Shown one piece after another: positions 1 to 64,000 of a stretch of 64,000 nt of DNA; within the stretch, counting starts at the first letter, position 1, and every line of letters starts with the position of its first letter. A program made the translations under genes and the position numbers. The notes under the pieces were generated by a model. The model was not told where the DNA came from, ran no database searches, and worked only from the letters and a program-made list of their open reading frames with translations. Source of the DNA: Pseudoxanthomonas sp. J35 (GTDB lineage Bacteria > Pseudomonadota > Gammaproteobacteria > Xanthomonadales > Xanthomonadaceae); NCBI RefSeq assembly GCF_000513995.1, contig NZ_AZVB01000002.1, positions 228,024-292,023 on the forward strand, given 5' to 3'.

Positions 1-291
1 GGCTATCGCGGCGGCGAGCTCGACCTGGTGATGCTCGAACGCGGCGCTTCCGGCGACACCGTGGTGTTCGTGGAAGTGCGCTACCGCGCCGGCGCGGCCT
101 TCGGCGGGGGCCTGGCCTCGGTCGACCATGGCAAGCGGCGCAGGCTGGTCCGCGCCGCGCAGCTGTACCTGGGCGCGCATCCACGGCTGGCGCAGCTGCC
201 CTGCCGCTTCGACGTGGTCGAGGCGCGCGGCGATCCGGGCGCGCCGGAACTGGAATGGCTGCGCGATGCGTTCCGCCTGGATGACGTCTAG
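1..291 (+). CDS. yraN: YraN-family (UPF0102) endonuclease-fold protein, 3' part
   Basis: The gene is already open at base 1 in frame 1 and ends at TAG 289-291; the N-terminus lies outside the window. The visible start [10 protein letters not shown] followed by VVFVEVRYR matches the conserved core of the UPF0102/YraN family (G-x-x-G-x-E-x-D-L and V-F-V-E-V-R), which has a restriction-endonuclease-like fold. The C-terminus runs PCRFDVVEA, also typical. Its role is not established in most bacteria; YraN proteins are suspected to act in DNA processing or repair. An internal ATG at base 28 should not be taken as the start, because homology begins before it. The gene is followed by the FAD-linked oxidase 60 bases downstream. 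Confidence 0.85.
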
Positions 292-339
292 CCGGCGCAT
301 ACCCACTGCGCGTCGTTCGATGCTGCTGGCGTGCGGGCC

Positions 340-345
340 TACAAT
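340..345 (+). promoter_or_regulatory. -10 box of a probable leaderless promoter
   Basis: TACAAT is followed by exactly six bases and then the ATG at 352, so the expected transcription start is the A of the start codon. No Shine-Dalgarno sequence precedes the ATG. No clear -35 hexamer is visible. Inferred from spacing only. Confidence 0.5.
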
Positions 346-351
346 CGGCCG

Positions 352-1737
352 ATGACCGCCGCCCTGCCCCCCGCGCTCGACGCCACCCTTGCCGACCTGC
401 TCGGCCCCGAAGGCTGGCTGACCGGCGAAGCGGCGCGGCGCGCGCACGGCGAGGACGATTCGCGCATGTCGGCCTTGCCCGCCGCGGTGGCGCTGCCGCG
501 CGACCGCGAACAGGTCGCGGCGATCGTGCGCGCCTGCCGCGAACACCGCGTGCCGATCGTGGCGCGCGGCGCCGGCACCGGCACCGCCGGCGGCGCGGTG
601 CCGTTCCAAGGCGGCGTGGTGGTGTCGTTCGCGCGCATGGACCGGATCCTGGAGATCCGCCCCGGCGACCGCTGCGCGGTCGTCGAGCCGGGCGTGCTCA
701 ACGGCGACCTGCAGCAGGCGCTGCAGCCGCACGGCCTGTTCTGGCCACCGGACCCGGGCAGCTACGAACGCTGCACCATCGGCGGCAACCTCGCCTGCAA
801 CGCCGGCGGCCCGCGCGCGGTGAAGTACGGCGCCACCCGCGACAACGTGCTCGGCCTGGTCGCGGTGACCGGCAGCGGCAAAGTGATCCGCTGCGGCGGG
901 CCCTGGACCAAGGACGCCACCGGCTACGACCTCACCCACCTCGTCATCGGCAGCGAAGGCACCCTCGCCCTGGTCGTGGAAGCCACGCTGCGCCTGGTGC
1001 CGCGCCCGGCCGCGCAGGCCGGGCTGCGTGCGCTGTACCGCGACGCGGCCGCCGCCACCGCCGCGGTATCGCGGCTGATGCGCCAGCCGCAGGTGCCGGC
1101 CATGCTGGAGTTCATGGACGCCAGCGCCATCGCCCTGCTCCGCCGCAACGGCGCCGAGGTGCCGGAGGCCGGCGCGATGCTGCTGGTCGAGGCCGACGGC
1201 GACCACGACACCCTGCCCTACGCGCTGCAGGCGCTGGCCGACGCCGCCACCGGCGACGGCATGCTGGCGCTGGACGTGGCCACCGATGGCAGTGCCCGCG
1301 ACCGGCTGTGGGCGGCGCGGCGCGCACTGTCGCCTGCGCTGCGCAGCATCGCCCCGGGCAAGATCAACGAGGACGTGGTGGTGCCGGTGTCGCGGATCCC
1401 CGGGCTGGTGTCGGGGGTGGAGGCGCTGGCGGCGGCGCATGCGCTGCCGATCGTGGTGTTCGGCCATGCGGGCAACGGCAACCTGCACGTCAACATCATG
1501 TACCACCCGGACGACGCCGCCGAGAGCGCACGCGCGCACGCGGCGCTGGAGCAGGTGTTCGCGCTGGTGCTGTCGCTGCAGGGCACGCTGTCGGGCGAAC
1601 ATGGCATCGGCGTGGCCAAGCGCGACTGGATGCCGCGCGCCCTCGATGCCGCCACGCTGGCGGCGATGCGCGCGGTGAAGGCGGCGCTGGATCCGGACGG
1701 CATCCTCAATCCCGGCAAGGTGCTCCCGCCCGTGTAG
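352..1737 (+). CDS. FAD-binding oxidase (GlcD / D-lactate dehydrogenase type)
   Basis: A 461-residue flavoprotein of the vanillyl-alcohol-oxidase/PCMH fold. Residues 68-82 (PIVARGAGTGTAGGA) form the FAD pyrophosphate loop. Residues 140-160 carry TIGGNLACNAGGPRAVKYG, and the C-terminal cap has FGHAGNGNLHVN, GEHGIGVAKRDW (about 415-426) and DPDGILNPGK, all typical of glycolate oxidase subunit GlcD and bacterial D-lactate dehydrogenases. The likely reaction is oxidation of a 2-hydroxy acid to a 2-oxo acid, but the substrate cannot be read from sequence. I chose ATG 352 over the in-frame GTG 331 because the protein then begins at the family's usual position and the -10 box at 340-345 would make 352 the first transcribed base. 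The stop TAG is part of a GTAG repeat (see 1734-1809). Confidence 0.88.
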   Translation: MTAALPPALDATLADLLGPEGWLTGEAARRAHGEDDSRMSALPAAVALPRDREQVAAIVRACREHRVPIVARGAGTGTAGGAVPFQGGVVVSFARMDRILEIRPGDRCAVVEPGVLNGDLQQALQPHGLFWPPDPGSYERCTIGGNLACNAGGPRAVKYGATRDNVLGLVAVTGSGKVIRCGGPWTKDATGYDLTHLVIGSEGTLALVVEATLRLVPRPAAQAGLRALYRDAAAATAAVSRLMRQPQVPAMLEFMDASAIALLRRNGAEVPEAGAMLLVEADGDHDTLPYALQALADAATGDGMLALDVATDGSARDRLWAARRALSPALRSIAPGKINEDVVVPVSRIPGLVSGVEALAAAHALPIVVFGHAGNGNLHVNIMYHPDDAAESARAHAALEQVFALVLSLQGTLSGEHGIGVAKRDWMPRALDAATLAAMRAVKAALDPDGILNPGKVLPPV

Positions 1738-1809
1738 AGCGGGGCTTGCCCCGCTGCCTTTCATTTGCAGGAACAGCGGGGAAAAGCAGCGGGGCAAGCC
1801 CCGCTCTAC
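1734..1809. repeat. GTAG-type REP pair (inverted, BIME-like)
   Basis: A left arm beginning GTAGAGCGGGGCTTGCCCCG at 1734 and a right arm ending GGGGCAAGCCCCGCTCTAC at 1809 are near-exact inverted copies about 33 bases apart. Each arm is itself a small hairpin (GGGGCTTGCCCC). Repeats ending in GTAG/CTAC are known from Stenotrophomonas as SMAG elements, a class of REPs mobilised by RAYT transposases. Related pairs lie at 37246-37351 and 44709-44785. The TAG of the left GTAG is the stop codon of the preceding oxidase gene. The folded pair would also protect or end the transcript. Confidence 0.85.
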
Positions 1810-1882
1810 GGCGGCGAAGCGCCGCCACGCCGCGCATGCGCGACGGATGCGAGAATGCCGGCGCACACGGCGGAGCGACAGC

Positions 1883-3055
1883 TTGGACACCCCCGATACC
1901 TTGGCGTTCGATTCGATCACCCTCGAGCAGCTGCGCGCGCACGGCGGGCTGAAGTGGCGCGCGTTCCCGGACTGCATCGGCGCCTTCGTCGCCGAGATGG
2001 ACTTCGGCATCGCCGCGCCGATCCGCCAGGCCCTGCACGCCGCGGTGGAAAGCAGCCAGCTCGGCTACCTTTCCGCCACGCCGCTGCGGGCGATGGCCGA
2101 GGCCTGCGCCGACTGGCAGCGCCGCCACCACGGCTGGGACGTTTCCCCGGACGCGATCCGCGCCGTGCCAGACGTGCTCGGCGCGCTGGAGACGGTGTGC
2201 CGCCACTACCTGCCGGCCGGGGCGATGGTCGCGGTGCCGGTACCGTGCTACATGCCGTTCCTGCCGCTGCTGGCGTTGCTCGGCCATCCGGTGCGGCAGG
2301 TGCCGATGCTGCGCGGCGACGAAGGCTGGACGCTGGACGAGGACGCGCTGGCCCACGCCTTCGCCGACGGCGCGCGCATGCTGCTGCTGTGCAATCCGCA
2401 CAACCCGATCGGCAAGGTCTACACCGAAGACGAGCTGCGCCGGATCGCTGCCATTGCCGCGCGCCACGACGCACGGGTGTTCGCCGACGAGATCCATGCG
2501 CCGCTGGTCTATCCGGGCCATCGTCACGTGCCCTACGCCAGCCTGTCCGACGAAGCCGCACGCCAGGCGATCACCGCGGTGTCGGCCTCGAAGGCCTGGA
2601 ACCTGGCCGGGCTCAAGTGCGCGCAGCTGGTGTTCACCCGCGCCGAAGACCTGCAACGCTGGCGCGCGATCGGCCACTTCGCCGGCAACAGCACGTCCAC
2701 GCCCGGCGTGATCGCGCACACCGCCGCCTGGCGCGAGGGCGATCCGTGGCTGGCGTTGGTGCTGGACTACCTGCACGGCAACCGCGAGCTGCTCGGCCGA
2801 CTGCTGCGCGGGAAGCTCCCGCAGGTCGGCTGTATCGAGCCACAGGGTACCTACCTGGCCTGGCTGGACTGCCGCGCGTTGCCGCTGGATACCGCACCGG
2901 CCACGTTCTTCCGACGCCACGCCCAGGTCGCGCTGACCGATGGCGCCGAGTGCGGCGAAGGGGGCGAAGGCCATGTGCGGCTCAACTTCGCGATGCCGCG
3001 TCCGCTGCTGCAGGAAGCGGTGGAACGGATGGCGGCGGCGGTGGCGCGGCTCTGA
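1883..3055 (+). CDS. patB: PatB/MalY-type PLP-dependent C-S lyase (cystathionine beta-lyase)
   Basis: A fold-type I aminotransferase-like enzyme that probably cleaves cystathionine or other cysteine conjugates to a thiol, pyruvate and ammonia. The PLP lysine lies in SASKAWNLAG (K237), with the cofactor-binding ADEIHAPL (D202) and LLCNPHNPIG (about 168-177) motifs; these are characteristic of PatB/MalY rather than of metC enzymes. TTG 1883 is preceded by GGAG at 1872-1875 with a seven-base gap and gives 390 residues, the usual length; an in-frame ATG at 1847 would add 12 residues unlike the family and lacks a ribosome site. GAGAAT at 1851-1856 is a possible -10 box, which also argues against the ATG. 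The gene is convergent with thiL, only 27 bases away. Confidence 0.85.
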   Translation: MDTPDTLAFDSITLEQLRAHGGLKWRAFPDCIGAFVAEMDFGIAAPIRQALHAAVESSQLGYLSATPLRAMAEACADWQRRHHGWDVSPDAIRAVPDVLGALETVCRHYLPAGAMVAVPVPCYMPFLPLLALLGHPVRQVPMLRGDEGWTLDEDALAHAFADGARMLLLCNPHNPIGKVYTEDELRRIAAIAARHDARVFADEIHAPLVYPGHRHVPYASLSDEAARQAITAVSASKAWNLAGLKCAQLVFTRAEDLQRWRAIGHFAGNSTSTPGVIAHTAAWREGDPWLALVLDYLHGNRELLGRLLRGKLPQVGCIEPQGTYLAWLDCRALPLDTAPATFFRRHAQVALTDGAECGEGGEGHVRLNFAMPRPLLQEAVERMAAAVARL

Positions 3056-3082
3056 CCCGGGGCGTCGCGCAGCGGAATCCGC

Positions 3083-4078
3083 TCAGCCGAAATGCACGTA
3101 CCCGCTGCGTGGCGGCTGCCACGGCCGGCCGTGCGCATCCAGCGCGCGCACGCCGCTGCCGGCGACGATGCGGCCGATGCGGGTGGCGTCCACGCACGCC
3201 AGTTCCAGCGCCGCGGCGACATGGTCGCGCAGCGCCGGATCGGCCGTGAAGCACAGCTCGTAGTCGTCGCCGCCACCGGCCTGCAGGGCGCTGCGTGACG
3301 GTCTGTCGAACGCGGCGGAGAGCGCCGGCGATGCCGGCAGCCGGGCGATATCGATCTCCGCGCCGACGGCACTGCGCGCGCAGACATGGCCGAGGTCGGC
3401 GAGCAGGCCGTCGGAGACATCGACGCAGGCGCGGGCCAGGCCGAGCAGGCGGCGGCCGGCTTCCACGCGCGGCGTCGGGCGCGCCAGCCGCGCGTGCAGG
3501 GGCGCGGCCACGTCCGCGGACACGGGCGGCACTTCGCCATCCGCGGGGATGTGCCCGCCCAGCACCAGCGCCGCCGCGGCATCCCCCAGCGTGCCGGTCA
3601 CCCATACGTCGTCGCCGGCGCGGGCGCGGTCGCGGCGCAGCGCTGCACCGGTTTCAACCAGGCCCATTGCGGTGACCGCGATCGACAGCGGGCCGCGCGT
3701 GGTGTCGCCGCCGACAAGGGCGATGCCGTGTATCCCGGCCAGTTCCGCGAAGCCGTCGACGAAGGCGCGCAGCCACGCCTCATCGGCTTCCGGCAGCGAG
3801 AGCGACAGTGTGCACCAGGCCGGGCGCGCACCCATCGAGGCCAGGTCGGACAGGTTCACCGCCAGCGCCTTCCAGCCGGTATCGGCCGGCGCGGCGTCGG
3901 GCGGGAAGTGCACGCCGGCATTGAGCGTATCGGCGGTAACCACCAGCTCGTGGCCGGGTGGCACGCGCAGCAGCGCGGCATCGTCGCCGATGCCCAGGGC
4001 CACGTCGCCGCGTCCGGCGGCGGCACCGGTGCGCGCGCGGACCAGGTCGATGAGGTCGAATTCGGCCATGCCTGCCAT
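3083..4078 (-). CDS. thiL: thiamine-monophosphate kinase ThiL
   Basis: Phosphorylates thiamine monophosphate to thiamine diphosphate, the last step of thiamine cofactor synthesis, in the cytoplasm. The PurM/ThiL fold is recognised from MAEFDLIDLVR at the start, GIGDDAALLR (about 29-38), VVTADTLNAGVHF, KALAVNLSDLASMGA and GGDDYELCF near the C-terminus. The length of 331 residues is usual. Two starts three codons apart are possible (4078 and 4069); neither has a strong ribosome site, and the second fits family alignments slightly better. It follows nusB by 141 bases on the same strand, the normal ribH–nusB–thiL order, so it is probably the distal gene of the riboflavin transcription unit. Confidence 0.92.
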   Translation of the reverse strand: MAGMAEFDLIDLVRARTGAAAGRGDVALGIGDDAALLRVPPGHELVVTADTLNAGVHFPPDAAPADTGWKALAVNLSDLASMGARPAWCTLSLSLPEADEAWLRAFVDGFAELAGIHGIALVGGDTTRGPLSIAVTAMGLVETGAALRRDRARAGDDVWVTGTLGDAAAALVLGGHIPADGEVPPVSADVAAPLHARLARPTPRVEAGRRLLGLARACVDVSDGLLADLGHVCARSAVGAEIDIARLPASPALSAAFDRPSRSALQAGGGDDYELCFTADPALRDHVAAALELACVDATRIGRIVAGSGVRALDAHGRPWQPPRSGYVHFG

Positions 4079-4219
4079 CTTGCCCGCTACGGGCGCCGCG
4101 CGGCTACGCCATAGGCCTGCGGGCGGACGCGGTCGTGGAGCGTGCGGATGCGCGGCCTGCCGGCGGCCGCACGAGGGGGACGCAGCGCGGCGGCGATCGC
4201 CAGCGCGCCCGCCGCGGCC

Positions 4220-4696
4220 TCAGCGGCCGTTGCCGTTGCGGCCGGCCTGCATTTCCAGCGGACGCCACTGCGCGCTGGCGCGGTCGAGCACCCCGTTGAC
4301 GTAGGTGTGGCCGTGTTCGGAACCGAAGCGCTTGGCGGTCTCGATGGCCTCGTTGATCACCACGCGGTAGGGCACGTCCGGGCGGTGCAGCAGTTCGTAC
4401 GCGGCCAGGCGCAGCACGGCGCGCTCGATCGCGTCGACTTCCTCGACGCCGCGGTCCAGGTGCGGGGCCAGGGCCACGTCCAGGCCGGCGCGCTCGGCGA
4501 TCACGCCGCGCACCAGGTCCTCGAAATACTCGAGGTCGGCCACTTCGTGGGCCTGTTCGTGGGCGAACTGGGCGATCACCTGCTGGGCGTTGCCGCCGGA
4601 GATCTGCCAGGCGTAGATCGCCTGCAGGGCGCGGCGGCGGGCGCGGGCACGCAGCACCGGGTCGACGCCGGGGCGGGAACGATGGGGACGGTTCAT
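4220..4696 (-). CDS. nusB: transcription antitermination factor NusB
   Basis: An RNA-binding protein that with NusE (S10) binds boxA in rRNA leaders and supports antitermination. The 158-residue protein shows the all-helical NusB signature: [14 protein letters not shown] near the N-terminus, YFEDLVRGV, and the C-terminal [27 protein letters not shown] and YVNGVLD. The ATG overlaps the TGA of ribH (ATGA at 4693-4696), so translation is coupled. The first 15 residues are rich in arginine and proline and are poorly conserved; the C-terminal 15 residues are also variable. Confidence 0.95.
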
Positions 4697-5160
4697 GGCA
4701 GGCGCTCCAGCAGGTTGATCATTTCCAGCGCGGCAAGCGCGACTTCCTCGCCCTTGTTGCCGTGGCTGCCGCCGGCGCGGGCCTCGGCGTCCTCGAAGCG
4801 TTCGACGGCCAGCACGCCGTTGAGCACCGGCACGCCGGTGTCCAGGGCGACGCGCATCAGGCCTTCGGCGCAGAGGTCGGCGACGTGTTCGTAGTGGCGG
4901 GTATCGCCGCGGACGACGCAGCCCAGTACGACCAGGGCGCGGTGGCCGCCGGCGAGGGCGAGCTGGCGGGCGGCGACCGGCAGTTCCCAGGCGCCGGGCA
5001 TGCGGACGACGTCGACGGCATCCTCGGGCACGCCGTGGTCGGCCAGGCAGCGGCGGGCGCCGGCGACGAGGGCGTCGGTGATGCGGGCGTTCCAGCGGCT
5101 GGCCAGGATCGCGATGCGGGCGCCGGCCGGCAGGCGGAGGTCGCCTTCGTAGAGGGTCAT
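4693..5160 (-). CDS. ribH: 6,7-dimethyl-8-ribityllumazine synthase RibH
   Basis: Condenses 3,4-dihydroxy-2-butanone 4-phosphate with the ribitylaminopyrimidine to lumazine, the penultimate step of riboflavin synthesis. Over 155 residues it shows [37 protein letters not shown] (phosphate and catalytic histidine region), VPVLNGVL and [14 protein letters not shown]. Lengths and motifs are standard for the 60-mer/pentamer enzyme. It overlaps nusB by four bases and lies 313 bases downstream of ribBA. Confidence 0.96.
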
Positions 5161-5473
5161 GGGTTACGGGTCCTCGGGGGTCGCACAGTTTACCGGACGC
5201 GGGTGCGAGGGGCGTCCGGGGTAGGCCGATCAGGTACTGGAAGGCGTGGCGGGAGCGGGAGCGGCGTGGCTGGATCCGGAGCGGAAGCGGCGGAAACGTG
5301 GCTGGAGGAGCGCCGCCCTGGCGCCCCTGCCGCTCGTGTCCCCCGGCGCCGGCCAGGGCCGGCGCCTCCTCCTTCACCTCCCGTCAGGGGCGCCTAGGCG
5401 ACGCTTTGACGGGTGGCGGACTTCCAGGAGAGCGGGCCTCGCCATGTTGCTGCGGCAGGCCAGTTCAGGCCAC
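5161..5473. other. non-coding gap between ribBA and ribH with a GC hairpin
   Basis: The 313 bases hold no convincing gene on either strand. They contain a perfect 10-base inverted repeat, GGCGCCGGCC at 5345-5354 and its complement at 5357-5366, with no U tract. It may pause transcription or stabilise RNA between the two riboflavin genes, or be a decayed repeat. No ribosome site other than that of ribH is apparent. Confidence 0.5.
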
Positions 5474-6568
5474 TTACGGGGTGACGTACTCGACGACCTC
5501 CAGGCCGTAGCCGGCCAGGCCTACCTGGCGGCGCGGGGTGCCCAGCACGCGCAACCTGCCCAGGCCGAGGTCGGCCAGGATCTGCGCGCCGGCGCCGTTG
5601 CGCCGCCACTGGCCGACGTCCTTGCGGTTGGCCTGGATCTCCGGCTGCTTGCGCAGGCGCGCCAGCAGGGCCTCGGGGTCGCGCGGCTCGGACAGCACCA
5701 CCATCACCCCCTGCCCTTCGGCGGCGATCGCGCGCAGGGCGTCGGTGGCGGCCACGCCGAAGTCGTCGCGGCGCCAGTGCAGCAGGTCGCTCAGCGGGTT
5801 CTCGACCTGCACGCGGACCAGGGTCGGGGTGGCTTTGCCGGGGGTGCCGCGGACCAGGGCGAAGTGCAGCTCGTGGGCGATGCGGTCGCGGTAGGTCAGC
5901 AGGCGGAACGGGCCGAACTCGGTGTCGATCTCGCGTTCGTCGACGCGCTCGACCGTGTGCTCGTTGGCCAGGCGCCAGGCGATCAGGTCGGCGATCGAGC
6001 CCATCTTCAGGCCGTGCTCGCGCGCGAACACTTCCAGCTCGGGGCGCCGGGCCATGGTGCCGTCGGGGTTCATGATCTCGACCAGCACGCCGGCCGGCTC
6101 CAGGCCGGCGAGCATCGGCAGGTCGCTGGCGGCCTCGGTGTGGCCGGCTCGGGTCAGCACGCCGCCGGGCTGGGCGATCAGCGGGAACACGTGGCCCGGC
6201 TGGCTCAGGTCGCTCGGCTTGGCGTCCGGGCGCACCGCGGTGCGGATGGTGTGGGCGCGGTCGTAGGCCGAGATGCCGGTGGTGACGCCTTCGGCGGCCT
6301 CGATGCTGACGGTGAAGTTGGTCTGGAACTGCGCGGTGTTGCGCTGGACCATCGGCGCCAGCCCCAGCTGGCCGCAACGCTCGCGGGTCAGCGACAGGCA
6401 CACCAGGCCGCGGGCGTGGGTGACCATGAAGTTGATGTCGGCCGGGCGCACCAGCTCGGCGGCCATGATCAGGTCGCCTTCGTTCTCGCGGTCCTCGTCG
6501 TCGACGATCACCACCATGCGGCCGGCGCGGATCTCCTCCAGCAGTTCGGGGATGGGCGCGAAGTTCAT
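5474..6568 (-). CDS. ribB: 3,4-dihydroxy-2-butanone-4-phosphate synthase with degenerate GTP cyclohydrolase II domain (RibBA/RibBX type)
   Basis: The N-terminal 200 or so residues form DHBP synthase: the Mg-binding acidic loop DDEDRENEGDL (23-33), THARGLVC (50-57) and RAGHTEAASDLP (140-151). It turns ribulose 5-phosphate into the four-carbon riboflavin precursor. The remaining 160 residues align with GTP cyclohydrolase II, but the zinc motif is lost: residues 252-271 (RVQVENPLSDLLHWRRDDFG) stand where active enzymes have three cysteines, and the domain contains no cysteine at all. So the second activity is probably absent. The 364-residue length fits a full two-domain protein. The ATG overlaps the ribE stop (6565-6568), and the gene lies in the FMN-riboswitch unit. 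Confidence 0.9.
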   Translation of the reverse strand: MNFAPIPELLEEIRAGRMVVIVDDEDRENEGDLIMAAELVRPADINFMVTHARGLVCLSLTRERCGQLGLAPMVQRNTAQFQTNFTVSIEAAEGVTTGISAYDRAHTIRTAVRPDAKPSDLSQPGHVFPLIAQPGGVLTRAGHTEAASDLPMLAGLEPAGVLVEIMNPDGTMARRPELEVFAREHGLKMGSIADLIAWRLANEHTVERVDEREIDTEFGPFRLLTYRDRIAHELHFALVRGTPGKATPTLVRVQVENPLSDLLHWRRDDFGVAATDALRAIAAEGQGVMVVLSEPRDPEALLARLRKQPEIQANRKDVGQWRRNGAGAQILADLGLGRLRVLGTPRRQVGLAGYGLEVVEYVTP

Positions 6569-7182
6569 GCCGCTGCTCCTTCGCCGCCGGCACGCGCGCC
6601 GAGCAGGCGCTCGACGTAGCGGGCGACCAGGTCGATCTCCAGGTTCACCGCATCGCCCAACTGCGTCTCGGCGAAGCGGGTATGGGCGACGGTGTGCGGG
6701 ATCAGCGCGACCTCGAAGCCCTCTTCGTCGACCTCGTTGACGGTGAGGCTGACGCCGTCGACGCAGATCGAGCCCTTCTTCGCGATGTACTTCAGCAGCG
6801 GCGCCGGCGCGGAGAAGCGCCAGCGCTGCGCGCGTGCGTCCTCGTGCACCGACAGCACCTTGCCGATGCCGTCCACGTGGCCGCTGACCAGGTGGCCGCC
6901 AAGGCGGTCGTCCGGGCGCATGGCGCGTTCCAGGTTCAGCGCGGCGCCTTCGGCCAGCGTGCCGAGGGTGGTCAGCGACAGGGTTTCGGTGGAGGCGTCG
7001 GCCTGGAAGGACGAAGCATCGAACGCGATCACGGTCAGGCACACGCCGTTGACCGCGATGCTCTCGCCGAGGCGCACGTCGGCGAACGGCAGGCTGCCGG
7101 TGGCGAAGGTAAAGCGGACGTCGCCGCCGCGCGGTTCGCGCGCGGCCAGGCGGCCGACGCCTTCGATGATGCCGGTGAACAT
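6565..7182 (-). CDS. ribE: riboflavin synthase alpha subunit
   Basis: Dismutates two lumazine molecules to riboflavin. Two tandem lumazine-binding repeats are visible in 205 residues: MFTGIIEGVGRL at the start and GHLVSGHVDGIGKV in the second repeat, with VNGVCLTV and VDGVSLTVNEV as the paired ligand motifs. ATG 7182 is preceded by GGAGGT with a six-base gap, much better than the upstream in-frame ATG at 7206, and MFTGII is the universal N-terminus. It is the first gene after the FMN riboswitch, so translation and transcription here should fall when FMN is high. The older gene name ribC is also used. Confidence 0.95.
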   Translation of the reverse strand: MFTGIIEGVGRLAAREPRGGDVRFTFATGSLPFADVRLGESIAVNGVCLTVIAFDASSFQADASTETLSLTTLGTLAEGAALNLERAMRPDDRLGGHLVSGHVDGIGKVLSVHEDARAQRWRFSAPAPLLKYIAKKGSICVDGVSLTVNEVDEEGFEVALIPHTVAHTRFAETQLGDAVNLEIDLVARYVERLLGARAGGEGAAA

Positions 7183-7283
7183 CAGCGCACCTCCGGCAGG
7201 AGGCATCGGGGCTGCGCCTGGACCACGCCGCCGGCGCGGGACACTGGGTGGAACTTCATTGCGTTTTCCGCCTGTTGCTCGCG

Positions 7284-7310
7284 AAAAACGTCCCGGGGCA
7301 CGGGCGGACG
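7284..7310 (-). terminator. riboswitch-linked intrinsic terminator (attenuator)
   Basis: On the minus strand CGTCC (7310-7306) and GGACG (7293-7289) enclose a GC-rich loop and are followed by five U (7288-7284). A second hairpin, GCCCGGC/GCCGGGC at 7310-7327, lies just before it and shares sequence, so the two could be alternatives. It sits between the FMN aptamer and ribE, where an FMN-controlled terminator is expected. Confidence 0.6.
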
Positions 7311-7333
7311 CCCGGCACGGGCCGGGCGGCTGC

Positions 7334-7509
7334 GTCTTCTTTCATCCGGACTCTAGGGCGTGGACTCGCCACGCCTCGACCGTCGGCTCCGGCATTGGAC
7401 CGGATCTGCTGCCTTCCGCCGGTTGCCGGCCGGAAGCGCTCGCGGGCTCGCGCCATGCCGAAGCACCGCGCCTACCGCCGGTGGGGAATTCCACCCCGCC
7501 CTGAAGACG
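7334..7509 (-). promoter_or_regulatory. FMN riboswitch (RFN element)
   Basis: Read on the minus strand, the conserved blocks occur in the proper order: GGGCGGGGTGGAATTCCCCA and CCGGCGGTAGG at the 5' end (7507-7472), a CGCGAGC block, GGCAGCAGATCCGGTCC (7415-7399), CCGACGGT, and AGTCCGGATGAAAGAAG at the 3' end (7352-7336). This is the FMN-binding aptamer known from riboflavin operons. It precedes ribE and therefore controls ribE–ribBA–ribH and probably nusB–thiL. ribD lies upstream of it and is not under its control. Confidence 0.95.
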
Positions 7510-7636
7510 TTGTTTCTGGTTGTCGGGAATGCCGGCGAACCGGCCCGCGCATTCTACCGCAGGCGGCTGAATGCCCTCCGGTCGGTGGCCGGAACAGTGC
7601 ATCCATGGACCGGCCGGGACGGGCCGGCGACCGCCC

Positions 7637-8731
7637 TCAGGCCTGGCGCGGCCGCAGCAGCAGGCGCCGGTCCGGGTCGAAGGCGGCCTCGTCGACCACG
7701 TCGAAGCGCAGGGCCTGGGCCATGCTGCCGAGGCCAAGCCCGGCGAACAGCGGGCGCGCCTCGTCGCCCAGCAGCAGCGGCGCCTGGTACAGCAGCAGCT
7801 CGTCGACCACGCCGGCGCGCAGCAGCGCCCCGCAGAGCACCGGGCCGGCCTCGACCTGGGCCTCGTTGATCCCGCGCGCACCGAGCAGGCGCAGCGCCGC
7901 CTCCAGGTCGAGGTGGCCGTCGCGCAGTGGTACGGCCGCGAATTCCGCCTCCACGCCCGGCGGCGGCACGGCATCGGGGCCGTGCAGGTACAGCGTCGGC
8001 GCGCTGCCGTCGCGGACCTTCACGCTGGCCAGGCTGCGCAGGCGGCGGTCGAGGACCACGCGCAGCGGCGGTACGAGATCGGCGCCCTCGCCGACCCGCG
8101 CGGTCAGCGCCGGGTCGTCGGCCAGCACCGTGTCGGCGCCGGTGAGGATGGCGCCGCTGCGCGCGCGCCAGCGCTGCACGTCGGCGCGCGCAGTCTCGCC
8201 GGTGATCCACTTCGACTCGCCGCTGGCCATCGCCGTGCGCCCGTCGAGGCTGGCAGCCAGCTTGATCCGCAGCCACGGCCGCCCGCGCTGCACCCGCGAC
8301 AGGAAGCCGCGGTTGAGCTCGCGCGCTTCGGCCTCCAGCAGCCCGGAGGCCACCTCGATCCCGGCCGCGCGCAGGCGGGCGAAACCGGCGCCGTCGACGC
8401 GCGGGAACGGATCGCGCATCGCCGCCACCACCCGGGCGACGCCGGCAGCCACCAGCGCGTCCGCGCACGGCGGCGTGCGTCCGTGGTGGGCGCAGGGTTC
8501 CAGGGTCACGTAGGCGGTGGCGCCGCGCGCGCGTTCGCCGGCCTCGCGCAGGGCGAACACTTCCGCGTGCGGCTCGCCGGTGCGCGGATGCCAGCCCTCG
8601 CCGACGATTTCGCCGTCGCGGGCGAGCACGCAGCCGACCATCGGGTTCGGGCGCGCGGTCCACAGGCCGCGTCCGGCCAGCTGCAGCGCGCGCGCCATCA
8701 GTTCGCGGTCGCGGGCGTCGAAACCGTCCAT
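7637..8731 (-). CDS. ribD: bifunctional pyrimidine deaminase/reductase RibD
   Basis: Performs the second and third steps of riboflavin synthesis. The N-terminal deaminase carries ARPNPMVGCV, the zinc ligands and proton shuttle in GEPHAEVFAL, and EPCAHHGRTPPCADAL. The reductase half has RPWLRIKLAASLDGRTA, GESKWITGETARADVQ, LTGADTVLADDPALTAR and a C-terminal VEAGPVLCGALL. Length is 364 residues, as in E. coli. Its ATG shares one base with the TGA of the GNAT gene (TGATG), so it is co-transcribed with nrdR and the GNAT. The FMN riboswitch begins 128 bases after its stop and regulates the later rib genes instead. Confidence 0.95.
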   Translation of the reverse strand: MDGFDARDRELMARALQLAGRGLWTARPNPMVGCVLARDGEIVGEGWHPRTGEPHAEVFALREAGERARGATAYVTLEPCAHHGRTPPCADALVAAGVARVVAAMRDPFPRVDGAGFARLRAAGIEVASGLLEAEARELNRGFLSRVQRGRPWLRIKLAASLDGRTAMASGESKWITGETARADVQRWRARSGAILTGADTVLADDPALTARVGEGADLVPPLRVVLDRRLRSLASVKVRDGSAPTLYLHGPDAVPPPGVEAEFAAVPLRDGHLDLEAALRLLGARGINEAQVEAGPVLCGALLRAGVVDELLLYQAPLLLGDEARPLFAGLGLGSMAQALRFDVVDEAAFDPDRRLLLRPRQA

Positions 8732-9207
8732 CAGGCTTCCCCCATGCATTCGGTCGCCATCACCTGCACGTGCAGCAGGCCCAGCGTCACCTGCGCGTGC
8801 TCGCGCCAGCCCCGCGCGCGGTACCAGTCGACCAGCGCCGGCGTGCAGTACAGGTACAGCTGCCGCACGCCCAGCGCACCGGCTTCGGCCACGCAGTGCG
8901 CGACCAGCGCCGCGCCCACGCCCTGCCCGCGCGCCTCCGGGCGCACGTACAGGCTGGCCAGCCACGGCGAGTACTGGCGGATGTCCTGGTGGTCCTCCTG
9001 CAGCAGGCTGACCGAACCGAGCCAGCCGCCGGCGTCGTCCAGCGCCAGCAGGGTGCTCGGGATCGCCCGCGCCTGCCTGTGCGAACGCAGTTCGCCGGCG
9101 GCCTGCGCCACGGTCCAGTCCGGCAGCAGCCGGCCGAAGGCCTCGACGTGCGCGGCGGCGAGCGCGTCGATGTGCCGCGGGTGGTCACGCAGCCACTCGA
9201 TGCGCAT
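8731..9207 (-). CDS. GNAT-family N-acetyltransferase
   Basis: A 158-residue protein with a complete GNAT fold: GGWLGSVSLLQ (beta-4 region), LASLYVRPEARGQGVGAALV (acetyl-CoA pyrophosphate loop, R-x-x-G-x-G, about 103-115) and LYLYCTPALVDWYRARGW near the C-terminus. The substrate is unknown; the family modifies amines of small molecules, peptides or proteins. It lies eight bases after nrdR and overlaps ribD by one base, so the three are one transcript. The association with ribD is conserved in xanthomonads but does not by itself indicate a role in riboflavin synthesis. Confidence 0.85.
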   Translation of the reverse strand: MRIEWLRDHPRHIDALAAAHVEAFGRLLPDWTVAQAAGELRSHRQARAIPSTLLALDDAGGWLGSVSLLQEDHQDIRQYSPWLASLYVRPEARGQGVGAALVAHCVAEAGALGVRQLYLYCTPALVDWYRARGWREHAQVTLGLLHVQVMATECMGEA

Positions 9208-9215
9208 GGCGGCGG

Positions 9216-9755
9216 TCAGCGCTTCCGGTTGCGGTCGGCGTGCCGGTCGATCGGCACGACCTCGCCGCCCTGCAGCAGCGGCAGCTGGCCGCTGCCCGGC
9301 GGCAGGTCGCGCTCGAGTTTCTCGATCTCCTCGCGGAAGTCGGCCACGTCCTCGAAGCTGCGGTAGACCGAGGCGAAGCGCACGTAGCCGACGTGGTCGA
9401 GCTTGCGCAGCTCGTCCATCACGAACTCGCCGATGCGCCGCGACGCCAACTCGCGCTCGCCGCTCATGCGCACCCCGTGCACGACCGCGCGCACCGCCGC
9501 TTCGATCTGCTCCTCGGACACCGGGCGCTTCTGCAGCGCGCGGTCGAAGCCCTGGCGCAGCTTCTTGGCGTCGAACTGCTCGCGGCGGCCGTCGCTCTTG
9601 ATGATCGCCGGCAGCTTCAGCTCCACCGTTTCCAGGGTGCTGAAGCGCTCGCCGCAGGCCTCGCAGCCGCGCCGGCGGCGGATCGTCGCGCCGTCCTCGG
9701 ACACGCGCGAATCGATCACGCGGGTATCGTTGTGCTGGCAGTACGGACAATGCAT
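9216..9755 (-). CDS. nrdR: transcriptional repressor NrdR
   Basis: Represses ribonucleotide reductase genes, sensing dNTP/ATP level. The N-terminal zinc ribbon has two pairs of cysteines ([17 protein letters not shown] and [17 protein letters not shown]), followed by the ATP-cone with [16 protein letters not shown] and [12 protein letters not shown]. The 179 residues include a proline-rich, basic tail of about 30 residues beyond the usual 150. It starts 124 bases after glyA on the same strand, the usual gammaproteobacterial neighbour order. Confidence 0.95.
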
Positions 9756-9878
9756 CGGACTTCCTCAGCGGGCCCCGCACTCGAAGGGGATGGCGGCCAG
9801 GTCAGCGGCGATGGCCCGGGAGACCCCCACCGCCCACCATGCCGGCGCCCGGCCGTGCTCCATCCCGACCGGTCCTGC

Positions 9879-11147
9879 TCAGCCGTAGACCGGGTACTTG
9901 CGGCACTGCTCGGTGACCTTCGCCTTGACGGCTTCGATCACGCTGTCGTCGTTCGGCGCGTCGAGCACGTCGGCGATCCAGTTGGCCAGGTCGATGCAAT
10001 CCTGCTCGGTGTAGCCGCGGGTGGTCACCGCCGGGGTGCCCAGGCGCAGGCCCGAGGTCACGAACGGCGAGCGCGGGTCGTTGGGCACCGAGTTCTTGTT
10101 GACGGTGATGTGGGCCTTGCCCAGCGCCGCCTCCGCGTCCTTGCCGGACACGTCCTTGCCGATCATGTCGACCAGCATCAGGTGGTTCTGCGTGCCGCCG
10201 GAGACGATCTTGTAACCGCGCGCGATCAGCGTGCCGGCCATGGCCTGGGCATTCTTCACGACCTGCTGCTGGTAGGCCTTGAACTCCGGCTCCAGCGCCT
10301 CCTTGAAGGCCACCGCCTTGGCCGCGATCACGTGCATCAGCGGACCGCCCTGGATGCCCGGGAACACGATCGACTGGAGCTTCTTGGAGATCTCCTCGAA
10401 CTGCTCGCCGGCGCCCTGGGTCGCGGACAGGATGATGCCGCCGCGCGGGCCGCGCAGGGTCTTGTGGGTGGTGGAGGTGACCACGTGCGCGTGCGGCAGC
10501 GGGTTCGGGTACACGCCGGCGGCAACCAGGCCGGCGACGTGGGCCATGTCCACGAACAGGTACGCGCCGACCTTGTCGGCGATGGCGCGGAAGCGCGCCC
10601 AGTCGATCACCTGCGAATAGGCGGAGAAGCCGGCCACGACCATCTTCGGCTTGTGTTCCACGGCCAGGCGCTCGACCTCGTCGTAGTCGATCAGGCCTTC
10701 GTCGTTGACGCCGTACTGGATGGCGTTGAACAGCTTGCCGGAGGCATTCACCTTGGCGCCGTGGGTCAGGTGGCCGCCGTGGGCCAGCGACATGCCGAGG
10801 ATGGTGTCGCCCGGCTGCAGCAGGGCGAAGTACACGGCCTGGTTGGCCTGCGAGCCGGAATGCGGCTGCACGTTGGCGTAGTCCGCCCCGAACAGCTGCT
10901 TGACCCGGTCGATCGCCAGCTGCTCGGCGACGTCGACGTATTCGCAGCCGCCGTAGTAGCGCTTGTGCGGGTAGCCCTCGGCGTACTTGTTGGTCAGCAC
11001 GCTGCCCTGCGCTTCCATGACCCGCGGGCTGGCATAGTTCTCGCTGGCGATCAGCTCGACATGGTCTTCCTGGCGCCGGGCCTCGTCGGCGATCGCCTTG
11101 GCCAGTTCGGGATCGTAGGCTTCGATTCGGGCGTCGCGCGGGTACAT
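9879..11147 (-). CDS. glyA: serine hydroxymethyltransferase GlyA
   Basis: Interconverts serine and glycine with tetrahydrofolate and is the main source of one-carbon units. The PLP lysine is K229 in [16 protein letters not shown], with the cofactor aspartate D200 in [10 protein letters not shown]; other signatures are [13 protein letters not shown] (31-43), [15 protein letters not shown] (53-67) and [15 protein letters not shown]. At 422 residues it is about five longer than the E. coli enzyme. ATG 11147 follows GGAGAG with a five-base gap. No glycine riboswitch or other leader element could be recognised upstream. Confidence 0.97.
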
Positions 11148-11327
11148 CGGCTCTCCAGGGGCGGGCAGGCAGGGGTGCTCAGACCCGAAATTGTAAGCCC
11201 GGCCGCAGGTTGCCGCCATTGAAGGGGGTCGCGGAATCCGGCGCCCGGCCGCCGTGGACGCTTGCCGGGCACCCGGGCCGCCCTTTCTTGCCCCCCTCGC
11301 CCGTCCCTGCCGTGCCCCGGAAACGGA

Positions 11328-11356
11328 AACGCCGCCCCGCAGGTCTGCGGGACGGC
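11328..11356 (-). terminator. probable intrinsic terminator of the RcnB-like gene
   Basis: ACGCCGCCCCGCA and TGCGGGACGGCGT pair over 13 positions around a GGTC loop. The single non-Watson-Crick position is a G-U pair only when read on the minus strand, which suggests minus-strand RNA is what is selected. The following bases, GTTTCCGTTTCC, give a weak U-rich tail. Confidence 0.55.
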
Positions 11357-11383
11357 GTCTGGATGGAGCCCGGCGCGAACCGG

Positions 11384-11836
11384 TCAGTGGTGCAGGATGA
11401 TGTCGGCGATGATGCCGGTGGCCACGGCCACCAGGAGCATGTCGCCGCGGTCGTCGCGGATCCAGTGGTGGCCGTGCGGCGGGCGGCGCAGGTGGTAGCG
11501 GTCGTAGTCGTGCACCACGTAGACCGGGCCCCGGTAGTAGTCGCGGTAGCGGTGGCCGCGGACCCAGCCGTACGACGGCGCCGGCCGGTAGACCACCCGC
11601 GGTTCGTGGTAGCGGGCATCGCGGTAGCCGTCCTTGTAGCCCTTGCTGTAGTGGCGGCGGTCGTCGCGGCGGTCGTGGTCGTGGCGCCCGTGATGCTTGC
11701 CATGGCCGTGGCCACGCTCGTTCCAGCCGTGGTGGCCGCGGTCGTGGCCGGGGCCGCCAGCCGCCAGGGCCGGGGCCGCGACGCCCAGCGCGAGCATCGA
11801 GGTCATCGCGACGGCAATCACTCGGTTCATCTTCAT
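11384..11836 (-). CDS. RcnB-family periplasmic protein
   Basis: A 150-residue exported protein. Residues 1-26 form a signal peptide ([19 protein letters not shown], cleavage after APALAA). The middle is rich in His, Arg, Asp and Tyr ([17 protein letters not shown] and similar), and the C-terminus ends in [19 protein letters not shown] followed by IIADIIL, the pattern of the RcnB domain (nickel/cobalt homeostasis) also common in uncharacterised proteobacterial periplasmic proteins. Metal binding is plausible from the histidine clusters but unproved. ATG 11836 has GAG seven bases upstream; a second in-frame ATG lies two codons later. It is transcribed divergently from ettA. Confidence 0.75.
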
Positions 11837-12013
11837 GGCGGCACTCGCTGGTGTGGATGGGCGAGTCCAATCTTGTTCACGGCGCATGAACGGTTTCCGA
11901 CTGGAACCGTTTCCCGTCAACGCCTTCTCCCTGACCGTTCAGCCGGCGGAAATCCCGCCCCGGCAGGGCCTGCGGCCGATCCGGCGACGCCGGGGCCTGG
12001 CCCGCGATCGGGC

Positions 12014-12019
12014 TATAAT
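12014..12019 (+). promoter_or_regulatory. -10 box of the ettA promoter
   Basis: A consensus TATAAT stands 72 bases before the ettA ATG; the expected start is near 12026, giving a leader of about 66 bases. The -35 region (about 11991-11996) is GC-rich and does not match the consensus. Confidence 0.6.
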
Positions 12020-12091
12020 CGCGCGTTCCCTTTCCAGCCGGGATCCCGTCCGTACGCCGGCCGGGACGCGGTCGCGCGCTACGGAGACAGC

Positions 12092-13756
<1,665 letters not shown>

Positions 13757-13768
13757 GCGCTGCACGGA

Positions 13769-13797
13769 ATGCCCGCCACTCGGCGGGCGTTCTTCTT
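13769..13797 (+). terminator. intrinsic terminator after ettA
   Basis: GCCCGCC (13771-13777) and GGCGGGC (13782-13788) form a seven-base stem with an ACTC loop, followed by GTTCTTCTT. It starts 14 bases after the ettA stop. Confidence 0.8.
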
Positions 13798-13814
13798 CGG
13801 GGACGGCGCAACGC

Positions 13815-14596
13815 TCAGCCCACGAGCGCGGCCAGTTCGAACGCGACCACGGTGAGGACCGACTGCACCACCGCGTACAGGCACAGGCCGAGCACGCCGC
13901 GCAACACGGACTTCCACCACGGGTAACCGGCGAAGAACTGCGCCAGAGAGAACAGCTGGAAGACGATCGCGAAGGACATCGCCCAGCCCGGCGCGCCCGG
14001 GACCCAGCGCTGCAACAGCAGCCCGGCGATCCAGAACATGAAGGCCTGCACGGTGACGAAGGTGCTGATCACCAGCCACTCGGGATAGTTGAGGCCGCCG
14101 ACGCGGTGGAACGCGACCCGGAGGGCCAGCGCTTCCACCGGCAGCAACAGCAGGGTGATGGCCGCGAAGTGGTGGTTCGCCCAGGCCTGCACCGCCCTCG
14201 CCGAATCCTGCGCCGCGAGCACCGCATCCGGATCCGGATTGCCGGACATTTCGACGCCCGCGAGCACGGCCGAGCCGATGACGTCGCCGCCGGCGGCGAG
14301 GCGCCCTACGAGTACCACCGCCGCGGCCCCCAGCAGCACAACGGCAGCGGTTTGACCTGGCGCGCACGGCGGCCCTCGACGTAGTCGCGCATCAACCGGC
14401 CGGGGCGCAGCAGCAGGTTGCGCAGCGAGTACCCCAGGCCGCGGTCGAGATTGAGGATGCCGTAACGGACCTGTTCGACCAGGTAGGTCCAGTCGATGCG
14501 GCGTGCCGTCGCCGGCTGGCCGCAGCCCGGACAGAAGTTGCGCACGGGACCGCCCACGGCGTGTCCGCACTCCACGCACCGCACTGCATCCGACAT
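13815..14596 (-). pseudogene. DUF3667 zinc-ribbon membrane protein, interrupted by a frameshift
   Basis: The N-terminal half reads from ATG 14596 (GGGGAGA six bases upstream): MSDAVRCVECGHAVGG and NFCPGCGQPA form a zinc ribbon, followed by LLLRPGRLMRDYVEGRRARQ, the hallmark of DUF3667. Near 14345-14365 this frame runs into a stop (14306), while the hydrophobic continuation AAVVLLGAAAVVLVGRL and three or four further membrane segments lie in the -1 frame and end at 13815. Loss of one base explains both frames. No classic slippery heptamer is visible, so I infer either a real disruption or a sequencing error rather than programmed shifting. The function of the family is unknown; it is probably an inner-membrane protein. 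Confidence 0.75.
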
Positions 14597-14719
14597 CCGC
14601 GTCTCCCCGCGCACTGGCCGCGCATCATACCTGCTGCCGCAGGCAGGGCCGCGAGACACGTCCTGCCCTGCCCTGCCCTGTCCGGCTCCGGGCGTGCCGC
14701 ATCGGGAAACAGGCGTCCG

Positions 14720-15982
14720 CTAGCGGTCCGGTTGCAGCCCGTGCGCGGCGTCGGTCGCCGCCAGCCGCCCACGCCCGTAGAACAGGCTCAGCAGCGGCGA
14801 GGACATCAACGTGGTGACCAGGGTCATCGCGAACAGCAGGGTGAACAGCTCCGGCCCGATCAGGCCCGCATCGAAACCGATCCTGATCACGATCAGCTCC
14901 ATCAGCCCGCGCGCGTTCATCAGCGAACCCACCGCCAGGCTGTCGCCCCAGCCGTAGCCGTTGAGGCGCGCGCCGGCGGCGCAGCCGATGATCTTGCCGG
15001 CCACCGCCACCAGCAGGATCAGCGCCAGCGCACCGGGGCCGGCGCCGGCGAAGGCCTGGCTGGTGGTGTTCTGCCCGGCCAGCGCGAACACCACCGGCAT
15101 CAGCAGCAGCACCGCCATCGGCTCGATGCGGCGGACCAGGTAGTGCAGCAGCCATTCCTCGCGCGGCAGGCACAGGCCGAACAGGAACGCGCCCAGCACC
15201 GCATGCAGGCCGACCCACTCCGCCGCGGCTGCGCAGGCCAGCACGCCGACCAGCAGCCACACCATCACCCACGGCGGCGGCTCGGTGGCGCCCGGGTGCG
15301 GACGCAGCAGGCGCGCATAGAGCGGCTCCAGCAGCACGAACACGACCGCGACGAGCGCCACGCCGCCGCCGATCGCCAGCACCACGCTGTTGCCCGGGCC
15401 GCCGCCCGACAGCGCCAGCACCAGGGCGAGGAAGATCCACACGCAGGCGTCGTCGATGACCGCGGCGCTCAACGCCAGCCGGCCGGGCGTGCTCCGCGCC
15501 AGGCCGCGGTCCTTGAGGATCCGCGCCAGCACCGGGAACGCGGTCACCGACATCACCGCCGCGATGAACAGCGCGAACGGCCAGTAGCCCACCCCGTCGG
15601 GGGCCATCCGCCGGTACAGCCACGGCGCCAGCGCCAGCGACAGCAGCAGCGGGAAGGCGATGCCCAGCACACCGATCGACACCGCCGCGCGCACCTGGCG
15701 GCGGTCGCCCTCCGGCGCGCGCAGTTCGGCGCCGACGATGAACATGAAGAACGCCACGCCGATCGTGCCCAGCCCCGAAAGCGCCGGCAGCGAGCCGGCC
15801 GAGAACAGCACCGCATGCGCGTCGGGAAGCAGCGCGCCGAACACCATCGGCCCCAGCAGCAGGCCCGCGGCCATCTCGCCGATCACCGGCGGCTGGCCGA
15901 ACCGGCGCAACACCCATCCGCACAGCCGCGCCAGCGCCAGGATGGTGACCAGCTGCAGCAACAGCACGGTGGTGGGATTCAT
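14720..15982 (-). CDS. CPA2-family cation:proton antiporter (Kef/NapA type)
   Basis: A 420-residue inner-membrane protein with about 12 hydrophobic segments, starting MNPTTVLLLQLVTILALARL. Typical CPA2 features are FGQPPVIGEMAAGLLLGP (about 28-45), SVTAFPVLARIL, the ion-binding DD pair in LSAAVIDDACVW, and MNARGLMELIVIRIGF near the C-terminus. It lacks the cytoplasmic TrkA-N domain of KefB/KefC. It probably exchanges Na+ or K+ for H+. ATG 15982 has AGAGGG four bases upstream. The 290 bases between it and the bcsC fragment hold nothing I recognise. Confidence 0.85.
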   Translation of the reverse strand: MNPTTVLLLQLVTILALARLCGWVLRRFGQPPVIGEMAAGLLLGPMVFGALLPDAHAVLFSAGSLPALSGLGTIGVAFFMFIVGAELRAPEGDRRQVRAAVSIGVLGIAFPLLLSLALAPWLYRRMAPDGVGYWPFALFIAAVMSVTAFPVLARILKDRGLARSTPGRLALSAAVIDDACVWIFLALVLALSGGGPGNSVVLAIGGGVALVAVVFVLLEPLYARLLRPHPGATEPPPWVMVWLLVGVLACAAAAEWVGLHAVLGAFLFGLCLPREEWLLHYLVRRIEPMAVLLLMPVVFALAGQNTTSQAFAGAGPGALALILLVAVAGKIIGCAAGARLNGYGWGDSLAVGSLMNARGLMELIVIRIGFDAGLIGPELFTLLFAMTLVTTLMSSPLLSLFYGRGRLAATDAAHGLQPDR

Positions 15983-16272
15983 GCAGCCCTCTGCGCAGGT
16001 ACTGGATCCCGGCAACCGCACCCGGGGCATGGAGCGGTCCGGTCGACCGGAACCGGGCCATGCTGGCCAGCGGATATTGGCACGACGCGAAGCGGAAGTG
16101 CCGGGTCCACGGGCGCGGTACGACGGCACGCCGGCGACCCGGAAGGTTTCGTCGGAAAGCGAGTACGGAGGGCAGGAGCGGCCGTGCCCGCTGGGCCATG
16201 ACGGCACGACGCGCAGCGCGCGCGTCGGCGGCGGTCCCGGCAGCGCGAGGCGGCCGGGACCGGCTGAACGGC

Positions 16273-16487
16273 TCAGTCGGCGTAAGGCGAACGCACCGGC
16301 TGCGGCTGCCGGCCGAGGTTGGCGCCGAAGCGGTCGAGCAGGAAACGCAGGTACAGGTTGGTGCCGTACTGGCGGTAGTCGCGGGCGTTGTTCAGGTCCA
16401 CCCGGCCACCCAGGAACAGCTGCCGCGACAGCTGCCACTCGGCCGCGGCGCTGAGGTTGTAGGACTGGCCGGTATGGCTCTGCGCCG
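16273..16487 (-). pseudogene. bcsC: 3' remnant of bcsC (cellulose synthase outer-membrane subunit)
   Basis: About 71 codons ending at TGA 16273. The reading frame QSYNLSAAAEWQLSRQ, LGGRVDLNNARDYRQYG and NLYLRFLLDRF matches the last strands of the BcsC C-terminal beta-barrel, where an NARDYxQ-x(n)-LYLRY pattern is typical. No start codon, signal peptide or the long TPR region of BcsC is present; the sequence passes without a gap into bcsA in a different frame. It is what is left after a deletion (see findings). Confidence 0.75.
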
Positions 16488-17273
16488 GTCCGGCGAGAAG
16501 AAGTAGTGCGGGGTCTGCACCACCGCCAGCTTCGGGTCGCGCAGGAACCAGCCCATCGACACCTGCAGGAACGAGCGCGCCGGGATGTGGTCGCAGTCGA
16601 AGATGGCGACGAACTCGCCGCTGGACTTCTTCAGCGCGGCGTTGATGTTGCCGGCCTTGGCATGGTTGTTGTTGGTGCGGGTGACGTAGTGCACGCCGAC
16701 CTGCTCGCAGAACTCGCGGAACTCCTCGCGGCGGCCGTCGTCGAGCACGTGGATGTTGAGCTTGTCCACCGGCCAGTCCAGCACGGTGGCGGCCAGCACG
16801 GTGGTGCGCACCACCGCCAGCGGCTCGTTGTAGGTGGGGATGAACACGTCCACCGTCGGCCACTGCGACTGGTCCGCCGGCAGCGGCAACGGCTTGCGGT
16901 TCAGCGGCCAGGCCACCTGGAAGTAGCCCAGCACCAGGATCAGGTAGGCGTAGACCTCGGCCAGCACCAGGCCCAGGCCGAGGGTGAGGTCGACGAAGCT
17001 GCTCCAGCCCATGGTCTCGGTCAGCCGCCACCACATGTAGCGGGTGGACATGGCCAGGGACAGGCCCATCATCGCCAGCACCGCCAGGCGGCTGCCATTG
17101 CGACGCAGGAGCAGCGCGGCGATGAACACCACCGCCGAGAACACCAGCTGCGGACCGGCCGCGAGCGGGACGGTGGCCACGAACGCCAGCACCGGCAGGG
17201 CGCTCGCCCACAGCACGACGCGGGCGCTCCAGGCGCCTGGCGCCTGGCCCTTCGGGCCCCGTTGCGGATCCAT
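16488..17273 (-). pseudogene. bcsA: 5' part of bcsA (cellulose synthase catalytic subunit), truncated
   Basis: ATG 17273 follows AAGGAGA with a five-base gap. About 262 codons are clear BcsA: four hydrophobic segments, then the GT2 domain with TVDVFIPTYNEP, NIHVLDDGRREEF, NNNHAKAGNINAAL, FVAIFDCDHIP and VVQTPHYFFSPD. Homology stops right after SPD at 16488; the frame then runs out of register through bcsC DNA to a stop at 16392. The catalytic TED and QxxRW motifs, the rear membrane helices and the PilZ c-di-GMP domain are missing, so it cannot make cellulose. It follows the bcsP-like gene by 106 bases. Confidence 0.85.
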
Positions 17274-17379
17274 CGATTCTCCTTCACCGGCCGCGCGGGC
17301 GGCCGGTCGCGTTCTCATCGGGAATGGGGGGCTGCCGCCGGCCCGATGCTCCGGCGTCGCGCAACCCCGGGAAGTGCGC

Positions 17380-17859
17380 TCAGCGGAACAGGCGGCGCAG
17401 CGGGCTTTCCTCGCCGCCGGACTCGCTCCGCCCGCCTTCGGCCAGGCGCTGGAACAGCTGTTCCAGCGGCGTCCTGGCAGGCTTGGCCGTGGTCCGCGCG
17501 GGATCGATCAGGACCACGGTGCCGCGCGCCGGCGCCGGGCCGGCAGCCGGCGCACGGGGTGCGGCCGACCCGGCCAGCATCCCCGGGAGGGTGCCGGTCG
17601 TCGGCGCCTGCACGGCGGTGGTGACCGGGGCCGGTTCCTGCACGGCCTCCAGGGCCGGCGCCTGGGGCGCGGGCTCGACCGGGTCGGCGGGCACAGCGGC
17701 CGCGGCGGAAGCCGACGCAGCCGGGGCGGACGGAGCCTTCAACGCGGCCAGGGAGAACACCTGGTAGCCGACGGGCGCGTCACCCTGCACGCCCACCCGG
17801 GCGAACAGGCCGGCTACATCGTCGAGTGGAACGCCGGCCTGGGACTTGCTGCTGCTCAT
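17380..17859 (-). CDS. BcsP/BcsR-like cellulose biosynthesis accessory protein
   Basis: A 159-residue soluble protein. The N-terminus (residues 10-45: PLDDVAGLFARVG then GYQVFSLAAL) resembles the short BcsR/BcsP motif found in cellulose operons. The middle (50-130) is a low-complexity Ala/Pro stretch, and the end PLEQLFQRLAEGG and PLRRLFR forms a basic amphipathic tail. Such proteins are thought to affect BcsA assembly or localisation. The ATG shares one base with the bcsD stop (TGATG at 17857-17861). Assignment rests mainly on context plus the weak N-terminal motif. Confidence 0.6.
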   Translation of the reverse strand: MSSSKSQAGVPLDDVAGLFARVGVQGDAPVGYQVFSLAALKAPSAPAASASAAAAVPADPVEPAPQAPALEAVQEPAPVTTAVQAPTTGTLPGMLAGSAAPRAPAAGPAPARGTVVLIDPARTTAKPARTPLEQLFQRLAEGGRSESGGEESPLRRLFR

Positions 17860-18320
17860 CAATGGGACCTGCTCACGACACACGACACAGAAGGCACGTC
17901 CGGGGATTCGGCCGCGCCGGTGCTGACATCCAGGCGCGCGGACATGCCGGCGGCCCGGAACCATTCGCGGTAGACCCCTTCCAGGAAGCCCGTGGCCAGC
18001 GACGTCTGCCCCAGCACCGCGGCCAGCGGCGAGGCGACGTGGCGGATCACCACCTGGTCCGGCTGCTCCTCGAACACGGCGAAGCCCCAGTCCAGCGAGG
18101 ACCAGAGGGCGTCGACATGGGCCTGGAGTTCCTGGAGGGTGGCGGCCCTGGGCAGCGGGTGGGCCTGGGCGAAGCGGCGACCGATGCGGGCCATCAGCCG
18201 CGCCTGGTCGTCCTCGTCGAGGGCTTGTGCCACCTCTTCCGCCAGCGCACGGACGAACCCGCGCCACTGGGGCGAACAGGACTGCGAGCGGTAGTAGTCC
18301 AGCGTATTGTTCAGATTCAT
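17859..18320 (-). CDS. bcsD: cellulose synthase subunit BcsD
   Basis: A 153-residue cytoplasmic/periplasmic scaffold-type protein known from Komagataeibacter, where it arranges glucan chains for crystallisation. The recognisable pattern is WRGFVRALAEEV, LMARIGRRFAQAHPLP, LQAHVDALWSSLDWGFA, IRHVASPLAAVLG and the C-terminal GFLEGVYREWFRAAG. It is the first gene of the remaining bcs unit (bcsD–bcsP–bcsA'–'bcsC). No good Shine-Dalgarno precedes ATG 18320. With bcsA broken it has no obvious function here unless a second cellulose locus exists. Confidence 0.8.
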   Translation of the reverse strand: MNLNNTLDYYRSQSCSPQWRGFVRALAEEVAQALDEDDQARLMARIGRRFAQAHPLPRAATLQELQAHVDALWSSLDWGFAVFEEQPDQVVIRHVASPLAAVLGQTSLATGFLEGVYREWFRAAGMSARLDVSTGAAESPDVPSVSCVVSRSH

Positions 18321-18404
18321 GAACCCAAGAACAGCCCGACGCCTCCCGCCGGCAACCGAAATGCGGTCCCGGGCCCGTCCCTGGGTGGCGAAGCCTTAAG
18401 AAGA

Positions 18405-18420
18405 TGAGAAATTCGTCTCA
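18405..18420. promoter_or_regulatory. TGAGA-N6-TCTCA inverted repeat upstream of bcsD
   Basis: TGAGAAATTCGTCTCA is a perfect 5-6-5 inverted repeat within an AT-rich patch (18396-18435) in otherwise GC-rich DNA, 85 bases before the bcsD start. The geometry is that of CRP/Clp-family sites (TGTGA-N6-TCACA), although two bases per arm differ. The rest of the 318-base gap (18321-18638) shows no gene. Confidence 0.4.
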
Positions 18421-18638
18421 AAATTCCAGTAACGGCCGGCAACGGACCCTCTCCGCACCTGCCGCGCTGACGCCCTTTGGCAGGAGGACGGGTGCCCCGC
18501 CTCCCCTGCCGCGGATTGCCTCGGATGCAGGCTAGCAGGCCCCTATCGGGGAATCCTTGATCCTGCTCAATGACCCCCGCCTGCGCGGCCGGACCGGCCG
18601 GGACCGACGACGGATCGCGACCCGGCCGGCAGCGGGCT

Positions 18639-19340
18639 TCAGGGAAACACGTCGATGAACGTGTTGATCGACAGCCGCCCGTTGCGCGGGTCCGGCGGCG
18701 GGACGCGGCTGTTGTCGATGGTCGCCGAATGCAGGGAATTGCGCCGGTACACCAGCATCCGGTTGTAGACGCCGTCGACCTTGTCGATCCGCTCGAACAG
18801 TGGCGTGTCCTCGCCGATGTAGCCCGGGCTGGGCGCGTCCGGGCCGAGGCTCTCCATCTGCAGGCGGGTGAAGTAGGCCAGCTCCCGGTCCTCGTCCACG
18901 TACTCGTAGCCGGTGCTGCGGTGGCGGTAGAAGGCGGTGCCGCCCCAGCCCTCGTGGAACAGGTAGTGCACCGTGGCCAGGCCGCGCCCGGTGGCCGAGT
19001 CGATGTGCGGGATCCGCTGCAGGAACACCAGCTTCTCCGGTGGCTGGGTCACCAGCGAGTAGTGGCACATCGGGAAGGCCAGTCGCGCCTGCGGCGGCAG
19101 TCCGAACACCTCGCCCATGAGCGGCCGCAGCAGTTTCTCTAGGAAGGCCTCGTAGGACAGCGGCGCGCGCATGCGGATCCCGGGGAACATCGCCCCCTGC
19201 GGGGTGAAGTGGCCGCGCTCGGCCTTGCGCACGAGCCGGTCGGGATCGGCCACCAGCTGGTCGATGACCAGCAGCGGTGCGCCCTCGGCGCCGATCCGCC
19301 GTACCTGGAGGTGCAGCCCGGGATGCGCCTCGATCAGCAT
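18639..19340 (-). CDS. DUF6445 family protein
   Basis: A 233-residue protein without signal or membrane segment. It shows GIRMRAPLSYEAFLEKLL, FPMCHYSLVTQPPEKL, QRIPHIDSATGRGLATVHYL, GWGGTAFYRHRSTGYEYV and YNRMLVYRRNSLHSA. The H-x-D in PHID and spaced histidines suggest a 2-oxoglutarate/Fe-type double-stranded beta-helix, which is my inference. The family is repeatedly found beside tryptophan-halogenase-like genes and TonB receptors. It starts seven bases after the halogenase-like gene and is the last gene of the cluster. Function is unknown. Confidence 0.65.
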   Translation of the reverse strand: MLIEAHPGLHLQVRRIGAEGAPLLVIDQLVADPDRLVRKAERGHFTPQGAMFPGIRMRAPLSYEAFLEKLLRPLMGEVFGLPPQARLAFPMCHYSLVTQPPEKLVFLQRIPHIDSATGRGLATVHYLFHEGWGGTAFYRHRSTGYEYVDEDRELAYFTRLQMESLGPDAPSPGYIGEDTPLFERIDKVDGVYNRMLVYRRNSLHSATIDNSRVPPPDPRNGRLSINTFIDVFP

Positions 19341-19347
19341 CGGCGCA

Positions 19348-20976
19348 TCACCGGACCAGGCCGCCGCCGAGGCCGGCGATCCTGCCGGTCACCTTCTCGT
19401 GCTGCCGGGCGCGTGCGTACATCTCCTCCCAGGCCGAGGGCGGCGCCTTGCAGTAGCTCGCGATGAACTGCTCCTGGCTGGGCATGGCCGCCACGGCGGC
19501 TTCGATCGGCCTGCGCACGCCCTCGAGCAGGCGCTTGAGGTCGGCGTCCGACAGCGCGCGGGTCAGCGGATGGTGGCTGCGCGGCATCACGCCCTGGCCG
19601 AGCATGCAGTGGGTCCAGGAATCGAGGCGGAACAGTTCGTCTTCCCCCTGCCACGCGTAGCCGGTCTCGCGGAACACCTGGATGCGCTCGCCCAGGCCGG
19701 GTGGCAGTTCCATTTCGCGGCACTGCTTCCACAGCGGCTCGTCGCGCTGGTTGAGGTGGTAATGCATCACGACGAAATCGCGGACGTGCTCCAGCTCCTG
19801 GCGACTGACCTCGTTGAAGCGGTCCACCGCCGCCTGGCTGATGCCCTCGGAGGGGAAGAACTGCACCAGGCGGGTGACCGCGCTCAGGGTCAGGTGGATG
19901 CTGGTGGACTCCAGCGGTTCGATGAAGCCGCTCGCCAGCCCGAGCGCGATCACGTTCTTGTTCCAGGTCTTGCGCCGGCGACCGGTGCGGAACGGGATGA
20001 TCCACGGGTCGCGCAGCGGCTTGGCCGGGTTCTCGGCGAGCAGCCTGGCGGTCGCCTCGTCGTCGGACATGTGCGCATCGGAAAACACGATGCCGCACCC
20101 GATCCGGTGCTGGAGCGAGATCTTCCAGTGCCAGCCGGCCTCGTGCGCGATCGCGCGCGTGTACGGCACCGGCGGCCCGTCGGCTTCGGTCTGCAGCGCC
20201 ACCGCGCGGTTGCTTGGCAGCCAGTGGTTCCAGTCCTCGTAGCCGGTGTGCAGCGCCTGCTCGCTCAGCACCGCGCGCGCGCCGGTGCAGTCGATGAACA
20301 GGTCGCCCTCGATGACCTGCCCGTCCTCCAGCACCAGCGCCTGCACGTAGCCGCTGTCCGGATCCTGGCGCACCTGCGCGATCTTGCCCTCGACGCGCCT
20401 GAGCCCGCGGCCCTCGCACTTGACCCGCATGAACGCCGCATACAGCCCGGCGTCGAAGTGGTAGGCGTAGCTCACCTCGCGACGCTCCGCCGTGGCCGCC
20501 TTGGTCCAGCGCATCGACCACTGCTGGGCGTTCTGGCCGGCATCGAACAGGGCGAACCGGTCCTGGAGCGCGGCGACGGTTTCCAGGCAGTAGTCGCCCA
20601 GTTCGCTCTGCATGCCGCGGCGGCGGCTTTCCAGCCAGAACTGGTGGAAGTCGCACGACCAGGTGTTCACGCCGGTGGTGCCGAACGGATGGATGTAGCG
20701 CGACCCCGGGCGGAGCCAGTTCTCGAACGAGATCGCCAGCTTGAAGCTGCCGGCGACCGAGCTGAGGAATTCGCGCTCGTCGATCTGCAGCAGGCGGTGG
20801 AACGTGCGGATGGTCGGGATCGTGGACTCGCCCACGCCGACGGTGCCGACCTGCTCGGACTCCACCAGGGTGACGTCCAGCAGGTCGCGGAACTGGTGGG
20901 TCAACGCGCACGCGGCCACCCATCCGGCGGTACCGCCGCCGGCGATGACGACCTTGCGGATCCTGTTGTTCTCCAA
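19348..20976 (-). CDS. tryptophan-halogenase-like flavoprotein
   Basis: A 542-residue FAD-dependent protein of the flavin halogenase family. The Rossmann loop is VVIAGGGTAGWVAACAL (9-25); VGVGESTIP (46-54) is present; the lysine that handles hypochlorous acid in known halogenases corresponds to K79 in SFKLAISFENW, and the catalytic glutamate to E356 in EPLESTSIHL. The family's G-W-x-W-x-I-P motif reads GWHWKISL (281-288), with serine for proline. Start is TTG 20976, because GGAGG stands five bases upstream and MENNRIRKVVIAGGG is the usual N-terminus; no ATG fits. Homologues in TonB-receptor clusters are annotated as tryptophan halogenases, but their substrate is unknown. Confidence 0.85.
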   Translation of the reverse strand: MENNRIRKVVIAGGGTAGWVAACALTHQFRDLLDVTLVESEQVGTVGVGESTIPTIRTFHRLLQIDEREFLSSVAGSFKLAISFENWLRPGSRYIHPFGTTGVNTWSCDFHQFWLESRRRGMQSELGDYCLETVAALQDRFALFDAGQNAQQWSMRWTKAATAERREVSYAYHFDAGLYAAFMRVKCEGRGLRRVEGKIAQVRQDPDSGYVQALVLEDGQVIEGDLFIDCTGARAVLSEQALHTGYEDWNHWLPSNRAVALQTEADGPPVPYTRAIAHEAGWHWKISLQHRIGCGIVFSDAHMSDDEATARLLAENPAKPLRDPWIIPFRTGRRRKTWNKNVIALGLASGFIEPLESTSIHLTLSAVTRLVQFFPSEGISQAAVDRFNEVSRQELEHVRDFVVMHYHLNQRDEPLWKQCREMELPPGLGERIQVFRETGYAWQGEDELFRLDSWTHCMLGQGVMPRSHHPLTRALSDADLKRLLEGVRRPIEAAVAAMPSQEQFIASYCKAPPSAWEEMYARARQHEKVTGRIAGLGGGLVR

Positions 20977-21088
20977 GACTCCCTCCCCTCAGCATTGCAT
21001 TGCCGCGTCGCGCGGCCCGTTCGTCCCACCGGCGTCGCTTGCGCCGCCTGCCCCTGTCCCGCTCCGCGAGCGCGCGTCGCCGCGCGGA

Positions 21089-22111
21089 TCAGCGGTTGAG
21101 CTTGCCCATCAGCAGCGCGCGCATGCGGCGCGCGGTCATCTCGTCGAACGGCCCGAGGAAACCGCGCGCGGCCTCGGGCAGGTGCTCCACGGACCGTCCT
21201 GCAGGGCCGAACACGTAGTACTCGAACACTTCGCGCCAGGCCTGCTTCTCGTTCTCGGGCCGGTCGCGCAACGCCCAGATCGCGTGGTAAAGCGCGTGCA
21301 TCGGCGTGGGGATCCACGCCGGCATGCTGCCCCACCAGTAGTTCACCAGCACGGTGAACGGGTCCAGTCCCTGCACGTGGTGCCACCACATGCTCGGGAT
21401 GAAGATCGCGTCGCCCGGCTCCAGCACCACGCTCTGGCCGACCGCCATCGCCTCGCGGAAGCGCGGGAAGCGCTCCAGGTCCGGCGCGTTGAAATCGACC
21501 ACGCTCACCGCCTGCCCGCCCGGCGTGGGTTCCAGCGGCCCCGGGTAGAGGTTGCCGATCTGGTCCGGCGGGAACAGGGTGAAGCGGCGCCGGCCCACGG
21601 CGCAGCAGGCGATGTTGTTCGGCGCGTCGTAATGGCACGAGGCGGTGACCCGGTTGCCGATCCAGATCGCCGGCGGCGCCTCGACGCCGTGCGCGGCGAA
21701 GTCCAGGTCGTTGCCGGCGCGCAGGCCCGGCAGGCAGTAGTCGACCAGCAGCGAGGCGACGTAATAGGTGGGCGGACGCGGATCGTCCTGGAAGCCGGCC
21801 AGCTCGTCCAGCACCTGGTCGAGAGTGCCGCGGCGGACCTCGCAGTTGAGCCCGGTGAACCCGGGCCTGTAGAACGGGCGGCCCGCGGTCTCCGGCTCGC
21901 CCCAGTTGTACTGCACCGGACGGCCGTTGTAGTGCGCGCGCAGCTCGTCCATCGCCGCCTGTGGCGAACGCAGGCCCGCCTGGACCAGGGTCCAGTCGCG
22001 GGCCAGCCCCTTGAGCACGGTGGGCAGGTTGTCGCGCAGCAGCGTTTCCAGGGGCAGCGCATCCGGGCGGCAGCCCTCGATCACACGCACGCTTGCCAGC
22101 TGGTCGAGCAT
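21089..22111 (-). CDS. JmjC/cupin-like domain protein (Fe(II)/2-oxoglutarate hydroxylase type)
   Basis: A 340-residue protein of the cupin_8 (FIH-like) group. The metal-binding H-x-D...H triad is visible as ASCHYDAPNNIACC and, downstream, FIPSMWWHHVQGL. Further family marks are PTVLKGLARDW near the start, PAIWIGN, GRRRFTLFPPDQIGNLYPGP and VVDFNAPDLERFP. It is expected to hydroxylate an unknown, possibly protein, substrate. The start lies one base from the SapC stop, so the two genes are translated together. It is followed after 112 bases by the halogenase-like gene. Confidence 0.82.
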   Translation of the reverse strand: MLDQLASVRVIEGCRPDALPLETLLRDNLPTVLKGLARDWTLVQAGLRSPQAAMDELRAHYNGRPVQYNWGEPETAGRPFYRPGFTGLNCEVRRGTLDQVLDELAGFQDDPRPPTYYVASLLVDYCLPGLRAGNDLDFAAHGVEAPPAIWIGNRVTASCHYDAPNNIACCAVGRRRFTLFPPDQIGNLYPGPLEPTPGGQAVSVVDFNAPDLERFPRFREAMAVGQSVVLEPGDAIFIPSMWWHHVQGLDPFTVLVNYWWGSMPAWIPTPMHALYHAIWALRDRPENEKQAWREVFEYYVFGPAGRSVEHLPEAARGFLGPFDEMTARRMRALLMGKLNR

Positions 22112-22112
22112 C

Positions 22113-22865
22113 TCAGGCTGCCTGCTCCTGCCTGCCTTCCTGTTCGCGGATGCGGCGCTGCTTCTCGGCGATCAGCCGGCGCATGTTGTACAGCGAGCTC
22201 AGCACCAGGTAGGCGCCTTCCAGCCAGCCGGAGCGGTACAGGCCGTGCAGCGCCTCGGCATCCAGCGCCGCCAGGCGCTCGCGGTCGATGCCGTAAAGGC
22301 CGGTCAGCTTGACCTGGTGGGCGTCGTCGAAGCGGATCTCCAGGGTCACCGGCTGGACCAGCTGCAGCGCGTCGAGCGCGGCGAACATCTCGCGCCCGGC
22401 CTGCACGCCGTCGTTGATGCCGCGCAGCACGGCGATGACCCGGTCCAGGTAGGGCGTGTTGCCGCCGTGCTCGGTGAACACCGGCTCGCCCTCGCCGCCG
22501 GCGACGCGCGGGTGCTCCAGGTCCACGTGGACCACCGGCTCGGCGCGCAGCTGGCCGTCGACCTGCCGCTCCTGGAAGCCGATCAGGAACGGCCCGCGCG
22601 CCACCGCGCCGGGCAGGTAGGTGGCGTTCCAGCGGTCGCCGTCCAGGTACAGGTTCTCGCGCTGCTCGAAGCCCAGCAGGGCGATCGCGTGGAACTGGCC
22701 GTCGGCGTCCTTGCGCAGGAAGATCGGGTATTCGCGCTGCAGCTCGGCGAACTCGGTGGGGAAAGCCTGGACCATGCCGACGTCGTCGCCGAACTGCGCG
22801 CCGAAGCGTGTGGTCACGCGCAGGTTCGCGTGCGCGATGTTGTCGAGCAGTTCGTATCGGGCCAT
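22113..22865 (-). CDS. SapC family protein
   Basis: A 250-residue cytoplasmic protein. It shows the SapC pattern (named after a Campylobacter surface-array gene): AFPTEFAELQREYPIFLRKD, FHAIALLGFEQRENLYLDG, WNATYLPGAVARGPFLIGFQ and a C-terminal LSSLYNMRRLIAEKQRRI with a charged tail. ATG 22865 has GGAG six bases upstream. SapC genes regularly accompany TonB receptors and halogenase-like genes in xanthomonads and Caulobacter. Biochemical function is unknown. It is separated from the receptor by a strong terminator, so it may have its own promoter or depend on read-through. Confidence 0.82.
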   Translation of the reverse strand: MARYELLDNIAHANLRVTTRFGAQFGDDVGMVQAFPTEFAELQREYPIFLRKDADGQFHAIALLGFEQRENLYLDGDRWNATYLPGAVARGPFLIGFQERQVDGQLRAEPVVHVDLEHPRVAGGEGEPVFTEHGGNTPYLDRVIAVLRGINDGVQAGREMFAALDALQLVQPVTLEIRFDDAHQVKLTGLYGIDRERLAALDAEALHGLYRSGWLEGAYLVLSSLYNMRRLIAEKQRRIREQEGRQEQAA

Positions 22866-22993
22866 CTCGGCTCCATTGGATTCGTCGGCCCCGGTGGTGC
22901 CGGCCTGCCCGGGCCGCGCGCAGGCCACGGCGCGACCATATCGGCAATCCCGCGCGGGCCGCAAGCTGCGCCGCGACGGCATCCCCGGGGGTG

Positions 22994-23025
22994 AAAAAAG
23001 GGACCGCTGCGGGGCAGCGGTCCCT
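22994..23025 (-). terminator. intrinsic terminator after the TonB receptor
   Basis: On the minus strand AGGGACCGCTGC and GCAGCGGTCCCT form a perfect 12-base stem with a CCC loop, followed by six U (22999-22994). It begins 36 bases after the receptor stop. Confidence 0.92.
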
Positions 23026-23060
23026 CTGCTTCATTGCGACAAGCGTACGGGCGGCATCGG

Positions 23061-26000
23061 TCAGAACGTGTAGCGCACGCCCACCATGTAGCGCGGCGAC
23101 TGGTCGAGCAGGCGGACCATCTGGTTGTGCGAACGGGCGCTCCAGCGGATATCCTCGCCGGTGAGGTTGATCGCCTCGAGCGACACGGTGAAGTTGTCGT
23201 TGAAGCTGTACGCCACCGAGAAGTCGATCTGCTCGTACTCCTCGACGAAGTACGGGTTGCGGTTGTTGCCGTTCTGGTTGGCCGCCAGCAGGTACTCGTC
23301 GCGCCAGTTCCAGGCCAGTCGCGCCGACCAGCCGTACTTCTCGAACATCAGCACGGCGTTGGCGGTGTCGCTCAGCCCGGTCAACGCGAACACGTTGGCG
23401 CCCGGGTCGGCCGCGCGGTCGATGCCGACGTCGCCCTTGACGATGGTGTAGTTGGCCAGCAGGCCGAAACCACTGTCGCCGAAGAAGTACTGGCCGCCGA
23501 TCTCCCAGCCGTGCAGCCTGGCCGAGCGCTGGTTGATCGGGCGGTTGACGTCGAACTCGTACAGCGGGTCGGCGGACGTGCCGACGATGTCGAAGCGGTT
23601 CTCCATGTCCAGGACCTGGGCGTTGCTGCCGTCGTAGGCGGCCAGGCCGCCAGTCGCGGCCTCGTTGCGCAGCATCGCCAGGGCGGTGAACAGCGTGGTG
23701 TAGTTCCCCACGCAGCCCTCGGCCGGGTCGTTACCCGCGGCGGTGACCTGGGTCTGGCACGCGGCGCTGTTGAGGAACGCCAGCGCCGCCTGCGCGTCCG
23801 GGCCCGAGGTCGGGTCGGTGATGCCGTACAGGTTCTCGCGGACCACCGTGTTGCCGATGAAGTTCTTGACGTCCTTGTTCCAGTACGTCACGCCGACGAA
23901 GCTGGACGGCGCGAAGTACCACTCCAGGCCGAGGTCGATGTTGCGCGACTCCAGCGGCAGCAGCGACGGGTTCTCGGCGTTGCCGGTGCCGCGGAACTGC
24001 TCGCCGAACAGGATCGAACCGCTGGGCGCGCCGGGGTTGGGACCGGCGTAGAGGTTGCCGTACGGCGCCCGGGCGATGGTCTTGCTCGCCGAGAAGCGGC
24101 CCTTCAGGTCGTCGGTGAAGTCGATGCTGAAGTCCAGGTTCGGCAGCAGGTAGTCGTACTCGTTCTTCTCCGAGAACGGCTGGGCCTCGTCCGAACGGTT
24201 GATCACGAAGTCGTTGTTGGACATCCAGCGGATGCCGTTCGGGACCTGGATCACCGAGGTCGAGGTCAGCTCGGTCTTCTCGTAGCGCAGGCCGATGACG
24301 GTGTAGGTCGGCATGCTGCCGAGGTGGCCGTCCTGCTCCCACTGGATGTAGACCGACCGGGTCTCCTCCTCCACCAGGTTGTCATTGTCGTAGACCGTGC
24401 GCACCTTCGAGCTGAGCGTGTCGCACTCCGGCCACGAGGCCGGGGCGGTGCCGTTGGCGCAGGCCTCCTCGGCCCACTGCGCCAGGGCGCTGGCCTGGCC
24501 CCACCACGCGCCGCGCGCGGCATCGGTGGTGTCGTAGTCCTTGAACAGGTCGACGATGCTGAAGGCCTTGAGCAGCGCGGCCATGCCCGGCACCTGGCCG
24601 GTGTCGTTCGCGCTCCAGTTGCCCAGGGTCATCAGGTGGGCGTGGCCGTCCACGTTCAGGCGCCGCATCGACACCTCGGACGAATCGACGCCGAACTTGA
24701 AGCGGCCGTTATCGAAGTCGAGCACGCCGTCCAGCCTGCCCTGCTTGACCTCGCTGTCCTGGCGCGTCGACCAGATGCGCAGGATCTGCGAGCCCAGCTG
24801 GTCGGGGGCGAAGTCCGGGTTGATGATGCCGTTGGTGTTGGCGATCGCGTCGGCGGTGGACGGGAACAGCGTGCGCTTCATGATCGGAAGGCCGCTGTTG
24901 AACCAGTACTCCTGGGTCCAGTTGTTGTTGAGGCGATCCGGGGCCAGGCCGGCGAAGCTGAAGGCGGTGGAGCTGCCGCCGGTGATCGGGTCGTTCGGCC
25001 GGCTCTCGTTCTTGGTGTTGTGCGCGTCGAAGTTCAGGGAGAAGCGGTCGCTGACCTGCCACTGCACGTTCAGGCCCAGCGAACCGAGCTTGTACTTCTG
25101 CTCGTCGCGCTGCTGCTCGAAGCCGAAGTCCTTGCCGGCGCCGGCGATGTCGCGGATGTAGACCGGCGTGGCCACGTCCGGGTCGTCGTCGAAGGTCACG
25201 TGGCTGAGGCTGTTCTGCAGCCACATGGTCTGCTCGCCACGGTTCTGCGCGATCTCGTTGGTCGAGTAGGTGTAGTCCAGGGTGAAGGTGAACGCGTCGT
25301 TCGGGGCGAACTGCAGGATCGCCTGGCCGTTGATGCGCTCGCGCTCGAAGTCCTGGAAGGCGTAGCGCAGGTCGTTCGGCATGCTGTACAGCTGGCCGAT
25401 CGCCGGCGCGTTCTCCACGATCGCGCCCGGGCGCAGGCGCGAGTCGGTGCCGGTCCAGCGGGCCACGTTCCAGGCGTTCTCGGTGGCCTGCACCGAACCG
25501 CCGTGGCGCTTCTGGTAGCTGGCGTTGACGCCGATGCCCCAGGTCTTGTCCGGGTTGGCGTAGCTGAAGATGCCGGAGATCTCCGGGGTCGCGTCGCTGC
25601 CGAAGATCTGCGACTGGTCGGACACGGCCTTGGCGCCGATGTTGGCGACGATGTCGCCGCCGGCATGGTTCAACGGCCGGTCGGTGAGGATGTCGATGGT
25701 CGCGCCGATGCCGCCGCTGGCCACGTTCGCGCGGCCGGTCTTGTACACGGTCACGCCGCTGATCGCTTCGGAAGCCAGCTGGGCGAAGTTGAAGCCGCGG
25801 GTGCCCGAGCCGACGCCGCCGATCTCAAGGCCGCCGCTGCCGAAGCCGTCGGCGCCGGGGATCTGCCGGCCGTTGAGGGTGACCATGTTGAAGTTGGGGC
25901 CGAAGCCGCGCGCGGTGATGGTTGCGCCCTCGCCGTCGCGGCGCTCGATCGAGATGCCGGTAACGCGCTGCAGCGACTCGGCCAGGTTGGTGTCCGGGAA

Positions 26001-26255
26001 CTTGCCGATGTCCTCGGCGCTGATCGCGTCGACGATGCCGGGGGTGTCGCGCTTGATGTTCATCGCGTGGTCGAGGCTGCTGCGCATGCCCGTGACCGTG
26101 ACGGTGTCCAGCGTGGTCGGATCGTCCTGGGCCGCCGACTGCGCCGCGGTGGCGGGCTGCTGCGGATCCTGGGCGAACGCCGGGTTGATGATGATGACGC
26201 CGCCGACGATGGTGAACATCGCCTTCGACTTGAAGCGCTTGATCCTGGAAGTCAT
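23061..26255 (-). CDS. TonB-dependent outer-membrane receptor
   Basis: A 1064-residue receptor. Residues 1-28 are a signal peptide (MTSRIKRFKSKAMFTIVGGV, then IIINPAFA). The TonB box region is LDTVTVTGMRSSL (about 49-61), followed by a plug with VDAISAEDIGKFPDTNLAES and VTGISIERRDGEGATITARG, typical of the long receptors associated with carbohydrate uptake in xanthomonads and Caulobacter. The 22-strand barrel ends in YMVGVRYTF with the outer-membrane C-terminal phenylalanine. ATG 26255 follows GAGGAC. The substrate is not known; the LacI-type operator upstream (26583-26596) points to a sugar. It heads a cluster with SapC, cupin, halogenase-like and DUF6445 genes. Confidence 0.93.
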   Translation of the reverse strand: MTSRIKRFKSKAMFTIVGGVIIINPAFAQDPQQPATAAQSAAQDDPTTLDTVTVTGMRSSLDHAMNIKRDTPGIVDAISAEDIGKFPDTNLAESLQRVTGISIERRDGEGATITARGFGPNFNMVTLNGRQIPGADGFGSGGLEIGGVGSGTRGFNFAQLASEAISGVTVYKTGRANVASGGIGATIDILTDRPLNHAGGDIVANIGAKAVSDQSQIFGSDATPEISGIFSYANPDKTWGIGVNASYQKRHGGSVQATENAWNVARWTGTDSRLRPGAIVENAPAIGQLYSMPNDLRYAFQDFERERINGQAILQFAPNDAFTFTLDYTYSTNEIAQNRGEQTMWLQNSLSHVTFDDDPDVATPVYIRDIAGAGKDFGFEQQRDEQKYKLGSLGLNVQWQVSDRFSLNFDAHNTKNESRPNDPITGGSSTAFSFAGLAPDRLNNNWTQEYWFNSGLPIMKRTLFPSTADAIANTNGIINPDFAPDQLGSQILRIWSTRQDSEVKQGRLDGVLDFDNGRFKFGVDSSEVSMRRLNVDGHAHLMTLGNWSANDTGQVPGMAALLKAFSIVDLFKDYDTTDAARGAWWGQASALAQWAEEACANGTAPASWPECDTLSSKVRTVYDNDNLVEEETRSVYIQWEQDGHLGSMPTYTVIGLRYEKTELTSTSVIQVPNGIRWMSNNDFVINRSDEAQPFSEKNEYDYLLPNLDFSIDFTDDLKGRFSASKTIARAPYGNLYAGPNPGAPSGSILFGEQFRGTGNAENPSLLPLESRNIDLGLEWYFAPSSFVGVTYWNKDVKNFIGNTVVRENLYGITDPTSGPDAQAALAFLNSAACQTQVTAAGNDPAEGCVGNYTTLFTALAMLRNEAATGGLAAYDGSNAQVLDMENRFDIVGTSADPLYEFDVNRPINQRSARLHGWEIGGQYFFGDSGFGLLANYTIVKGDVGIDRAADPGANVFALTGLSDTANAVLMFEKYGWSARLAWNWRDEYLLAANQNGNNRNPYFVEEYEQIDFSVAYSFNDNFTVSLEAINLTGEDIRWSARSHNQMVRLLDQSPRYMVGVRYTF

Positions 26256-26582
26256 GGGTGCTGTCCTCAGCTGCTCGGGTGTTGGACGGCCAAGGGCACG
26301 TCGTCCTTGATCCACGACGCGGCATGCGCCGGCGCGGTCGTTGACAGCGCGGGACACCGCAACCTGCAACTACTCATCTGCCTACCCTCCCCTTCTGCTG
26401 CTTCGATTTTTGTGGATGGCGCCCCGGCGGGGGCCTGGCAGGCCGCGGTGGGCCTGTGCAACTGGACCGGGAGTCCTTGCTGCGAACCGGCGGGTCGGGG
26501 TTCCGCCGGCGAAACCGATCGAAAGCGGTGGAGCGCGACGGGGCCGCTGCCGGCCTGTCGTCGTGGGCGGTGTTGCCACCCT

Positions 26583-26596
26583 TGATAGCGCTAACA
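26583..26596 (-). promoter_or_regulatory. LacI-family operator upstream of the TonB receptor
   Basis: Read on the minus strand the site is TGTTAGCGCTATCA, which fits the general LacI/CcpA operator pattern TGWNANCGNTNWCA at every fixed position and has the central GCGC. It lies about 10 bases after the predicted transcription start of the promoter at 26613-26642, where repressor binding would block transcription. No lacI-type regulator gene is in the window. Confidence 0.65.
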
Positions 26597-26612
26597 TCCT
26601 GAAGCGGGGAAA

Positions 26613-26642
26613 GGGATAGCACGCACGGATCGGGGCTGTCAC
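26613..26642 (-). promoter_or_regulatory. predicted promoter of the TonB receptor gene
   Basis: Minus-strand GTGACA (26642-26637) as -35 and TATCCC (26618-26613) as -10, separated by 18 bases. The implied start near 26606 gives a leader of about 350 bases that has no recognisable gene or riboswitch. Confidence 0.45.
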
Positions 26643-27007
26643 AGTGCAGCGCAGCACGAAATCCGTTACGCGGACAACTGGATTTTCAGCAGGCAATGGC
26701 ACCTCGCGGATTTATTCCCTGCGGGTATGCCATACGCCGGCGTTTACGACCAAAGCCGCACCGGACGAGGGCCGCGCTTCCTCGATTGGCACCACGGATG
26801 CGCGCAAAAAAAGATTTGGCCAGCGCTGTCGTGCGTAAAAGTTTCGTTCCTGCTGCTACCGGTTACCTGACCCCCGGTTCGTGCGGCAGTGCACGATTTG
26901 CGCCGCCGTTTCAGCGAGTTCGCAAACATTCCGGCAGGCGAAGACACGACGACGGGGCCGCGAACGCCCGCGCGCCCTCCTTCTGGACAGCGTTTTCCCG
27001 CGGGTTT
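26643..27007. other. non-coding gap between the receptor promoter and pncB
   Basis: About 365 bases of lower GC than the surroundings. Short open frames exist on both strands but have no ribosome sites or recognisable motifs. I see no tRNA, repeat or hairpin with a U tract here. Confidence 0.5.
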
Positions 27008-28201
27008 TCAGCCCTGCCCCGCCGGCTCCGGCGTCTGGAACACCTGCCGCAGGTAGGCCAGGTAGCCTTCGTCGTCGACCATGGTCTTGCCGGGCGTGTC
27101 GCTGAGCTTGGCCACCGGCTGGCCATTGCAGCGGACCATCTTCAGCACGATCTGCAGCGGCTTCGGGCCGAGGTCGTTGGTCAGGTTGGTGCCCACGCCG
27201 AAGGACATGCGGCAGCGGCCCTTGAAGTGCTGGTACAGCGCCATGACCCGCTCGATGTCCAGGCCGTCGCTGAACACCAGGGTCTTGGTCCGCGGGTCGA
27301 CGCGGTTGGCCTGCAGGTGGGCGATCATCCGCTCGGCCCACTCGAACGGATCGCCCGAATCGTGGCGCACGCCGTCGAACAGCTTGCAGAAGTACATGTC
27401 GAAGTCGCGCAGGAACGCCTCCAGGCCGATGGTGTCGGTCAGGGCGATGCCGAGGTCGCCGCGGTACTCGCGCGCCCAGGTCTCGAACGCCACCACCTGC
27501 GAGTCGCGCAGGCGCGGGCCCAGCGCCTGGTGCGCCTGCACCCACTCGTGGGCCATCGTGCCCTGCGGCACCAGGCCGTGCATGCGCGCGAAGTGGACGT
27601 TGGAGGTGCCGACGAACTGCGCGCCCAGTTCGGCACGCAGGTGCGGCAGCAGCTCGCCCTGCCAGGCGTGCGAATAGCGGCGGCGGGTGCCGAAGTCGGT
27701 GATCACGCAGTCCTCGTAGCCCACCGCCTCGCGCAGCCGCGCGGTCTTGGCGCGCATCCGGCGCAGGCCTTCCTCGCGGTCCGGCGGGCCGTAGGTGCCG
27801 TGCATGTAGACCTCGCTGATGATCGCCAGCAGCGGCACCTCGAACAGGATGGTATGCAGCCACGGCCCCTTCAGGCGCAGCTCGATGCCGCCGTTCTCGT
27901 CGGGGTTGGCACGCAGCTGCACGTACTTGCGGTCGAAGTGGAACAGGCCGAGGAAGTCGACGAAGTCCGGCTTCATGAAGCGCAGGCCGCGCAGGTAGTC
28001 CAGCTCGTCCGGCTGCATGCGCAGCGTGCACAGCTCGTCGATCGCGTCGGAGATCTGGCCCAGGTACGGCACCAGGTCCACGCCGGTGCTGCGGCAGCGG
28101 AACAGGTATTCGACCTGCGCGCCGGGGTGCTGGTGCAGCACCGCCTGCATCATCGTGAACTTGTACAGGTCGGTGTCGAGCAGCGAGGGAATGATCGGCA
28201 T
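27008..28201 (-). CDS. pncB: nicotinate phosphoribosyltransferase PncB
   Basis: Converts nicotinate, PRPP and ATP to nicotinate mononucleotide in the Preiss-Handler NAD salvage route. The 397 residues match the bacterial enzyme: [17 protein letters not shown] at the start, [50 protein letters not shown] (catalytic histidine region), [14 protein letters not shown] and [15 protein letters not shown] 28201 has CCGGAG seven bases upstream. It lies 17 bases after a glycosyltransferase gene on the same strand, an unusual partner. Confidence 0.95.
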
Positions 28202-28218
28202 GGAACGCTCCGGGGGAG

Positions 28219-29079
28219 TCAGCGCAGCAGCACGCGCGGCACGGTGGCGGCGAAGTGCGCCCAGATCGCGGCGAACACCGCCGCGCGGACGAAGGCGCCG
28301 CGGCGCGGCGCCTCGAACCTGGAAAAGTACCGCCACAGGCCGCGGTGCTTGTGCCATTCGACGAATACCGGTCGCGAACGGCTGGACACGCCGCGCACGT
28401 GGACCACGGACACGTCGTTGGCCACCGCCACGGTGGCGCCGGCCAAGCGCGCGCGCCGGCACAGGTCCAGGTCCTCGGCGTGCAGGCGGTAGCCCTCGTC
28501 GAAGCCGCCCAGGCGCTGGAACAGCGCGCGCGGCATCAGCATCAGCGCGCCGGAGACCGCGTCCACCGCCTGCACGGCCCGGCCGGGATCGATCGCCACG
28601 TCCAGCTTCGCCGCGGCCGCCGGCGCGCGCAGCATCGCGGCGAAATCCGGGTCGCGGCGCCGTGCCGCGCCGTCGCGCACGCCGTCCTCGCCCATCAGGT
28701 CGGCGCCCAGCAGGACCTCGCTGCCATGCGCCGCGGCGTGCATCCGCAGCCGCTGCAGCGAATCCGCCGCCACCCGCAGGTCCGGATTGACGAAGGCCAG
28801 CCATGGCGCGTCACTGTCGGCCGCGCCCTGGTTGCAGGCCACGCCGAAGCCGGGGTTGTCCGGGTTGGCGATGAAGCGCAGGCGCGGGTCGGCCAGCGCG
28901 TGGCGCTGCAGGATCTCCAGGCTGGCATCGTCCGAACCGTTGTCGACCACGCGGATCTGGACCACGTCGCGCGCACTGCGCAGGCGCACCAGGCAATCGT
29001 CCAGGGTCGGCGCGCTGCGGTAGCTGACCACCACCACGGCGATGCCGTCGGCGGGCGCGGTCGCGTTCGCCGGGCTCAT
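28219..29079 (-). CDS. family 2 glycosyltransferase
   Basis: A 286-residue GT-A enzyme without membrane segments except a weak C-terminal hydrophobic stretch. Features are [18 protein letters not shown] at the N-terminus, [27 protein letters not shown] (metal/sugar nucleotide region), [20 protein letters not shown] and [15 protein letters not shown], as in rhamnosyltransferase-like enzymes. Donor and acceptor are unknown. Its ATG overlaps the stop of the upstream gene (ATGA, 29076-29079), so the two glycosyltransferase genes are translationally coupled and run into pncB. Confidence 0.88.
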
Positions 29080-29927
29080 GCGGCCGGCTCCGCGCTGGCG
29101 TGGAACAGGTCGTGCTGCGGCGTGCTGCGCAGGCGCTCGTGCAGCGCCTGCAGCTGTTCGCGGGTGGCGCGCAGCGGATCGTGCATCAGGAAGCCGGCCA
29201 GGCGCGGATGCCAGGCGGGCCAGCGCGCGGCCAGCGCGTCCATGTCGCCATCGGCCGGACCGCCCTCGCCGCCACGCGCCACGAACGCGGTCTCGCACAG
29301 CACGTTGCGCCAGCCCAGCCCGGACAGGCGCAGCGAGAGGTCGATCAGTGCGGCATAGCGCGAGGCGAAGCTGGCCGTATCCAGTCCGCCGGCACGCTTG
29401 CGGGCGCTCCCGCGCAGGGCCACCGCGTGGTCGACCGCGGCCGGGAGCTCCGGATGGTGGGGCGGCATCGCCCCGCAGGCCTGCGCCATCAGCGCCGCAT
29501 CGGCCGGCGGCGGCGCGATCTCGCCCAGCGTCGGCCAGCCGGCGGTCTCGCCGGCATTGCACCAGGGCGTGGCGGTGGCGATGGCGGCATCACGGGCCAG
29601 GCAGGCGGCCAGCTGGGTCAGCCAGCCGGGCAGCGGCTGCGCGTCGGGGGCGAGCACGACCACGTCCTGGTCGCCGCAGGCCTGCAGCATTTCCTGCAGG
29701 TGCGCGACCTCGCCGATGGGATGGTTGCGGCGGGTGTATTCGGCGCGCAGCCGGGTGCATCCAAGCCAGCGTTCGACCAGGGCGATGCCGCGCGGCCCGG
29801 CCTGGGCGTCGTCGGCCAGCCATACCGCGGTGCCGGCGGGCGTGGCCGCGTCCAGCGCGGCCAGGCAGGCATCCAGCGCATCCTCGTCGGCGGCGAGCGG
29901 CAGCAGCACGATGGGCAGGTCCCTCAC
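29076..29927 (-). CDS. glycosyltransferase-like protein (GT2-type fold)
   Basis: A 283-residue protein starting at GTG 29927 (RDLPIVLLPLAADEDAL). The N-terminal half resembles a GT2 nucleotide-binding fold: DACLAALDAATPAGTAVWLADDA, then VVVLAPDAQPLPGWLTQLA where family members have the DxD-bearing strand, here DAQ rather than DxD. The second half has LSLRLSGLGWRNVLCETAFV. A GAGGAG sequence lies about 14 bases upstream, too far for an ideal start. It may be catalytically altered or use another metal ligand. It forms an operon with the next glycosyltransferase gene. Confidence 0.7.
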   Translation of the reverse strand: MRDLPIVLLPLAADEDALDACLAALDAATPAGTAVWLADDAQAGPRGIALVERWLGCTRLRAEYTRRNHPIGEVAHLQEMLQACGDQDVVVLAPDAQPLPGWLTQLAACLARDAAIATATPWCNAGETAGWPTLGEIAPPPADAALMAQACGAMPPHHPELPAAVDHAVALRGSARKRAGGLDTASFASRYAALIDLSLRLSGLGWRNVLCETAFVARGGEGGPADGDMDALAARWPAWHPRLAGFLMHDPLRATREQLQALHERLRSTPQHDLFHASAEPAA

Positions 29928-30036
29928 GGTTCGGCGCGGACTCCTCTGGACTCGGCGCAGACTTTAGCAGGCCGCCCAACCGCGGCCCATGCACGCGGGC
30001 GGGACACGCCGTGCCCGCCCTGCTTCTTCCTCGAGA

Positions 30037-30067
30037 CCGGCGTCGCCACCATGGAGGGCGACGCCGG
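30037..30067 (-). terminator. hairpin after purL
   Basis: CCGGCGTCGCC and GGCGACGCCGG form a perfect 11-base stem around a nine-base loop, ending 10 bases past the purL stop. There is no U tract, so it may act as a Rho-independent pause or RNA 3' stabiliser rather than a full terminator. Confidence 0.5.
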
Positions 30068-30076
30068 GGCCGGCGC

Positions 30077-33955
<3,879 letters not shown>

Positions 33956-33984
33956 GTCCGGGGAAGTCGCAGGGAAAGGCCCGC

Positions 33985-33990
33985 CATTGT
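33985..33990 (-). promoter_or_regulatory. -10 box of the purL promoter
   Basis: TACAAT on the minus strand, 29 bases before the purL ATG. The predicted transcript starts near 33978 with a leader of about 23 bases. No PurR box is evident. Confidence 0.5.
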
Positions 33991-34091
33991 ACCGGAGCGC
34001 GCGGGCCGGTTCCGGGGCGGCCGCCGGGGGCCGTCAGGACAGGTTGCGCAGCGGCGGGCCAGAGGGCGGCCGGGGCCGCCCGGGGCCCGGT

Positions 34092-34904
34092 TCAGCGCGA
34101 GCCGCCGGCCTGGGCGTTGCCTTCCAGGGCCTGCAGCAGCTGCTGCGGCGGGACGTAGCCGCCCAGCTGGGTGCCGTCGGCGGCGAAGACCGCCGGGGTG
34201 CCGCCCACGCCGACGCGTTCGCCGATGGCGTACTGCATCGCCACCGGGTTGGTGCAGCGCTTCTTCTGCACCGGGTTGCCGGCCTTGGCGCTGGACAGGG
34301 CCTGCTTGCGGTCGGAGGCGCACCAGACCGACTCCATGTCGATGAAGTCCTGGCTGGCCGGGCCCATGCGCGGGAAGGCGACGTATTCGACGGCGATGCC
34401 GAGCTTGTTGTACTCGGCGATCTGCTGGTGCATGCGCCGGCAGTAGCCGCATTCGATGTCGGTGAACACGGTGACGGTGTGCTTCGCGTTCGGCGGGGCG
34501 AACACGATCCGGTCCTGCTGCGGGATGCTGGCGATCAGCCTGGCGCGGTGGGCCATCAGGCCGGCGCTGGTGGCCTGCTTGCGCTCCTGCAGGTCGAACG
34601 GCTGGGCCTGCATCAGGTAGCGGCCGTCGTCGGAGACGTACACGACCTGGCCGCCGAGCAGGACTTCGCGGAAGCCGGCAAAGGGGGCGGGGCCGATGTA
34701 TTCGGGGGCGATGTCCGGGGCCACGCCCTGCAGGGCGGCGCGCACGCGCGCCTCCGCGCTGCCGGCGGCGGGGGCGGAGGCCTGCTTGGCGGCGGCCGGG
34801 GCCTTGGCCTGGCCGGCGGCGGGGGTGGCGGGCTGGGCGCAGGCGCCGAGGCTGATCGCGCAGAGCAGCGCGGTGGCGAGGGATCGGAACATGCGGCGCA
34901 CCAT
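34092..34904 (-). CDS. dsbC: thiol:disulfide isomerase DsbC
   Basis: A periplasmic dimeric disulfide isomerase, 270 residues from ATG 34904. The N-terminus MVRRMFRSLATALLCAISLG then ACAQP is an export signal whose LGAC could be a lipobox, so the protein may be a lipoprotein; a 25-residue Ala/Lys/Pro linker follows. The dimerisation part has GVAPDIAPEYIGPAPFAGFR and QVVYVSDDGRYLMQ, and the thioredoxin domain has TVFTDIECGYCRRMH with the CGYC active site, and the cis-proline in GVGGTPAVFAADG. An alternative start is ATG 34892. No Shine-Dalgarno is visible; a CAGAAT sequence at 34922-34927 could be the -10. Confidence 0.9.
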   Translation of the reverse strand: MVRRMFRSLATALLCAISLGACAQPATPAAGQAKAPAAAKQASAPAAGSAEARVRAALQGVAPDIAPEYIGPAPFAGFREVLLGGQVVYVSDDGRYLMQAQPFDLQERKQATSAGLMAHRARLIASIPQQDRIVFAPPNAKHTVTVFTDIECGYCRRMHQQIAEYNKLGIAVEYVAFPRMGPASQDFIDMESVWCASDRKQALSSAKAGNPVQKKRCTNPVAMQYAIGERVGVGGTPAVFAADGTQLGGYVPPQQLLQALEGNAQAGGSR

Positions 34905-35011
34905 CGGGGAAAGATCGGCGGATTCTGGCATATCGGACCGGGGTGGCCTGCGTGGCGCCGGCTGTGGTTCACGCTTCAGCGGGGCGGCGACTGGGTCGTG
35001 GAGGCGCGGAG

Positions 35012-35205
35012 GCAGCAACAGCAACAGCAACAGCAACGGCAACGGCAGCGGCAGCGGCAGCGGCATCAGCGTGCGGGCTTCGGAGGGAGCCGCGGCAGCG
35101 CGGGGGGATGCCGCATCGCGCGGTTCCGCGTCCTGCTCCAACGCGCGAACGCAGCACATCCATGTGCTGCTTGCGGCATCCCCCCGCGCTACCGCGTCTT
35201 TCGGC
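35012..35205 (+). repeat. structured repeat element, copy A
   Basis: A CAACAG/CGGCAG tandem (35012-35063) leads into a palindromic core. AGCGCGGGGGGATGCCGCA (35097-35115) is perfectly complementary to TGCGGCATCCCCCCGCGCT (35172-35190), and CAGCACATCCATGTGCTG (35152-35169) forms an inner hairpin. A second copy in reverse orientation lies at 45096-45315, tandem included. It carries no gene; open frames through it are shared only because the DNA is shared. It sits between dsbC and xerD, in an 820-base gene-free stretch (34905-35726). Confidence 0.85.
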
Positions 35206-35252
35206 GCTTGGAGAGCATGGCTTCGTTCTTTCTCCCTCTCCCTCCGGGGTGG

Positions 35253-35287
35253 ACGGCATGTTTGCGCGCCACTGGCGCGCATGCCGT
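35253..35287. repeat. hairpin in the dsbC-xerD gap
   Basis: ACGGCAT (35253-35259) and ATGCCGT (35281-35287) enclose a second stem, GCGCGCC/GGCGCGC with an ACT loop. The surrounding 150 bases are pyrimidine-rich and non-coding. It looks like another decayed REP-type unit. Confidence 0.5.
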
Positions 35288-35383
35288 CGAACGGCCGCGG
35301 CGAGGGGGCCCGGGATGAGGATCGGGGCCCCGCGGCGTCGGGATACCTGCCCTCTCCCTACCCCTCTCACGGCGGTCCACGGC

Positions 35384-35490
35384 GTAGCCCGGATAAGCGG
35401 AGCGCATCCGGGAACCGGCTCCGGCAGGGGTTGGGTCAGGTGCGCTGGAAGCGTTACCCCGGATGCGGCCTGCGGCCTTGTCCGGGCTAC
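35384..35490. repeat. second class of GTAG REP, inverted pair
   Basis: GTAGCCCGGATAAGCGGAGC followed by GCATCCGGG (35384-35412) and a reverse copy CCCGGATGCGGCCTGCGGCC followed by TTGTCCGGGCTAC (35458-35490). Each unit folds on itself (CCCGGAT...ATCCGGG) and carries the GTAG/CTAC end, as in the REPs at 1734, 37246 and 44709, but with a different stem. A single copy lies at 45004-45032. Confidence 0.8.
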
Positions 35491-35726
35491 GCGATCCGGG
35501 CACCGGTCGCAGGCGCGAGCCCGAGGTGCCCGAGGACACCGTACCCGGGGGGCTGGCGCAAGCAGGCCTGGATGGCCTGCGGTCGGCTGTCGGAACCATG
35601 GACGACGGAGCCGGCCGATGCGCCAGACGCTCGGGTGCGACGGCCCCGTCCGCAGCCCGTGCCTGGGCAGCGGCTCCTTCCGGAGCCGGCGTACCCGAGG
35701 CCCTGGAAGAACGAAGAGCGGGCGGC

Positions 35727-36710
35727 TCAGCCGCGGGGGTGGTGGCGGGCGTGGAGGGTCTGCAGGTGTTCACGCGCGACCAGGGTGTAGATCTGGGTGG
35801 TCGAGAGGCTGGCGTGGCCGAGCAGGAGCTGCAGCGCGCGCAGGTCGGCGCCGTGGTTGAGCAGGTGGGTGGCGAAACTGTGGCGGACGCCGTGCGGGGT
35901 GACCGTGGCCGGGTCGATGCCGGCGGCGGCGGCGTGGCGCTTGAGCGCCTGCCAGTACGCCTGGCGGCTCGGCGCGCGGCGTTCCGGGGTCAGGAAGAGC
36001 GGCACGCTGCCGTGGGCGTCCGGCGGGACCGGCTTGCCGCCGGCCAGCCGCGGCCGCGCCTCGGCCAGGTAGCGCTCCAGCCAGTGCTGCGATTCCTCGC
36101 CCAGGGGCACCAGCCGCTCCTTGCCGCCCTTGCCCAGCACCCGCACCACGCCCTGGCGCAGGTTCACCGCGTTGGCCGGCAGGTCGACCAGCTCGCTCAC
36201 GCGCAGGCCGGCGGCGTACATCAGCTCGAGCATGGCGCGGTCGCGCAGGCCTTCGGGCGTGGTCAGGTCGGGCGCGGCCAGCAGCGCCTCGACCTGCGAT
36301 TCGGTCAGCGCCTTGGGCAGCGGCCGCGGCAGGCGCGGCGGCTCGATCAGGGCGGCCGGGTCGTCGGCGCGCACGCCGGCGCGGACCAGGTGGGCGAAGA
36401 ACGCACGCAGGCTGGCGCGCAGGCGGGCGTTGCTGCGCGGCTTGTAGCCGTGTCCGGCGCGCCAGCGCAGGTAGTCGAACAGGCCGGCGTGGTCGATCCG
36501 GACCAGCCCGCCGCCGGCGCCGTCGCGCCAGCGCGCCAGCTGCTCCAGGTCGCGGCGGTAGGCGGCCTGGGTCTGCCGGGCCAGGCCGTGCTCGGCCCAC
36601 GCGGCCTCGATGAAGTGTTCGATCGCCCGCGCGTCCTCCTCGCGCAAGGGCGGCAGGCTGCGGGCGAGGCGGCGGCGGTCGGCGGTGCTGGGACTGTCGC
36701 GTTGGACCAT
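35727..36710 (-). CDS. xerD: tyrosine recombinase XerD
   Basis: Acts with XerC at dif to resolve chromosome dimers. The 327 residues hold an N-terminal SAM-like core-binding domain ([39 protein letters not shown]) and the catalytic domain with [12 protein letters not shown] (first Arg), [27 protein letters not shown] (His-x-x-Arg), [14 protein letters not shown] (His and Tyr nucleophile). It is about 25 residues longer than E. coli XerD at the N-terminus ([16 protein letters not shown]). ATG 36710 has no ribosome site and a -10 box six bases upstream (see 36717-36743). It diverges from the RDD gene and faces the repeat-filled gap. Confidence 0.93.
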
Positions 36711-36716
36711 GCTGCA

Positions 36717-36743
36717 AGGATAGCCGGCGCCAGCGGCTATCCT
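36717..36743. promoter_or_regulatory. palindromic divergent promoter of xerD and the RDD gene
   Basis: AGGATAGCCG (36717-36726) and CGGCTATCCT (36734-36743) are perfect inverted copies seven bases apart. Each arm contains TATCCT in the orientation of its own gene, ending six bases before the xerD ATG and eight bases before the RDD ATG. Both mRNAs would be leaderless or nearly so. Confidence 0.55.
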
Positions 36744-36751
36744 GTGCGCCG

Positions 36752-37249
36752 ATGGAAGACACCGCCCCCGAATCCGCCGATACCTCCACCCGCCCACGCA
36801 CCTGGATCCTCTGGCGCCTGCTGTCGCTGTTCTATGACTTCTGGCCGTGCGCGGCGATGTGGATGCTGGTCTCGCTGCTGTTCAACCTCGGCTACACCGT
36901 CCTCGGCCACCACCCGGAACGCGAGAACATCCCGCCGGGCAGCCTGCTGAGCTGGCTGCTGTTCCTGGCCTGCGTGGGCGTGACCGGGCTGTACGCGACC
37001 GGCAGCTGGCGCCGCGGCGGGCAGACCCTGGGCATGCGTCCGTGGCGGCTGAAGGTGGTCGCCGCCGACGGCGGCGTGCCTGGCTGGGGCGCGCTGTGGC
37101 TGCGCTACCTGGTCGGCGCGGTGTCGCTTCTGGCCGGCGGGCTGGGCTTCTGGTGGGCCGGGTTCGACCGCGGGCGCCTGGCCTGGCACGACCGCGCGAG
37201 CAACACCCGCCTGGTGCGCCTGCCCAAGCCCCGCCGCGCCGCCCCGTAG
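36752..37249 (+). CDS. RDD-family membrane protein
   Basis: A 165-residue inner-membrane protein with three hydrophobic segments and the RDD pattern: [20 protein letters not shown] (R, D at the first helix), [17 protein letters not shown] and [12 protein letters not shown] with the second Asp. The function of the family is undefined, although some members have been linked to Na+/H+ antiport. It is monocistronic and diverges from xerD. Its TAG stop (37247-37249) is part of a GTAG REP. Confidence 0.88.
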
Positions 37250-37351
37250 AGTCGGGCTTGCCCGCCCCGCCCGGTAGAGTCGGGCTTGCCCGACTCCCCC
37301 GCCTGCCATCCCCGCGCCGGGTGAAAAGCAGCGGGGCAAGCCCCGCTCTAC
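37246..37351. repeat. cluster of three GTAG REP units
   Basis: Two direct copies beginning GTAGAGTCGGGCTTGCCCG (37246 and 37273) and an inverted unit ending GGGGCAAGCCCCGCTCTAC at 37351. The first copy supplies the RDD stop codon. Stem bases differ from the inverted unit (TCGGGC versus GCGGGGC), so these are separate family members. The cluster separates the convergent RDD and lptG genes. Confidence 0.85.
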
Positions 37352-37400
37352 ACGGCGCATCCCGGCTTGGGAGCGGGATCGAGCCCCGCCGGCGCGCGGC

Positions 37401-38510
37401 TCAGCCGGACTTGCGCCGGAACAGCCACCACGAGGTAGCCATCATCAGGATCGGCGGCAGCGCGTAAGCGATGCGGTAGTCGAAGCGGAACGCGCCGGCC
37501 AGCCGGCCGAACTGCATCTGCAGCAGCATGAAGCCCAGCGAGAACAGGATGCCCAGGAACAGGCGCTTGCCCATTCCGCCGCTGCGCAGGCTGCCGAAGG
37601 CGAACGGCACCGCGGCCAGGCACAGCGCCAGCACGTTCAGCGGGTAGAACCAGCGGCTCCAGTAGATGTCCTCGTACTCGCGCGCGTCGAGGTTGTTGCG
37701 CGTGCGGTAGTCGATGCTGGCGCGCAGGTCGGCGGCGGAGAGGTTGCGCGGCCGGGTCACGCCGGCGGCCAGCGCGGCCGGGTCCAGCTGCGAATCCCAG
37801 CGCTCCTCGGTCACCCGCTCCTCGCGGGCGCTGCCCGGGCTGAAGGCGAAGTGGATCCGGCGCACGTCGCGCAGGCGCCAGCCCTGGCTGTCGTGCTCGG
37901 CCACGGCGGCGCGGGTGAGGGTCTGCAAGCCGCCCTCGGGAGCGAGCTGGTACAGGCGCACGTCGCGCAGCTCCAGGGTGCGCTGGCCGTCGACCACCCG
38001 CTCGCTGCCGTCGATGGCGTTGAGGAAGGTGTCGCCCTCGCGCGCCCACAGCCCGGAATAGCGGGCCATGGCCACGTTGTTGGTCTTGGCGGCGAGCTTG
38101 AGCTGGTCGGCCTGGCGCTGTCCCCAGGGGGCCAGGGTCTCGCCGTTGAGCACCATCAGCGCGGTCAGGATCACCAGCGCCGCGGCCACCGAGACGCTGA
38201 GCCGGCGCCGCGACAGGCCCAGGGCGCGCAGCGCGGTCAGCTCGGACGTGGCCGCCAGCTGGCCCAGGCCCATCAGCGAGCCGATCACCGCCGCGTACGG
38301 GAAGATGACGTAGGCGCGGCGCGGCACGCTGTAGGCCACCACCGCCAGCGCGGTCGGGAAGTCGTAGCTGCCCTTGCCCAGGTCGCCAACCTGGCCGGAG
38401 ATGGCCATGACCACGTCGAAGCCCAGCAGCACCGCCCAGGTCAGCAGCACCGTGGCCAGGACCACGCGGCCGATGTAGAGGTCGTGGATGCGCGGACGCA
38501 GGGCGATCAT
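37401..38510 (-). CDS. lptG: LPS export ABC transporter permease LptG
   Basis: With LptF and LptB2 it extracts lipopolysaccharide from the inner membrane for transport to the outer membrane. The 369 residues have six membrane segments around a periplasmic jellyroll domain: IHDLYIGRVVLATVLLTWAV at the start, FPYAAVIGSLMGLGQLAATS and ELTALRALGLSRRRL (coupling helix to LptB), NNVAMARYSGLWAREGDTFL in the periplasmic part, and RWFYPLNVLALCLAAVPFAF in the last helices. The ATG overlaps the lptF stop (ATGA, 38507-38510). Confidence 0.95.
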   Translation of the reverse strand: MIALRPRIHDLYIGRVVLATVLLTWAVLLGFDVVMAISGQVGDLGKGSYDFPTALAVVAYSVPRRAYVIFPYAAVIGSLMGLGQLAATSELTALRALGLSRRRLSVSVAAALVILTALMVLNGETLAPWGQRQADQLKLAAKTNNVAMARYSGLWAREGDTFLNAIDGSERVVDGQRTLELRDVRLYQLAPEGGLQTLTRAAVAEHDSQGWRLRDVRRIHFAFSPGSAREERVTEERWDSQLDPAALAAGVTRPRNLSAADLRASIDYRTRNNLDAREYEDIYWSRWFYPLNVLALCLAAVPFAFGSLRSGGMGKRLFLGILFSLGFMLLQMQFGRLAGAFRFDYRIAYALPPILMMATSWWLFRRKSG

Positions 38511-39592
38511 GCCGCGCTCCTCCGCGGCCGCGACAGGCGGCCGTCACGCAGGTACAGCCAGGACGCCAGCGCCAGCAGCGGCAGGGTCAGCCACCACAGG
38601 CCGACCAGGCCCGGCAGCTCGCCCTCGGCCAGCATGCGGGTGCCGATGAACATCAGGTTCACGCACACCAGGTAGGCCAGGAAGCCCAGCATCAGCCGGC
38701 CGTAGCGCTGCTGGCGGGGCGAACTGCGCCCCAGCGGCAGGGTCAGCAGGGCGAAGCCCAGCGCCAGCAGCGGCGGGGCCAGGCGGGCGTGCAGTTCGGC
38801 CACGGCCTCCGGACGGACATCGCCCAGCAGTTCCGCCGTGGTCGCCAGGGCCGGGTCGTCGCGGTCGCGGGTCTCGGCGCGGTCCGGCAGGGCCACCTCG
38901 TTGATGGCGTAGCGCATCAGGCGGAAATCCAGGCCCCCGTCCAGCGGGCCTTCCAGGCGGTGGCCCTCGCGCAGCTGCAGGTAGCGGCTGCGCTCGCCCT
39001 CGAACTGCAGGACGCCCTCGCGGGCGGTCATCACGTCGATCCGGCCTTCACGCTCGCGCTGCAGGAACACGCCGCGCAGGGTGGTCCCGTCCTCGGCCAT
39101 GGCGTCGACGTAGACGATGCCCCCGTCGCCGGGCAGCGAGGTGAAACGGCCCGGCTCCAGGCCGGCCACGATCAGGCTGCGGTTGGCCTGCTCGACCATC
39201 TGCGCGCCGGTGCGCTGGGCCCAGGGCCCCAGCCACAGCGAGCACACCCCCACCGCCACGGCCACCGGCAGGGCGACCAGCAGCAGCGGGCGCAGCAGCC
39301 GGCGCGGGCCCACGCCCACGGCGTTCAGGACCGCCATCTCCGAATCCCGGTACAGCCGGGCCACCGAGAGCATCAGCCCCAGCATCAGCGCCAGCGGCAG
39401 GACCAGGGGCAGGTAGACCAGCAGCTGCAGGCCCAGCTGGGACAGCAGCAGGCGCGCCGGCAGGCCGCCGTCGGCGATTTCGCCCAGCACGTCGACCAGC
39501 ACGCCACCCAGGCTCACCACCAGCAGGACGATCAGGGTCGCCAGGAAGCTCTGGAGGAAGTCGCCCAGCAGGTATCGGTCGAGCTTCGGCAT
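38507..39592 (-). CDS. lptF: LPS export ABC transporter permease LptF
   Basis: The partner of LptG, 361 residues from ATG 39592 (MPKLDRYLLGDFLQSFLATL). Six membrane helices are visible, with SEMAVLNAVGVGPRRLLRP as the LptB-contacting helix and a periplasmic region from NRSLIVAGLEPGRFTSLPG to about residue 240. An upstream in-frame ATG would add 41 residues unlike the family. The minus-strand TTTTAT before the start (39608-39613 region) is a possible -10 box. It diverges from pepA with 122 bases between them, as in E. coli, where both share a control region. Confidence 0.95.
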   Translation of the reverse strand: MPKLDRYLLGDFLQSFLATLIVLLVVSLGGVLVDVLGEIADGGLPARLLLSQLGLQLLVYLPLVLPLALMLGLMLSVARLYRDSEMAVLNAVGVGPRRLLRPLLLVALPVAVAVGVCSLWLGPWAQRTGAQMVEQANRSLIVAGLEPGRFTSLPGDGGIVYVDAMAEDGTTLRGVFLQREREGRIDVMTAREGVLQFEGERSRYLQLREGHRLEGPLDGGLDFRLMRYAINEVALPDRAETRDRDDPALATTAELLGDVRPEAVAELHARLAPPLLALGFALLTLPLGRSSPRQQRYGRLMLGFLAYLVCVNLMFIGTRMLAEGELPGLVGLWWLTLPLLALASWLYLRDGRLSRPRRSAA

Positions 39593-39714
39593 CTGGCTGG
39601 GCAGTCCTATAAAATCCCGGATTCGCTTGTGGACACCCGGGCGGGCCCCGAGACGGGGGCCGGACCGAGGCGATCCGCGATTGTACCTGTCGCTTCGTTC
39701 CAGGAATCTGCTCA

Positions 39715-41190
39715 ATGGCCCTGCAATTCACCCTGAACCGGGAAGCCGCCGCCGCAGCCGCCTTCGACTGCGTCGTGGCCGGCGCCTTTGCCGACAAGAC
39801 CCTCACGCCCGCGGGCCAGGCGATCGACGCAGCCAGCGGTGGCCGCCTGCGCGCCCTGCTGGAGCGCGGCGACCTCAGCGGCCGCACCGGCCGCACCCTG
39901 GTCCTGCACGACCTGCCGGGCGTGGCCGCACCCCGCGTGCTGGTGGTGGGCCTGGGCGAAGCCGCCAAGTTCGGCGTGCCGCAGTACCTCAAGGCCGTCG
40001 CCGACACGGTGCGCACGCTGAAGACCGGCCCGGTCGGCAAGGCGCTGCTGACCCTGAGCGAGGTGCCCGTCGCCGGCCGCGACGCCGCCTGGAACATCCG
40101 CCAGGCCGCGGTCGCCGCCGACCACGCCGCCTACCGTTACACCGCCACCCTGGGCAAGAAGAAGGACGAGCCGGGCCTGCGCGAGCTGGCCATCGCCGGC
40201 GAGGACGCCACCGCGCTGGCCCAGGGCGAGGCCATCGCCGCCGGCGTGGCCTTCACCCGCGAGCTGGGCAACCTGCCGCCGAACATCTGCAACCCGGCCT
40301 ACCTGGCCGCGCAGGCGCAGGCCTTCGCCGCGGCCCACGCGGGTGCCGAGTGCGAGGTGCTGGACGAGCAGCAGATGGAAGCGCTGGGCATGGGCTCGCT
40401 GCTGGCCGTGGCCCGCGGTTCGGCCAACCGGCCGAAGCTGGTGGTGCTCAAGTGGAACGGCGCGGCCGACAAGGCGGCCAGGCCCTACGTGCTGGTCGGC
40501 AAGGGCATCACCTTCGACTCCGGCGGCGTCAACCTGAAGACCCAGGGCGGCATCGAAGAGATGAAGTACGACATGCTCGGCGCCGGCAGCGTCATGGGCA
40601 CCTTCGTCGCCGCGGTGAAGATGCAGCTGCCGCTGAACCTGGTGGTTATTGCTCCTGCGGTGGAGAACGCGATCGACGGCAACAGCTACCGCCCGTCGGA
40701 CGTCATCACCTCCATGTCCGGCAAGACCATCGAGGTCGGTAACACCGACGCCGAGGGCCGCCTGATCCTGTGCGACGCGCTGACCTACGCGCAGCGCTTC
40801 GAGCCGGCCGCGCTGGTCGACGTGGCCACCCTCACCGGCGCCTGCATGGTCGCGCTGGGCAAGTTCGCCTCCGGCCTGATGAGCAAGCACGACGACCTGG
40901 CCCAGGAGCTGCTGGACGCCGGCGAGCAGGTGTTCGACCGCGCCTGGCGCCTGCCGCTGTGGGACGAGTACCAGACCCTGCTGGAATCCAGCTTCGCCGA
41001 CGTCTACAACATCGGCGGCCGCTGGGGCGGCGCGATCACCGCCGGCTGCTTCCTGGCGCGCTTCACCGAGGGCCAGCGCTGGGCGCACCTGGACATCGCC
41101 GGCTCGGCCAGCGACGAAGGCAAGCGCGGCATGGCCACCGGCCGCCCGGTCGGCCTGCTGAGCCAGTGGCTGCTGGACCGGGTCGGTTGA
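39715..41190 (+). CDS. pepA: leucyl aminopeptidase PepA
   Basis: A hexameric M17 two-metal aminopeptidase, 491 residues. The catalytic C-terminal domain has [33 protein letters not shown] and the signature [17 protein letters not shown] with metal ligands, plus [14 protein letters not shown]. In E. coli the protein also binds DNA at cer sites for XerCD recombination; xerD is 3 kb away here, but linkage proves nothing. It is followed by holC (56 bases) and valS, the usual gammaproteobacterial order. Confidence 0.96.
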
Positions 41191-41245
41191 GCGGTCGGGC
41201 CGGCCGCATCCCGCACGCCGCCCCGCCCCTCATCCCGGATCGCCC

Positions 41246-41671
41246 ATGCCCCGCGCCGACTTCTACCTGATCGCCAAGCCGCGCTTCGCGGACCAGCCGC
41301 TGCTGCTGGTCTGCGAACTGGCCAAGCGCGCCTGCGCCGCCAACCAGTTCACCCTGATCCTGGCGCGCGACGCGGCCCAGGCCGAGGAGATCGACGACCT
41401 GCTGTGGTCGTTCGAGCCCGACGCCTTCATCCCGCACCAGATCGCCGGCACCGACGAGGAAGACGAGCTCACCCCGGTGCTGATCGTCGCCCCTGGCACC
41501 GAGGCGCCGGCAAGGCCGCTGGTGCTGAATCTGCGCGACGAAGCCTGGCAGCAGCCCTGCGAGCGCGTCCTCGAGGTCGTGCCGGCCGACCCGGCCGCGC
41601 GCGGCCCGCTGCGCGCGCGCTGGAAGCAGTACCAGGCGATGGGCTACGAACTGAACAAGCACGATATGTGA
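41246..41671 (+). CDS. holC: DNA polymerase III chi subunit HolC
   Basis: Links the clamp loader to SSB. The 141-residue protein has the HolC pattern RADFYLIAKPRFADQPLLLV, CELAKRACAANQFTLIL, LLWSFEPDAFIPHQI and WKQYQAMGYELNKHDM at the end. Placement between pepA and valS supports the call. The start ATG at 41246 has no strong ribosome site. It is separated from valS by a repeat-bearing 129-base gap. Confidence 0.93.
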   Translation: MPRADFYLIAKPRFADQPLLLVCELAKRACAANQFTLILARDAAQAEEIDDLLWSFEPDAFIPHQIAGTDEEDELTPVLIVAPGTEAPARPLVLNLRDEAWQQPCERVLEVVPADPAARGPLRARWKQYQAMGYELNKHDM

Positions 41672-41680
41672 GAGGAGCCG

Positions 41681-41794
41681 TGATTCGGGATTCGGGATTG
41701 GTGATTCGAAAGGGCAACAGCCACACCGCCCGACCATCCCGGACCCGCGAAGCACTGCTCTTTACCAATCCCGAATCACGAATCCCGAACCACC
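41681..41794. repeat. GATTCGGG inverted repeat between holC and valS
   Basis: TGATTCGGGATTCGGGATTG followed by GTGATTCG (41681-41708), and the reverse complement-type arm ACCAATCCCGAATCACGAAT followed by CCCGAACCACC (41764-41794). The arms are built of 7-8-base GATTCGGG units and would fold over a 55-base GC-rich loop. The same repeat lies between the Mla permease and ATPase genes (52813-52947). Confidence 0.8.
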
Positions 41795-41800
41795 GCTCCC

Positions 41801-44623
<2,823 letters not shown>

Positions 44624-44645
44624 TCCGCGCCGCCGGCCCCAGCCG

Positions 44646-44675
44646 CCCGGGTGCCGCGCTTCCGCGGCACCCGGG
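44646..44675 (+). terminator. hairpin after valS
   Basis: CCCGGGTGCCGCG and CGCGGCACCCGGG form a perfect 13-base stem with a CTTC loop, starting 23 bases after the valS stop. There is no U tract, so it may be a pause or a stabilising 3' end rather than a classical terminator. Confidence 0.55.
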
Positions 44676-44708
44676 AACGACGGTGCCACCAGTCCGCTCC
44701 AGCCGCCC

Positions 44709-44785
44709 GTAGAGTCGGGCTTGCCCGACTCCCACGCCCGGTACCCCGGCGCGCACGAAAAGCAGCGGGGCAAGCCCCGCTCTAC
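44709..44785. repeat. GTAG-type REP pair
   Basis: GTAGAGTCGGGCTTGCCCGA at 44709 and an inverted unit ending GGGGCAAGCCCCGCTCTAC at 44785. Here the GTAG is not part of a stop codon. It lies in a 700-base gene-free stretch (44624-45324) that also holds the units at 45004 and 45096. Confidence 0.85.
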
Positions 44786-45003
44786 AGGAAAGGCGCCGGG
44801 CGCTGGCCCCCTGTCCTGGGGCAAGGGGGTTCGGGAGAGGATCGCGTGCCCCATGGAGGCTGGCAGAACGGCTTGCCATGGCACGCCGTTTTTTTCTGCC
44901 GTTGGAGACGGTCGGATAGCCCGTGGAGCCGGACAAGCCTCCGGGCCGCATCCAGGGAGACCCATCCACCACTTCCGATCACGCGCATGTCGCGTGCCTG
45001 TCT

Positions 45004-45032
45004 CCCGGATGCGCTTCGCTTATCCGGGCTAC
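45004..45032 (-). repeat. single REP of the second GTAG class
   Basis: CCCGGATGCGCTTCGCTTAT followed by CCGGGCTAC, the reverse complement of the unit at 35384-35412 with identical stem bases. Confidence 0.8.
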
Positions 45033-45095
45033 GAAAGCTGCCCCTTCTCCCGGTGGGACAGGCAACAAGAGCAAAGCCACGACCCGAACGCGCCC

Positions 45096-45315
45096 GAAGA
45101 CGCGGTAGCGCAGGGGTATGCCGCAAGCAGCACATGGATGTGCTGCGCTCGCGCGTTGGAGCAGGACGCGGAACCGCGCGATGCGGCATACCCCCGCGCT
45201 GCCGCGGCTCCCTCCGAAGCCCGCACACGCTGATGCCGTTGCGGTTGCTGTGCCGTTGCGGTTGCTGTGCCGTTGCGGTTGCTGGGCTGTTGCGGTTGCT
45301 GTGCTGTTGCTGTTC
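45096..45315 (-). repeat. structured repeat element, copy B, with GTTGCG tandem
   Basis: Inverted copy of 35012-35205. AGCGCAGGGGTATGCCGCA (45107-45125) pairs with TGCGGCATACCCCCGCGCT (45182-45200). The associated tandem (45232-45315) repeats TGCCGTTGCGGTTGCTG about three to four times with an 18-base period and then decays; it matches the CAACAG tandem of copy A on the other strand. The two copies differ by a paired substitution in both stem arms. Confidence 0.85.
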
Positions 45316-45324
45316 CCGCGGCCC

Positions 45325-45828
45325 TTACAGCGGCGGCATCCGGTCGACGACGTCAGGCAGCAGCTCCTTGGCCATCACCAGCGCGTCCTCGCGGCCGTCC
45401 ACCGCCGGGTAGTAGCGGGGGCGGCGGCCGATCTCGTTGAAGCCCTCGCTGTGGTACAGCGCGATCGCCGCCGGATTGGACGGGCGCACTTCCAGGAAGA
45501 TGCGCTGCGCCCCACGGTCGCGCGCCGTGCGCAGTAGCGCGCGCAGGATATGCCGGCCGAGCCCGCGCGACTGCCGCTCCGGCGCCGTGCACAGGTTCAG
45601 TAGGTGCGCCTCGTCGGCGGCGATGCTCATCACCCCGTAGCCGGCCGGCGAATCGTCCTCCAGCGCCAGCAGCGCCGGATAGCCCGCCAGCAGGCAGTCG
45701 CGGAAGATGCCCCGTGTCCACGGGAACGGATAGGCCCGCTTCTCGATCGACATCACCGCGTCCAGGTCGCCCTCGCGCATCGCGCGCAGGCGCCAGGCAC
45801 GCTCCGGCTCGCGCAGCGCCGCGCTCAT
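45325..45828 (-). CDS. rimI: ribosomal protein S18-alanine N-acetyltransferase RimI
   Basis: Acetylates the N-terminus of ribosomal protein S18. The 167-residue GNAT protein shows MREGDLDAVMSIEKRAYPFP and WTRGIFRDCL at the N-terminus, GYGVMSIAADEAHLLNLCTA, the acetyl-CoA loop QSRGLGRHILRAL, and the RimI-specific IFLEVRPSNPAAIALYHSEG with FNEIGRRPRYYP. The ATG overlaps the stop of the preceding gene (ATGA at 45825-45828). It is probably the last gene of a pssA–unknown–rimI transcript. Confidence 0.9.
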   Translation of the reverse strand: MSAALREPERAWRLRAMREGDLDAVMSIEKRAYPFPWTRGIFRDCLLAGYPALLALEDDSPAGYGVMSIAADEAHLLNLCTAPERQSRGLGRHILRALLRTARDRGAQRIFLEVRPSNPAAIALYHSEGFNEIGRRPRYYPAVDGREDALVMAKELLPDVVDRMPPL

Positions 45829-46295
45829 GGCGACCGCCTGCGCAGCGCGCGCAGCTTCGGCCAGAACGCACGCTTGGCCGCCGGATTGCCGCGCAGCTCG
45901 TCGACCGGCCACCCGGCCATGAGCGCCTGCGCGGCAGGATCCGCGGGATCCAGGCCGGACGCGCGCAGCATCGCCAGCTGCAGCCGGTCCGGCAGGCGCG
46001 GCGGCCGACGCAGCGCTCCGCGCACCGGCGCGGCGGGCGCGTTGTCCGGTTCGGGTGCAGCCGGGGTCACCGGTGGCGGCGGCGCACGACGCACCGGCGC
46101 CACGTCGCGGTCATGCCGGTACTCGTCGACCGGCCTGCGCTCCCGGGGCGGCGCGTGCTCCGGAGCGGCCACGGCCGCCGGCTCCGGCGCGGCTTCCGCC
46201 GCGTCCCCACCGCCCCCCAGGCGCAGCACGCTGTAACCCAGCGCCTGCAGCCAGCGCCGCTGCTGCGGACTCCAGGCGGAAGCGCCCGTGTTCAC
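45825..46295 (-). CDS. conserved unknown protein between pssA and rimI
   Basis: 156 residues from GTG 46295, which overlaps the pssA stop (GTGA). The N-terminus WSPQQRRWLQALGYSVLRLG is followed by a long Ala/Pro/Glu/Arg-rich linker (about 25-95) and a compact end LQLAMLRASGLDPADPAAQA and LRGNPAAKRAFWPKLRALRR. No signal or membrane segment is visible. I cannot name a family. Both overlaps point to translation coupling with pssA and rimI, so it is a real gene. The basic C-terminus could bind nucleic acid or the ribosome, but that is a guess. Confidence 0.75.
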   Translation of the reverse strand: MNTGASAWSPQQRRWLQALGYSVLRLGGGGDAAEAAPEPAAVAAPEHAPPRERRPVDEYRHDRDVAPVRRAPPPPVTPAAPEPDNAPAAPVRGALRRPPRLPDRLQLAMLRASGLDPADPAAQALMAGWPVDELRGNPAAKRAFWPKLRALRRRSP

Positions 46296-47068
46296 ACCGC
46301 CGGCTCCGAAGGCCGCAGGCGCTGCCACAGCGCCATGGCCGGGCCCGACAGCGCGTAGATCACGCCCACGGCCAGCAGCACCCGCGGCAGGTCGATCACC
46401 AGCAGGGCGATGGCCACCGGCACGACCAGCAACACCGTGAACGGCACCCGGTCGGCCCGGGCCCCGCCTTCGCCGCTGCCCTTGAAGCTCCAGTAGCGGA
46501 TCCGGCTGACCATCAGCAGCGCCGCCACCAGGGTCACGGCCAGGGCGACGTAACGCAGCTCCTCGCCACTCCAGCCCAGCTCGCCGTCGGCGAAGGCCCA
46601 GACGAAGGACATCATCAGCCCGGCCGCGGCCGGGCTGGCCAGGCCGACGAACCAGCGCTTGTCGACGATGCCGACCTGGGTGTTGAAGCGGGCCAGGCGC
46701 AGCGCCGCGCAGGCCGCGTAGAGGAAGGCCACCGCCCAGCCGACCCGGCCGAGCATGCCGCCGTCGAGCTTCAGCGCCGACAGCGACCAGTGGTACATCA
46801 CCAGCGCCGGGGCCAGGCCGAAGCTGACCAGGTCGGCCAGCGAGTCGTACTGCACGCCGAATTCGCTGCTGGTGCCGGTCAGCCGCGCCACCCGCCCGTC
46901 CAGCCCGTCGGCCAGGCCGGCGACGAACACCGCGATCGCGGCCGCGGTGAAGTGGCTGTTGGCGGCGGCGATGATCGCGTAAAAGCCCGCGAACAGCCCG
47001 CAGGTGGTGAACAGGTTCGGCAGCAGGTAGATGCCGCGCGAGCGCGGCGGGGGACGGTCGTGTTCCAT
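46292..47068 (-). CDS. pssA: CDP-diacylglycerol-serine O-phosphatidyltransferase PssA
   Basis: Makes phosphatidylserine, precursor of phosphatidylethanolamine, in the inner membrane. The 258 residues carry the CDP-alcohol phosphotransferase signature D-x2-D-G-x2-A-R-x8-G-x3-D-x3-D as DGLDGRVARLTGTSSEFGVQ then YDSLAD (about 51-76), with six to eight membrane helices. The short N-terminus RGIYLLPNLFTTCGLFAG is typical of the Gram-positive-type (multi-span) enzyme, not of the peripheral E. coli PssA. A -10 box is placed for a leaderless mRNA (47075-47080). Confidence 0.93.
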   Translation of the reverse strand: MEHDRPPPRSRGIYLLPNLFTTCGLFAGFYAIIAAANSHFTAAAIAVFVAGLADGLDGRVARLTGTSSEFGVQYDSLADLVSFGLAPALVMYHWSLSALKLDGGMLGRVGWAVAFLYAACAALRLARFNTQVGIVDKRWFVGLASPAAAGLMMSFVWAFADGELGWSGEELRYVALAVTLVAALLMVSRIRYWSFKGSGEGGARADRVPFTVLLVVPVAIALLVIDLPRVLLAVGVIYALSGPAMALWQRLRPSEPAV

Positions 47069-47074
47069 CCCGCC

Positions 47075-47080
47075 AGTGTA
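47075..47080 (-). promoter_or_regulatory. -10 box of a probable leaderless pssA promoter
   Basis: TACACT on the minus strand, followed by six bases and then the pssA ATG. No ribosome site lies before the ATG. Confidence 0.45.
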
Positions 47081-47176
47081 CGGGCCGCCCGCCCGCCTGC
47101 GAACCTCGACTTGCCAGTCCCGGGCCGGGGTGCTGCAATCGCCCCGTCCGTCACCCCGTCCACCGGAGACCCGCCG

Positions 47177-47557
47177 ATGCGCTTCACCTCCCGGTCCTGC
47201 CTGCTGCTCCTGGCCCTCGGCCTCTGTGGCGGCGCTTCGGCTGCCAACGTCTACACCTGGAAGGACGCCAACGGCGTCACCCACTCTTCCGACCAGCCGC
47301 CGCCGGGCCGGGCCTACGAGACCCGCCGGATCGACGGCAGCGGCCCGGAGGTGGACACCGTCCCGCAGGCCGAGGAGGCGCCGAGCCCGCAGTGCGTGAG
47401 CGCCCGCCGGAACCTGGCGATCCTCGGCAGCGCCGGCGCCGTGCAGCAGGACAGCGACGGCGACGGCAAGCCCGACCGTACCCTGGGCGACGACGAGCGC
47501 GCCGCGCAGAAGGAACTCGCCGAGGCCGCGGTCAAGGCCTACTGCAAGCAGGCCTGA
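47177..47557 (+). CDS. DUF4124 exported protein
   Basis: 126 residues with a signal peptide (MRFTSRSCLLLLALGLCGGA, cut after ASA) and the DUF4124 core NVYTWKDANGVTHSSDQPPP GRA, in which W, D, G and the PPPG turn are conserved. A short acidic region (QDSDGDGKPDRTLGDDE) resembles a calcium-binding type loop but is not a recognised EF hand. GGAG stands eight bases before ATG 47177. The stop shares bases with the next start (TGATG). Function is unknown; proteins of this kind are periplasmic. Confidence 0.8.
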   Translation: MRFTSRSCLLLLALGLCGGASAANVYTWKDANGVTHSSDQPPPGRAYETRRIDGSGPEVDTVPQAEEAPSPQCVSARRNLAILGSAGAVQQDSDGDGKPDRTLGDDERAAQKELAEAAVKAYCKQA

Positions 47558-47832
47558 TGCGCGCCGCCTGGGCGATCCTCGCCGGCCTGGCCGTGGGGGG
47601 CGGCCTGGCCTGGTGGTTGACCCACGGGGAGGCCGCGCCCTCCCCCGAAGCCCGCGAACGGGCCGAACGGGCTGCCGCCGAAGCGGCCGAAGACGCGCTG
47701 CGCCCGCTGTACCGCTGGCGCGATGACGCCGGCCACCTGCACATCACCGACACCCCGCCCCCGCCCGGTCGCGCCTACGAGCGCCTGGCCCGCGAGCCGC
47801 AACCCGGGATCCGGGTCACGTCCGGCGGCTGA
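47557..47832 (+). CDS. small DUF4124 protein
   Basis: 91 residues: one N-terminal hydrophobic segment (AAWAILAGLAVGGGLAWWLT) that is more like an anchor than a cleaved signal, a charged helix rich in Ala/Glu/Arg, and a DUF4124 core LYRWRDDAGHLHITDTPPPP. It overlaps the preceding DUF4124 gene by one base and is probably a paralogue made by tandem duplication and shortening. Function unknown. Confidence 0.8.
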   Translation: MRAAWAILAGLAVGGGLAWWLTHGEAAPSPEARERAERAAAEAAEDALRPLYRWRDDAGHLHITDTPPPPGRAYERLAREPQPGIRVTSGG

Positions 47833-47937
47833 GGCCCCGCGCCGGGTCCCCGGCGCCCCGCATCGCGCGTTCCACCGGGCGGCCAGCGCCCGGTGCTGGC
47901 AGAATGTCCGGCTTCCCGCCACGAACCTGCCCCCGCG

Positions 47938-49635
47938 ATGCGCCTGTCCCGCTTCCACCTGCACACCACCAAGGAAACCCCGGCCGACGCCGAACTGGTC
48001 AGCCACAAGCTGATGCTGCGCGCCGGCATGATCCGCAAGCTCGCCGCCGGCCTGTACACCTGGGCGCCGCTGGGCCTGCGCGTGCTGCGCAAGGTGGAGC
48101 GCGTGGTGCGCGAGGAAATGGACCGCGCCGGCGCGGTCGAGCTGCAGCTGCCGACCATCCAGCCGAAGGAGCTGTGGGAGGAAACCGGCCGCTGGGAGAA
48201 GTTCGGCGGCCAGCTGCTGAAGATCAAGGACCGCAAGGAAGCCGAGTACTGCTACAGCCCGACCGCGGAAGAAGCGATCACCGACTTCGCCCGCCAGGAG
48301 CTGAGCAGCTACAAGCAGCTGCCGGTCAACTTCTACCAGGTGCAGACCAAGTTCCGCGACGAGATCCGCCCGCGCTTCGGGGTGATGCGCTCGCGCGAGT
48401 TCCTGATGAAGGACGCCTACTCGTTCCACGTCACCGACGCCGACCTGGCGCGCGAGTACGAGAACATGAAGGCGGCCTACACCCGCATCTTCACCCGCCT
48501 GGGCCTGGAGTTCCGCGCCGTGCAGGCCGACTCCGGCGCGATCGGCGGCGACGCCTCGCAGGAATTCCACGTGCTGGCCGAGTCCGGCGAGGATGCGCTG
48601 GCGTTCTCCACCGGCTCCGATTACGCGGCCAATGTCGAGGCCGCGCAGGCGGCCGCGCCGGCCCCGCGCCCGGCCGCCACCGAGGACATGCGCAAGGTCG
48701 AGACGCCGGTCCAGAAGACCTGCGAGGACGTGGCCGCGCTGCTGGGCATCCCGCTGCAGCGCACGGTCAAGTCGGTCGCCGTGGTCGGCGAGGAAGGCTT
48801 CGTGCTGGCGCTGGTCCGCGGCGACCATTCGGTCAACGAGATCAAGCTGGCCAAGGTCGCCGGCGTCGGCGAATACCGCCCGGCCACCGAGGCGGAAATC
48901 CTCGAGCACCTGGGCAGCGAGCCGGGCTTCCTCGGCCCGGTCGGGCCGAAGCAGGCGATCCGCGTGGTCGCCGACCGCGAGGTCGCGGCGATGGCCGACT
49001 TCGTCGTCGGCGCCAACGAGGCCGGCTACCACCTGGCCGGCGTCAACTGGGGCCGCGACCTGCCCGAGGCCGACGTGGTCGCCGACATCCGCAACGTGGT
49101 CGAGGGCGACCGCGCCGCCGACGGCGGCGAACTGCGCCTGGCCCGCGGCATCGAGGTCGGCCACGTGTTCCAGCTCGGCCGCAAGTACTCCGAGGCGATG
49201 GGTTTCACCGTGCTGGACGAGAACGGCAAGGCGATCGTCCCGGCGATGGGCTGCTACGGCATTGGTGTTTCCCGCATCGTCGCCGCGGCGATCGAGCAGA
49301 ACCACGACGAGGCCGGCATCGTCTGGCCGGAGCCGATGGCACCGTGGACCGTGGCGGTGTGCGTGATCAACCCGAAGAAGGACGCGGCGGTGGACGCGGC
49401 GGCGCAGTCGCTGCTGGATGACTTGCTGGACGCCGGCATCGACGCGGTGCTGGACGACCGCGGCCTGCGCCCCGGCGCGATGTTCGCCGACATCGAACTG
49501 ATCGGCATCCCGCACCGCGTGGTGGTGTCCGAACGCGGCCTGGCCGCCGGCACCTTCGAATACCGCGCGCGCCGCGGCGGCGAAGCCGAGGCGCTGGCGC
49601 GGGCCCAGCTGCTGGAGCGCCTGGCCGCGGCCTGA
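47938..49635 (+). CDS. proS: prolyl-tRNA synthetase ProS
   Basis: Bacterial-type class II synthetase of 565 residues with the editing (INS/YbaK-like) insertion between motifs 2 and 3. Motif 1 is [20 protein letters not shown], motif 2 [20 protein letters not shown], the editing domain covers about 230-400 ([33 protein letters not shown]), motif 3 is [20 protein letters not shown], and the anticodon domain ends the chain. Start ATG 47938 lies 105 bases after the DUF4124 gene, with a possible -10 AGAATG near 47902. Confidence 0.97.
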
Positions 49636-49693
49636 AGGCGGCCCCGCTGACGCGTCCTTCACGCCGCGTCGGCGACAAAACCGGCCTGATAAG

Positions 49694-49729
49694 CGCCGCG
49701 TTTATCTCCGGATAATCGCGGCGTTTTTT
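49694..49729 (+). terminator. intrinsic terminator after proS
   Basis: CGCCGCGTTTATC and GATAATCGCGGCG pair with one mismatch around a TCCG loop and are followed by six T (49724-49729). It lies 59 bases after the proS stop and separates proS from the H-NS family gene. Confidence 0.9.
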
Positions 49730-49788
49730 CCTGCGGTTTGCCCGGATTATTTCGATCGATTATCCTCGGGCCAATCGTCCGTTCAGGA

Positions 49789-49794
49789 CATAAT
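49789..49794 (+). promoter_or_regulatory. -10 box of the H-NS family gene
   Basis: CATAAT, 21 bases before the ATG, in an AT-rich stretch (49735-49800) containing several TTAT/GATC steps. The predicted start is near 49801. The -35 is not clear. Confidence 0.5.
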
Positions 49795-49815
49795 CCCCGT
49801 GCTGGAGACCCCCCG

Positions 49816-50226
49816 ATGACGATCGACCTCAGCTCTCTTTCCCCGAAGGAACTCGACTCGCTGATCGCCACCGCGAAGAAGCGCCAGGCGCTGCTCAACA
49901 AGCGCGCCCCGATCAACCAGGTCCGCAGCAAGCTGACCCGCCTGGCCAAGGCCGAGGGGTACACCATCGAGGAACTGTTCGGTGGCGGTGGCGCGCGCAA
50001 GGCCGCCCCGGCCCGCGCCGGCCGCAAGCTGGGCAAGGTCCCGCCGAAGTACCGCAACCCGGAAAACCCCAAGGAAACCTGGACCGGCCGCGGCAAGCAG
50101 CCGCGCTGGCTGGCGGCCTATATCGCCAAGGGCCGCGACCTGGGCGAGTTCCTGATCCCGGGCACCGCCAGGCTGACGCCCAAGCCTGCCTCCGGCGCCC
50201 GCAAGCGCGTGGTCAAGAAGAAGTAA
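49816..50226 (+). CDS. H-NS family nucleoid protein
   Basis: A 136-residue DNA-binding protein of the H-NS/XrvA type. The N-terminal coiled coil is LSSLSPKELDSLIATAKKRQ and following; the C-terminal DNA-binding module is GKVPPKYRNPENPKETWTGR and GKQPRWLAAYIAKG, the AT-hook-like loop of H-NS proteins, then a basic tail (RKRVVKKK). Such proteins silence AT-rich genes and affect virulence in Xanthomonas. GGAGA lies seven bases before ATG 49816; an upstream in-frame ATG would add 26 residues of non-family sequence. Confidence 0.9.
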   Translation: MTIDLSSLSPKELDSLIATAKKRQALLNKRAPINQVRSKLTRLAKAEGYTIEELFGGGGARKAAPARAGRKLGKVPPKYRNPENPKETWTGRGKQPRWLAAYIAKGRDLGEFLIPGTARLTPKPASGARKRVVKKK

Positions 50227-50338
50227 TCGATCCGGGCGCCGCTCCCATGCGGCGCCCGCGTCGCCGGCTGCATCGGCTGGACCGGCGGCGCGGCACGCCC
50301 CACCGGCCGGCGCATGCGGCCGCCGGCGACGCGATCCG

Positions 50339-51586
50339 CTACAGGTTCTTCCGCGCCGGGATCAGGAGGTTGCCGAACAGCAGGCCCGCCACCAGGGCCA
50401 GCACGATATTGGTGACCACCAGCAGTGCGCTCTGCCCCGCATCCACGTCCTGCTGCTGCACCAGGGTCAGAAGCCCGCGCAGGCTCGCGCTGCCCGGGAC
50501 CAGCATGATGATGCCCGGCAAGCGGATCAGCGCGCCGGGCCGCTGGATCCAGCGCCCGAAACCGTTGCCGGCCGCGGTCAGCACCAGCGCCGACAGGAAG
50601 ATGCCCGCCGGGCTGCCCCAGGCCTGCCCCGCGTAGCGGGCGATCAGGTAGCCGGCTACCGCCGCGCCCATCACCCATGGATAGTCGCGCCGCCGCGCCT
50701 TGAACAGCACGGCGAAGGAAAAGGCCGCCAGCACGATCGCCGCCCACTCCACCCAGTCCGGCTGCGGCCGCGAGGCGCGCACCTGAGCCTCCACGCCGAG
50801 GATGCCCAGCAGCTGCACCGCGATCATCGCGCCCACGGTCAGCTTCATTACCGTGGTCAGCGCCCCGGCGAAGCGCACCGTGCCGGATACCCAGTGCTGG
50901 CTGCTCAGTTCGTTCATCGCGTTGGTGATCGCCATACCCGGCAGCAGCACCACCAGCGAGGCGATCACCACGGTATTGAGGTTCATCGGCGCGATCAGGA
51001 CCGTGGCCAGGGTCGCCAGCACGCCGGCGAGCAGCCCGGCCAGCGCCTCGGAGGCCTCCTTCAGCCCCGGCCGCGCGCCGGTGTACTGGTCGAGCACGCC
51101 GATCAGCACGCCGATGAACCCGGCGGTGCCGATGTCCAGCCACGGCAGCCGCCACAGCCCGGCCACGGCCGCCGCCGCCAGGCCGAAGGCCAGCACCTGC
51201 ATGACCCGCGAGGGGGTCGAGGGCGCGCGGTCCAGGCTGCGCAGCGCGGTATGGCCCTGGGCGATGCTCATCTGCCCGCTGGCCACCGCCTCGGCGATGC
51301 GGTCGGCCTCGCACAGCTTGTGCAGGTCGTTCTCGCCCGGCGCCAGGCGGATCACCCGGGTGGTGTCGGTGCTGCCCAGCGGCTTGCCGGGGTCGCTGAA
51401 GCTGAGGATCAGCCCGGTCGGGTTGGACCAGGCCTCGCACTCCAGGTCCAGCCGCTGCGACAGCGCGGTGATCGCCGCCTCCAGGCGCTGCGCGGTGGTG
51501 CCGTAGCGGTGCAGGCGCGCGGCCATCTCCGAAACGAAGGCGATGCGCTGCGCGTAGCTGGCCAGGGGGCGTGCGGGTGCGTCCAT
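50339..51586 (-). CDS. ThrE-family threonine/serine exporter
   Basis: 415 residues. The N-terminal ThrE domain (1-120) has AARLHRYGTTAQRLEAAITA and SNPTGLILSFSDPGKP; the rest shows about ten membrane helices, including LIAPMNLNTVVIASLVVLLP GMAITNAMNEL, a family hallmark, and a ThrE_2-type C-terminal half in the same chain, as in Corynebacterium ThrE. It likely exports threonine, serine or related amino acids. ATG 51586 has no ribosome site and a -10 box six bases upstream. It diverges from the Mla permease gene. Confidence 0.88.
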   Translation of the reverse strand: MDAPARPLASYAQRIAFVSEMAARLHRYGTTAQRLEAAITALSQRLDLECEAWSNPTGLILSFSDPGKPLGSTDTTRVIRLAPGENDLHKLCEADRIAEAVASGQMSIAQGHTALRSLDRAPSTPSRVMQVLAFGLAAAAVAGLWRLPWLDIGTAGFIGVLIGVLDQYTGARPGLKEASEALAGLLAGVLATLATVLIAPMNLNTVVIASLVVLLPGMAITNAMNELSSQHWVSGTVRFAGALTTVMKLTVGAMIAVQLLGILGVEAQVRASRPQPDWVEWAAIVLAAFSFAVLFKARRRDYPWVMGAAVAGYLIARYAGQAWGSPAGIFLSALVLTAAGNGFGRWIQRPGALIRLPGIIMLVPGSASLRGLLTLVQQQDVDAGQSALLVVTNIVLALVAGLLFGNLLIPARKNL

Positions 51587-51592
51587 CGCACT

Positions 51593-51598
51593 AGTATC
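51593..51598 (-). promoter_or_regulatory. -10 box of a probable leaderless promoter (ThrE-like gene)
   Basis: GATACT on the minus strand, six bases before the ATG at 51586. Expected first transcribed base is the A of the start codon. Confidence 0.45.
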
Positions 51599-51693
51599 GC
51601 CCGGAACCCGATGGCGGGCCCCATCCGCGACGCCGGCACGCGACCACGCCGCGCGCACCCGGCTTCCGGGTATGCTCGCGCACGGAAACGCAC

Positions 51694-52812
51694 ATGACCG
51701 AACCGACCGGATCCCCACCGCGCTGGCAGCAGGCCGCAGCCGACCCCGGCAGCATCGTCCTGTCCGGGGACTGGACGCTGGACCATGCGCTGGACATGGC
51801 CGGCCAGCTGCGCGCGATGCCGCAGGAGACCGCAAGCGTCGACGCCACCGGCATCGGCCGGCTGGATTCGGCGGGGGTGATGCAGCTGGCCCGCTTCACC
51901 GCCCGGCGCGGCCTCGACGAGGGCCGGCTGCGCTTCCGCGAGGAACACGCCCGCCTGGTCCAGGTGATCGACGACGTCTCCGACGACCGCCCGCCGCGCC
52001 GCCGCGACTACGGCGTCGCCGCGGCGCTGGAGCGCATGGGCCGCGCCGTGCATGCGGCCGCGCGCGACATCATCCAGCTGCTTGGCTTCACCGGCGAGAA
52101 CCTGGCCAAGCTGGCGCGCACCGTGCGCCAGCCGCGCCGCTTCCGCTTCACCGCCACGGTCTGGCACATGGAGCAGGTGGGCCTGGACGCGGTGCCGCTG
52201 GTGGCGCTGCTGTCCTACCTGGTCGGCGCGGTGATCGCCTTCCTCGGCTCGACCATCCTGCGCGACTTCGGCGCGGAGATCTTCGTGGTCGAACTGGTCA
52301 GCATCGCCTTCCTGCGCGAGTTCGCCGTGCTGCTGACCGCGATCGTGCTGGCCGGCCGCACCGCCTCGGCGTTCACCGCGCAGATCGGCACGATGAAGGC
52401 GCGCGAGGAGATCGACGCGATCCGCACCCTCGGCCTGGACCCGATCGACCTGTTGGTGATCCCGCGCCTGCTGGCGCTGCTGGTGATGCTGCCGCTGCTG
52501 ACCTTCCTGGCGATGATGGCCGGCCTGGCTGGCGGTATTACCGTAGGCGCGTTCGACCTGGACATCCCGCCGCAGATGTACCTGGCGCGCATGCACGAGA
52601 CCATGGAGGTGCGGCATTTCCTGGTCGGCCTGTCGAAGGCGCCGGTGTTCGCCCTGGTCATCGGCCTGATCGGCTGCCTGGAGGGCCTGCGGGTGACCGG
52701 CACCGCGCAGTCGGTCGGCGAACGCACGACTTCCAGCGTGGTGCAGACGATCTCGCTGGTGATCATCATCGACGCGCTGGCGGCGTTGTGGTTCATGCAT
52801 GTGGGGTGGTGA
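51694..52812 (+). CDS. mlaE: MlaE-type lipid ABC transporter permease with N-terminal STAS domain
   Basis: 372 residues. Residues 1-95 are a STAS-like domain (VLSGDWTLDHALDMAGQLRA; SVDATGIGRLDSAGVMQLAR), the role played by the separate MlaB in E. coli. The permease part has AVPLVALLSYLVGAVIAFLG, FAVLLTAIVLAGRTASAFTA and the MlaE signature MKAREEIDAIRTLGLDPIDL. It moves lipids between membranes with the ATPase, MCE protein and lipoprotein encoded after it. TATGCT at 51670-51676 is a possible -10. The classical mlaC gene is not present here. Confidence 0.9.
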   Translation: MTEPTGSPPRWQQAAADPGSIVLSGDWTLDHALDMAGQLRAMPQETASVDATGIGRLDSAGVMQLARFTARRGLDEGRLRFREEHARLVQVIDDVSDDRPPRRRDYGVAAALERMGRAVHAAARDIIQLLGFTGENLAKLARTVRQPRRFRFTATVWHMEQVGLDAVPLVALLSYLVGAVIAFLGSTILRDFGAEIFVVELVSIAFLREFAVLLTAIVLAGRTASAFTAQIGTMKAREEIDAIRTLGLDPIDLLVIPRLLALLVMLPLLTFLAMMAGLAGGITVGAFDLDIPPQMYLARMHETMEVRHFLVGLSKAPVFALVIGLIGCLEGLRVTGTAQSVGERTTSSVVQTISLVIIIDALAALWFMHVGW

Positions 52813-52947
52813 TTCGGGATTCGGGATTCGAGAAGCCGGGATTGGTGATTCGTGATGGGTGATTCGAAAAAGCCGGAAGCAAACGGCCGGGCCTCCGGAG
52901 AGGATGCTCTTGCTGTTACGAATCCCCAATCCCCAATCCCGAATCCC
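52813..52947. repeat. GATTCGGG inverted repeat invading the 5' end of the Mla ATPase gene
   Basis: Units GATTCGGGATTCGGGATTCG and GGATTGGTGATTCG (52811-52866) face ACGAATCCCCAATCCCCAAT and CCCGAATCCC (52919-52947). It is the same element as 41681-41794. The arms enclose a 50-base loop. Codons 1-32 of the longest ATPase frame lie inside it. Confidence 0.75.
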
Positions 52948-53769
52948 GTGCCCGCGGACGCTGATGGCAGCAAAGCTGCCATCAGCGTCCGCGGACTGGT
53001 CAACCGCTTCGGTTCCCAGACCGTGCACGAGGGGCTGGACCTGGACGTGCGCCGCGGCGAGATCCTCGGCGTGGTCGGCGGCTCCGGCAGCGGCAAGTCG
53101 GTGCTGATGCGCAGCATCCTCGGCCTGCTGCGCCCGGCCGGCGGCAGCATCCGCGTGCTCGGCGTCGACGCGCTGTCGGACGACCCGGCCGCACGCCTGC
53201 ACGTGGAGCGCAGCACCGGGGTGCTGTTCCAGGACGGCGCGCTGTTCTCATCGCTGACCGTGGGCGAGAACGTCGAGGTACCGCTCAAGGAGCACCACCC
53301 GCAGCTGCCGGAAAGCTGGCGCTACGAACTGGCCCTGCTCAAAGTGAAGCTGGCCGGCCTGCCGGCCGACGCGATCGACAAGCTGCCCTCGCAGCTGTCA
53401 GGCGGCATGCGCAAGCGCGCCGGCCTGGCGCGGGCGCTGGCGCTGGATCCGCCGCTGCTGTTTCTGGACGAACCCACCGCCGGCCTGGACCCGATCGGCG
53501 CGGCCGCCTTCGACAACCTGCTGGCGACCCTGCAGCAGGCGCTGGGGCTGACCGTGTTCCTCATCACCCACGACCTGGACACCCTGTACGCTATCTGCGA
53601 CCGCGTCGCGGTGCTGGCGGACCGCAAGGTGGTGGTCAACGCGCCGCTGGAGGAGGTCGAACGGTTCGACCATCCCTGGGTGCAGGAATACTTCCACGGG
53701 CCACGCGCCCGTGCCGCCCGCCGTGCGCGGGCGGGCGACCGCGGCGCCCCCGCGAACGAGGCAGGCTGA
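52852..53769 (+). CDS. mlaF: MlaF-type lipid ABC transporter ATPase
   Basis: The ATPase partner of the MlaE-like permease. Walker A is GVVGGSGSGKSVLMRSILGL, the signature LSGGMRKRAGLARALAL, Walker B LLFLDEPTAGLDPIG, and the H-loop ends LITHDLDTLYAICDRVAVLAD, all intact. Family homology begins at AAISVRGLVNRFGSQTVHEG. The longest frame starts at GTG 52852/ATG 52855 and gives 305 residues, the first 32 of which are translated repeat; a later GTG at 52948 gives about 273 residues, close to the usual 265-270. None of the starts has a ribosome site. A perfect 18-base hairpin (52954-52992) lies within the first coding region. The true start is therefore uncertain. Confidence 0.88.
   Translation: MMGDSKKPEANGRASGEDALAVTNPQSPIPNPVPADADGSKAAISVRGLVNRFGSQTVHEGLDLDVRRGEILGVVGGSGSGKSVLMRSILGLLRPAGGSIRVLGVDALSDDPAARLHVERSTGVLFQDGALFSSLTVGENVEVPLKEHHPQLPESWRYELALLKVKLAGLPADAIDKLPSQLSGGMRKRAGLARALALDPPLLFLDEPTAGLDPIGAAAFDNLLATLQQALGLTVFLITHDLDTLYAICDRVAVLADRKVVVNAPLEEVERFDHPWVQEYFHGPRARAARRARAGDRGAPANEAG
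52954..52992 (+). promoter_or_regulatory. 18-bp perfect hairpin in the 5' coding region of the Mla ATPase gene
   Basis: GCGGACGCTGATGGCAGC (52954-52971) and GCTGCCATCAGCGTCCGC (52975-52992) are exact complements with an AAA loop. Its position right after the alternative GTG start would hinder ribosomes or polymerase. No U tract follows. Confidence 0.6.
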
Positions 53770-53771
53770 GC

Positions 53772-54698
53772 ATGGAAACCCGCGCCAACTACGTGCTGAT
53801 CGGCGCCTTCACCCTGGTGGTGGCGGTGGCCCTGCTGCTGTTCGGACTGTGGGCGGCGAAGTATTCGTCCGAACGCAGCTGGCAGCGCTACATGATCGTG
53901 TTCGACGAGGCGGTGACCGGCCTGTCGGTGGGCAGCCCGGTGCAGTTCAACGGTATTGCCGTCGGCTCGATCGAGCGCCTGTCGCTGGACCCGGACGACC
54001 CGCGCCGGGTGGTGGCGATCATCCGCGCCGACGCGACCGCGCCGGTGAAGACCGACACCCGCGCCAAGCTGGCCATCACCAGCCTCACCGGCCCGGCGAT
54101 CATCCAGCTGGTCGGCGGCACCCCCGGCGCGCCGCTGCTGGCCACCGTCGACAGGCGCGATCCGCCGGTGATCGCGACCTCGCCGTCGGCGCTGCAGAAC
54201 ATCACCGATACCGCCAACCGCATCGTCGAGCGCCTGGACCAGGTGCTCAGCGACGACAACGTGGCGCATATCGCCTCCACGCTGGAGAACCTGGACCGGA
54301 TCAGCGGCAGCATGGCCGCGCAGGACCAGGGCATGGAAGCGCTGCTCGTCAGCGCGCGCGACGCCGCGCGCAGCCTCGACGCCACCCTGCAGACCACCAA
54401 CGCCACCGTGCAGCGCGTGGACCAGAACCTGGTGCGCGAGCTGCCCGGGCTGATCGAGCGGCTCGATTCCACCCTGGCGCGGCTGGATTCGGCCGCCGGC
54501 AACGCCGACGCGATCCTTGGCGAGAACCGCGCCGCGATCAACAACTTCGCCAACGAGGGCCTGGCCCAGCTCGGCCCGACCCTGACCGAACTGCGCGGCC
54601 TGATCCGCGACCTGCGCCAGATCAGCGACCGGCTGGAAAGCAACCCGAGCCGTTTCCTGCTCGGCCGCGACGCCCCGAAGGAGTTCGAACCGCAATGA
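53772..54698 (+). CDS. mlaD: MlaD-type MCE domain protein
   Basis: 308 residues: one N-terminal membrane anchor (YVLIGAFTLVVAVALLLFGL), then the MCE domain (about 38-115: FDEAVTGLSVGSPVQFNGIA, VGSIERLSLDP, AKLAITSLTGPAIIQLVGG) and a long helical tail (120-290) with heptad-type repeats that would form the trans-periplasmic tube or needle seen in PqiB/YebT-like proteins. It begins two bases after the ATPase stop. Binds lipids in the periplasm. Confidence 0.92.
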   Translation: METRANYVLIGAFTLVVAVALLLFGLWAAKYSSERSWQRYMIVFDEAVTGLSVGSPVQFNGIAVGSIERLSLDPDDPRRVVAIIRADATAPVKTDTRAKLAITSLTGPAIIQLVGGTPGAPLLATVDRRDPPVIATSPSALQNITDTANRIVERLDQVLSDDNVAHIASTLENLDRISGSMAAQDQGMEALLVSARDAARSLDATLQTTNATVQRVDQNLVRELPGLIERLDSTLARLDSAAGNADAILGENRAAINNFANEGLAQLGPTLTELRGLIRDLRQISDRLESNPSRFLLGRDAPKEFEPQ

Positions 54699-55351
54699 AG
54701 CGCCTTCCCTTCCCCGTCCTCCTGCGCAGGACCGCGGCGCTGGCCGCGCTGGGCCTGCTGGCCGGCTGCTCGCTGCTCGGCGGCGGCGCCCAGCGCGATC
54801 CGGTGACCATCCACGCGCCACGGCTGGCGGCCCAGCCCGATCCGTCGTGGCCGCAGGTGCAGTGGCAGCTGGCCATCGCCCGCCCGATCGCCTCGCGGCT
54901 GGTCGACAGTCCGCGCATGGCGGTGCGGCCGGTGCCCGGCGAGCTGCAGGTCTACCGCGGTTCGGCCTGGGCGCAGCCGGCCACCGACATGATCGAAGGC
55001 AGCGTGCTGCGGGTGCTGGAGGAATCCGGGAAGATCACCGGCGTCGGCCGCCTGTCCAGTGGCATGCGCTCGGACTACCGGCTGCTGATGGACCTGCGCC
55101 GCTTCGAGGCCGACTACCGCGGCGGCGACCTGCCGGTGGCCACCATCGAGGTCAGCGCCTCGCTGATCGACAGCCGCGACCAGCGCATCGTCGGCCGCCA
55201 CACCTTCCTGCGCGAACAGCTGGCCAGCACCACCGAGGTGGCCAGCGTGGCCAGCGCCTTCGACCAGGCCCTGGCCTCGATCGCCAGCGAGATCGCCGGC
55301 TGGACCCTGGTGCAGGGCCAGGCCGACGCGCAGGCGCGCCCGCGCCCCTGA
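54695..55351 (+). CDS. ABC-type transport auxiliary lipoprotein (PqiC/YmbA type)
   Basis: 218 residues with a lipobox (LAALGLLAGCSLLGGG; cysteine about 25). The domain has RPIASRLVDSPRMAVRPVPG, LQVYRGSAWAQPATDMIEGS and YRLLMDLRRFEADYRGGDLP, as in PqiC-like proteins that accompany MCE transporters and sit in the outer membrane. The ATG overlaps the mlaD stop (ATGA at 54695-54698). It replaces MlaC/MlaA as the outer partner in this operon type. Confidence 0.88.
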   Translation: MKRLPFPVLLRRTAALAALGLLAGCSLLGGGAQRDPVTIHAPRLAAQPDPSWPQVQWQLAIARPIASRLVDSPRMAVRPVPGELQVYRGSAWAQPATDMIEGSVLRVLEESGKITGVGRLSSGMRSDYRLLMDLRRFEADYRGGDLPVATIEVSASLIDSRDQRIVGRHTFLREQLASTTEVASVASAFDQALASIASEIAGWTLVQGQADAQARPRP

Positions 55352-55357
55352 GCGCCC

Positions 55358-55963
55358 TCACCCGCGCAGGCGCGGGTCCACCTGGCGGAAGGTCAGGTTG
55401 ATGCGCGGGCCCAGCGGCCGCGCCGTGCGCGGTAGCGCGTGCTTCCAGTGGCGCTGGGTCTGGCCCTCCATCAGCAGCAGGCTGCCCGGCTCCAGCTCCA
55501 GGGCAATGCGCGTTGAGGCGTCATCACGACGGCGCAGCAGGAAACGCCGGGTCGCGCCCAGGCTCAGCGAGGCGATCAGCGGGCGCGGACCCAGCTCCGG
55601 CTCGTCGTCGCTGTGCCAGCCCATCGAGTCGGCACCGCTGCGGTAGAGGTTGGCCAGCACGCTGTTGAACGGCGCCCCCAGTTCCTCCTGCAGGCGCGCG
55701 CGCAGTCCGGCCAGCGCCGGCGTCCACGGATGCGGGACGAAGCGGCTGCCGGAGTAGCGGTACACCGCGTCGGCATCGCCGATCCAGCAGCTGAGCCGCG
55801 GCGACGGCAGCTCGCGGCCGAACAGGCGTACGTGGTGCACCTCCCAGGGCAGCCCTCCGCGCAGCGTCTCCATCAGCGTCGCCGCGGCGCGCGCATCCAG
55901 CCAGTCGCGGGCCAGCCGCAGCGTGGCACCGGGCGCGCCGGGGGCCGGGTCGATCCATTCCAT
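55358..55963 (-). CDS. alkB: alpha-ketoglutarate-dependent dioxygenase AlkB
   Basis: 201 residues of the AlkB DNA repair family, most like the ALKBH2/3-type short bacterial proteins. Iron ligands are H and D in MGWHSDDEPELG and the histidine in QRHWKHALPR; the 2-oxoglutarate arginine is in RINLTFRQV. The nucleotide-recognition lid PSPRLSCWIGDADAVYRYSG and NSVLANLYRSGAD are present. It removes methyl lesions from DNA/RNA bases. It ends convergently, six bases past the Mla lipoprotein gene, with no terminator between them. Confidence 0.9.
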   Translation of the reverse strand: MEWIDPAPGAPGATLRLARDWLDARAAATLMETLRGGLPWEVHHVRLFGRELPSPRLSCWIGDADAVYRYSGSRFVPHPWTPALAGLRARLQEELGAPFNSVLANLYRSGADSMGWHSDDEPELGPRPLIASLSLGATRRFLLRRRDDASTRIALELEPGSLLLMEGQTQRHWKHALPRTARPLGPRINLTFRQVDPRLRG

Positions 55964-56102
55964 GCGGCGACCGTAACAGCCGCGCCGCGGCCGCGCAGCA
56001 ACGGTCGCGCGGCCGTCGTTGCGCCCGGTTCCACGCACGGATTTGCCCGGCTCCTGACGAACCCCGAGAATACAGGCAGCCAAGAACCGCCACGGAGTCC
56101 GG

Positions 56103-57746
56103 ATGTCCGACCACGCAGCCAACGGGGCCATCGCCGCCGACGCCATCGAGCGCGACGTGATGGAGTACCACGTCGTCACCGTCGGCGCCGGCCCGTCGGG
56201 CCTGGCCTTCGCCATCCGGCTCAAGCAGCTCAACCCGGACATCTCGGTCTGCGTGATCGAGAAGGCCAGCACCGTGGGCGCGCACATCCTGTCCGGCGCG
56301 GTGATTGAACCGGGCCCGCTGGATGCGCTGCTGCCCGGCTGGCGCGACAACCCACCGCCGGTGTGCGTGCCGGCGCGCGAGGACGAGTTCTGGTTCCTGA
56401 CGAAAGATGGCGGGTTCAAGTCGCCGCTGGTCCCGCCGGGCATGCGCAACCACGGCAACTTCATCGTCAGCCTCGGCGCGATGTGCGCCTGGCTGGCGCC
56501 GCAGGCCGAGGCGCTGGGCGTGGAGATCTACCCGGGCTTCGCCGCGGCCGAGACCCTGCACGCCGAGGACGGCACCGTGCTGGGCGTGCGCATCGGCGAC
56601 ATGGGCGTGGCCCGCGACGGCTCGCACAAGCCCGGCTACACCCCCGGCATCGACATCCGCGCCAAGGTCACCGTGCTGGCCGAAGGCGCGCGCGGCCACC
56701 TGACCAAGCGCCTCATCAAGCGCTTCGACCTGGACGCCAACAGCGACCCGCAGAGCTACTCGATCGGTATCAAGGAACTGTGGCAGGTGCCGGAAGGCCG
56801 CGTCACGCCCGGGAAGATCTGGCACTCGCTGGGCTGGCCGGCCGACAACCGTACCTACGGCGGCGGCTTCCTCTACCACCTGGAGAACAACCAGGTGGCG
56901 CTGGGCTACGTCAGCGGCCTCGACTACCGCGACCCGCAGTACCGGCCGTGGGAGGCCTTCCAGCAGTGGAAGAACCACCCGAAGGTGAAGCTGCTGCTGG
57001 AAGGCGGCAGCATCCTTTCCGCCGGCGCGCGCGCGATCGTCACCGGCGGCTGGCAGGCCCTGCCGAAGGTGGAGATGCCCGGCGCCCTGCTGATCGGCGA
57101 CACCGCCGGCCTGCTCAACGTGCCGAAGATCAAGGGCACCCACCAGGCGATCCGCAGCGGCATGCTCGCCGCCGAGCACCTGGCCGCCAGCGGCCTGCAG
57201 CCGGCCGGCTTCGACGCGAAGCTGCGCGATTCGGAGGCGATGGCCGAACTGAAGAAGGTGCGCAACATCAAGCCCGGCTTCAAGAAGGGCCTGTGGTTCG
57301 GCCTGGCCAATGCCGCCTGGGAGACCGCGCTCGGCGGCGCCTCGCCGTGGACGCTGCGCGGCAAGCCGGACTGGTGCTCGCTCGACAAGGTGGGCGAACA
57401 CGAGTCGCCGAAGCGCGACTACGTCGAGCGCACCCTCCCCCCGCGCGACCGCCTGCAGGGCGTGTACTACGCCGCCACCGAGCACGACGAGGACCAGCCG
57501 GTGCACCTGAAGGTGGCCGACACCTCGATCTGCGTGGAGCGCTGCACGGCCGAGTACGCCAACCCGTGCACCCACTTCTGCCCGGCCGGGGTCTACGAGA
57601 TGGTCGAGGACGCGGCCGGCCGCCGCCTGCAGATCAACGCCGCCAACTGCGTGCACTGCAAGACCTGCGACATCAAGGACCCGTACGAGATCATCACCTG
57701 GGTGACGCCGGAAGGCGGCTCCGGGCCGAACTACCAGAACCTGTGA
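56103..57746 (+). CDS. electron transfer flavoprotein-ubiquinone oxidoreductase
   Basis: 547 residues. The FAD domain starts VVTVGAGPSGLAFAIRLKQL, and KASTVGAHILSGAVIEPGPL follows. The C-terminal 4Fe-4S ferredoxin-type domain has EYANPCTHFCPAGVYE and NAANCVHCKTCDIKDP, then the conserved end GGSGPNYQNL. It passes electrons from ETF (fatty acid and amino acid oxidation) to ubiquinone at the inner membrane. GGAG is five bases before ATG 56103. ETF subunits etfA/etfB are not in the window. Confidence 0.96.
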   Translation: MSDHAANGAIAADAIERDVMEYHVVTVGAGPSGLAFAIRLKQLNPDISVCVIEKASTVGAHILSGAVIEPGPLDALLPGWRDNPPPVCVPAREDEFWFLTKDGGFKSPLVPPGMRNHGNFIVSLGAMCAWLAPQAEALGVEIYPGFAAAETLHAEDGTVLGVRIGDMGVARDGSHKPGYTPGIDIRAKVTVLAEGARGHLTKRLIKRFDLDANSDPQSYSIGIKELWQVPEGRVTPGKIWHSLGWPADNRTYGGGFLYHLENNQVALGYVSGLDYRDPQYRPWEAFQQWKNHPKVKLLLEGGSILSAGARAIVTGGWQALPKVEMPGALLIGDTAGLLNVPKIKGTHQAIRSGMLAAEHLAASGLQPAGFDAKLRDSEAMAELKKVRNIKPGFKKGLWFGLANAAWETALGGASPWTLRGKPDWCSLDKVGEHESPKRDYVERTLPPRDRLQGVYYAATEHDEDQPVHLKVADTSICVERCTAEYANPCTHFCPAGVYEMVEDAAGRRLQINAANCVHCKTCDIKDPYEIITWVTPEGGSGPNYQNL

Positions 57747-57777
57747 CGCGGCGGACGGGTCCGACCGAGGGGACAGA

Positions 57778-60588
57778 ATGGCCGCCCTGCACCCTCGCCG
57801 CCTGCTGAAGGCGGTCGCGCGATCCATCGAGGCCCACGGCGGTGGCGCGCGCGGCCTGGTCCGGGTGGCGCTACGCACCTTCGGCGTCGTCCGCGCCCTG
57901 GGTTTGCGGGCGTTCGCGCAGCGCGTGAAATCCGCCGTGCGCGTGCCCCCCGAGGCCCCGGCCCTTCCGGACGCGCACGAGTTCCCCGAGCCGGCTCCGC
58001 TGGATGCCCTGCGCATGCGCGTGGGCGTCGTGGCCCACGTCTTCTACGGCGACCTGGCCGACGAGCTGGCCGGTTACCTGGCGCGGATGCCCGTCCCGTA
58101 CAGGCTGCTGGTGTCGGTGCCGGACGAGGCGACGCGGCAGCGCGCCCAAGCGGGGCTTTCCCGGCTGGGCAAGGTAACGGAGCTGGTCGTCAGGGTGGTG
58201 CCGAACCGCGGGCGCGACATCGCCCCCATGCTGGTCACCTTCCGCGAGGAAATCCTCGCGCTCGACGTCTTCGCGCACGTCCATACCAAGAAGTCGCTCT
58301 ACACCGGCGGCGACCAGCACGGCTGGCGTCGCTACCTGCTCGACGGGCTGCTCGGTAGCACCGACGGGATCGCCCGCCATCTCGGCCGGTTCCAGGCCGA
58401 TCCCCAGCTGGGCATCCTGTATCCGGAAAGCTTCCCCGGCGTCCCCGCATGGGCACACACCTGGCTGAGCAACCTCGGCGCCTGCCGGGAACTCGGCGGG
58501 CGCCTGGGCATCCCGGTGGAGCCGGGCCGCTACTTCGATTTCCCCGCCGGTTCGATGTTCTGGGGGCGTGTGGAGGCGCTGCGCCCGCTGTTCGACCTTG
58601 GGCTGGAGTACGAAGACTTCCCGGAAGAACGCGGGCAGACGGACGGGACCCTGCAGCACGCGGTCGAACGCCTGCTCGTCGCGGTGGTGCGGAACCGCGG
58701 GTTCGTCGCCGGGATTGAGGGGTCTTACGGCATCTCCGCCGAGGGCCAGCGCAACTGGGTCGAGCTGTTCTCCTCGCCGGTCGAAGCCCGGCTGGCGCTG
58801 TCCGCGGTGGGCGCCAGGCGGGTGACCACCGACCTGTTCGACACCCTGGTGGTGCGTCCGTTCCTGACCCCCGACGGGGCCCGCGCATACCTGGCGCACT
58901 GCGCCGGACGCCGTTACGGGGTGGCAGGGTTCGCGGAGCTGCGCGCGCGCGCCGAGGCGAAGGCACGCGCCAATGCCGGGAGCGACATGGACCTGGATGC
59001 GATCTATCGCGCCATGGCCGGCCTGGCCGACGCCAGGAACGTCCCGGTGGATCGGCTGAAGGAGCTCGAGCTGGAGCTGGAGGCGCGCCACCTGGCGCCG
59101 CGGGAGAGCGTGGCCGGGCCGCTTTCCAGGCTGGAGGCGGCCAGCGACCTCGTCGTCCTCTCGGACATGTACCTCGATGCCGCGACGCTGAGGAAGGTGC
59201 TTCCGCCGACGATCTCCGGGCTCCCGCGCGAGTTCCGCGTTTCCTGCGAGACCGGCATGCGCAAGGACGCCGACCTCCTGTGGCAGACGCTGCCGGACGA
59301 ACTGGGGGTATCCCCCGCGCAGTGGCTCCATGTCGGCGACAACGAACACTCCGACATCCAGCTGCCGCGCAGGCACGGCCTGCCGGCGCCGGTCCACGTC
59401 GTGCGGCCGTCGGCGCTGCTCGACGTGCATCCGGCGCTGCGCCCCCTGCGACCGGCGCGTTTCGACTCGGCTCCATGGGCGGACCAGCTGTGGCTCGGCC
59501 TGCTCGCCAACCGCTTCGCCGCGAAGATGGACACCACGCCGGACCGCTGGATCCCCACGCCGGTGCTGGAACCGGAGGACGTGGGCTACTGCGTGCTTGG
59601 CCCCCTGCTGGTCGACTACCTGCCCTGGGTGGCAAGGAGCGCCGCCGAACGCGGATGCGGGGCCATCCTGTTCCTGAGCCGCGAGGGACATCTTCTCTCG
59701 CAGGCGTTTTCCCGCCTGCAGGCCGTCGCTCCGGCGTTGTCCGCCGTCGACGGGCGCTACTTCCTTACCTCGCGCCGTGCGAGCGGGATGGCCAGCCTGC
59801 ATTCCGCTCCCGACCTCGGGCGCCAGCTGCGGGGCACCTACAACGGCACCCTCGACGGGCTGCTGCGCGCGCGCCTCGGCGAGGCGGCCGCCGCGGCCGC
59901 GCGCGCGGCGCTCGGTTCCGGCGAAACCGGCAAGGACGTGTACCTGCCCGAGATGCACGAAACCGTCGTCCGCCTCCTGGCGCCGGCCCTGCCCGGACTG
60001 CTCGAGCTGGCCGCGCGCGAGCGGGAGGCGTATCGCGCGTACTGGGACGAGTGCGTGGGCGACCGGCGCGCGATCGTCGCCGACCTGGGCTACTCCGGCT
60101 CGATCCAGGCATCGCTGGCGCGGGCGTTCGACGTTGCGCTGGACGGCGCCTATTTCGCGCTGGACCGCCGCTCGGCGGACGGACTGGAGGGCCAATGGGC
60201 GGCGGCCCGTTACCACGACGGTCGCGGCCCGGAAGCCGCGAGCACGATACTGCGCAACGACCTGCTGCTGGAGGCCCTGCTGACCGCGCCCCACCCGCAG
60301 TTCTCGCATTTCTCGCTCGAGCGGGGCAGCCCGGTGCCCCACTACGGCGAACCGGAACTGGCCTCCGCGGAACTGGAAGTGCTCGGGCGCATCCACGCCG
60401 GCGCACTGCAGTTCGTCGACGCCGTCGGCGCGGTCTGCGGCGAGGACGCGGCGACACTGGCCTTCGACCCGGTGCTGGTGCAGCGCCCGCTGCAGTGCCT
60501 GGGCAACGGGCTGTGGCGCGCGCCGTGCCTGTCCGGCCTGGCCGTCGAAGACGCCTTCACCGGTCGCGGCCGGATCCGGCCGCACTGA
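57778..60588 (+). CDS. RgpF-type rhamnan-synthesis domain fused to a HAD-like domain
   Basis: A 936-residue protein. Residues about 80-330 are an RgpF (rhamnan synthesis F) domain: VGVVAHVFYGDLADELAGYL, VPNRGRDIAPMLVTFREEIL and FAHVHTKKSLYTGGDQHGW (HTKKS 169-173). A HAD-superfamily domain follows: TTDLFDTLVVRPF (D352), LVVLSDMYLDAATLRKVL and WLHVGDNEHSDIQL (about 350-545). The remaining 390 residues (ILFLSREGHLLSQAFSRLQA; VADLGYSGSIQASLARAF) resemble the tail of HAD-type surface polysaccharide proteins. Activity unknown; perhaps glycosyl transfer plus phosphatase. GAGGGGAC precedes ATG 57778. It ends three bases before the scoB stop, convergently. Confidence 0.8.
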   Translation: MAALHPRRLLKAVARSIEAHGGGARGLVRVALRTFGVVRALGLRAFAQRVKSAVRVPPEAPALPDAHEFPEPAPLDALRMRVGVVAHVFYGDLADELAGYLARMPVPYRLLVSVPDEATRQRAQAGLSRLGKVTELVVRVVPNRGRDIAPMLVTFREEILALDVFAHVHTKKSLYTGGDQHGWRRYLLDGLLGSTDGIARHLGRFQADPQLGILYPESFPGVPAWAHTWLSNLGACRELGGRLGIPVEPGRYFDFPAGSMFWGRVEALRPLFDLGLEYEDFPEERGQTDGTLQHAVERLLVAVVRNRGFVAGIEGSYGISAEGQRNWVELFSSPVEARLALSAVGARRVTTDLFDTLVVRPFLTPDGARAYLAHCAGRRYGVAGFAELRARAEAKARANAGSDMDLDAIYRAMAGLADARNVPVDRLKELELELEARHLAPRESVAGPLSRLEAASDLVVLSDMYLDAATLRKVLPPTISGLPREFRVSCETGMRKDADLLWQTLPDELGVSPAQWLHVGDNEHSDIQLPRRHGLPAPVHVVRPSALLDVHPALRPLRPARFDSAPWADQLWLGLLANRFAAKMDTTPDRWIPTPVLEPEDVGYCVLGPLLVDYLPWVARSAAERGCGAILFLSREGHLLSQAFSRLQAVAPALSAVDGRYFLTSRRASGMASLHSAPDLGRQLRGTYNGTLDGLLRARLGEAAAAAARAALGSGETGKDVYLPEMHETVVRLLAPALPGLLELAAREREAYRAYWDECVGDRRAIVADLGYSGSIQASLARAFDVALDGAYFALDRRSADGLEGQWAAARYHDGRGPEAASTILRNDLLLEALLTAPHPQFSHFSLERGSPVPHYGEPELASAELEVLGRIHAGALQFVDAVGAVCGEDAATLAFDPVLVQRPLQCLGNGLWRAPCLSGLAVEDAFTGRGRIRPH

Positions 60589-60591
60589 GGT

Positions 60592-61224
60592 TCACGCCTG
60601 GCGGAAGGGCACGCCCGTCTTCGCGCGCAACGTCTCCAGGTCCCCCCCTGGCGCCATCTCCACCAGCACCAGGCCCTCGGCGGTCACGTCGAACACCGCC
60701 AAGTCGGTGATGATGCGGTCGACCACGCCCACGCCGGTCAGCGGCAGGGTGCACTCGGGCAGGATCTTGTGCTCGCCGTTCTTGGCGGTGTGCTCCATCA
60801 GCACGACCACGCGCTTGACGCCGGCGACCAGGTCCATCGCGCCGCCCATGCCCTTGACCATCTTGCCCGGCACCATCCAGTTGGCCAGGTCGCCCTTGTC
60901 GGTGACCTGCATGGCGCCGAGGATGGCCAGGTCGATGTGGCCGCCGCGGATCATGGCGAAGGAATCGTGGCTGCCGAAGTAGCTGGCGCCCGGGCGCGCG
61001 GTGACGGTCTGCTTGCCGGCGTTGATCAGGTCGGCGTCGACCTCGTCCTCGGTCGGGAACGGGCCGATGCCCAGCAGGCCGTTCTCCGACTGCAGCCACA
61101 CGTCCACGCCCTCGGGGATGTGGTTGGCCACCAGGGTCGGCAGGCCGATGCCCAGATTCACGTAGGCGCCGTCGGTGAGTTCGCGGGCGGCGCGCTGCGC
61201 CATCTCGTCGCGGGTCCAGGCCAT
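60592..61224 (-). CDS. scoB: succinyl-CoA:3-ketoacid-CoA transferase subunit B
   Basis: 210 residues. The catalytic glutamate lies in [14 protein letters not shown], near [40 protein letters not shown] and [14 protein letters not shown] are further family marks. With ScoA it moves CoA from succinyl-CoA to acetoacetate in ketone body use. The ATG shares bases with the scoA stop (TGATG). Confidence 0.94.
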
Positions 61225-61949
61225 CACTTGTTCTCCTGACGCACGGTGCGCTGCTCGATGCGCTTCTCGGGGTTCGGATTGAGCACGATGCGGTCGACGT
61301 AGATGCCCGGCAGGTGCACCTGGTCCGGGTCGATCGCCCCGACCTCGACGATTTCCTCGACCTCGGCCACGCAGACCTTGCCGGCCATGGCGCAGGCCGG
61401 GTTGAAGTTGCGCGCGGTCTTGCGGAACACCAGGTTGCCGGCGGTGTCGGCCTTCCACGCCTTGACCAGCGACACGTCGGCCACCAGCGCGGTCTCCAGC
61501 ACGTAATGCTTGCCGTCGAACTCGCGGGTCTCCTTGCCCTCGGCCACCACCGTGCCGTAGCCGGTGGCGGTGAAGAACGCGGGGATGCCCGCGCCGCCGG
61601 CGCGCAGGCGCTCGGCCAGGGTGCCCTGCGGGTTGAACTCCAGCTCCAGCTCGCCGGCCAGGAACTGGCGTTCGAATTCCTTGTTCTCGCCCACGTAGGA
61701 CGAAATCATCTTGCGGATCTGCCGGGTCTCCAGCAGCTGGCCGAGGCCGAAGCCGTCGACGCCGGCGTTGTTCGAGATCACGGTGAGGTTCTTCACTCCC
61801 GAATCGCGCAGCGCGGCGATCAGCGCCTCGGGAATGCCGCACAGGCCGAACCCGCCGACCGCCAGGGTCTGCCCGTCGGCGACCAGGTCAGCCAGTGCCG
61901 TCCGTGCATCCGGCCGGACCTTGCCCGCGCGTGCTGCTTCGTTGCCCAT
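61224..61949 (-). CDS. scoA: succinyl-CoA:3-ketoacid-CoA transferase subunit A
   Basis: 241 residues: [20 protein letters not shown] (oxyanion/CoA loop), [40 protein letters not shown] and [23 protein letters not shown] 61949 follows GGAGG with a seven-base gap. An in-frame extension to 62081 has no ribosome site and would begin upstream of the predicted -10 (61981-61986), so I reject it. First gene of the scoAB operon. Confidence 0.94.
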
Positions 61950-61980
61950 CTCGCGACCTCCAGATAGCGGTACCGCCCGT

Positions 61981-61986
61981 ATTCTA
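61981..61986 (-). promoter_or_regulatory. -10 box of scoAB
   Basis: TAGAAT on the minus strand, 31 bases before the scoA ATG. Predicted start near 61974. Confidence 0.5.
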
Positions 61987-62054
61987 GGGGCTGCCGGCCG
62001 CGGCGGGCTTGGACTTTCGGGCACTGTTCGCGCCGGGCGGAGTGGGGCCGGAGT

Positions 62055-62060
62055 TAGAAT
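62055..62060 (+). promoter_or_regulatory. -10 box of xanA
   Basis: TAGAAT, 32 bases before the xanA ATG, divergent from the scoAB promoter about 70 bases away. Expected start near 62067. Confidence 0.5.
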
Positions 62061-62092
62061 CGGGCGTTTCCCACCCCACACGTGGAATCCCG

Positions 62093-63436
62093 ATGACGCT
62101 TCCCGCTTTCAAGGCCTACGACATCCGTGGCCGGGTTCCGGACGAACTCGACGAAGACCTGGCCCGCCGCATCGGCGTCGCCCTCGCCGCGCAGCTGGGC
62201 GAAGGCCCGGTGGTCCTGGGCCATGACGTGCGCCTGAGCAGCCCCGGCCTGCAGGCGGCGCTGTCGGCCGGCCTGCGCAGCCAGGGCCGGGAAGTGATCG
62301 ACATCGGCCTGTGCGGCACCGAGGAGGTGTACTTCCAGGTCGACCACCTCGGCGCGGCCGGCGGCGTGATGGTCACCGCCAGCCACAACCCGATGGACTA
62401 CAACGGCATGAAACTGGTGAAGGAGCAGGCCCGGCCGATCTCCTCGGACACCGGCCTGTTCGCCATCTCCGACGCGGCCGAGGCCGACACCGCCCCGCCG
62501 GCCCCGCCGGTCGCCGGCGAGCGCGCCCACCTGGACAAGTCGGCCTACATCGCGCACCTGCTGTCCTACGTCGACGTGCCCTCGCTGAAGCCGCTGAAGC
62601 TGGTGGTCAACGCCGGCAACGGCGGCGCCGGCGCGATCGTCGACCTGCTCGCCCCGCACCTGCCCTTCGAGTTCGTGCGCATCAACCACGAGCCGGACGG
62701 CAGCTTCCCCAACGGCATTCCCAACCCGCTGCTGCCGGAGAACCGCCAGGCCACCATCGATGCGGTGCGCGCGCATGGCGCCGACTTCGGCATCGCCTGG
62801 GACGGCGACTTCGACCGCTGCTTCTTCTTCGACGAGAAGGGCGACTTCGTCGAGGGCTACTACCTGGTCGGCCTGCTGGCCCAGGCGATCCTGGCCAAGA
62901 AGCCCGGCGGCAAGGTCGTGCATGACCCGCGCCTGGTCTGGAACACGGTCGAGCAGGTCGAGGAAGCCGGCGGCGTGCCGGTGCTGTGCAAGAGCGGCCA
63001 CGCCTTCATCAAGGAGAAGATGCGCGCCGAGGACGCGGTGTACGGCGGCGAGATGAGCGCACACCACTACTTCCGCGAGTTCGCCTACGCCGACTCCGGC
63101 ATGATCCCGTGGCTGCTGATCGCCGGCCTGGTGTCCACCACCGGCCGCAGCCTGGGCGATCTGGTCGAGGCCCGCGTGCGCAAGTTCCCGTGCAGCGGCG
63201 AGATCAACTTCCGCGTGGCCGATGCCAAGGCGGCGGTGGCGCGGGTGATGGAGCACTTCGCCGCGCAGTCGCCGGCGCTGGACCACACCGACGGCATCAG
63301 CGCCGATTTCGGCGACTGGCGCTTCAACCTGCGCAGCTCCAACACCGAGCCGCTGCTGCGCCTGAACGTCGAGGCCCGCGGCGACGCGGAGCTGATGCGC
63401 GCGCGCACCGCGGAAATCTCGAAGCTGCTCGGCTGA
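62093..63436 (+). CDS. xanA: phosphoglucomutase/phosphomannomutase XanA
   Basis: 447 residues, equal to Xanthomonas XanA (448). The catalytic phosphoserine is S97 in [18 protein letters not shown]; Mg is bound by DGDFDRC, the sugar-binding loop is [12 protein letters not shown] and the phosphate-binding loop [15 protein letters not shown]. Makes glucose-1- and mannose-1-phosphate for LPS and exopolysaccharide. ATG 62093 is chosen over an in-frame upstream ATG at 62009, which lies before the -10 box. It is convergent with rmlD. Confidence 0.92.
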
Positions 63437-63446
63437 TGCAGCACTT

Positions 63447-63477
63447 CCGTGGCGATCCGCGCTGCGGATCGCCACGG
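63447..63477. terminator. hairpin between convergent xanA and rmlD
   Basis: CCGTGGCGATCCGC and GCGGATCGCCACGG form a perfect 14-base stem with a GCT loop, starting 10 bases after the xanA stop and seven bases from the rmlD stop. It would act in both directions. No U tract is present on either side. Confidence 0.65.
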
Positions 63478-63484
63478 CTCCCGC

Positions 63485-64000
63485 TCAGGCCGCCAGTCCG
63501 GCGATCACGCGCCGCAGGCCCTCGCGCCAGTCCGGCAGCTCGACGCCGAAGTCGCGCTTGAGCGTGGCGGTATCCAGGCACGAGTACGCCGGCCGTTGTG
63601 CCGGGGTTGGGTACTCGGCGGTGGTGATCGCCTGCACCTTCGGCGCGCGCGCCAGCAGGCCGGCGGCCACCGCCTCGGCGAAGATCGCCTCGGCAAAGCC
63701 GTGCCAGCTGGTCTGGCCATCGGCGACCAGATGCCAGGTGCCGGCGATGCCCGGATCGGCCAGCGCCTTGCCCAGCGCGTTGGCAGTGACGTCGGCGATC
63801 AGCGCCGCCGGGGTCGGCGTGCCGACCTGGTCGGCCACCACCCGCAGTTCGTCGCGCTCGGCGCCCACCCGCAGCATCGTGCGCAGGAAGTTGTGCCCGT
63901 GCGCGGCATAGACCCACGCGGTGCGGAACAGCAGGTGGCGGCCGCCGGCCGCACGCACCGCTTGTTCGCCGGCCCGCTTGCTGGCCCCGTACACGCCCAG
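63485..64000 (-). CDS. rmlD: dTDP-4-dehydrorhamnose reductase RmlD, 3' part
   Basis: The last 171 or so codons; the N-terminal Rossmann part lies beyond the window. It opens LGVYGASKRAGE, the catalytic Y-x-x-x-K of short-chain reductases, then HLLFRTAWVYAAHGHNFLRT, DQVGTPTPAALIADVTANAL, GTWHLVADGQTSWHGFAEAI and RPAYSCLDTATLKRDFGVEL PDW. Last step of dTDP-L-rhamnose synthesis for LPS O-antigen. Neighbouring xanA fits a sugar-nucleotide locus continuing to the right. The first visible codon at 64000 is in frame with the stop at 63485. Confidence 0.93.
   Translation of the reverse strand: MGVYGASKRAGEQAVRAAGGRHLLFRTAWVYAAHGHNFLRTMLRVGAERDELRVVADQVGTPTPAALIADVTANALGKALADPGIAGTWHLVADGQTSWHGFAEAIFAEAVAAGLLARAPKVQAITTAEYPTPAQRPAYSCLDTATLKRDFGVELPDWREGLRRVIAGLAA

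Follow-up and report, generated by a model that had tools for sequence, protein, structure and literature searches.

Cellulose operons and their loss in bacteria

In passages of PMC11470070, the presence of BcsD is given as the mark of a type I bcs operon, and a proline-rich protein, BcsP, is described as recruiting BcsD in beta-proteobacteria. Operons for cellulose are not always kept, and passages of PMC10881479 and PMC6611641 report recurrent loss of cellulose in Escherichia coli ST95 and loss of the biofilm in invasive Salmonella. The locus studied here, in Pseudoxanthomonas sp. J35, is like these cases in that cellulose or its biofilm is lost repeatedly, as far as those passages go. It differs from them in the organisms and in the kind of change: the published cases are host-associated pathogens with other mutations (in Salmonella csgD and its promoter, in a passage of PMC6611641), whereas here a strain of a non-enteric genus shows a single large deletion. 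In the literature searched, none of the titles listed concerns a deletion of bcs genes in Pseudoxanthomonas. On the whole, the locus is an unremarkable example of a loss that keeps recurring; what it adds is one case that is precise to the base, since both ends are fixed by a relative.

Retained bcs genes and the joint

The window, by which we mean the whole stretch of 64,000 nucleotides analysed, holds what is left of the operon on its reverse strand, with the following features.

17859..18320, minus strand: bcsD, open, 153 aa; PF03500 positions 1-105 of 110, E 2.6e-21
17380..17859, minus strand: gene at the position of bcsP, open reading frame of 159 aa that overlaps the bcsD stop
16488..17273, minus strand: 5' remnant of bcsA, codons 1-262 of 716; TIGR03030 positions 10-272 of 714
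16392..17318, minus strand: open frame of the joined sequence in the list of open reading frames, made of the bcsA 5' end and some 31 unrelated residues that run to the stop
16486..16488, no strand assigned: deletion joint, from blastn of the window against the J47 locus (L029) and the sequences around both ends
16273..16487, minus strand: 3' remnant of bcsC, the last 70 residues and the stop; PF05420 positions 287-335 of 336, E 8.3e-12

Among the marks of a type I operon, BcsD is present in the window, and a complete BcsA, BcsB and a complete BcsC are not found there. The sequence-only reading had taken bcsD and the bcsP-like gene to be intact, which holds in so far as both frames are open; for bcsD, however, the final ten or so residues are unlike those of the relative J47, since the two sequences differ in length by 8 bases where the gene overlaps bcsP. 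This difference (window 17859-17900; L029:14140-14190) lies outside the PF03500 domain (residues 22-122), which is thus untouched. The gene at 17380..17859 is matched by no Pfam family at a cutoff of E 1 and by no NCBIfam family at one of E 0.001, and a search of a large protein set found three proteins, itself counted; a BcsP from nine contigs (P0122) is 95% identical to it. Its name rests on its place and on a make-up rich in proline and alanine, as judged by reading and compared with what passages of PMC11470070 say of BcsP.

The bcsA gene begins as the same reading had said, normally and with a good ribosome site, with an ATG at 17273 and GGAGAA directly ahead of it. Its remnant matches PF00535 at positions 2-124 of 168, which corresponds to the N-terminal part and the first part of the GT2 domain, and it has neither a PilZ match nor a complete GT2. 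The gene reads to VVQTPHYFFSPD before the joint at 16487, where codon 262 of bcsA gives way to the last 71 codons of bcsC, out of frame; the change of gene and frame had already been noticed from the letters at about 16488. The PF05420 match of this bcsC end spans 16485-16276, and it is the one short match to bcsC in the genome of the window (G000). As a protein, the joined open frame is not among the best 120 of the 609 proteins that the search returned.

The operon of J47 and the missing segment

A full operon in the order bcsD-bcsP-bcsA-bcsB-bcsZ-bcsC stands at the same place in Pseudoxanthomonas suwonensis J47 (G015), a member of the same genus, with bcsA (716 aa), bcsZ (385 aa) and bcsC (1,479 aa) all open and a full, stop-free match to BcsB. 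Place and order agree between this operon (L029, L050) and the window, and DNA identity is 94.7% for bcsD, 96.7% for the bcsA piece and 96.3% for the bcsC piece; J47 differs in that it keeps 9,033 bp which the window lacks, in a bcsP just 86% identical and in the other end of bcsD. By blastn the two sides align at 93.4% over 3.75 kb and 94.9% over 6.26 kb, both alignments stop at 16487, and J47 is alone among 17 genomes of the genus, that of the window included, in showing the sides at 93% and 95% with 9 kb between them. The base at 16487 has two counterparts in J47, L029:3733 within bcsC and L029:12766 within bcsA; one base is thus common to the two ends, and none is added at the joint. No repeat is seen at the ends within 120 bp around each of them, where the longest common word has 7 bp and is out of register. 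The absent part comprises bcsA beyond codon 262, bcsB and bcsZ in their entirety, and bcsC up to residue 1,409 of 1,479; the rest of bcsA, bcsB, bcsZ and most of bcsC had been said to be missing, at a guess of several kilobases, and the alignment with the relative that had been proposed sets the figure at 9.0 kb with both ends fixed and direct repeats not found.

Relocation of the missing genes within the genome is rejected: with the PF03170 profile, on which presence or absence of BcsB rests throughout, no BcsB is matched in the window's genome, and the absent 9 kb is found elsewhere in it only as short matches with listed spans of about 27-118 bp, the best of 23 covering 68 query bases at 81%. 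Window positions 16300-18320 have no match on plasmids in the near-match search.

The remnant sits between an antiporter gene and a block with DUF6445 and halogenase genes (window 15982-18639). In four other members of the genus (G001, G009, G011, G014) the antiporter gene (window 15982-14720) adjoins the DUF6445/halogenase genes, the matches being 66-173 bases apart, and in a fifth (G002) the gap between the same flanks is 118 bases. Because these five relatives have the flanks adjacent, with no room for a bcs operon, gene order points to a likely insertion of the operon there in the lineage shared by the window and J47, followed by its partial loss in the strain of the window. Beside the operon, window 18639-26369 carries genes for DUF6445, a tryptophan-halogenase-like protein, cupin_8 and SapC, and the long open reading frame that follows them looks by reading like a putative TonB-dependent receptor.

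Full-length BcsB is present in 5 of the 17 genus genomes, with a weak partial match in one more, and in the four of them other than J47 BcsA, BcsZ and BcsC are matched over all or nearly all of their length. A relative whose functional bcsA naturally ends at the joint would have spoken against a deletion; no naturally short BcsA is found among five genus relatives (G001, G006, G007, G013, G015), in all of which BcsA runs on in full or nearly so.

Age of the deletion

The retained bcsA 5' end, bcsP and bcsD hold no stops. In the comparison of the window with J47, the bcsA 5' end has a dN/dS of 0.33, bcsD of 0.245, bcsP of 0.82 and the bcsC tail of 0.045, as against 0.09-0.24 for four neighbour genes. 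The gene at the bcsP position is far more divergent than its neighbours, with 86% DNA identity to J47 at this dN/dS of 0.82, which could reflect decay, though the alignment is rich in gaps.

For the stops we chose 0.06 substitutions per site, about half the silent distance (0.11-0.13) of three of the four neighbours. At this rate, neutral evolution of the three stretches after the divergence from J47 would be expected to leave 2.6-2.8 stops in them, with a chance of 0.06-0.08 of seeing none, a weak test; the silent distance of the bcsA piece is 0.068, and half of this brings the expectation, by proportion, to about 1.5 stops. The bcsA piece has 9 amino-acid and 7 silent changes on the branch of the window against 5 and 4 on that of J47, and the relative-rate test on this 5' end gives no signal either way.

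A further protein (P0124, one contig, source 'ena') is a full-length BcsA. Over the first 261 residues of BcsA in the window, 254 are identical in P0124 and 248 in J47, with 247 identical between P0124 and J47, so that the lineage of P0124 looks nearer to the window than J47 is, and yet its bcsA is whole. Since the retained pieces are open and this nearer-looking BcsA is of full length, the deletion is likely to be recent, and the suggestion of the sequence-only reading to that effect thus receives modest support.

Explanation of the joint

We consider it highly probable (about 0.9) that one recent deletion, in which two broken ends were joined without a repeat, removed 9,033 bp of the bcs operon. 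Under this explanation a single deletion step would have taken the segment out of a type I operon, and Ku and LigD end joining would be the route. The joint fits the marks of such non-homologous end joining (NHEJ) in its 1 bp of homology, and in the genome of the window a Ku protein (PF02735) and a protein with the LigD polymerase domain (LigD_Prim-Pol, PF21686) are encoded side by side; Ku is found in all four genomes asked as against 1 of 14 control genomes. It is plausible that end joining made the joint, although the presence of Ku and LigD is no proof of their use.

The joint is seen in the assembly, and the strain itself presumably carries it. An assembler could have linked two ends and left out 9 kb present in the strain, and the genome is indeed a draft of 3.24 Mb in 33 contigs; but a collapse between repeats, which had been put forward from the letters as another source of the joint, requires a repeat that matches the assembler's word in length, and the ends share 1 bp, with a common word of at most 7 bp nearby. 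The dropped 9 kb would moreover be expected on another contig and is not found there, completeness is given as 99.99%, and the joint lies in a 292 kb contig, about 48 kb from whichever end is nearer. We regard such an artefact as improbable. Slightly less probable still is that a mobile element came and left, or that the loss took at least two steps: nothing in the window speaks for this directly, the eroded bcsC in several pieces in three family genomes (G264, G276, G347) is the nearest parallel, and the joint has neither extra bases nor a repeat. That the short BcsA is a working gene, for instance a membrane fragment retained to serve some other function alongside BcsD and BcsP, would agree with its open frame and with the constraint on bcsD between the window and J47 (dN/dS 0.245); however, it stops in mid-domain (position 124 of 168 in PF00535) with about 31 out-of-frame residues at its end, the constraint may all predate the deletion, and the nearer-looking relative has a full-length BcsA, so we give this idea hardly any credence.

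A single recent deletion without a repeat, then, is the reading that we follow for its consequences. Since the bcsA fragment lacks everything from part of the catalytic domain onward and BcsB is not found in the genome, we predict that the strain no longer secretes cellulose. There would be no synthase for the remaining bcsD and bcsP to serve; the deletion explains why they are kept without one, and their presence should not be taken to indicate that cellulose is made.

Losses of bcs genes in the family

BcsD is matched in 33 of 247 family genomes, and 30 of the 33 also have BcsB, the exceptions being the genome of the window, G105 and G117; conversely, BcsB is matched in 39 family genomes, 9 of them without a BcsD match. 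G117 is not counted as a deletion, for a contig of 8,555 bases carries its bcsA and bcsD and another carries its bcsC, which probably reflects a contig break. G105, of another genus (g17; locus L051, G105:C270:35000-54000), has a deletion of 7,783 bp from bcsB to bcsC relative to G247, with 1 bp shared by the ends. It is like the window in being a clean loss with a 1-bp joint and in keeping roughly the final 80 codons of bcsC, and unlike it in that bcsA is nearly complete (residues 31-710 of the J47 protein aligned), the deletion beginning about 50 bp past the last aligned bcsA codon. The deletion in G105 is independent of that in the window.

The end of bcsC, the only part of the gene that the PF05420 search sees, is matched in 68 of 395 family genomes, and the window's genome and G105 have the tail alone. 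Eroded pieces of bcsC occur in G264, G276 and G347. The thought that three genera (the window, G105 and G264) keep the same bcsC tail is weakened by these, as G264 has two pieces, at about residues 1219-1313 and 1419-1469 of the J47 protein, and G276 and G347 have other pieces.

Comparison with Escherichia coli

A protein labelled Escherichia coli (P0056; 526 aa, three contigs) is an in-frame fusion of BcsA and BcsC. As in the window, bcsA is joined to bcsC, and it is broken in the QTPHxFFS motif, about two codons from the break in the window; unlike in the window, the two are in frame and the BcsC part is longer. Because none of 5,426 complete E. coli genomes has a place covering 80% of the joint, the fusion is rare or a draft artefact.

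One could imagine that bcs operons have preferred break sites, so that cellulose is lost by a repeatable end-joining path and not at random places. The basis for it would be that bcsA is cut within three codons at QTPHxFFS in both Pseudoxanthomonas and E. coli, by deletions independent of each other, and that two genera of the Xanthomonadaceae family keep just the last 70-80 codons of bcsC after their deletions. A single motif match, from a query whose own end lies at that point, does little to establish such a site, and we think the idea very doubtful.

Partial losses of the operon probably occur in E. coli too: in the 5,426 complete genomes the end of bcsC is found in 5,372, bcsB in 5,308 and the start of bcsA in 5,277, counts for which the query lengths differ and of which that for bcsC may include plasmid copies. 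On E. coli plasmids, where bcsB and the start of bcsA have no matches, 127 places match the last 600 bases of bcsC (query L072:5701-6300).
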